From the IMG/VR virus record IMGVR_UViG_3300047312_000152, positions 1 to 28,530 of that record: a stretch of 28,530 nucleotides of DNA; one strand, given 5' to 3'. A model generated the notes under the pieces. It was not told the DNA's origin and did no database searches. It saw only the letters and a program-made list of their open reading frames with translations. The translations under genes were made by a program, and so were the position numbers. The DNA is from a virus. The first letter of the stretch is position 1. Each line of letters begins with the position of its first letter. Of this stretch, positions 1 through 28,530 are shown one piece after another.

Positions 1-171
1 GAGGGTGATCCCCGCCGTCAGTTCGGTGGTCCCGCTGCCGACGTAGATCGAGATGACCGGCGAGCCCGCAAGGGTCACCGGCACATCGCTCAGATTGAAC
101 GTCGAGAACTTGTGGTTGATCGTGTTCCCGATGATGCAGTCGCCCGTGTAACTGGCGTGGAGGGTCGTCAT
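1..171 (-). CDS. Hypothetical structural/tail-region protein, 3' end outside window
   Basis: Reading leftward from an ATG at 171, 57 codons stay open to the window edge, so the C-terminus is missing. The visible part begins MTTLHASYTGDC and is rich in Thr, Ser, Val and Ile in short alternating stretches, as in beta-rich phage virion proteins. Its ATG overlaps the TGA of the upstream gene (ATGA), the junction type used throughout this operon. Family not recognised; a tail or tail-associated role is inferred only from position at the distal end of the structural operon. Confidence 0.7.
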   Translation of the reverse strand, partial: MTTLHASYTGDCIIGNTINHKFSTFNLSDVPVTLAGSPVISIYVGSGTTELTAGITL

Positions 172-401
172 TCGGGCATCCCCCCGTTCGGCAACGGCTC
201 AACGCCCATCGACCGGTCGGCGTGCCGGAAGGTCCAGGACTTCAGGATCTTGGCATCGGTCAGCTTCTTGACGTGGGCGTGCGCGTGCTCCAGCGTCGGC
301 GCCTGGTGATGGTAGATCAGCCGCTGCGGCGTCGCGCCCTTGGGGTTGTCCTTGGCGTCGGCGGTGCTCTCGACTTCAACCGCCCAGACAGGATCAGGCA
401 T
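168..401 (-). CDS. Small conserved hypothetical phage protein (77 aa)
   Basis: Two consecutive ATGs (404 and 401) are possible. The ribosome site AAGGAG at 408-413 sits 6 nt before the second and only 3 nt before the first, so 401 is preferred. The protein is hydrophilic, with a His-rich middle (YHHQAPTLEHAHAHVKKL) and a C-terminal half that looks like a small alpha/beta fold. It has no signal peptide or membrane segment. Its stop overlaps the start of the next gene by ATGA. Function unknown; it lies between lectin-like genes and a truncated tail-region gene. Confidence 0.7.
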   Translation of the reverse strand: MPDPVWAVEVESTADAKDNPKGATPQRLIYHHQAPTLEHAHAHVKKLTDAKILKSWTFRHADRSMGVEPLPNGGMPE

Positions 402-420
402 CATGCACTCCTTGTGAGGA

Positions 421-1161
421 TCAATCCCAACCTGGATCAGCCGTACCGATATGGATATTGTCCAGCCGGAAGTGGCTGGCGCCGCTATTCGCGTTCAGCG
501 TTCCGCCCACCGTGAGCCGGGAAGGGACACCGGCCTGGTCCTGCGTCGTATGGATCGTCCGCAGGGCATCGACACCGTTCTTGCCGAACGTGATCGTCGT
601 CCCGAGTCCCGCACCGAGAAACTTGTAATGCAGCTTGAGCCGATTCCAGACCCCGACATAGGAGGCGACGGTGCCGAGTTCGCCCAGCGTGATGTTGCCC
701 GCGCCCGCATCGGTGAACAACCAGTTCCAGATCCAGTTGTTGTTGATGACGTTCATCTCGCCAAACTGGTTGGGCGAGCCGCCATCATTCCGGAAGATGG
801 TGAACTTCTGGGTGCCGGGGAACGTGTCGAGCGGCCGGGTCACCCAATAGAGGGCATAGGTGATCCACCATTCGTTCCGGCCGACGCCGGTTGAGTAGTC
901 GAGCCGAACCCCCTGATCCGTGCTGGCGCTGGGCGCCGTGAGGTCGCAGCATTTGGTTCCGGCAAACGGCGACGTGGCGACAACCGAGACGCCAGTCCCG
1001 CTCACCACACTGACGACCGAGGACATCACGCCGAAGGTGCCATCCTCGAAGTCCACGTTGGCCAGGTTGCCCGATGCGCCACCCCCGCCACCGCCTCCAC
1101 CACCCCCTGGAGAGTTCCAGCGGGTGCGCGTGAGCGGTGGGTGCAGGAGGATCAGCGACAT
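421..1161 (-). CDS. Jelly-roll (concanavalin A-like) lectin/lyase-fold protein, paralog B
   Basis: 246 aa, starting at the ATG that overlaps the stop of the upstream paralog (TGATG at 1159-1163); the same frame stays open further upstream but there it only shadows that gene. After 19 residues there is a run of ten glycines (about residues 20-29), then a single beta-rich domain. The start (VDFEDGTFG), the middle (KFTIFRNDGG, NWIWNWLF) and the C-terminus (LDNIHIGTADPGW) align with the neighbouring protein at 1161-1973. The pattern resembles polysaccharide-lyase or lectin jelly rolls; the fold is an inference. No signal peptide is visible, unlike its paralog, so it is probably a virion or carbohydrate-binding protein. 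Substrate and enzymatic activity are unknown. Confidence 0.75.
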   Translation of the reverse strand: MSLILLHPPLTRTRWNSPGGGGGGGGGGASGNLANVDFEDGTFGVMSSVVSVVSGTGVSVVATSPFAGTKCCDLTAPSASTDQGVRLDYSTGVGRNEWWITYALYWVTRPLDTFPGTQKFTIFRNDGGSPNQFGEMNVINNNWIWNWLFTDAGAGNITLGELGTVASYVGVWNRLKLHYKFLGAGLGTTITFGKNGVDALRTIHTTQDQAGVPSRLTVGGTLNANSGASHFRLDNIHIGTADPGWD

Positions 1162-1973
1162 CAGGGCCACCCCGGATCGGTGGTGCCGATCTTGATGTTG
1201 TCGAACTGGAAGTGGGAGGCGCCGGAGCCGGCGTTGAGCGTGCCGCCGAAGGTGATCGTGGTTGGTAGACTCGCGCAGCCACCACCAGCCTTCGTTTTCT
1301 GTACCCACACATTCTCTGCGCCATCGACGCCGACACTCACGGTCGCGGGGGCGGCACAGTGGAAGTGGACCTTGTAACGGTGCCACCCCGGCACGGCCGG
1401 ATTGGGCATCCCCGAGGGATAGAACTGTGTCCCTTCGGTGAACAGCCACGACCAAATCCACGCCCCGTACTGCGACACGAACTCGCCCAAGAGCCCCTGA
1501 CTTCCGCCGTTGCGAAAGATCAAGAGCTTTTGAGTTTGCACGCCGCCCTGCATCGGATTCTTGACGATGTTCAGCGCGAAGCTCGCCCACAGATCAGAGT
1601 AGGATGCGCCGGAGCCCACCCAATACCCCGACCCGCCGGCATCATTCGCCGAGGCGGCAATATTGACGTCGAAGCACTTGGAACCCGCGTAGCAGCCACT
1701 GCTGGCAATCAAGCCGTTGACCGGCTTCCCGCCGCCGCCATCCGTCAGCCCCTCGAACGTCCCCGACTCGAACGTCATGGTGGCGAGATTGCCACCGCCG
1801 GAGGGCGGCGTAACCGGAGGCGTGGTCGTATCCACCGGCACCCGGACGTAGACATTCGTATAGGTGACCCGCACCGGACCGAACGTGGTATCGGCGCGGC
1901 TCGAGACGAGCGAGTCTTTCGTCTGCGCCGCCGCGGGCACGGCGAGCAGCAGCGCCAGGAGAGCCGTCTTCAT
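1161..1973 (-). CDS. Secreted jelly-roll (concanavalin A-like) lectin/lyase-fold protein, paralog A
   Basis: 270 aa from the ATG at 1973, chosen because it overlaps the TGA of the upstream gene (ATGA) and starts a textbook signal peptide: MKTALLALLLAVPAAAQ, with a charged N-terminus, Leu/Ala core and AxA-type cleavage site near residue 17. A Thr/Pro linker (about 52-65) follows, then a single beta-rich domain (about 66-270) with two close cysteine pairs (SGCYAGSKC and a later pair) and the C-terminal DNIKIGTTDPGW block shared with paralog B. Known lectin and polysaccharide-lyase jelly rolls have similar strand patterns; this is not proof of activity. A Sec signal on a protein from a phage structural operon is odd. 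It implies export into the host envelope, so a host-surface or lysogenic-conversion role is possible. Confidence 0.8.
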   Translation of the reverse strand: MKTALLALLLAVPAAAQTKDSLVSSRADTTFGPVRVTYTNVYVRVPVDTTTPPVTPPSGGGNLATMTFESGTFEGLTDGGGGKPVNGLIASSGCYAGSKCFDVNIAASANDAGGSGYWVGSGASYSDLWASFALNIVKNPMQGGVQTQKLLIFRNGGSQGLLGEFVSQYGAWIWSWLFTEGTQFYPSGMPNPAVPGWHRYKVHFHCAAPATVSVGVDGAENVWVQKTKAGGGCASLPTTITFGGTLNAGSGASHFQFDNIKIGTTDPGWP

Positions 1974-2125
1974 GCGTGGAACCGAAGGAACAACTGCAGC
2001 GCGAACCAACTCAGGCCCGCGCAGTAGAACGCTGCCTCAATCACTTCCCGCGCCTTCGGCACCGCAAACCAGAGGACGAGCAGCACCAGGAACAGCACGA
2101 GTGCCACGCCGATTTGGATGCTCAC
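1970..2125 (-). CDS. Small two-helix membrane protein (51 aa), holin-like size
   Basis: The GTG start overlaps the TGA of the upstream 41-aa gene (GTGA), and the stop overlaps the ATG of the lectin gene. There are two hydrophobic helices, about residues 5-22 and 31-47, separated by a short charged loop (PKAREVIEA). The size and two-helix hairpin would suit a class II holin or another small inner-membrane phage protein. No sequence family is recognised, and holin function is only one possibility. Confidence 0.65.
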   Translation of the reverse strand: MSIQIGVALVLFLVLLVLWFAVPKAREVIEAAFYCAGLSWFALQLFLRFHA

Positions 2126-2247
2126 AGTAGTTTCCCCAGCCATCCCTTGCCCAGCACGTAGCCCGCGGCGAAGCCGACCACGAACAGCCAGTGCCCGTTC
2201 TCGGCCAGCCACGCCCGGACCTTCGACCAGATGTCAGCGAACGTCAT
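2122..2247 (-). CDS. Tiny single-helix membrane protein (41 aa)
   Basis: Begins MTFADIWSKVRAWLAENG, an amphipathic N-terminal helix, followed by one hydrophobic segment (about residues 17-37) ending in Lys. Its ATG overlaps the stop of the upstream gene (TGATG) and its stop overlaps the GTG of the next, so it sits in a continuous chain of coupled genes, which is the main support that it is real. Function unknown. Confidence 0.6.
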   Translation of the reverse strand: MTFADIWSKVRAWLAENGHWLFVVGFAAGYVLGKGWLGKLL

Positions 2248-2552
2248 CAGACCACTCCTCTCGGTACGCGCGGATCGGCCTCACTGATGAGGAGTTCCGC
2301 GCCCTGTTGCTGCGCCATCCCGTGCATGGTCAGCGGTCCGGTGTACTCCGGCCGCGGCGTGAGAGTCGCCATCGGGATCACTGGCGTTGGCGCTTCCGGC
2401 ACGACGAGTTCATCCTGCCGGAGAATCGGGGCGTCATCTGCGGCCCGCTCGAAGTGCTTGACGAGCGGCAGATCGTCCGGCCACGCATAGATGTGGTCTG
2501 CCTCGAAGTACGCGACCCCGACGGTACAAGTCGTGAGACACCGCACGCGCAT
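2247..2552 (-). CDS. Conserved small phage structural-module protein (101 aa)
   Basis: The ATG at 2552 is chosen over the longer open frame because GGAG lies 7 nt upstream. The protein starts MRVRCLTTCTVG and has an N-terminal beta-rich half (VAYFEADHIYAW), a form often seen in short proteins encoded beside podovirus capsid genes. The C-terminal half is Pro-rich and low complexity. It lies directly downstream of the cement gene. A head-completion or virion role is inferred from position only. Confidence 0.65.
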   Translation of the reverse strand: MRVRCLTTCTVGVAYFEADHIYAWPDDLPLVKHFERAADDAPILRQDELVVPEAPTPVIPMATLTPRPEYTGPLTMHGMAQQQGAELLISEADPRVPRGVV

Positions 2553-2609
2553 GGGACACTCCAAGGAGACACGCCGCCGAATCGACGGCGCGCTCCGGTT
2601 GGCCGGCAA

Positions 2610-3047
2610 CTATGCCGGGTTGAGCTGCTTGTCGAGCACCAGGCCGGCCGTGATCTTGCCCAGCGTGGCCGAGGTGTTCACATCGTAGTACAGTCGGAGA
2701 TAGCGGCTGCACTTGCTCGGGACGTTCGGCAGCGGGAACTGGAACCCGGCCACCATCTCGGCCAGGAGGAACAGCCGCGAGGTCCAGAGGATCACTTCGG
2801 TGCCGAACGCCACATCGGTGTCGGTCCGGAGGCTGATCTGCATGGACACGATGGTGGCGAAGTCCACGGTCACGCAGGCGAAGACCCGCAGGTTCGGGTC
2901 GAGTGCGTTGCCCACGTCCCGCAGGACACTGGTCCCGTTGAACGCGGTGACGATCGACGACGACTGGGTGTCGATCACATTCGTCGACCCCGCATCGGCC
3001 GTGATCACCTGAGAGTCGGAGAACAGGTTCTGCTTGTCGAGAATCAT
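2610..3047 (-). CDS. Bbp16-family capsid cement protein
   Basis: 145 aa starting MILDKQNLFSDSQ, with GAGG about 9 nt upstream of the ATG. The N-terminal signature (MILDxQxLFSDxQ followed by a short VIDT stretch) and the position directly downstream of the major capsid gene match the Bbp16 family. In Bordetella phage BPP-1 this protein is the capsid-stabilising cement protein, with a jelly-roll-like fold, bound on the outside of the HK97-type shell. The protein is beta-rich with no membrane segments. A perfect inverted repeat (3060-3077) lies just ahead of its ribosome site and may affect its expression relative to capsid protein. Confidence 0.85.
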   Translation of the reverse strand: MILDKQNLFSDSQVITADAGSTNVIDTQSSSIVTAFNGTSVLRDVGNALDPNLRVFACVTVDFATIVSMQISLRTDTDVAFGTEVILWTSRLFLLAEMVAGFQFPLPNVPSKCSRYLRLYYDVNTSATLGKITAGLVLDKQLNPA

Positions 3048-3059
3048 TGCGTCATCCTC

Positions 3060-3077
3060 ATGGCGCCGCAGCGCCAT
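3060..3077 (-). other. Intergenic hairpin between capsid and cement genes
   Basis: A perfect 7-bp inverted repeat (ATGGCGC and GCGCCAT) with a 4-nt loop lies in the 53-nt gap between the major capsid stop and the cement start. There is no T-run, so it is not a classical terminator. It could be an RNA-stability, processing or attenuation element that sets the ratio of two stoichiometrically linked proteins. Confidence 0.5.
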
Positions 3078-3100
3078 AGTGAGAGTCGTCGGTCAGGATG

Positions 3101-4102
3101 CTACAGGACCTTGGCCTCGGCGTTGGTGATCGCGTCGCAGACCCGGATGGGGATGCCGCGGAACGCGGTCACCATCTGGCCGGCATACTCCATCGTGGAG
3201 AGCCAGACGTTCGTCTTGTTGGCCGCGATCAGGTCGAGCGCGGTGGACACGGTGCGGTTGCAGTAGATCACCGTGTTCCCGCCGGTCCCGAGCGTATACA
3301 GCTTGTGCATCGCCTTGATGAGCAGGTTGGGCAGGTTGGCGCCGCTGTAGCCGGACGCGCCCGCCGTCGCCAGATCCGACACGTCGATGTTCGCGATCCG
3401 GCTGACGTACCGCCAGTCCTTCACGACGAGACCGACATCCCACTTGTAGTGGTCCGTCAGGGCCTCGTACCGGTTGCCGGACGAGTCGATTTCCGTCCGC
3501 TGGCCGAGGTCTTCGTGCATGAGACCGGACCGGCCGCCCTTGGGGAAGATCAGGTGGCTGGTGCGGTCACTCCAGTTGATGAACCAGATGCTCGTGTTGT
3601 CGCCGCCGGCGCCGGCCGCATCGACGATCTGGCCGCCGTTCTGGGCGGTGGTGAGCGAGAACCGCGGCCCGAAGCCCATGAACTTCTCGGGGTTGGTGCC
3701 GGTGTTCCCGTAGAACAGGGTCGTCGCGAACGTGCGGTTCATGCCCTGCAGGAACGCGATCGACTCGCTGGCACGGAACTCGGCTGAATTCCCGTTCAGG
3801 TTCGCCAGCGCCTTGTCGAGCAGGGCGTAGGTCTCCAGCATACCGCAGGAGTCGGTCACCTTCATGGTGTTCGACTTCTCGGGCTGGACGCCGTAGTTCA
3901 GCAGGCGCCAGGTCCCGGCCGGCAGACCGGTCCGGATGACGGACGTATGGCCGGTGGGCAGATTGCCCTCGACCACGGCGGCATCGGTGATGATCGGATT
4001 TTCCTGCGAGAGCAGTTCCACGATGCGCGCCTGCGTGCCATCCGGGTTCACCTTCGTAACCCAGTCGGCGTAGGTGTAGGCGGTAGCGCCAAGAGTGGTC
4101 AT
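3101..4102 (-). CDS. Major capsid protein, BPP-1 (Bbp17) type
   Basis: 333 aa, ATG at 4102 with GCGGAG about 6 nt upstream. The N-terminus (TLGATAYTYADWVTKVNPDG, then a short helix and a stretch about the enclosing LSQENPIITDA) and the middle (ETYALLDKALANLNGN, then a helix with FLQGMNRTFATTLFYGN) are characteristic of the podoviral capsid family that includes the BPP-1 coat protein, which has a variant HK97 fold. Its length is typical of that family. It is the expected shell protein and is flanked by the scaffold-like gene and the cement gene, the usual order. No protease domain is fused to it. Confidence 0.88.
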   Translation of the reverse strand: MTTLGATAYTYADWVTKVNPDGTQARIVELLSQENPIITDAAVVEGNLPTGHTSVIRTGLPAGTWRLLNYGVQPEKSNTMKVTDSCGMLETYALLDKALANLNGNSAEFRASESIAFLQGMNRTFATTLFYGNTGTNPEKFMGFGPRFSLTTAQNGGQIVDAAGAGGDNTSIWFINWSDRTSHLIFPKGGRSGLMHEDLGQRTEIDSSGNRYEALTDHYKWDVGLVVKDWRYVSRIANIDVSDLATAGASGYSGANLPNLLIKAMHKLYTLGTGGNTVIYCNRTVSTALDLIAANKTNVWLSTMEYAGQMVTAFRGIPIRVCDAITNAEAKVL

Positions 4103-4147
4103 GCGAAACTCCGCTGTGAGGCGACGCCATCGGCGCCGCAGTAGTCG

Positions 4148-4813
4148 TTACGCTGATTTCGTCGGGTACAGGACCTGTCCATCGGTCGGTCGGACGCCAG
4201 ATCCGCCACCCGCACTGGGCGGCTTCACGAATCCATCTTCGCCGATCGCCTTGCCGACCTTCACCATCATGCGGACGAAATCCGGCTGGTTCCCGAGGCC
4301 CCAGGCTTCGATGAACGCCACCAGTTTCTCGTCCCCGAACTGCTTGAGCGCCTTCTGCGCCACGTCGAGCGTCGTCGCCATCTGGGCGCCCCCGAGTGTG
4401 GGGTCAGCCTTCAGTTCCTCGCCCCAGCGAGCGGTCGTCGCCTTCCAGGCGGCGTCCTGACTCGCGGCGTACTGCTTCAGCGCCTCGGCGTGCAGTCCGA
4501 TCAGTTTGTCCGCAGCGGCCTGCGTCAGTCCCAGTTCCTTGCCGATCGGCGTGAACTGGTCCAGCAGCGGCTTGTTCAGGTCCTTGAACCCTTCGGGCAG
4601 GGTCACCGTATACGACTCGGGCACCGCGTCCGCCGGCTTCCCGTCCGCGCCCTTTTTGCCGTCCGCCGGCGGTGTCGCGGGCGGCGTGGCAGGAGGGGTC
4701 GCGGGTGGGGTCGCGGGAGGCGTGGCTTCGCCCGGCACTACCGGGGGAACGGCAGGGGGAATGGCCGGCGGTGGTGCGACCGGCGGATCAGCGACAGCAG
4801 GAGCGTCAGGCAT
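4148..4813 (-). CDS. Scaffold-like/assembly protein with Pro-rich N-terminus
   Basis: 221 aa. Residues 1-55 are low complexity with five PPAT-type units, encoded by an imperfect 15-bp tandem repeat at about 4672-4731. Residues 60-200 form a helical region: YTVTLPEGF, then coiled helices around LTQAAADKLIGLHAEALKQY and a conserved-looking block ending FIEAWGLGNQPDFVRMMVKVG. The place between a Bbp19-like gene and the capsid gene, the helical content and the size fit a scaffolding protein, although no scaffold was tested for. The ATG overlaps the preceding stop by 8 nt. Confidence 0.7.
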   Translation of the reverse strand: MPDAPAVADPPVAPPPAIPPAVPPVVPGEATPPATPPATPPATPPATPPADGKKGADGKPADAVPESYTVTLPEGFKDLNKPLLDQFTPIGKELGLTQAAADKLIGLHAEALKQYAASQDAAWKATTARWGEELKADPTLGGAQMATTLDVAQKALKQFGDEKLVAFIEAWGLGNQPDFVRMMVKVGKAIGEDGFVKPPSAGGGSGVRPTDGQVLYPTKSA

Positions 4814-5144
4814 CCTCAGTTCCCTTTTCTGGCCGCGGTTCGGCCGGTTTCTTCTGGTGTTCCTGAATCATCGTCACGTACGCCGTCGGGTCCACTTCGT
4901 TAATCGTCGCCAGGATCTGCAGGCCGACGTTGCGCTGTCCCTCGCGGAACGCGGCCCACGCCTGGTTCTCGTGGAACGTCGAGCCGTACATCCCCGCGTC
5001 CTCGAGCAGCGACCAGAGCACATGGCGTCCGGCCCGACTGCCCAGCACTGCCGCGAAATCCGCTGCGAGCTGTTCCGCTTCCAGTGACTGCGCCTGCCGG
5101 ATCGCGCGGATCTGTCCTTCGTTCGATGCGCTGTCTCGAGCCAC
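4806..5144 (-). CDS. Bbp19-family phage protein
   Basis: 112 aa from a GTG directly after the portal stop codon (TAA then GTG). The block GRHVLWSLLEDAGMYGSTF and the following ENQAWAAFREGQRNVG are the hallmark of the Bbp19 family of short proteins encoded between portal and scaffold/capsid genes in BPP-1-like phages. The family's role is not well established; membership of the head-assembly module is clear from context. It is helical and soluble. The weak ribosome site suggests translation coupled to the portal gene. Confidence 0.8.
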   Translation of the reverse strand: MARDSASNEGQIRAIRQAQSLEAEQLAADFAAVLGSRAGRHVLWSLLEDAGMYGSTFHENQAWAAFREGQRNVGLQILATINEVDPTAYVTMIQEHQKKPAEPRPEKGTEDA

Positions 5145-7001
5145 TTATGCCGCTCGCCCCGCCGGGACGCCCGGCGTCACCGGCACGCCAGGGGTGCCGG
5201 GTGCGCCGGCAGGACCGACCACGCCGGGCACGCCACCACTCAGCGCCCGCGTGAGCGCCGTGTCGCCACCCATGCTGGTCTCGCTGGCGTCCTTGGCGGC
5301 CTTCGCCATCGGCCCCGCCTGGGCCGCGGCCGCCTGCAGCTTCTGCTGCTGCGCCCGCTGCGCCCGTATCGCGGCCACTTCGTCGTCGCTCCGCACCACT
5401 TTCGGCGGGGTGCCGAGCATGTCGCTGTACGCGTCGATCGCTTCGTCCATGTCCAGCCGGTCCATCGCTTCGGGGTTCGCGGCGGCCAGCGAGACGACAT
5501 ACTGCGACAGCCGTTCGATCCCGGCCGTGCCCACGAGACGCTGTGCTTGGGCCAGGATGCTGATGTACTCGATTTTCAGGTCGGCGCCCTGCAGTTCCTG
5601 CGGCGGGTCCGGCAGCATCCCGCGGCGGAGCAGGATGCCAAACGTCCGGTCGATAATCGGTGACAGCAGTTCGTTCGTCAGCCGCTCGAGCACGGGTCCC
5701 AGCATCAGCAACTTCTCCTCGTGCCTCTCGTCGACCTCGCGGGCCGAGATCGGCTGGACGCCGGCGCCGCCTTCGGTCAGCATGAGGAACAGGTCGGAAT
5801 AGAACGCCCGCTTGATCCGGTCCTGGTGCTCGCTCTGCTTCCGGGCGATCAGTTCCACGGCCCGCGCGTCCGGCGCATATGCGGGCTCGAACTTCTGGCC
5901 GCCGCTCGCCACGTCGACGTAGTTCACGTCGCCCGGCAGGAGACTCGCCCGCTGGGCGCGCAGGGCCGCCGGCGCGTTCATCGGCGGGTTCGCCAATTTC
6001 TCGATCACCATTGCGGCCCGCTTCTCGTACAACTGCAGCGCCTTGATGTCGCCCAAGGCGTCCATGCCGGGGCTCGAGCCGTAGACATCCTCGCCGGTCA
6101 CCGACCACCGCGGCCCCATGAACACGAGGTCCTGGTAGCCGGACTCCCGGAGATACCCGCCGTTCGCGCCGTCACTCGGGCCGTCCATCTCGTAGTACAC
6201 GGACCGGTACGCCATGCCGCGGTAGTCGGCCCGCCCGAGGATCTGGCTGTCGTTCGGCTCGATCACATGCATGACGTTAATCCACGTCTCCAACTGCGCC
6301 CCGCCCGCCTGGTACGCGTTCCGCACCCGGTCCGAGATGTAGGTCCAGTCGATCGGTTCGTTCGGCGCCCGCTTCCCACCGTCGTCGCCACCGAACTCGG
6401 TCACGATCTGGCGGACGGTCATCTGGATTTCGCGGAAAATCGTGTCGACCCGGCCGGTCGCATCCGTCGCCAGGTAGTACGTCCCGATCGCCAGCGGGTA
6501 GCCGCGGATCACGGACTTCTGATCCTCGAGCAGTACCATCGCGGCGGTGCCGAACACGCCGACATCCCCGTAAATCGTGGGCAGGCAGTTATACAGATTC
6601 GACCGATCGAACACCTGCCGAATTCGCAGCTCCACCTCGTACAGCCAGTCCTTCACGCCGCCGTGTTCCGCCAGGTCCTGATCCGGCACCGTGAACCGGA
6701 ACCACGGGCGCGCGGGGCTGGTCATCCCGGTCATCATGCCCGACTGCAGGGTCCGCACGGCGAACGTCGCGGTCGAGTCGATGATGTTCCCGTTCTTCTT
6801 GCCGCCGCGGTTAATATCCGTGCTCAACCACCGCTGGCGCCGGGGCAAAATAAAATCTCCCAGGTCAACCCAGTGCGAGCGCCACGTCTCGCGCTCCACC
6901 TTGAGCGCCGCGTGGCGGGCCATGCACCGTTTCTTGGGGGATTCCGAGGGTGCCCCGGAGGTCGGGGCCTTCAACTGCGGGGCCTGGTAGGCGGCGGTCA
7001 C
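5145..7001 (-). CDS. Portal / head-to-tail connector protein
   Basis: 618 aa. It belongs to the T7-type head-to-tail connecting protein family: an N-terminal helical region (WRSHWVDLGDFILPRR), the NIIDSTATFAVRTLQSGMMTGMTSPARPWF core, a TIYGDVGVFGTAAM helix and a C-terminal helical crown (ALGDIKALQLYEKR). Length is slightly above the usual 500-600 aa. The ring of these proteins forms the DNA channel and binds terminase and tail. The last about 30 residues (589-618) are an odd Gly-X-Y, collagen-like tail. Translation starts at a GTG (7001) one nucleotide after the stop of the preceding small gene. Confidence 0.9.
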   Translation of the reverse strand: MTAAYQAPQLKAPTSGAPSESPKKRCMARHAALKVERETWRSHWVDLGDFILPRRQRWLSTDINRGGKKNGNIIDSTATFAVRTLQSGMMTGMTSPARPWFRFTVPDQDLAEHGGVKDWLYEVELRIRQVFDRSNLYNCLPTIYGDVGVFGTAAMVLLEDQKSVIRGYPLAIGTYYLATDATGRVDTIFREIQMTVRQIVTEFGGDDGGKRAPNEPIDWTYISDRVRNAYQAGGAQLETWINVMHVIEPNDSQILGRADYRGMAYRSVYYEMDGPSDGANGGYLRESGYQDLVFMGPRWSVTGEDVYGSSPGMDALGDIKALQLYEKRAAMVIEKLANPPMNAPAALRAQRASLLPGDVNYVDVASGGQKFEPAYAPDARAVELIARKQSEHQDRIKRAFYSDLFLMLTEGGAGVQPISAREVDERHEEKLLMLGPVLERLTNELLSPIIDRTFGILLRRGMLPDPPQELQGADLKIEYISILAQAQRLVGTAGIERLSQYVVSLAAANPEAMDRLDMDEAIDAYSDMLGTPPKVVRSDDEVAAIRAQRAQQQKLQAAAAQAGPMAKAAKDASETSMGGDTALTRALSGGVPGVVGPAGAPGTPGVPVTPGVPAGRAA

Positions 7002-7002
7002 G

Positions 7003-7221
7003 TCACATTCCCAGCAACTGCTTGCCCGCGGGTGCCGTCTGCCCCGGCACGCCAGCCGGTCCCGTCAGGATCGTCGAGGCCCGACCCGCCGCAGAGGAGA
7101 GACGCCGGAGTGCCGCGGCCCGTGCGGCGCGGACTCCGGCGTCTTGGGGCGTCGGGGGAGGAGCGGGGACCTGAATCTGCGGGGGACCGGCTATGCACAT
7201 GCACTGCAGTCCATCAGGCAT
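7003..7221 (-). CDS. Small virion-linked protein upstream of portal (72 aa)
   Basis: ATG at 7221 preceded by AGGGG. The N-terminus has two cysteines (CMCIAGPP) followed by a proline-rich stretch; the C-terminus (ASTILTGPAGV, then KQLLGM) matches the STILTGxxGV-KTLLG ending common to short proteins encoded between terminase and portal in many podoviruses. Their exact function is not established. This is the first gene behind the promoter at 7243-7272, so it begins the separately transcribed head module. An overlapping frame at 6998-7204 is its shadow. Confidence 0.75.
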   Translation of the reverse strand: MPDGLQCMCIAGPPQIQVPAPPPTPQDAGVRAARAAALRRLSSAAGRASTILTGPAGVPGQTAPAGKQLLGM

Positions 7222-7242
7222 AACCCCTGTGGTGGTTACGCC

Positions 7243-7272
7243 ATACTAATCCACATCTCCACATTTTGTCAA
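7243..7272 (-). promoter_or_regulatory. Sigma70-type promoter for the head/tail genes
   Basis: On the minus strand, TTGACA (7267-7272, perfect -35) is followed after 18 nt by TAGTAT (7243-7248, 4 of 6 matches to the -10). Transcription would start near 7236, leaving a 15-nt leader with AGGGG before the ATG at 7221. It lies in the 116-bp gap after the large terminase gene, whose remaining left part (to 7337) shows no gene. It would let head and tail genes be expressed apart from terminase. Confidence 0.7.
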
Positions 7273-7337
7273 CACTTAGCCGTGACGATAGCCCGACTCC
7301 CTCGTCCGCCGACCGCCCGTCGTCCGGTCGCGGTGCC

Positions 7338-8888
7338 TCACTGCAGCCGCCGCTCGCTCGGTTCCTCGAACGGGTCGTACTCCCAGATTGCACTCCGCGC
7401 GCCGGTCATCCCCTCCTGCTCCTGGGTCCGCAGTCCTTCCGCCGCCACCGGCGCGTAGAACGTCAGCGCCAGCGCATCGCCATGATCGGGGCTCTCCATC
7501 CCGTCGGCGATCATCATGTCCTTCGGTGTCAGCAGGATCTTCGGGCTGTCCTTCCCGGCGTACCCGTACGTCTGCTGCGCCAGGTCTTCCTTCAGCCGCG
7601 GGTGATCGTCGATCGCGCCGCCCGTCTTCAGCCAATCCCGCATCTGGCACCACATATAACTCCGGCGATTCGCGCAGTCCGGGTCCGGGCTCGCTTCCCC
7701 GAAGTTTACCGGCGTCGGCGTGTACCCCATGCTCACCAGAAAATCGAACGGGCTCGCCCCCGTCCCGCCGGTAATATCCACGAATATCGCCGCCACCGCG
7801 TCGCCCAGCTTCTGATGCTCCCGCACGATCCTCGCCACATGCCCCGCCACCGTCGGCCCGTCCGCCCCCATCAACTCCACCACCGGCCAGGTCCGTGCGT
7901 CCCGCCCCTTCCGCCGCCGGATCACTGTCTTGTTCCCGCCGAACCGTGCCACGTCCACACCCACCACGAGCGGGTCCAAGCGATTACACGTCGCTTCCCT
8001 GGTCGCCGCCGCGTCGACATCCAACCGCGAGATCAACTGGTGCGCGCCCTGCGCCGGGAACACGCCCCGCACCCTGATCTTGAAAAAGTCGTGATCCTCC
8101 CCGTACCGCTCCAACCACTCCTGCACCTGCCGCGGGTTATGCGTCCGCACCGTCCGGCTATCCACACTCACCGCGTTCCACAACTTCCGGTACCGATGAT
8201 GGCACTCGTAGAACGGCCCGCTCGGATTGTTCGGGTTCCCGAACACCCACCAGATGATCTCCGTCTGCGGGTCCGTCAGCGCCCCCTCCTGGGCATCAAA
8301 TATCGCCTGCGGGATCCCCGCCGCCTCGTCGAACACCACCCACACCCGCTTCCGCGCATTGTGCAACCCCTGAAAACTCGCCGGCCGGTGCTCACTCCAG
8401 CTCACCCGATCCAACCGCCAGTTCTTCTCATACCTGGGGTCCACACTCGCGATCTTCGTGTCCGTCATCTCGAACCAGTGCCGCGTAATGCACAACTGAA
8501 ACCACTTCGCCAACTCCGGCCACGTCTTCGTCCGCAACTGCGTGTCCGTGTTCGCCGTGATAATCCCCCGGCTCTGCTCCATCGTCGACAACGCCCACAG
8601 GCTCCCCTGCGCCGCCGTCGCACTCTTCGTGATCCCGTGCCCGCTCGCCACTGCCTTCCGGAACGGCACCGACTGCACCCCGGCCCCACCGCGACTCCCC
8701 TGCTGCCCCCGCAGATGATCCCCCAACTCCCCCAACAACTGCACTGCCCACGCCTCCGGCCCCTCAATCTCCGCCAGGTCCGTCCCCGCCACCCCCCACG
8801 GGAACGCATACCGCACCCACCCCAACGGGTCCGTCGCGAACCGGCCCATGTCCGCCGCTAACTCCCTAGTCGCAGCACTGCGGCTCAT
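7338..8888 (-). CDS. terL: Terminase large subunit (TerL)
   Basis: 516 aa from the ATG at 8888, which has GGGGAG 9 nt upstream; a GTG at 8897 is in frame but too close to that site. The packaging ATPase domain has Walker A SGHGITKS (82-89) and Walker B VWVVFDEA (182-189). The C-terminal RNase H-like nuclease domain shows the acidic residues in VGVDVARFG (D312), VDITGG (D371) and SPDHGDAL (D468/D471). The enzyme cuts concatemers and drives DNA into the prohead through the portal encoded downstream. Length and order of motifs are normal. Confidence 0.93.
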   Translation of the reverse strand: MSRSAATRELAADMGRFATDPLGWVRYAFPWGVAGTDLAEIEGPEAWAVQLLGELGDHLRGQQGSRGGAGVQSVPFRKAVASGHGITKSATAAQGSLWALSTMEQSRGIITANTDTQLRTKTWPELAKWFQLCITRHWFEMTDTKIASVDPRYEKNWRLDRVSWSEHRPASFQGLHNARKRVWVVFDEAAGIPQAIFDAQEGALTDPQTEIIWWVFGNPNNPSGPFYECHHRYRKLWNAVSVDSRTVRTHNPRQVQEWLERYGEDHDFFKIRVRGVFPAQGAHQLISRLDVDAAATREATCNRLDPLVVGVDVARFGGNKTVIRRRKGRDARTWPVVELMGADGPTVAGHVARIVREHQKLGDAVAAIFVDITGGTGASPFDFLVSMGYTPTPVNFGEASPDPDCANRRSYMWCQMRDWLKTGGAIDDHPRLKEDLAQQTYGYAGKDSPKILLTPKDMMIADGMESPDHGDALALTFYAPVAAEGLRTQEQEGMTGARSAIWEYDPFEEPSERRLQ

Positions 8889-8910
8889 CGCACACACTCC
8901 CCGGAAAACG

Positions 8911-8927
8911 CTGGGAAAAATTCCCAG
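8911..8927 (-). other. Hairpin with flanking direct repeat between terS and terL
   Basis: CTGGGAA and TTCCCAG form a perfect 7-bp stem with a 3-nt loop, and the sequence AAAAATTCCC occurs twice (8916-8925 and 8928-8937). It lies in the 135-bp gap between the two terminase genes, next to the terL ribosome site. It could be an attenuator or a packaging-site element; no direct evidence separates these. Confidence 0.45.
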
Positions 8928-9023
8928 AAAAATTCCCGAAATGTCGAAGGACCACCCCGCGCCCGCTCGACGAACGAAACCCCGAAGTCGGGTGGGGGGT
9001 GGGGGCCTTCGATCGGCCTCGAA

Positions 9024-9623
9024 TCAACCATCGGCGTCGGGCGTGGCGTCGTCAGGGAGGGAGGGTGCAGCGGGTGTGATGTCCACGGCGGTGAGTGCCG
9101 GCGCCGGGCTCGCGGTGCGCTCAACCCGTGCGCGCTCGCGCGCGTCGCGGACCAGTGCGGCCAGGTCCTCAACGATCTCCTCCGCCTTGCTCTTGGGTTC
9201 CATGCCGCGGAACCGGGCGAGGAGCGCGTAGGCCGGCGTCCGGGGCGCGAACTTGAGGCGGGTGATGGTGCCGACGCCGCCGGCGTTCGTCTCCACCGTC
9301 AGGGACGCCAGCGCGCGGCGGAGCGATGGCGGCCAAGTATGCATCGGCAGGACGGAGCCATCGGGACCGATCGCTGCGGCCGGGTCGTAGTCCGCCAGGT
9401 CGGACAGCCCGTCCAGGATCTCGGCGGGGTTGAGGCCGTAGCCATCGGGGCCGGCATCGGGAATCGGGATGCCGAGGCGCCCAGCTCGGCGCGCCAGGTC
9501 CGGCGTGAAGTGGCCGGCGGCGAGCAGTGCGGCGGTATCGGTCGCGGCGTCGACCAGCATTTGACCGCGGCCAGCGGGGATGGGGTCGGGCTCGGTGGGG
9601 GCGGGCAGGCGTGGTGCTGTCAT
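9024..9623 (-). CDS. terS: Terminase small subunit (TerS)
   Basis: 199 aa from the ATG overlapping the previous stop (ATGA at 9620-9623). The region LADYDPAAAIGPDGSVLP followed by PPSLRRALASLTVE and then GTITRLKFAPRTPAYALLARFRGM is the signature of the Terminase_2-type small subunit C-terminal half. The N-terminal DNA-binding helices (about 30-60) are more divergent. It recognises the packaging site and loads TerL, whose gene follows. The C-terminal about 35 residues are Pro/Ala/Asp-rich and probably unstructured. Confidence 0.85.
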   Translation of the reverse strand: MTAPRLPAPTEPDPIPAGRGQMLVDAATDTAALLAAGHFTPDLARRAGRLGIPIPDAGPDGYGLNPAEILDGLSDLADYDPAAAIGPDGSVLPMHTWPPSLRRALASLTVETNAGGVGTITRLKFAPRTPAYALLARFRGMEPKSKAEEIVEDLAALVRDARERARVERTASPAPALTAVDITPAAPSLPDDATPDADG

Positions 9624-9931
9624 GCGTACCGTTGGATGACCCAGCACGGCACCGCCGGGTCGTCCGGGTGCGGCGTGCGCTTGTCCGGCATCCGGAACCG
9701 ATCAGGGATGCCGCGTTCGAGGCCGATCCGGTTCTGGCGATAGACGGCATGGAGCACCGACTCGTATTCGACATCGGAATCGCAGCGGAGGTAGTAACTC
9801 TGCCCGACCTCGAGGGTGTGCCAGGGATACTTGCACGGCGCGCCGCGGCGCCGGCCCTTCTTCCGGCTCGACTTCGCGCCCTGGTGCCGGGAGCGGGGCG
9901 CAACCACTGGGGGAGGTGTGATGGTGTCCAT
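9620..9931 (-). CDS. Small basic protein at head of packaging operon (103 aa)
   Basis: Starts MDTITPPPVVAPRSR; residues about 14-30 are very basic (RSRHQGAKSSRKKGRRRG), followed by a compact region (YPWHTLEVGQSYYLRCDSD and VLHAVYRQNRIGLERG). The C-terminal part resembles small phage proteins fused to basic DNA-binding tails. It is the first gene of the terminase operon and could bind DNA. No clear ribosome site is seen at the ATG (9931). Function unknown. Confidence 0.65.
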   Translation of the reverse strand: MDTITPPPVVAPRSRHQGAKSSRKKGRRRGAPCKYPWHTLEVGQSYYLRCDSDVEYESVLHAVYRQNRIGLERGIPDRFRMPDKRTPHPDDPAVPCWVIQRYA

Positions 9932-10258
9932 GACGGATAGATACAATTACGAGGCTGGGAGCGCAACAGCGGGCCTTGCGGGTCAGGGCGCCAAGCTGGG
10001 GCCACTGTGTGTTCCTTTTCTGGTCGACAGGGGGTGAAAACGCGGTGGGGGCCTCAGGGCAAAATGCTCCATTCTCAGGACCAATATAGGACGGTATGTT
10101 ATTCGTGCACCTTGCACCCCCTACCCCATAGCGGTAATATATACATATCTATACTACTCTACAGAATAGATTAGAATGGCATGTAAGTGTATGATTTACT
10201 TAGGACACAAATAGGTCCGGGTGGTGGAAACTGACGATTGAAAGGGGTGCTTGAGATT
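9932..10258. promoter_or_regulatory. AT-rich divergent intergenic region
   Basis: This stretch separates the minus-strand packaging operon from the plus-strand accessory operon. Positions about 10080-10215 are strikingly AT-rich in a GC-rich genome. A plus-strand promoter candidate is TTGCAC (10112-10117... spacer of 17) and TAATAT near 10135-10140, a weak match. GTGCA and TGCAC form an inverted repeat at 10105-10117. No gene and no copy of the CGTTAC-N6-GCAATA operator was seen. It may hold late promoters or a replication origin. Confidence 0.5.
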
Positions 10259-10594
10259 ATGCGCGCAGAGCTGAATCGGCACGGCCAGGACCAGCGCGAG
10301 AGCCGCGAATTACTGCGTGCATCGGTGGCGCACGTACTGGCGTTGGGGGGTTCGGAGGGGGAATTCATGAAGATTTGGTTTCGTGACAGAAGCGTGGCTT
10401 GGCTGTACAGATGGATGACAGGGGTGTCGATCGTGCCGTGGTGGGTGCGGGTGTATCTGGAGGAGGGGCCGCCGGGGATGTGCGCGCCGCTGGGGTGGCG
10501 GGGGCGGGGGGATGATGGGCAGCGGGGGCCGCCCGAGCCGGCCGTGCCGAGGCCGGCAGCCGCGCCCACACCAGGCCGACCCGACTTCGAATAG
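10259..10594 (+). CDS. Hypothetical protein, possible helix-turn-helix (111 aa)
   Basis: The open frame also allows TTG (10238) or GTG (10247); ATG at 10259 is preferred as the only ATG, with GGGG about 11 nt ahead. Residues about 1-60 are helical; the segment SVAWLYRWMTGVS followed by VPWWVRVYLEE could be a small DNA-binding helix pair. The last third is Pro/Gly/Arg-rich. It precedes the strong promoter at 10611, so it is transcribed separately from the genes that follow. Function not recognised. Confidence 0.5.
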   Translation: MRAELNRHGQDQRESRELLRASVAHVLALGGSEGEFMKIWFRDRSVAWLYRWMTGVSIVPWWVRVYLEEGPPGMCAPLGWRGRGDDGQRGPPEPAVPRPAAAPTPGRPDFE

Positions 10595-10610
10595 TCCAGA
10601 TTTAGTACTA

Positions 10611-10638
10611 TTGACATACGGCGCCAGTGCCGTATATT
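10611..10638 (+). promoter_or_regulatory. Strong promoter with palindromic operator in the spacer
   Basis: TTGACA (10611-10616, perfect) and TATATT (10633-10638, 5 of 6) are separated by 16 nt. The spacer region contains the perfect inverted repeat ATACGGC (10616-10622) and GCCGTAT (10629-10635) with a 6-nt centre, so a dimeric repressor bound there would block polymerase. It drives the small-gene operon beginning at 10693. The palindrome differs from the CGTTAC-N6-GCAATA operator, which points to a different regulator. Confidence 0.8.
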
Positions 10639-10692
10639 GTCTGGGTGCCCGACGTGTGAGCGGGCCGCTGTCACCCCCACGCAGGAGCCGCC

Positions 10693-10872
10693 ATGCCCAG
10701 CCCCACGACCGACAGTATCCGCGCCTATTTCGATCAGGCCCGCGCCCTCGAGTCGCCCGAACTCCGTAAAGTGCTGGACCAGTGCCGAGCCGACAATGCG
10801 CGGCGGTTCAAGACGGTCAACGGCGTCGTGCAGTTCCACAAGGGCACCGATCGCCCCATTCGGAGGGCCTAG
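10693..10872 (+). CDS. Small hypothetical protein (59 aa)
   Basis: ATG at 10693 with AGGAG 6 nt upstream. Charged and helical, with MPSPTTDSIRAYFDQARAL at the start and an Arg/Lys-rich end. It is the first gene after the strong promoter, with a leader of about 45 nt. It has no membrane segment or recognised domain; the good ribosome site and the tight spacing to the next gene (2 nt) support it. Confidence 0.7.
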   Translation: MPSPTTDSIRAYFDQARALESPELRKVLDQCRADNARRFKTVNGVVQFHKGTDRPIRRA

Positions 10873-10874
10873 CC

Positions 10875-11039
10875 ATGTTCCACCCAATGAAGCCCGAAAC
10901 GATCGCCCGTCGTGCCGCCGAACGCAAGGCGGACATTGAGGCCCGCACCAATGACCTGATTTGCCGCCTGCGGGAGTCAGCGGCCCGCAATGGCCCCGAC
11001 AGTTGGGCGGCGGAGTGCTTGGCGGAGCGGGACCGATAG
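10875..11039 (+). CDS. Small hypothetical protein (54 aa)
   Basis: ATG at 10875 preceded by GGAGGG. It begins MFHPMKPETIARRAAERKAD and is helical and charged, with two Cys in the second half (LICRLRES and AAECLAERDR). It lies 2 nt after the previous gene. The 3' end runs into a structured sequence (11030-11080) that resembles the end of a tRNA. Function unknown. Confidence 0.65.
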   Translation: MFHPMKPETIARRAAERKADIEARTNDLICRLRESAARNGPDSWAAECLAERDR

Positions 11040-11080
11040 GCTGTCTGGCGGTCCGGATCGGGGCGGTTCGACTCCGCCCC
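11030..11080 (+). other. Structured element with tRNA-like T-arm; possible attachment-site core
   Basis: GGACCG (11030-11035) pairs with CGGTCC (11049-11054), and GGGGCGG (11060-11066) pairs perfectly with CCGCCCC (11074-11080) around the seven-base loop TTCGACT, which has the exact consensus of a tRNA or tmRNA T-loop. The following CGCCA could continue an acceptor strand, and TGGCGGA at 11020-11026 could partly pair with it. The anticodon and D arms do not fold properly, so it is not a functional tRNA. Tail ends of tRNA genes in phages often mark attP sites, but no integrase is seen here. Confidence 0.4.
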
Positions 11081-11117
11081 CGCCATTGTCGCTGGCTCAC
11101 TTCACACTGGAGGGTGT

Positions 11118-11531
11118 ATGGCTCGCACCGATTCGCCGCCCGTTGCCGCCGCCACGCCGGGGCTACATCACCGCGACCACCCAAGCCATACGCCGGGCCC
11201 GTGGTGGGTGAAGGCGGTTGAGGACCGCACCTATGTGATGGCGGGTCCGTTTGCCGATGGCTTCACGGCACAGATTGCGCGGTTCGGATATATCGGGAGC
11301 CCCACCGATTGTGCGAACGCCTATCTTTGCGCCGCCGCGCCGGAGACCGCCGCCGAACGCGACCACCTCCGCGCCGTCAACGCCGCGCTGCGGGACGCGC
11401 TGGAAAGCCTGCTCGCCTACGCCGAAGACGTGGTGAATGACCCGAAGTTGCTGGCGCAATTCAAGAGGGGCACGGTGGAGCGCGACGTGAAGCAAGCCCG
11501 CTCCGCGCTGGCGAAGGCGGAGGGCAAGTAA
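11118..11531 (+). CDS. Conserved phage protein of the HTPGPW...NAYLIAAAPE type (137 aa)
   Basis: ATG at 11118 with GGAGGG just upstream. The N-terminal HTPGPWWVKAVEDR, the middle NAYLCAAAPETAAERDHL and the C-terminal helix ending in ALAKAEGK are typical of a widespread family of short early phage proteins of unknown function. The last 70 residues are predicted helical. The gene sits 78 nt after the previous one, the gap being occupied by the hairpin element. Confidence 0.8.
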   Translation: MARTDSPPVAAATPGLHHRDHPSHTPGPWWVKAVEDRTYVMAGPFADGFTAQIARFGYIGSPTDCANAYLCAAAPETAAERDHLRAVNAALRDALESLLAYAEDVVNDPKLLAQFKRGTVERDVKQARSALAKAEGK

Positions 11532-11533
11532 TC

Positions 11534-11731
11534 GTGCCTAATCCAGTGGTGGAACTCGCCCTAGGGCGCATTTTGCGCTTGGCGGCCCGCCCCGAACAGC
11601 CGGGAGATGTGGCCGAATACGAGCGTTGCCGGGCGCTCATTCTGGATGAGCTGGCCCCGGATGGCGTGACCTTGTCAGGTATCGGGACACATCGGCACGG
11701 CTGGAACTTCGGCAATCGGGTACTCGACTAA
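11534..11731 (+). CDS. Small hypothetical protein (65 aa)
   Basis: Starts at a GTG two bases after the previous stop; GGAGG lies about 12 nt upstream inside the preceding gene, so translation is probably coupled. It begins MPNPVVELALGRILRLA and ends with a Gly/His/Asn-rich segment (GTHRHGWNFGNRVLD). Family not recognised. A GC-rich hairpin follows at 11740-11760. Confidence 0.65.
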   Translation: MPNPVVELALGRILRLAARPEQPGDVAEYERCRALILDELAPDGVTLSGIGTHRHGWNFGNRVLD

Positions 11732-11739
11732 CCCACCAC

Positions 11740-11760
11740 GGCCGCCCCGCGGGGGCGGCC
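11740..11760 (+). other. GC-rich intergenic hairpin
   Basis: GGCCGCCCC and GGGGCGGCC form a perfect 9-bp stem with a 3-nt loop in the 47-nt gap between two genes. There is no T-run after it, so it is at best a weak or Rho-assisted terminator, or an mRNA stabiliser that partitions the operon. Confidence 0.5.
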
Positions 11761-11778
11761 CACACCACAGGGGGACGT

Positions 11779-12231
11779 ATGACGACGACATGGCAGGACC
11801 AAGAGGCGGCCACGCGGGGAGCGTTTCGGGAATTCGCCGAGCGCGCCGGTATCGTGGCCCACGTAACGCAGATTCCCGCAAGGACCGACGGGAACGGCGA
11901 TGCCTGGAACGCGAAGGCGCGGCATTACGTGGTGATGCTCACCAAGGGCGGCAACGGCACCGGCAAGGGGCCGGAGACGGGGCGGCTGGCGCTCCAGTAT
12001 TCGCAGGGATCGGGGATCAAAGACCACCCCACCCGGACGGATATTCTCAACTGCCTGGCCTCAGACTACACCGAGGAACCGTTTGAGTCATGGGCGTCCG
12101 AGTCGGGTTACGACACGGACAGCCGGAAGGCGCTGGCGACGTATGAGGCAGTACGGACGCACTCCGTCCAGCTCGCCGCCCTGCTGGGACCGTCCCTGCT
12201 GGCTGACCTGCTCGACCTGGAGCGGTTGTAA
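11779..12231 (+). CDS. Conserved hypothetical phage protein (150 aa)
   Basis: ATG at 11779 after AGGGGG. The protein has a charged N-terminus, a beta-strand region (WNAKARHYVVMLTKGG, RLALQYSQGSG) and a helical C-terminal half with the motif SDYTEEPFESWASESGYDTDSR, seen in short early proteins of several phages. It looks soluble. Its TAA stop overlaps the ATG of the next gene. Function unknown. Confidence 0.75.
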   Translation: MTTTWQDQEAATRGAFREFAERAGIVAHVTQIPARTDGNGDAWNAKARHYVVMLTKGGNGTGKGPETGRLALQYSQGSGIKDHPTRTDILNCLASDYTEEPFESWASESGYDTDSRKALATYEAVRTHSVQLAALLGPSLLADLLDLERL

Positions 12232-12485
12232 TGCCCGCCCGCGCGTGTCGGTGCCGTGACTGCCGCCGGCACCCACCGACGACCCGACTGTATGAGCCCG
12301 CGCCAGATGCGGCACCGCGGTGTTACCGTACCATCCGGTTCTATCGGAACGGCCGGCCGCGCACGATCCGGAACAATCTCACCGAAGCCGAGGCGCAGCA
12401 GCATTGCAGCGACCCCAAGACCCGCGGGGATGGCTGGTTTGATGGCTACGACTACATGCGGGGCTGTCGGCCCCGGACGCCATGA
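12231..12485 (+). CDS. Cys-rich conserved phage protein (84 aa)
   Basis: The ATG overlaps the upstream stop (TAATG). An N-terminal CRCRDC cluster may bind metal; the second half (RTIRFYRNGRPRTIRNNLT, then EAQQHCSDPKTRGDGWFDGY) is a recognisable small phage protein type of unknown role, seen in actinophages and others. The stop overlaps the next ATG (ATGA). Confidence 0.75.
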   Translation: MPARACRCRDCRRHPPTTRLYEPAPDAAPRCYRTIRFYRNGRPRTIRNNLTEAEAQQHCSDPKTRGDGWFDGYDYMRGCRPRTP

Positions 12486-12688
12486 CCGCCGGCGAGCTGG
12501 CCCCAGGGCAGAGGTTCCGCCAGCCCGCGACGGGGCTGGTGGCGACCGTGGTGCACCAGGGAAGCGCCGGGACCGCGGTCCGGGTCGAGGGGCGGTCGCA
12601 GGTGGTGGCCGTGGGTGGGCATGAATTCGTGCGGCCAGCCGCCGTGGTGACGTGGAGCAGCGCCACGGAAGCCGAGGTGACACCGTGA
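12482..12688 (+). CDS. Small beta-rich hypothetical protein (68 aa)
   Basis: Starts MTAGELAPGQRFRQP and continues as a series of short strands (GLVATVVHQG, AVRVEGRSQVV) like a small SH3-like or KOW-like barrel, which is a guess from pattern only. The ATGA overlap upstream and GTGA overlap downstream support the gene. No function assigned. Confidence 0.65.
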   Translation: MTAGELAPGQRFRQPATGLVATVVHQGSAGTAVRVEGRSQVVAVGGHEFVRPAAVVTWSSATEAEVTP

Positions 12689-12933
12689 GGCCCGCCGCGG
12701 GGCTGGGAGGGCTCCCGGTGGCCGCCGCGAGCCCGGCGGAGCGCCTGGCGTGGCTCCGGTGGGAGGGGTGGCATCCTACCGTGGTCGACGGAGAGGCCGG
12801 GCCGGTAATCAAGGCCCGGCGGTCGAGCGTCGATCGGTGCGGGAGCTGCGGCTACGACCTGACGGCGCGGGACCGGGAGGAGGACACGCAGGACCGGGGC
12901 CAGTGCCGCGGGTGTCTCAGGGGGCCGCGGTGA
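12685..12933 (+). CDS. Small zinc-ribbon protein (82 aa)
   Basis: Starts at a GTG overlapping the preceding TGA. The first half carries a helix with LAWLRWEGWHPTVVDGE; the second half has CGSCGYDLT followed 14 residues later by CRGC, a CxxC...CxxC zinc-ribbon knuckle pair. Such small zinc proteins in phage accessory regions usually bind nucleic acid or other proteins. The exact role is unknown. Confidence 0.65.
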   Translation: MRPAAGLGGLPVAAASPAERLAWLRWEGWHPTVVDGEAGPVIKARRSSVDRCGSCGYDLTARDREEDTQDRGQCRGCLRGPR

Positions 12934-13157
12934 CGCCCGCCGGCGCGCCCCGCGACGAGGCGGCGATCCAGGAGGGGCTATTCGGTCAGCCGACCTTGCT
13001 GGGCAGCGAGCAGACTGACCTACTAGGGCCGGACGCTGGCAAGCGTACCTGGCGGCTCAAGGGGGAGAAGATCGGACCGGCGGAGGTGGCGCGGGTGCGC
13101 CGCGAGGGCACGGAGCCCGAGGGCGCGCGGCCGGGCGATCTCTGGGGGACGCCGTGA
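12930..13157 (+). CDS. Small hypothetical protein (75 aa)
   Basis: GTG start overlaps the preceding stop. The segment AAIQEGLFGQPTLLG resembles a short motif seen in proteins encoded beside phage DNA-modification or replication genes, but this is not diagnostic. Residues about 40-60 are basic. The stop overlaps the next GTG start, so it is part of a coupled run of four genes. Confidence 0.6.
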   Translation: MTPAGAPRDEAAIQEGLFGQPTLLGSEQTDLLGPDAGKRTWRLKGEKIGPAEVARVRREGTEPEGARPGDLWGTP

Positions 13158-13366
13158 CCGGCCCCGAGCTTCGCGCCTGGCGCCGGGGGCGAGGCTGGAC
13201 GGTACGACAAGCCGCGGGGTGGGCCGGCGTGCCGGGGCTCGTGCGGTCGCAGGTCCGGACCTGGCAGCGGTGGGAGGCAGGGCGGTACGCCGTGCCGGCG
13301 CTGCTCGCGGCGCGGATCCGGTCCGAGGTGAGGCGCGGGGAGGAAGCCGTACAGGCAATCGGGTAG
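13154..13366 (+). CDS. Small XRE/Cro-like helix-turn-helix protein (70 aa)
   Basis: GTG start overlapping the preceding TGA. The pattern GPELRAWRRGRGWTVRQAAGWAGV, then a turn, then VRTWQRWEAGRYAVPALLA, is that of an XRE-family helix-turn-helix with the recognition helix followed by the usual exxxxG-P-LL segment. It probably binds DNA as a dimer. As the last gene of the operon it could feed back on the palindromic promoter at 10611, which is a testable inference. Confidence 0.7.
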   Translation: MTGPELRAWRRGRGWTVRQAAGWAGVPGLVRSQVRTWQRWEAGRYAVPALLAARIRSEVRRGEEAVQAIG

Positions 13367-13392
13367 GAAACGGAGAACTGACCCCGCGGTGT

Positions 13393-13420
13393 AAAAACGG
13401 CCCCCATGTGCGGGGCCGTT
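13393..13420. terminator. Convergent intrinsic terminator
   Basis: AACGGCCCC (13396-13404) pairs with GGGGCCGTT (13412-13420) around a 7-nt loop. Read on the minus strand, the stem is followed by TTTTT (complement of 13393-13397), a classical intrinsic terminator for the leftward operon. On the plus strand it is followed by GTGTT, weaker, and it also ends the rightward small-gene operon. Confidence 0.75.
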
Positions 13421-13423
13421 GTG

Positions 13424-13615
13424 TTAGGCGGCTGGCGGAGGTCGGAGGGGATCCGGCGGGCAGGTCGGGAAGTGGATCGGTGCGAAGGAAGATCCAGCCC
13501 GCTCCTGGCCTTCCGTGATGGGACGACCGCAGCGCAAGCAGGCAGCGCCGTGGCTCGGCAACGGCGGGACGGGTGGTGGTGGCGCCGGCGGTGACCACGG
13601 CCAGCGCCACCTCAC
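13424..13615 (-). CDS. Small CxxC...HxxxxC zinc-finger-like protein (63 aa)
   Basis: Starts at a GTG overlapping the previous stop (GTGA at 13612-13615). A Pro/Trp-rich N-terminus precedes CLRCGRPI, with a His and Cys 20 residues later (HFPTC), a metal-binding arrangement like a short LIM-type or treble-clef finger. It is the last gene of its operon, just before the terminator. Function unknown. Confidence 0.6.
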   Translation of the reverse strand: MRWRWPWSPPAPPPPVPPLPSHGAACLRCGRPITEGQERAGSSFAPIHFPTCPPDPLRPPPAA

Positions 13616-14004
13616 GTCCCCTCCGGTGGCGGCGCGGTGGCCAGCACGGCCGACTCGACCTGTATCCAGTCCGTCAGTGCATCGGCGGAAATTGCGCCAG
13701 TAGCCCAGAGCTTCAGCCTGTCCATAATCTCGCTGACCTTCGTCAGCCGACGATCGCGGTCGGCCACGTCCGCCTCGGCCCTGGCCAGCCGGTCGGTCAG
13801 CGCGGCGTGGGCGGCGAGGAGGGCATCGGCCGCATCGAGGGCGTCGCCGATGACGATATCCGAGTCAGACTCCCAAACCGGAATGTGCATCGTCCATGTG
13901 CGGCGCTCGGGGTTCCGAAATTGGCAGAGCGCCTTAATCTCCGCGCGGGCCTTTGCCAGCGCCTCGGTGAGCCGCACGACGGCGGGGTCAGGCATGGGGG
14001 GCAT
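13612..14004 (-). CDS. Coiled-coil hypothetical protein (130 aa)
   Basis: The reading frame extends to a TTG at 14022; ATG at 14004 is chosen, but ATG 13995 (8-nt overlap with the upstream stop) is equally possible. Residues about 10-30 and 60-95 form helices (VRLTEALAKARAEIKAL; DRLARAEADVADRDRRL) of a coiled coil, with a beta stretch around WTMHIPVWESD between. Such coiled-coil phage proteins have many roles; none is identified. Confidence 0.65.
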   Translation of the reverse strand: MPPMPDPAVVRLTEALAKARAEIKALCQFRNPERRTWTMHIPVWESDSDIVIGDALDAADALLAAHAALTDRLARAEADVADRDRRLTKVSEIMDRLKLWATGAISADALTDWIQVESAVLATAPPPEGT

Positions 14005-14164
14005 CACGTTCGTGACGGTCAAGCATCATCTGCAAGGTGCGGCCGTGGATGATCGCCAACGCCGCAAGGCTAGCGCGTAAATACCAGTACGGACAGGCCG
14101 CAGTTGTCACGATGAGCAGTCCCACCCAGAGCCACACCATCGAAGTATGGATGCGCTCCCTCAT
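13988..14164 (-). CDS. Small membrane protein (58 aa)
   Basis: ATG at 14164 with GGGGGAG directly upstream and an ATGA overlap with the previous gene. One strong hydrophobic helix (about residues 9-27, MVWLWVGLLIVTTAACPYW) follows a short basic N-terminus, giving a likely N-in inner-membrane orientation. The C-terminal part is charged (LQMMLDRHERD). Function unknown. Confidence 0.65.
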   Translation of the reverse strand: MRERIHTSMVWLWVGLLIVTTAACPYWYLRASLAALAIIHGRTLQMMLDRHERDAPHA

Positions 14165-14343
14165 GTCTCCCCCTCCGTGTCCCCGGCGACGATCCGGCCG
14201 CCGCAATACCAACAGTGGACTTCGCTTGCGGGCGTCCAGTTCGAGGAGCAGTCAGACTTGTGGCCGCATTGCGACCGCCACCGCTTGCCCTGCTCGATGA
14301 GGCCGATGCAGCGCCATGCGCAGGTCCGCTCGGGCGCGCTCAC
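14161..14343 (-). CDS. Cys-rich zinc-ribbon-like protein (60 aa)
   Basis: GTG start overlaps the preceding TGA. It contains CAWRC, CGHKSDC and a terminal CWYCGGRIV knuckle, enough Cys/His to bind one or two zinc ions. It resembles small DksA-like or ribbon proteins common in phages, though no family is certain. It follows another Cys-rich protein. Confidence 0.6.
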   Translation of the reverse strand: MSAPERTCAWRCIGLIEQGKRWRSQCGHKSDCSSNWTPASEVHCWYCGGRIVAGDTEGET

Positions 14344-15155
14344 CGGGGCGGTTCCGGCACCCGAAGGAGGGCGGACAGCCTATCGTGGAGCGCGTCAGGG
14401 CAGCGGCAACGAAGGGAGAGGCGGCCATATCCCTCTTGGCTCGCCTGATGCCAATGGCACCGTACCGTCTCGCCGTGGTGTTTCTCCGTGATTGTCTCGA
14501 CGCCCCTCGCGCAATCCTTACAAGTCGCGTCTCGCAGCGCGGCCAGCTCGGCCGCGAACCGCACGGCGAAGCGGTCGGCGGACGTGGGAGTGCGGTGGTC
14601 CAGGTATCGCACGCCCGGCTTGTGTCTTCGCTCGGCGCCGGGGTTGCGGTCGCGGCACCGCCGATCCGTGGCGGCCCGCTGGACGTGGGCGCGCGGGGCG
14701 GCCACCGCAGTGTCGGTGGACCGGCGGCCCTGAAAGTTGGCCCGTCGCCCGAGGGGTTGGATGCCCGCTATCCGATAGACGCGCCGATCTGCCTTGCCGA
14801 TGCGGTGGTCGCCCATGCTAGGATCAAAGACTCGCCCAGATTTTACGTCGGTCGAGCGGCGGCCATGATTACCGTGGCGGGTTGCGCCTAAGTCTTGCCC
14901 CGAAAGGAAACCAGTGCGGAGCGTATAGCCGCCGTCGCCATGCTCCCACGGCCGCACCCGCCGATTCGCCGGGCCGGTGCGCTGGTCCTGTGCGAGCCAA
15001 TGGTTCTGACCGTTGCGCCGAATGAACTCGCGGGGATATGGCGGCGCTCCCCACCGTCCCGCTCGGAAGGCGGCGACCGAGGCGGGCTCGGGGCAGCGGT
15101 GCCAGTTGTCCGTAAGGGCCATCGGATGCCCGCAGCCTGTGCAGACGACTCTCAT
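14340..15155 (-). CDS. Protein with terminal zinc motifs and repeated Arg-Arg/Asp-Arg units (271 aa)
   Basis: ATG at 15155 overlapping the upstream stop. Residues 1-22 hold CTGCGHPM and WHRC, a zinc ribbon; the C-terminal quarter has CKDCARG and HWHQ/CRC. Between them, about residues 55-190, basic units with RRSTD, ADRR or TDRR recur about every 15-20 residues (GRRSTDVKSG, KADRRVYR, GRRSTDTA). Arg content is very high. This could be a nucleic-acid-binding protein; no enzymatic motif is seen and the family is not recognised. Confidence 0.65.
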   Translation of the reverse strand: MRVVCTGCGHPMALTDNWHRCPEPASVAAFRAGRWGAPPYPREFIRRNGQNHWLAQDQRTGPANRRVRPWEHGDGGYTLRTGFLSGQDLGATRHGNHGRRSTDVKSGRVFDPSMGDHRIGKADRRVYRIAGIQPLGRRANFQGRRSTDTAVAAPRAHVQRAATDRRCRDRNPGAERRHKPGVRYLDHRTPTSADRFAVRFAAELAALRDATCKDCARGVETITEKHHGETVRCHWHQASQEGYGRLSLRCRCPDALHDRLSALLRVPEPPR

Positions 15156-16111
15156 TTCTTCCCTCCCTCGGCGTCCGGCGGGGCCGAGCGGGCGAGCAGG
15201 GCGCGGGCGGCACGAATGGTGCCTAGCGTTGTCGTGACGCCAATCTTGCGCTTACCGCTGGATCCAGGGTCATCGAGTGCATCAATGGTGCGGCCACTGG
15301 GCGCCTCTGCTATCACGCCAGCTAAAGCCTCCCGCAGCGCCGCCGTCTCCGCCTGCGCCGTGGCCAGCGCGGACTCGGCAGCGCGTTGCGCAATTTCAGC
15401 GGTGATGCGCTCACTGTCGGCTGCTTGGCCCAAATCCTTCCATCGGTTACCGCGATCCACCGCCTCCTCCCGCTCGCGGGCCACCTGCGCGAAGGCGGCG
15501 CGAGCGTCAATGAGCAGATCGCGCACGGCGTCATGGTTCGCCAGTTCAGGATTCCACAAACCGCCCCCCGCGAGGTATGCCGTGATCCGACCGTCCAGCA
15601 TCCCCGCGAGGTCCGCGCCCGGAGCGGGCCGCGAGGCCAGGGACGCGGCGTGGACCCGACGTACCACCCGTTCGGCAAACTCGATGCGCTGCCACACCTC
15701 CGGCGGCGTGTCGTCAGTGAAGTCGTCGAGCCAGTTATCGAGCATCCCCATGACCACGTGTGGCAGGCTGGAGAATCCCTGCCGCTCCTCATCGGCGGTT
15801 ATGGGAAGGTCCAACGCATCCCCCTCCATCCCCGCGAGGTCCGCGCCCGGAGCGGGCCGCCGTGCGTCAAGCCGCTCCCGAATCTTGGCCATTGCCTGAT
15901 CCAGCGGAAGCACGCGGCCCGCCTCAATGTCCGCATCGCCAAGCGCCGCGAGGACGGGCGAGTAGCCGAGCGGGTCCGGCGTGCCACCAGAGCCGAGCGT
16001 CGGCAACGTGTTGTCGGCTCGTGCGCTCAGTTGGGTCTGGCTGCTCGGCACCTCCCCGCCCGGCGCGGGCCCGGCGGCGTCAGGGGCGGTTGGGTTGTCG
16101 GCGTCCATCAT
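15152..16111 (-). CDS. Long coiled-coil hypothetical protein with repeated PAPGADLAGM linker (319 aa)
   Basis: ATG at 16111 chosen by ATGA overlap with the preceding gene; the longer open frame is a shadow of that gene. Residues 1-60 are low complexity. Two copies of RPAPGADLAGM are encoded by identical 34-bp sequences 228 bp apart (in frame). Between them lies a helical segment (SLPHVVMGMLDNWLDDF). Residues about 175-290 are a long coiled coil (ARAAFAQVAREREEAV; ALATAQAETAALREAL). It may be a chimera built by short-repeat recombination. Function unknown. Confidence 0.65.
   Translation of the reverse strand: MMDADNPTAPDAAGPAPGGEVPSSQTQLSARADNTLPTLGSGGTPDPLGYSPVLAALGDADIEAGRVLPLDQAMAKIRERLDARRPAPGADLAGMEGDALDLPITADEERQGFSSLPHVVMGMLDNWLDDFTDDTPPEVWQRIEFAERVVRRVHAASLASRPAPGADLAGMLDGRITAYLAGGGLWNPELANHDAVRDLLIDARAAFAQVAREREEAVDRGNRWKDLGQAADSERITAEIAQRAAESALATAQAETAALREALAGVIAEAPSGRTIDALDDPGSSGKRKIGVTTTLGTIRAARALLARSAPPDAEGGKK
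15599..15632 (-). repeat. 34-bp direct repeat, copy 1
   Basis: Identical to 15827-15860 and in the same orientation. It encodes the RPAPGADLAGM peptide within the coiled-coil gene. Perfect identity over 34 bp, including third codon positions, suggests recent duplication or recombination rather than protein-level selection alone. Confidence 0.8.
15827..15860 (-). repeat. 34-bp direct repeat, copy 2
   Basis: Second identical copy, 228 bp (76 codons) from the first, so recombination between them would delete 76 codons and keep the frame. Confidence 0.8.
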
Positions 16112-16395
16112 CGCGGTAACTCCCGATTCGTGAAAGTGAAATGGCCGCCCCGCTCCGACCGCTGCCATACGGCTAGCCAGAGCAGGACATTCTCCATCAT
16201 CGCCTCGATGATGTCCTCGTTGCCTGACCATCCGCCCGTATGCGCGGTGACGACCTCGCCCTCCACTTGCCAGCCCCAATCGCCGTAATGCCAGATGGAA
16301 CCGATGAACGCGAACCACCCGGCCACGTCGGAGTAGGGCCACAATCGGATAGTCTGCAATTCCTCCTCGGAGGGATGGCCACCTTCGTCGCTCAC
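16108..16395 (-). CDS. Trp-rich conserved hypothetical protein (95 aa)
   Basis: GTG start at 16395 overlaps the preceding TGA. It contains an unusual run of tryptophans (LWPYSDVAGWFAFIG, IWHYGDWGWQVEG, then LLWLAVWQR). It is not clearly a membrane protein, since the Trp residues are interspersed with charged ones. This type occurs in early regions of several phages. Function unknown. Confidence 0.65.
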   Translation of the reverse strand: MSDEGGHPSEEELQTIRLWPYSDVAGWFAFIGSIWHYGDWGWQVEGEVVTAHTGGWSGNEDIIEAMMENVLLWLAVWQRSERGGHFTFTNRELPR

Positions 16396-16658
16396 TTCGT
16401 CTCTCCCTGGTCGTCGGCCCGCCCGGACGGCGGGGTGGTCAGCGCCAAATGATTCTCGAACCACTTCACCTTCGCGGCATTGAGGGCCCAACTGGCTTGG
16501 AACATGGACGGCCCAAGATCGTCGCAGTGGAAGCCGGGAATCTTGAACAGCCTCCAAACGTCATTGAGTTCGAGGATCGCGGGCTGCTCCGGAATCAGCG
16601 CGTAGATGCGGGCGCTCAATTCTTCGGCGAGGCTCGCGTAATCTGATCCAGCGCTCAT
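16392..16658 (-). CDS. Hypothetical protein (88 aa)
   Basis: ATG at 16658 with GGGGAG about 6 nt upstream and an ATGA overlap with the methyltransferase gene. Mostly helical: YASLAEELSARIYALIPEQ at the start, then a compact region with FKIPGFHCDDLGPSMF. No recognised domain. It is translationally coupled to the methyltransferase before it. Confidence 0.65.
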   Translation of the reverse strand: MSAGSDYASLAEELSARIYALIPEQPAILELNDVWRLFKIPGFHCDDLGPSMFQASWALNAAKVKWFENHLALTTPPSGRADDQGETK

Positions 16659-17269
16659 CGCGTCTCCCCTTCCGTGCGGGTGGGTGCTGCGGCCAAGACT
16701 CCTGCGCCCCACTGATCGGCCATCGCATCGGCAATGCCCTGATAGGTCCGACTCCGGTTCTTCCAGCGGTCGGGCCCTGGCGGCTCCCGGTGGACGCGGG
16801 CCGTCCGGCCTTCTACAATGTTCGCCGGCACGAGCTTCGGCAGGCCCTTGAGCCACAGGCAAGTGGCTTTAGTCTCGCCGTGGCCGAATTGCCACGGCTG
16901 GATGATCTGGTCGGGCTTCCGGTAGCGGGTGGACATGACGCCGATCGGGTTTTCGATGGCCCACCGGGGAATCACTGTCGAGGCCAACAGCATGAAGAAG
17001 TTGACCGCATCCGACTGCTCTGCTTGCCGGCCCTTGAACCAACGGGCGCCACTACTCGCCAAGTGAGTGCAGGGCGGGTGCGCGATAAGCAGATCCCAGC
17101 GACCGTAGCGGTGGAAGTCGCCAATCGCATCCAGCGCCCCGCCCTGGATGTGCCACGCCGGGTCTGCCTCGGTGGGCAGTAGATCGCAGCTCCAGGCGTC
17201 ATGCCCCAGCGCTCGGAACGCATCCCGCACGATCCCGCTGAACTCACAAACGACGAGAACCCGCATCAT
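16655..17269 (-). CDS. DNA cytosine-C5 methyltransferase-like protein
   Basis: 204 aa. An N-terminal SAM-binding segment (VLVVCEFSGIVRDAF), the catalytic Pro-Cys in AHPPCTHLASSG (Cys67), the IENPIG motif (106-110, equivalent to the ENV motif IV) and a GETKATCLWLKGLP block mark it as a short phage cytosine-C5 methyltransferase. It is shorter than typical enzymes (about 300-400 aa), so the target-recognition region is reduced; whether it methylates DNA alone is unsure. It likely protects phage DNA from host restriction. Start ATG 17269 overlaps the upstream TGA. Confidence 0.82.
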   Translation of the reverse strand: MMRVLVVCEFSGIVRDAFRALGHDAWSCDLLPTEADPAWHIQGGALDAIGDFHRYGRWDLLIAHPPCTHLASSGARWFKGRQAEQSDAVNFFMLLASTVIPRWAIENPIGVMSTRYRKPDQIIQPWQFGHGETKATCLWLKGLPKLVPANIVEGRTARVHREPPGPDRWKNRSRTYQGIADAMADQWGAGVLAAAPTRTEGETR

Positions 17270-17457
17270 TTCTCTACCTCTGTCTGTATCCCGAGCGCCG
17301 CGAGTCCCGCTTGCGCCTTCGCCCGCTTGAGCATCCCACGCGTGAGGGCCTCCGTGGCCGCCGTGATCTCGCGGTCGGCTTCCACGATTACTTCGGTCAG
17401 ATGGCTGGCCGCCGCCGCGATGCTGCTGTAGGGCGTTTCCCGAACGGGTTGGCTCAC
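17266..17457 (-). CDS. Small helical hypothetical protein (63 aa)
   Basis: GTG start at 17457 overlaps the upstream stop (GTGA). It is nearly all helix (AAAASHLTEVIVEADREI; RGMLKRAKAQAGLAALG), possibly a coiled-coil dimer. It sits directly upstream of the methyltransferase gene, with which it overlaps by 4 nt. Function unknown. Confidence 0.6.
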   Translation of the reverse strand: MSQPVRETPYSSIAAAASHLTEVIVEADREITAATEALTRGMLKRAKAQAGLAALGIQTEVEK

Positions 17458-17894
17458 TTGGGCACCTTCCGTCTCCGGTACTTGGCGACCAGTTTCATGT
17501 GTCCAGCCGTGGCGCTTCCGGCATCGTTGTAGCCGGAGGTGTCTAATTCGCGACCGTCGATACTGGGCAGACCACAGCCACATCCCTCCGCCTTACAGGG
17601 AGCGCCCGCCGCGAAAACCATCGTCTCGTACTTGCGGTTGTAGCCAATGTCGTCGAAACCGAACCGCTTCATGTAGGCGGCGTCGAACGTATCTCCCTTC
17701 AGGTGGCGGTTTTCTTCCAGCCATCCTGAATCGTGAACGTCAGCGTGGATTTCCCGCACCACTCGCGACGGCCAGAGTTCGCCCACGGTCGAGACGAGAT
17801 AGCCGCCGACCTGTGTGGCGAGGTGGAAACGGCAATCTCGGCCGCAGATGAAATGCGCCGCGTGGCCGAACCACTTCTCGACGGGGCGGCTCAC
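17454..17894 (-). CDS. Hypothetical protein with Cys-rich loop (146 aa)
   Basis: GTG start overlapping the preceding stop. The N-terminal part carries HFICGRDCRFHLATQV, a compact metal-binding arrangement; a middle block reads VVREIHADVHDSGWLEE and FDDIGYNRKYETMVF; a second Cys cluster is APCKAEGCGCGLP. The patterns suggest a small enzyme or metal-binding protein of phage-specific type, but no family is certain. Confidence 0.6.
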   Translation of the reverse strand: MSRPVEKWFGHAAHFICGRDCRFHLATQVGGYLVSTVGELWPSRVVREIHADVHDSGWLEENRHLKGDTFDAAYMKRFGFDDIGYNRKYETMVFAAGAPCKAEGCGCGLPSIDGRELDTSGYNDAGSATAGHMKLVAKYRRRKVPK

Positions 17895-18115
17895 GGCCGC
17901 TCCGTCATGCCGCACTCGCGGGCGCAGAAACTTTCAAAACTCTCGTTCATCACCAGCGCCTCGCGGGGTGCCGTCGGGTAGGGCGCGTGGTACTGCGCGA
18001 CCGCCTTCTCGACAACCTGGGTCGTGTGCCGCAAGGCAACGAGCCCATCCCAGAGCAGCAGCAGGCCGAACAACCCGAGGCAGCCGAGCAGGAGGTACAG
18101 GGCGATGGTCAGCAT
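17891..18115 (-). CDS. Small membrane protein (74 aa)
   Basis: ATG at 18115, 2 nt after the upstream stop. One long N-terminal hydrophobic helix (LTIALYLLLGCLGLFGLLLL, about 2-21) is followed by a charged soluble tail with a terminal pair of cysteines (FCARECGM). It is probably an inner-membrane protein with a cytoplasmic or periplasmic tail. Function unknown. Confidence 0.65.
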   Translation of the reverse strand: MLTIALYLLLGCLGLFGLLLLWDGLVALRHTTQVVEKAVAQYHAPYPTAPREALVMNESFESFCARECGMTERP

Positions 18116-18117
18116 CG

Positions 18118-18543
18118 TCAGGTCTCGACCGAGCGGCCGACCTTTTTCGTATCCTGCTCCGCCTGCCGCTGGCGCTCCGCCTCAAGCCGTTCCTGCTCGA
18201 GCGCCTTGGCGCGTGCGACACCGCGCTCCTCCGCGTGGCGCAACTCCCCGAGTTGCAGCAGGTAGACCACGTTCTCGACGTGTTCCAGCGCCCGGCCGAG
18301 GCGATGTTCCAATGTCGCAGGCATCATCTTCGGACATCCCGACGCATCGACCATTTCCCCGTGACCGGGGTCAACATACGCAGGATGTAGCACCTCGAAA
18401 TCCGGCAGCATCACCGAGAGGTTGGCGAGGAACTGAATGTTGTTCACGGGCTGGACGAACTGCATCGGCGGCAACCCACCCGGAGGCGGTCCCCCGTTAC
18501 CCGGAGGCCCCTTCAGGAACGGCAGAATATCGTGGTGGCTCAT
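18118..18543 (-). CDS. First gene of operon A: Gly/Pro-rich N-terminus and helical tail (141 aa)
   Basis: ATG at 18543 preceded by GAGGACCGT. The N-terminal 30 residues are Pro/Gly-rich; the middle has FLANLSVMLPDFEVLHPAY; the last 60 are an Arg/Glu-rich coiled coil (AKALEQERLEAERQRQAE). It lies directly behind the operator/promoter at 18562-18596, so it is the first product of this regulated operon. Function not recognised. Confidence 0.65.
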   Translation of the reverse strand: MSHHDILPFLKGPPGNGGPPPGGLPPMQFVQPVNNIQFLANLSVMLPDFEVLHPAYVDPGHGEMVDASGCPKMMPATLEHRLGRALEHVENVVYLLQLGELRHAEERGVARAKALEQERLEAERQRQAEQDTKKVGRSVET

Positions 18544-18561
18544 ACGGTCCTCACTTAAGGG

Positions 18562-18596
18562 TATTGCATCCTAGTAACGTCGCCCCAGTCTGTCAA
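18562..18596 (-). promoter_or_regulatory. Promoter of operon A with repressor operator
   Basis: On the minus strand, TTGACA (18591-18596) and TAGGAT (18568-18573) are 17 nt apart. The -10 box itself forms the N6 of CGTTAC-TAGGAT-GCAATA (18562-18579), followed by CCC. A repressor bound here would cover the -10. Transcription would start near 18561 and read the genes from 18543 to 13424; the -35 overlaps the stop codon of the VapE-like gene. Confidence 0.75.
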
Positions 18597-20311
18597 TACT
18601 CGGGTTTCAGGTAGCTGTGGGTGCCGTCCTCCATCTTCGTGCGCTTCCACGCTAGGCGTCGCATGATGGCTGCCATCCGCGACTGGTCGAACTTGGTCCA
18701 CTGGCCGGCGGGTTTGTTCACGGCATGACCGAGGAGCTGGGCGGTCGAGATGACGGTGAGTGGCGTGTACCGCTCCTGCCACGCGCCGTCGTGCTCCTCC
18801 ATCGCGAGATAGCGCCGCACCAGCGGCTCCCAGTCATCGACTTCCTGTCGGTCACTCTGCATCTCGAGCGTTTCCTGCTCTGGCATGTCCCACCAGCCTT
18901 CGCCGCGCTTGAACTCCGCCACGGCCTCGGCGAACAACTGCTCGCGGTCACGCTTCAACCCAGCGATGTCGATGGTGCCGCAGTACACCGGCCAGAACCG
19001 CCGGGCGCCGGTGGGATCTCGGAGGAACGCATCCTCATTCGTGGACCCGACGAACACGTTGCGGCGCGGGTAATCAACCGCCAGGGCACCATAGGGCGTG
19101 CGGTACCGATCCGTCTGGCAGGTAATCACCTGCTTCACCTTGGCGATCTCAGCGCGGGAGAAGGTCTCCATCTCCGCGATCTCGACGAGGAGTTTGCCGT
19201 GCAGCGTCAGGTAGAAATCCTTACTCCCGATCGACTCGTGACCCTCGGCGTACCACGCACCGCCGACGACGGACAAAGCGGTTGACTTCTTGATCCCCTG
19301 CTTGCCCTGCAGGACCAGCACGTTGTCCATCTTGCAGCCAGGGTGGTAGACCCGCGCCACCATCCCGCGGAAGAAGTTCCGGCCGGCCTTCTGGTGGTAG
19401 TCGCTGACCGGCGTGCCGATGTAGCGGGGCAGGAAGTCCAGCAATCGCTCCTGCCCGTCCCACGCCAATGTGTCCATCCACTGTTTCGGCTCGCACCGGA
19501 TGTCCTCGGACGCGATCCGGAGAATCGTTTTCTTGATCGTCAGGTCGGTCATCCCGAACATGCCGCACTTCCGCTGCAGGAACAAGGCGATCGCCACCGG
19601 GTCCACATCGGACAACTCACGGGGAATGATCGTCTGGTCCCCCTGACCAGCACCCCAGGTCGTGAACACCTTGCAGTGGAACTCATCCCACCAGAACCGA
19701 CCAGACGTGAGCGGGTGCTTCTGCAGCGCCCGTTCGCAGTTGTCGACATTCCAGTGGGGGACGCCGCGGCCGTTCAGTTCGAGCCCGAGCTGTTCCCACT
19801 TCATGAACGAGGCGGGAAGGTCGAGGTCCGGTTGCTGCTCCGGCCCCCCCTGTACCAGTGTGATCCCCGGTGGCCGCTCCTTCTTGGGCTTGCGAGGCGG
19901 ACGGGCAGGCTCGGGGTCAGGCGGTGGCGGTGGTGGTGGGGCCTCGGCAACGGTCGGCGCGGGCTCCGGCTCGGCAGGGTGCGTTCCGTTCAACCGCCGT
20001 CGACACCAGGCCACTGTGTCATCCGTCAGCCACCCCTCATCGCGGGCGGACTCCGCATCCCAGCCGCCCGAGTGGTCCGAGACATCCAGCACCCGCAGCC
20101 GTTCAGGGGCTGTCGCCAAGGCCGCCCGTACTCCTTCCCCCCACTCCGGCGCCTCTGGCGTAGCATCCGGCCAGACCAGCACATCAGCGCCCTTGTACGG
20201 TGTCAGGTCCACGCCGCCGCCGATCCAGACTTCGGGCTGATAGAGCGGCAACAGGATACGCGCCGCCTCGGCCGCACGGAGACTCGCGACGAGCAGGAGA
20301 CGGGCCGTCAT
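18593..20311 (-). CDS. VapE-type primase/helicase (virulence-associated E family)
   Basis: 572 aa. A short N-terminal part (1-105) is toprim-like in look (ADVLVWPDA), followed by a Pro-rich linker (about 110-150). The C-terminal ATPase domain has Walker A in LQGKQGIKKST (334-344), Walker B in KLLVEIAEME (373-382), and a sensor region NVFVGSTNEDAFLRD and GARRFWPV (418-442), as in the VapE/SF3-like phage helicases. It probably unwinds DNA at the origin. ATG overlaps the preceding stop; it is the last gene of operon B. Compared with family members (about 400-800 aa) the size is normal. Confidence 0.82.
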   Translation of the reverse strand: MTARLLLVASLRAAEAARILLPLYQPEVWIGGGVDLTPYKGADVLVWPDATPEAPEWGEGVRAALATAPERLRVLDVSDHSGGWDAESARDEGWLTDDTVAWCRRRLNGTHPAEPEPAPTVAEAPPPPPPPDPEPARPPRKPKKERPPGITLVQGGPEQQPDLDLPASFMKWEQLGLELNGRGVPHWNVDNCERALQKHPLTSGRFWWDEFHCKVFTTWGAGQGDQTIIPRELSDVDPVAIALFLQRKCGMFGMTDLTIKKTILRIASEDIRCEPKQWMDTLAWDGQERLLDFLPRYIGTPVSDYHQKAGRNFFRGMVARVYHPGCKMDNVLVLQGKQGIKKSTALSVVGGAWYAEGHESIGSKDFYLTLHGKLLVEIAEMETFSRAEIAKVKQVITCQTDRYRTPYGALAVDYPRRNVFVGSTNEDAFLRDPTGARRFWPVYCGTIDIAGLKRDREQLFAEAVAEFKRGEGWWDMPEQETLEMQSDRQEVDDWEPLVRRYLAMEEHDGAWQERYTPLTVISTAQLLGHAVNKPAGQWTKFDQSRMAAIMRRLAWKRTKMEDGTHSYLKPEY

Positions 20312-20523
20312 GCGGAGACCCGCAATGCGGGACTGCCTGGGCGCGGTCCCTGCTCATGCAACTCCGGCAGCGTCTCGCCATGCCAGACTATGCCGTACCA
20401 CTCGGCCAGTAGGATCGCTTCCTCGGTCCACAGATCGGGCTCGCCCACGACGAGGAGGCGGCCGTCACCACGACGGAAGGCGTAGGGGAGTGGCTGGGGC
20501 GGTGCGGGGACGTGGCGCTTCAT
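20308..20523 (-). CDS. Small hypothetical protein upstream of VapE (71 aa)
   Basis: ATG at 20523 overlaps the preceding stop; the longer open frame is shadow. It contains a short beta/alpha pattern (GRLLVVGEPDLWTEEAILLAEWYG) with a Glu/Leu-rich helix. It lies immediately before the helicase gene and overlaps it. Function unknown. Confidence 0.65.
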   Translation of the reverse strand: MKRHVPAPPQPLPYAFRRGDGRLLVVGEPDLWTEEAILLAEWYGIVWHGETLPELHEQGPRPGSPALRVSA

Positions 20524-20861
20524 CGTGGGGCGGGCCTCGGCTGGGGCCAATGCTCGCCCGAGTAGCCGTTGGGGTAGCAGGAGCGGCGTACGCAGAGCGT
20601 GCGGGGCAACTCGGATGGGGCGGACTCATAGCCTTGCAGTACTGCCAGCATACCAGCCCAACTCACGGCGATCGGAGGGTCCACGATCTCCCAGTCGAAT
20701 CCATCGCGAGGCCACAGGTAGACCAGTCGGCCCCCGTCATCCCGCAGAATCACCTTGCAGATGCACCCGAGGTCCCGCGCGAGCGCCATGCACTCTTCCT
20801 TCACCTTATAGGCGTGGCCTTGATAGGCGGGGTCGGGAAGGACCGCAGGGCGACCGGCCAT
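20520..20861 (-). CDS. First gene of operon B (113 aa)
   Basis: ATG at 20861 with GAGGATT upstream. Small alpha/beta protein: helix QGHAYKVKEECMALARDLG, strands CICKVILRDDGGRLVYLW, then a basic end with two Cys. It is the first product behind the operator-bearing promoter at 20903-20931. Function unknown. Confidence 0.65.
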   Translation of the reverse strand: MAGRPAVLPDPAYQGHAYKVKEECMALARDLGCICKVILRDDGGRLVYLWPRDGFDWEIVDPPIAVSWAGMLAVLQGYESAPSELPRTLCVRRSCYPNGYSGEHWPQPRPAPR

Positions 20862-20890
20862 CGGAATCCTCGGATAATCGCGGAGAAACG

Positions 20891-20915
20891 AAACGGGCGC
20901 CTATCATAGCGCCCG
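20891..20915 (-). terminator. Intrinsic terminator of operon C
   Basis: CGGGCGC and GCGCCCG (20894-20900 with 20909-20915) form a perfect 7-bp stem with an 8-nt loop, followed on the minus strand by TTTCGTTT. It follows the frameshifted spanin-like gene. The loop contains the -10 box of the next operon's promoter, so the same sequence ends one transcript and starts the next. Confidence 0.6.
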
Positions 20916-20933
20916 CGTTACGAACTTGCAATA
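20903..20933 (-). promoter_or_regulatory. Promoter of operon B with repressor operator
   Basis: On the minus strand TTGCAA (20926-20931) and TATGAT (20903-20908, 5 of 6) are 17 nt apart. The operator CGTTAC-N6-GCAATA on the plus strand (20916-20933, followed by CCC) covers the -35 box. This is the same geometry as at the repressor's own promoter (26027-26057). It would control the helicase operon. Confidence 0.7.
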
Positions 20934-20935
20934 CC

Positions 20936-21576
20936 CTAAAAGTTGTACGTAACGCCGATCAACGCCCCCGGACCCGTGCGGACCTGCCCGCCGGATGCAA
21001 CCGCGCCGTAGCCTGCAGCAGCGCCGAGATGGAACCGCGACGGGGAACGACTCTTGGCGATCACAGCCTCGAGGTCGCGATTGACCTGCTCGCTCTGGTT
21101 CAACCGGCCCTCGGCGTCGATCTGGGCCTTGAGACATAGGTTCGCCGTCGCCATCGCGCCCCGCATCGCTTGGAACGCGAGCCCGTTGGCGGTCCGCAGG
21201 CTATCCGCAGGCTATCCGCTTCCCGGCTGCGCTCCTGGTAGGCGTCCCGGAAGTAGGCGGCGGCTGAGTCGTCGGGCGGGACCGGGAATCGGGCGGCGAG
21301 CATGGCAAGCGAATCGGCCTTCGCTTTACTTCGGTTGGCGCCCTGTAAAGCGGCTTCCATATGTGCGGAATCGACACGGAGCCGGTTCTGAAACGCCAGG
21401 ATCGAATCCCGCGCCGCCCGTTGGGATGCCGCAAATCGGGCGCTATCGGCTGCCAGCGCAACGATCCGGGCCTGGGTGGCTGCCGGGACTACCGGCGGCT
21501 TGCCGTGGCCCCAGAGGGCGTAGCCGGCCAGCAGGCCCGCCAGCGCGCCGAGGCCCAACCAGCCGGGAACCGTCAC
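20936..21576 (-). pseudogene. Spanin-like protein split by an 11-bp tandem duplication
   Basis: Two frames cover this stretch: 21576 down to 21100 and a second frame ending at 20936. The 641-nt span loses its frame at 21193-21219, where AGGCTATCCGC is present twice in tandem (21198-21219). Removing one 11-bp copy leaves 630 nt, a single 209-aa frame. The joined protein starts with a GTG (GTGA overlap), has one membrane helix (about 6-22), a long coiled coil, and ends in an outer-membrane-like strand (GVTYNF). That layout suits an inner-membrane spanin or similar envelope protein; the true reading could also be restored by slippage. Confidence 0.75.
21193..21219. repeat. 11-bp tandem duplication causing frameshift
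   Basis: TCCGC is followed by two copies of AGGCTATCCGC (21198-21208 and 21209-21219), giving about 2.5 units. Eleven is not a multiple of three, so copy number switches the reading frame of the spanin-like gene. Confidence 0.9.
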
Positions 21577-22103
21577 GCCTCCCTCGCCGCCGCGCAGAAC
21601 GCGATACTGCCCGCTAGCCGCGACCCCTGATACAGTCCCCATGTCACCCACCCCGGATCGAGGCAGAACACCCACCAGAGCAGCAGTCCGTAACCGAAGC
21701 TGATAGCCAGCGCGAGGCCGAGCGGCGTACCGTAGAGGGTGCGGTAGGCGGTGAGGACGATGGCGAGGTCGGCCGCGGAGACGAGGACCAGGTCGCGGCC
21801 AGTCCACGCACCGAGCCAGACGGCCGCGAGGCTCACGAGGGTCAGGAGTCCGATGACGTTCATAGCCGCCATCAGGGGCAGGAGCGCGTAGGCGATCAGG
21901 CCCGCTTGCGCCAGCGGGTAGAGGTTGCCGATCAGGTCGGGGCTGACCCAGTGGGCGGCGGTATCAGCCACGAAGCTGACGCCGAACGCCGCGGCGAGCA
22001 GCCAGTGGGTCCGTGACCGGGAGCGCCGGACCGCCAGCCAGAGCAGCGGGATCGCGCCGATCCAGTGGGTCAGCTCCCCCACCCACCAGTGCGGGTCCCT
22101 CAC
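21573..22103 (-). CDS. Polytopic membrane protein (176 aa)
   Basis: GTG start at 22103 overlaps the preceding TGA (GTGA); the longer frame is shadow. It has about five or six hydrophobic helices (such as LTHWIGAIPLLWLAV, LLPLMAAMNVIGLLTLVSL, ALAISFGYGLLLWWVF). It is larger than typical holins; it could be a membrane transporter-like, superinfection-exclusion or lysis protein. Position between small membrane genes and the spanin-like gene supports an envelope role. Confidence 0.65.
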   Translation of the reverse strand: MRDPHWWVGELTHWIGAIPLLWLAVRRSRSRTHWLLAAAFGVSFVADTAAHWVSPDLIGNLYPLAQAGLIAYALLPLMAAMNVIGLLTLVSLAAVWLGAWTGRDLVLVSAADLAIVLTAYRTLYGTPLGLALAISFGYGLLLWWVFCLDPGWVTWGLYQGSRLAGSIAFCAAAREA

Positions 22104-22357
22104 GGGCAATCGGTAAAGGGCGGGCAGCGGTGCGAATTGTTGGTGCCGCCGCCGCCATCGAACGCGATCACCACATCCGGCCCCGGCTTCACGATGGCAA
22201 TGATCTGCGCGGGGACGCCGTGCGGCTTGATGTAGAGGGTGGCACCCTCGCCACCAGAAATGAGATCGGCCAGGATGCGGCCGGTTTCCTCGGGGCCGAA
22301 GCCCCAGCAGTGGGGCAGCGGCGGGCCGTGTTCGGACTCCATCATGGGGTCGGTCAT
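22100..22357 (-). CDS. Small hypothetical protein (85 aa)
   Basis: ATG at 22357 overlaps the preceding stop. It starts MTDPMMESEHGPP and contains a strand-rich middle (GATLYIKPHGVPAQIIAIV) followed by DGGGGTNNSHRCPPFTDCP. Two Cys near the end might form a disulphide. No family recognised. Confidence 0.6.
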   Translation of the reverse strand: MTDPMMESEHGPPLPHCWGFGPEETGRILADLISGGEGATLYIKPHGVPAQIIAIVKPGPDVVIAFDGGGGTNNSHRCPPFTDCP

Positions 22358-22602
22358 ATGAAGGTTTCCTCCTCGGGTAGATCCTCAAGGAACCGGGGGA
22401 AGTGCTGCCGTATCTCCTGAATCACCAGCCGCTGCGTGTCGCGGGCCGCGCTGATTTCCTCAAGTAGCCGCTGGTTGCTGGCGCGGGTCAGGTTGTTATC
22501 CGCCTCCCGACGCCGGGTATGGTACTCCTCCAGAAAGATGAGCGCCACGAGGGCCAACCACTGCGCGATGACCAGACCGAACCCAACCTCGTTAGCGACC
22601 AC
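22354..22602 (-). CDS. Small membrane-anchored coiled-coil protein (82 aa)
   Basis: The start is uncertain; GTG at 22602 overlaps the end of the upstream gene and gives VANEVGFGLVIAQWLALVALI, an N-terminal membrane helix (about 6-23), followed by an amphipathic, Arg/Glu-rich coiled coil to the end. This form resembles the membrane-anchored gene pair before it, as in phage lysis cassettes. Function unknown. Confidence 0.55.
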   Translation of the reverse strand: MVANEVGFGLVIAQWLALVALIFLEEYHTRRREADNNLTRASNQRLLEEISAARDTQRLVIQEIRQHFPRFLEDLPEEETFI

Positions 22603-22798
22603 CGCGCCGCTCGAGGGCGTTAAAACGCTCTTCCAGGTGCTCAAATCGTTGGACGAGATCATCGACCTTCCCATCTAGCGCCGCGAGCGCCGAGTCAATA
22701 TGTCCCGCCCAATGAGCGGCCTTGAACACGACGACGCCGATGCCGATCGTCTGGAAGATGATGCCGAGCAGGAGGCCGATTTGCCCGAGGTCCATCAT
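22592..22798 (-). CDS. Small membrane-anchored coiled-coil protein (68 aa)
   Basis: ATG at 22798 overlaps the stop of the DUF5675 gene. Residues about 6-26 (LGLLLGIIFQTIGIGVVVF-type) form a membrane helix; the rest is a coiled coil (KVDDLVQRFEHLEERFNAL). It has the look of a XhlA-like or spanin-like partner protein in lysis cassettes. The exact role is unproven. Confidence 0.6.
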   Translation of the reverse strand: MMDLGQIGLLLGIIFQTIGIGVVVFKAAHWAGHIDSALAALDGKVDDLVQRFEHLEERFNALERRGGR

Positions 22799-23241
22799 GG
22801 CAGCCCCGGCGCCCACGCGATGACCAGCATAGCCTCGTTGTCGTCCTCGAGGTATTCCATGAACCGAGCGTGCGCTTCCTTGCTCCGGAGGACGGCTTGC
22901 TTCACGACTTTGGACGCGCCGGTATCCTCGTCGCGGTCCACCATGATCTCGCCCCGGACGAGCCCGACCAGGATGCAGCCCTCGACGTCTTCCTCGGTAT
23001 TGCCTGAGTGAATCAGGATGCGGGTGCGGCCCGGTACGTCGGTCACCTCGAACGTGGGGAGGTTGTGCTTAAGGAAGATGGTCCGCTTGAGCCAGTACTT
23101 CCCTTCGGGGATGCAGGAGACGCCGGGCGCGTTATCGCGCCAGTCATCCTCAAGAGTAAAGCAGGAGAAGTCGGGCGCGGTGAGCCGGCCGAACGTGCCA
23201 TCGGCGTTCCGCTCCGTGCGGGTCAGGGTCAGCGTTTTCAC
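22795..23241 (-). CDS. DUF5675-family protein, candidate lysis enzyme
   Basis: 148 aa from a GTG overlapping the preceding TGA. Contains FTLEDDWRDN, CIPEGKYWLK and ILIHSGNTEEDVEGCILVG (76-94), the hallmark blocks of the DUF5675 family found in phages. The His (78) and Cys (89) of IH-GN...GC are spaced like the catalytic His/Cys pair of L,D-transpeptidases, so a peptidoglycan role is a reasonable guess, unproven. No ordinary endolysin (lysozyme, amidase, CHAP) occurs in this window, which makes it the best candidate here. Confidence 0.78.
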   Translation of the reverse strand: MKTLTLTRTERNADGTFGRLTAPDFSCFTLEDDWRDNAPGVSCIPEGKYWLKRTIFLKHNLPTFEVTDVPGRTRILIHSGNTEEDVEGCILVGLVRGEIMVDRDEDTGASKVVKQAVLRSKEAHARFMEYLEDDNEAMLVIAWAPGLP

Positions 23242-23534
23242 TCCGGGACCGCCTGATACCCTGCCGGCCAGTCCGCCGCGCGCACAAGCACCACGAGGTC
23301 TGGTGACTCGCGGACGAACCAGTCGCCCTCGACGGCGAGTCCCGTAGTGAGCGTGAGGACGCCGAGTCGGGGCGTCTGTGCCTGAGTCGACATCCCAGCC
23401 TCGTCCACAAAGCACCCTTGCGGCTTGCCGTCTTCGATGCGTCCGACGCCGATCAGTTCACAGAGCGCACTCCAGTTCTCCCACGAGAGCTGCATCGCGG
23501 CCACCGGCTCGCCGTTCTTCGTCCATGCGCTCAT
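23238..23534 (-). CDS. Hypothetical protein (98 aa)
   Basis: ATG at 23534 overlaps the preceding stop. The N-terminus (MSAWTKNGEPVAAMQLSWEN) resembles short phage proteins of unknown role; a Trp/Glu-rich middle follows. No membrane segment. It lies between a small membrane protein gene and the DUF5675 gene, all overlapping by 4 nt. Confidence 0.6.
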   Translation of the reverse strand: MSAWTKNGEPVAAMQLSWENWSALCELIGVGRIEDGKPQGCFVDEAGMSTQAQTPRLGVLTLTTGLAVEGDWFVRESPDLVVLVRAADWPAGYQAVPE

Positions 23535-23800
23535 TTGGTTGGCTGCTCCTCTGGCATTGTCGGATGGTCTCCAGTCATGCGGGCGACCTGCCCCGCCACC
23601 TTGTCAGCGCCAGAATTGACGGCGGCGTGAATGTCGTCCAGTTTCGCAGTCACGTCGGAGTGCTCGACGGCTCGCGCCTGAATCGCCTCATTCTTGTTGG
23701 TATCGAGGCGCTTGAGGATGACGCTGGTGGCCGCCGTAATCGCCGCCGTGACGACGCCCGCAACTGCCGTGGTGATCGCAATGACCGCACCGTCCGTCAT
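23531..23800 (-). CDS. Small membrane protein, holin-like (89 aa)
   Basis: ATG at 23800 with GGAGACCCT upstream. One hydrophobic helix (about 5-24, AVIAITTAVAGVVTAAITAAT) followed by a basic region and an amphipathic helix (LKRLDTNKNEAIQ) and a negatively charged tail. The size and layout resemble small phage membrane proteins in lysis regions. Holin function is possible, not shown. Confidence 0.6.
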   Translation of the reverse strand: MTDGAVIAITTAVAGVVTAAITAATSVILKRLDTNKNEAIQARAVEHSDVTAKLDDIHAAVNSGADKVAGQVARMTGDHPTMPEEQPTK

Positions 23801-23828
23801 AGGGTCTCCGAGGTGGCTAGGGTCCAAG

Positions 23829-24197
23829 TCACAGCGCCCCCACGGCATGATCGACCAGCACGTAGGCGGCTTCGTCCGGCGTCCGCACCACAGCACCGAT
23901 TCCGCCGAGCGACTTCACCATGCCGAGGAAATTGATCTGCTCGATCGAGGAGCGGCCCCGTTGGGACTTCACTTCAAGTGCGGTGAATAGCCCGACTTTC
24001 TTCCCGACCATCTCAGGCGTGATGACCACCGGCGTAATCCCGATCAGGTCACTGCTGCCAGGGCAGAGCCCACAGCGCACTGGCCGGCCGTCCTTGGTGT
24101 AGAACGTCCCGACGTTATTCCGGAACGTCCGAGCCCCAGACGCCGACAGCCGTATCTGGATCGCCTGCATCGCGTCGCGCTCGGGGTGGCCTCTCAC
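23829..24197 (-). CDS. VRR-NUC domain endonuclease
   Basis: 122 aa from a GTG overlapping the helicase stop. The PD-(D/E)xK-like fold of VRR-NUC nucleases shows as CPGSSDLIGI (Asp50), FTALEVKSQRG (Glu75, Lys77) and SIEQINFLGMVKSLGG (Gln87), the standard order. Small standalone VRR-NUC proteins in phages act on branched or structured DNA, often beside a helicase, as here, where its gene overlaps the helicase gene. The active-site residues are intact. Confidence 0.85.
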   Translation of the reverse strand: MRGHPERDAMQAIQIRLSASGARTFRNNVGTFYTKDGRPVRCGLCPGSSDLIGITPVVITPEMVGKKVGLFTALEVKSQRGRSSIEQINFLGMVKSLGGIGAVVRTPDEAAYVLVDHAVGAL

Positions 24198-25585
24198 GCT
24201 GCCCCCGCCATCTTCCGCTCGCGGTGCCGTATGATCGCGTCGGCCCAGGTATCCGGCCGCGCATACCCCCGCTGGCGGGCGAGCTGGATCAGGTCGTCAC
24301 GGGTCCGCGCCTGCCCCTGCTCCCGGCGCCGCTGCTCTTGGACCTGCACGCGATCCAACTCGACCAACTCGCCCTCGGCTTGCTTCACTTCGCGGGGCTG
24401 GGCCACGAACACATGCTGACAGTAGGTGCAGACCGGCGTCCCGCCGCGCATGGCGCCGAAACACTTCGGACAGACGCGGACACCGCGGTTGCCGTCAGCC
24501 GCCTTCTTCCCGTCCGGCCGTCCCTCGAGCGACCACTCGCGCACCTCGTCGGGAAACCCGTGGCGCATCGTGTTCCCGGCGTGGTCGAGGATCAGCGCCT
24601 CGGTCTTGCCAGGCGCCGGCCGCAGGATGCGCCCGCACTGCTGAAGCCACAGGCCCTCGGACTGGGTGGGCCGGAGTGAGATGCCGACTTCGCAGTGCGG
24701 CACATCGAACCCTTCGCTCACGAGGTCGCAGGAAGTGAGCACCTGAATCTCGCGGCGCATGAACGCCGCTATGATCTGACGGCGCACGAGTCGGTCCAGC
24801 GTACCGTCGACGCTGTAGGCCCGGATCCCCGCCGCCTTGAACTGTGTCGCGACATGCTCGGCATGAGCCACGGAGACACAGAACGCGACCGCCGCCTTGC
24901 CGTCCGCATGGCGCTGGTAGTGGGCGACGGCATCCCCGGTCACGGTCGCGGTGTCGGTTACCGCCGTGAGTTCCGACTTGACGAAGTCACCCATCCGAGT
25001 GTGCAGGCCGTCCGTCTGGATTGTCGGAGGCGCGAAGACGCGCACAGGACACAAGGCCCCCAGTCGCACGAGATCCAGCACGGTCGGGCCGAGGATCATC
25101 GTCTCGAAACATTCGATCAGGCCCTCACCTGAGAGTCGGACCGGCGTGGCCGTGACACCCAACACCTTCGCCGCCGAGAAGTACGCCAGCACCTTGCCCC
25201 AAGTTGTCTTCCCGACCGCATGGTGCGCTTCGTCCACCACGATCAGCGTGAACTTCCCGAGTCGGTGCAACCGCTTGACGACGGTGAACACGGAGCCGAC
25301 CTGCACTGCCCGCTCGAAATGCTCGGGATAGCCAGCCGCCACGATCCCGTGCGAGGTGCCGAACGCGGTAAGTGAGGCAGAAATCTGGTCGATCAATTCG
25401 GCGCGGTGGGCCAGGATCAGGACGCGGCCGTTACGGAGCGCGGCATGGTGAGAGATGTAGGAGAAGATGACCGTCTTGCCGGACCCCGTGGGCGCCACCG
25501 TCAGCACCGACCGATAGCTCTTATACTGGGTACGGATGCGGCCCACCAGATCGTTCTGGTAGGGACGGAGAACTGGCGGCGTCAC
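24194..25585 (-). CDS. SF2 DEAH-type DNA helicase with C-terminal zinc ribbon
   Basis: 463 aa from a GTG overlapping the preceding TGA. Motif Q-like RPYQ, Walker A APTGSGKT (31-38), DEAH (118-121), GVTATP (143-148) and the motif VI block QQCGRILRP (315-323) place it with the SSL2/RAD25-like SF2 helicases of phages. Near the C-terminus CPKC (372-375) and CTYC (386-389) form a zinc ribbon. It likely unwinds DNA for replication or recombination; the nuclease encoded next would cut the structures it makes. Confidence 0.9.
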   Translation of the reverse strand: MTPPVLRPYQNDLVGRIRTQYKSYRSVLTVAPTGSGKTVIFSYISHHAALRNGRVLILAHRAELIDQISASLTAFGTSHGIVAAGYPEHFERAVQVGSVFTVVKRLHRLGKFTLIVVDEAHHAVGKTTWGKVLAYFSAAKVLGVTATPVRLSGEGLIECFETMILGPTVLDLVRLGALCPVRVFAPPTIQTDGLHTRMGDFVKSELTAVTDTATVTGDAVAHYQRHADGKAAVAFCVSVAHAEHVATQFKAAGIRAYSVDGTLDRLVRRQIIAAFMRREIQVLTSCDLVSEGFDVPHCEVGISLRPTQSEGLWLQQCGRILRPAPGKTEALILDHAGNTMRHGFPDEVREWSLEGRPDGKKAADGNRGVRVCPKCFGAMRGGTPVCTYCQHVFVAQPREVKQAEGELVELDRVQVQEQRRREQGQARTRDDLIQLARQRGYARPDTWADAIIRHRERKMAGAA

Positions 25586-25731
25586 CGCACCCGGACCCAA
25601 CGCGCCATGACAGCGTACCGCAACTGGCGCCGGCCGGGGTTATGATAGGCGGACTTCTTCCACCGCTCCTCAGCGGTCGTAGAGAATCCGCGGGGGAGCA
25701 CCCAGGGTCGCACCGGCAGGCCACGCCTCAT
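25582..25731 (-). CDS. Tiny basic protein between repressor and helicase genes (49 aa)
   Basis: ATG at 25731 overlaps the repressor stop (ATGA) and the TGA stop overlaps the helicase GTG, so it is part of the coupled chain. Highly basic (MRRGLPVRPWVLPRGF, then WKKSAYHNPGRRQLRY), without membrane segments. Function unknown; it may bind nucleic acid. Confidence 0.55.
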   Translation of the reverse strand: MRRGLPVRPWVLPRGFSTTAEERWKKSAYHNPGRRQLRYAVMARWVRVR

Positions 25732-26021
25732 GCCAGCCCGCCTTCAATCAGTTCCTGTGGCGTGAGCTTGACGCGGTGTTCCTTGGCGAGCGCCAGGATG
25801 CGGGACTGGTACTGCGCGGGGATCTGACCCTGGGCGCGCCGCGAGGCCGGCGACCACCGCTGCCCCTTCCGACGCTTCGTCGGGACCGGCTGGCCCCAGC
25901 GCCAGGTCGTTGTGTGCGCGACGTGGAGTAACTTGGCGAGCCGGTAATACCCATCGAATCGGGCGAACACCAGTTCGGCCGGCGTCAGCCACTTCGCATC
26001 GGGGGGAGCCATAGTGGTCAT
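25728..26021 (-). CDS. Cro/CI-like repressor (helix-turn-helix, 97 aa)
   Basis: The ATG at 26021 is chosen over the longer frame. Residues about 17-43 (LVFARFDGYYRLAKLLHVAHTTTWRWG) form a helix-turn-helix like the Cro/CI-type phage regulators that end in a segment IPAQYQSRILALAKEHRVKLTPQELI. A basic linker (49-62) lies between. It faces the recombination operon across a divergent region with two operator copies (26040-26057 and 26086-26103), one over its own promoter, so it is likely self-regulating. It is the best candidate for binding CGTTAC-N6-GCAATA at four promoters. Confidence 0.78.
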   Translation of the reverse strand: MTTMAPPDAKWLTPAELVFARFDGYYRLAKLLHVAHTTTWRWGQPVPTKRRKGQRWSPASRRAQGQIPAQYQSRILALAKEHRVKLTPQELIEGGLA

Positions 26022-26026
26022 GGCGC

Positions 26027-26057
26027 AAGATAGGAACCCCGTTACCACAACGCAATA
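26027..26057 (-). promoter_or_regulatory. Repressor promoter with operator
   Basis: On the minus strand TTGCGT (26050-26055) and TATCTT (26027-26032, 4 of 6) are 17 nt apart. The operator CGTTAC-N6-GCAATA (26040-26057, plus strand) covers the -35. The -10 ends 5 nt before the repressor ATG (26021), so the transcript would be leaderless or nearly so, as for lambda cI from PRM. Confidence 0.6.
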
Positions 26058-26068
26058 GCCGAGGGGGC

Positions 26069-26106
26069 TTGCGGAAACCCGCTCACGTTACTACACTGCA
26101 ATACCC
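26069..26106 (+). promoter_or_regulatory. Promoter of recombination operon with operator
   Basis: TTGCGG (26069-26074) and TACACT (26092-26097) are 17 nt apart; both are weak matches (3 and 4 of 6). The TACACT box is the N6 of the operator CGTTAC-TACACT-GCAATA (26086-26103), followed by CCC, the same geometry as in operon A's promoter. Start near 26104 leaves about 32 nt before the ATG with AAGGAGG at 26122-26128. Confidence 0.65.
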
Positions 26107-26135
26107 GCAGGACATACCCCGAAGGAGGAACCCGT

Positions 26136-26651
26136 ATGCCGGACCCGCTGTTGCAGGACATGGTACGGATCGTGAGCGAGGCGCGGAGCCGCGCCGCGAT
26201 CGCGAAACTCACGCTCATGGCGAAGCAGGAGCAGTTCAAGCAGGACCATGCGGCGCTCTATCAGGAAGACTCGGACGCCAGGATCGTCCTCGAGACCGCT
26301 GAGGCCGCACTGCGGAAGTCGGCCAAGGAGCACGTCGACGCCCACAACGGCGTCACATCTGCACTGCCCGCTGGCGTCGGCGCCCGGAAGGGCGTCGACA
26401 TGGACTACGACGTGAAGGAGGCGTTCGCGTGGGCCAAGCAGACCGGCGTCGGCCTCATCCTCGACGCCAAGGCGTTCGAGGTGATCGCCAAGAATACTGA
26501 CCTGCCGTTCGTCAAGAAGACACCGACCATCACGATCACGCTGGCGAAGGATCTGAGCAAGGCGGTCGCGGTGGCTGAGGTGACGGCACCTGTCGCCGCT
26601 CCGGCTCCGGTTGCGGCTCCGGCCACCACCACCGAGGAGGAGCCCTTCTGA
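26136..26651 (+). CDS. Hypothetical protein beside the annealing protein (171 aa)
   Basis: ATG at 26136 behind AAGGAGG. N-terminal half is helical (LLQDMVRIVSEARSRAA; AKQEQFKQDHAALYQ), followed by the block DVKEAFAWAKQTGVGLILDAKAFEVIAKNT and PFVKKTPTITITL, seen in small phage proteins encoded directly before RecT/Erf-like annealing proteins. The tail is an Ala/Pro-rich low-complexity stretch. It may aid recombination or inhibit host nucleases; not established. The stop overlaps the next ATG. Confidence 0.7.
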   Translation: MPDPLLQDMVRIVSEARSRAAIAKLTLMAKQEQFKQDHAALYQEDSDARIVLETAEAALRKSAKEHVDAHNGVTSALPAGVGARKGVDMDYDVKEAFAWAKQTGVGLILDAKAFEVIAKNTDLPFVKKTPTITITLAKDLSKAVAVAEVTAPVAAPAPVAAPATTTEEEPF

Positions 26652-27586
26652 TGACCGCTCCTACCCCAGCAGCCGCCACGGCGGCCCCCAAGCCGGAAAC
26701 CCTCCGCTCGCTCGCGGTCGGCAAGTTGCCGCCCGAAATGCTGGCGGCCGTGCTGCAGGAAACCGAACTCCGGAAGTCCGAGACCGCCGCGACCGTCCTC
26801 GTGGTGCAGGCGAAGGAGTGGGGCAAGAATCTGTCCGAGGCCAGTGTCCGCGCCCTGATCACCTGGGGCAAGGCGTGGGACGTGGATGTCGCAACCGAGG
26901 TCGACATCCTCGGCGGCAACATCTACCGGAACGCGAACTACTACCTCCGGAAGCTGGCGGAGATGGTGGACCTTGAGTTGATCGACTACGCCGTGGCCGA
27001 CTACGTGCATGTCGACGAGCGGCTGACCACCTTGAACACGCAAGCCGCGACGCTGGAGATCGGTCGGCGGCTGGACGAGCGGATCAAGTACGGGCTCCGC
27101 GATGAGTCGGTCGCCATCTGCATCTTCCGGATCAAGCTGCACACGCTGTCCGAGGAAACCATCGGGTTTGCGGAGTGCGGCTGGAAGGGGCCGGGCCGGA
27201 AGCCGGGGAAGCCGGACCCCGTCGGTGACACGGAGCCGGTCAAGACCAGCGTGACCCGCGCCACCCGTCGGGCGATGCGCCAGATCGTGACCCACATCCC
27301 AGCGTTCGAGGCGAAGGAGAACGCACTGGACGAAGCCAGCAAGGCGCTGGGGACTCAGCTCGGCCAGGAGATCCACGACACGAAGGAGGAACTTCGCAAG
27401 CGAAACGAGCGGGTGCCGGTGCCGAGCGACATCGACCCGTCGACTGGCAAGCCGTTCGGGTCTCTCCGGCGCACGGCGACCGTACAGCCCACCCCGCAGT
27501 CCGCTCCGCAGGATGCCCCTGCCCCACAGGCGCCACCGGCGCCGGTACCCCCACCGCCCGAGGATGGAGACCCCGGCGTCGTCTGA
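26651..27586 (+). CDS. RecT-like single-strand annealing protein (probable)
   Basis: 311 aa, ATG with GGAGGAG upstream and a TGATG overlap. Residues about 65-110 read TWGKAWDVDVATEVDILGG then IYRNANYYLRKLA, and about 195-218 SVTRATRRAMRQIVTHIP, which resemble the core of RecT/Bet-type annealing proteins in phages. The last about 60 residues are Pro-rich and probably disordered. It would anneal single strands in phage DNA replication and recombination. Family assignment is by pattern and moderately sure. Confidence 0.6.
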   Translation: MTAPTPAAATAAPKPETLRSLAVGKLPPEMLAAVLQETELRKSETAATVLVVQAKEWGKNLSEASVRALITWGKAWDVDVATEVDILGGNIYRNANYYLRKLAEMVDLELIDYAVADYVHVDERLTTLNTQAATLEIGRRLDERIKYGLRDESVAICIFRIKLHTLSEETIGFAECGWKGPGRKPGKPDPVGDTEPVKTSVTRATRRAMRQIVTHIPAFEAKENALDEASKALGTQLGQEIHDTKEELRKRNERVPVPSDIDPSTGKPFGSLRRTATVQPTPQSAPQDAPAPQAPPAPVPPPPEDGDPGVV

Positions 27587-27598
27587 CCGCTGCGCTTA

Positions 27599-27651
27599 CC
27601 CCCGGCCGGAGACTCCCACGCAGGGAGGGCTCGCGGACAACCGACCGGGGG
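27599..27651. terminator. Convergent hairpin terminator candidate
   Basis: CCCCCGGCCGG (27599-27609) pairs with CCGACCGGGGG (27641-27651) with one mismatch, and an inner stem CTCCC/GGGAG (27613-27617 with 27623-27627) lies within. It sits between the rightward recombination operon and the leftward tail genes. There is no T-run, so termination efficiency is uncertain. Confidence 0.5.
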
Positions 27652-27658
27652 TTCCTCC

Positions 27659-27955
27659 CTACACGATGCAGTACCGGCAGTTCCCGCCCGCCGCCGTGAG
27701 ACGGTAGTACGCCCAGTCCACCGGAGTCTGGTTGATGGTCGAGGCCGCGACGGTGTAGTCGCCGATCGTGGTATTCGCGACGGCCCCCGCTGTGTCCACG
27801 CGCGAGACGGTCACGGTGCAGCCAGCGCCCGCGATTACGGTGAGCGTCGCCCCGCCGCGGGCGTCCAGCACGATCGAAGCACCCGACAGCAGCGTCTGGG
27901 GCAGCACGCCGAACACCTTGTCGATCGGGTCGGTCTCAGGAGGGAAGAGTGGCAT
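27659..27955 (-). CDS. Small tail-region protein (98 aa)
   Basis: ATG at 27955 with AGGA about 8 nt upstream. A run of short beta strands (ASIVLDARGGATLTVIAG, TVTVSRVDTAG) suggests a small beta-sandwich protein, as in virion decoration or tail fibre-associated proteins. It is the last gene of the leftward tail operon, directly before the convergent terminator. Confidence 0.65.
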   Translation of the reverse strand: MPLFPPETDPIDKVFGVLPQTLLSGASIVLDARGGATLTVIAGAGCTVTVSRVDTAGAVANTTIGDYTVAASTINQTPVDWAYYRLTAAGGNCRYCIV

Positions 27956-27969
27956 GTGCGTATCCTAGG

Positions 27970-28530
27970 TTAGAGTGCGCCGTATTGAGTGAGTAGCCAG
28001 GCCGATCCATCAAACTCCACCTCGCACCATGTTCCAGGTGCCAGCGCCTTGAGCGGCCCCGTGCCGACGTTCAGGTTGAACGCTCCCGTTGCCGCTGCCG
28101 TGCGGACGATGCGGAACTTCGCCCCGAGATAGGCGTTCGTGGTCGGCAGGGCCACCGCCCGATCCGCCGTGATCGCCGTCGCCCACCGCTGGGTCGAGGC
28201 GTCCACGCTCGGGACTAGGGTGGCTGCGTTATTCCCGCGGTCAGCCCCGACCGACTTCTTCTCGATGACCGTCACGATCGCGGAACTGCTGAGATGGTAC
28301 GGGGCCGTCCCTGCGATAGCGAAATTGTTCGGGCCGAAGTCGATGACGGACGTGCTATCACTGTCGATCCGCGAGCCGTGGACGTTCAGGTACGTGGCCG
28401 TCTTCGTGTCATGCTCCAGGGTGTTGTACGCGATCTGGGCGGTGTTGTACCCCGCCCGCACCGCCACCGCCTGCGGGATGGTGACCACAGAGGACCACGG
28501 GTCGATGACAGTATTGCCGATAACCTCGGC
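27970..28530 (-). CDS. Tail/fibre C-terminal part, 5' end outside window
   Basis: 186 aa are visible, open to the right edge of the window, so the start lies outside; an internal GTG at 28488 is an unlikely alternative. The protein is rich in Asn, Thr, Ser and beta-strands, with YLNVHGSRIDSDSTSVIDFG and a C-terminal beta region (GTWCEVEFDGSAWLLTQ), typical of a tail fibre or other virion protein with a trimeric beta fold. Its TAA is 14 nt before the next ATG. Confidence 0.7.
   Translation of the reverse strand, partial: AEVIGNTVIDPWSSVVTIPQAVAVRAGYNTAQIAYNTLEHDTKTATYLNVHGSRIDSDSTSVIDFGPNNFAIAGTAPYHLSSSAIVTVIEKKSVGADRGNNAATLVPSVDASTQRWATAITADRAVALPTTNAYLGAKFRIVRTAAATGAFNLNVGTGPLKALAPGTWCEVEFDGSAWLLTQYGAL

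Follow-up and report, generated by a model that had tools for sequence, protein, structure and literature searches.

An 11-bp tandem duplication that probably inactivates a putative membrane-protein gene of a phage

Gene organization around the repeat

The window analysed here, 28,530 bases long, is a linear virus record in its entirety. A gene on its minus strand opens at GTG 21576 and contains the sequence TCCGCAGGCTATCCGCAGGCTATCCGC, the exact content of positions 21193-21219, which is a perfect 27-bp tandem with a period of 11 and 2.45 copies. The frame that starts at the GTG ends at a TGA (21100-21102) after 158 aa, whereas the -1 frame carries the C-terminal part of the gene, down to TAG 20936. 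The features of the locus are as follows.

21573-21576, minus strand: GTGA, in which the start codon of the split gene overlaps the stop codon of the upstream membrane-protein gene; GAGGGAGG lies directly before it (sequence reading)
21100-21576, minus strand: N-terminal part, 158 aa, of which the first 124 are in the original frame, followed by about 34 out-of-frame residues up to the TGA (frames, codon usage and structure model; start backed by the related contig L002)
21212-21214, minus strand: TAG within the duplicated unit, the upstream stop of the C-terminal part's frame (frame reading)
21193-21219, minus strand: perfect tandem duplication inside the gene, 11-bp unit, 2.45 copies (sequence reading and tandem search)
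21193-21197, minus strand: 5-bp word GCGGA (TCCGC on the plus strand), recurring at 21204-21208 and 21215-21219; putative slippage microhomology, a role inferred from the sequence
20936-21166, minus strand: C-terminal part, read in the -1 frame and 76 aa long when counted from its first in-frame ATG; a helix followed by a low-confidence end that finishes in VTYNF (frames, codon usage and structure model)

A Shine-Dalgarno-like sequence is present before GTG 21576; none was found before ATG 21166, ATG 21154 or TTG 21103. The assigned start is sound because L002, a related virus contig with a homologue of the split gene (78% amino acid identity), keeps the start codon and the frame, and does so with the same GTGA overlap despite a different upstream neighbour gene. 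Past the repeat, the GTG frame and the -1 frame both remain open for about 110 bp.

The exact 11-bp tandem had been pointed out in an earlier note made from the sequence alone, and our sequence reading and tandem search agree with it. The 27-bp run is the longest tandem in the window (16 matches) and the only run of at least 14 matches at any period of 8-60. Runs in 40 dinucleotide-preserving shuffles (periods 8-40) reached 14 at the longest, compared with the 16 observed. Shuffled DNA, however, is too lenient a yardstick: in 788 kb of other loci, nearly all from phage contigs, we counted 35 perfect tandems comparable in size (period 7-40, run of at least 14), or about 44 per Mb, so that about 1.3 would be expected in a window of 28,530 bases. 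One such tandem per window is thus ordinary, and the point that needs explanation is that this one breaks a reading frame.

A single gene interrupted by the duplication

With nine other ORFs of the window as training set, codon usage was scored in all three frames on each side of the repeat. The GTG frame is ahead upstream of the repeat (0.144 vs -0.608 and -0.342), and the -1 frame over the 93 bp directly after it (0.392 vs -0.715 and -0.468), although both frames are open in those 93 bp. Because the coding signal switches frame at the repeat, the two parts appear to derive from one ancestral gene. The structure models are in line with this reading: the predicted helix reaches residue 123 at the break and resumes at the second residue past it. 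The proposal of the earlier note that a single gene had been split by the duplication is therefore well supported, by the change of coding frame together with the helix predicted across the break. The 209-aa frame from GTG 21576 to TAG 20936, given there for the gene without one copy, follows from the coordinates; the break, placed near residue 126, actually begins at residue 125, a trivial difference.

Protein architecture and possible role

The N-terminal part has its hydropathy maximum, a moderate 1.52, at residues 5-23, and its structure model contains a transmembrane helix at residues 6-21, predicted there with low confidence, followed by long helices at 32-96 and 103-123. It contains no cysteine, and the C-terminal part contains one. 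The N-terminal membrane helix, supported by this moderate hydropathy and the low-confidence model helix, is a trait of i-spanins of the lambda Rz type (PMC6139136), to which the predicted long helical rod and the single C-terminal cysteine add further likeness. The periplasmic domain of i-spanins consists mainly of coiled-coil helices, and their genes belong to a lysis cassette with endolysin and holin, the lipobox-bearing o-spanin partner being embedded, overlapping or adjacent. The position of the gene is also reminiscent of i-spanins, in that it follows small membrane-protein genes and a DUF5675 gene, which are possible lysis neighbours. The locus differs from i-spanins in that no o-spanin lipobox candidate is found nearby (a simple filter over the three minus-strand frames of 20300-24600, which unusual lipoboxes may escape) and in that family profile searches with the split gene returned no match to a spanin family.

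The u-spanins, typified by T1 gp11, have a lipobox at the N terminus and a membrane helix at the C terminus, and the 58 described in PMC6139136 all lack cysteine in the periplasmic part. The present protein would resemble them in spanning the periplasm as one protein if its C-terminal end lay in the outer membrane; it differs in its N-terminal membrane helix, in the lack of a lipobox and in the cysteine of the C-terminal part. A u-spanin identity was rejected, given the N-terminal location of the membrane helix and the N-terminal part without cysteine.

The C-terminal 50 residues show a weak likeness to DUF6808 (PF20647) with E = 0.0022, but the scores of 18.4 and 17.9 bits lie below Pfam's curated cut-off of 24.4, and membership was not assigned. 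The earlier description of two otherwise intact parts thus stands for the membrane helix and the long helix, on the strength of hydropathy and the model; the outer-membrane-like end is not borne out by the structure model, whose confidence is low there, and its one family match, to DUF6808, is sub-threshold. Likewise, the label 'spanin-like' fits the layout of membrane helix and long helix and is weakened by the missing lipobox partner and family match, so that we keep it by analogy, as a fair architectural guess and a working hypothesis.

Protein scans of viral contigs, bacterial genomes and named phages detected L002 as the only homologue of the N-terminal part and no confident homologue of the C-terminal part. 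A DNA-pattern scan of viral contigs with the junction matched three contigs, only in an unrelated frame. A structure search with the N-terminal model against viral structures gave no match, and the DUF5675 protein produced nothing significant against solved structures.

Origin and consequences of the duplication

On the coding strand, the repeated unit reads GCGGATAGCCT and is followed by GCGGA again. A tandem unit bordered by a short direct repeat is the usual footprint of replication slippage, and a perfect 27-bp tandem with GCGGA at its borders has this anatomy. The ancestral gene would have contained a single unit with two GCGGA words 11 bp apart; between direct words at such spacing, slippage of the nascent strand inserts one more unit, and slippage between the GCGGA words may have added the 11-bp unit seen here. 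The locus thus resembles other short tandem duplications made by replication slippage in its exact unit, its short bordering repeat and its two-and-a-bit copies, with no notable difference, save that the single-copy ancestor is here our inference, the junction being covered by no relative. L002 stops at the ninth base of the repeat unit (L002 6360-6368), and a second related contig, L003, breaks off in an inserted gene, short of the repeat. That the sole close homologue should end inside the same repeat unit is odd, though probably due to chance. Its end was considered as a sign of polymorphism and rejected as such, since the contig stops before one-copy and two-copy versions would part.

Since 11 is not a multiple of 3, ribosomes starting at GTG 21576 would keep to the ancestral frame for 124 residues only and halt after 158 aa. 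The C-terminal part is probably not made, as no ribosome-binding site precedes it and its ATG lies inside the first part. The product is probably an inner-membrane protein that crosses the membrane once and carries a long helical rod; its role would probably be an accessory, i-spanin-like one in lysis, and it would probably be impaired in this copy of the genome. The best reading, and one that we hold to be reasonably probable, is a real slippage duplication, probably inactivating, in a phage membrane-protein gene; the duplication is probably an ordinary, private mutation. Among the three explanations offered in the earlier note, it is recent inactivation that fits best. If this is a plain mutation, its value lies mainly in annotation, where the two ORFs are to be recorded as one split gene.

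The main rival is an assembly or sequencing artefact, the real phage having one copy and an intact gene, which we consider unlikely. Such an error would account for a duplication that breaks a gene seemingly under coding constraint on both sides of the repeat, and the end of L002 inside the repeat might faintly hint at a site awkward to assemble. The adjoining sequence, however, argues for accuracy: over 7.0 kb next to the gene, the window and L003 are 97.4% identical, and each of the four indels between them (21, 15, 6 and 3 bp) has a length divisible by 3, so that without a frameshifting indel in this region poor sequence quality is unlikely. The behaviour of the common methods argues in the same direction. 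To our knowledge, an 11-bp duplication is not something that short-read assembly creates by mistake when k exceeds 16, and the errors of long reads are for the most part indels in homopolymers.

We regard as very improbable a phase switch, in which slippage between copy numbers would toggle the full-length protein on and off. A frame-shifting tandem unit within a coding sequence does have the anatomy of slipped-strand phase variation, but contingency loci usually carry many short units, compared with only 2.45 copies here, and the searches turned up neither a relative nor a variant that differs in copy number, L002 ending in the repeat and L003 before the gene. The titles and abstract openings of the literature naming both spanin and phase variation mention no phase-variable spanin. 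We give very little credence to the idea that the repeat has been retained to switch a lysis protein on and off, by which part of the phage population would make a shortened rod protein and lyse differently; reads with mixed copy numbers would turn the locus into an unusual phage case of varying a lysis-associated gene by slippage.

Two genes that were always separate and overlapping are highly improbable, even though the C-terminal part has its own ATG and its own weak family match. The signal change falls exactly at the repeat, which disfavours two old genes: the coding signal of the C-terminal frame begins there, well ahead of the ATG, and the helix is predicted to be continuous across the break. 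Furthermore, another locus (L005) encodes an uninterrupted, single-frame 220-aa protein of comparable size, with a DUF5675 gene about 1.2 kb upstream of it, the likeness shown being one of layout rather than of sequence. Finally, a programmed -1 frameshift, which could join the two frames in the roughly 110 bp where both are open, or the synthesis of two separate proteins from them, is scarcely credible, as 21098-21230 contains no slippery heptamer of the X XXY YYZ type, the coding signal switches at the repeat and not further down, and the candidate internal starts are not preceded by Shine-Dalgarno-like sequences.

Variation upstream of the split gene

The region upstream of the split gene also varies between the window and its relatives. 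The upstream membrane-protein ORF (21573-22388) is 45 bp shorter at 22014-22032 in the window than in both L002 and L003, through four gaps of 21, 15, 6 and 3 bp that keep the frame. A helicase/DNA-methylase-like gene, encoding 744 aa in L002, separates the split gene from the upstream membrane gene in L002 (3768-6006) and L003 (11712-12042) and is absent from the window (21573-21576); a helicase search yielded 80 loci, none with the split gene. The L002 cassette is flanked on both sides by GCGTGAC, and the window contains a single GCGTGAC, so that a clean gain or loss of the cassette at this microhomology is likely.
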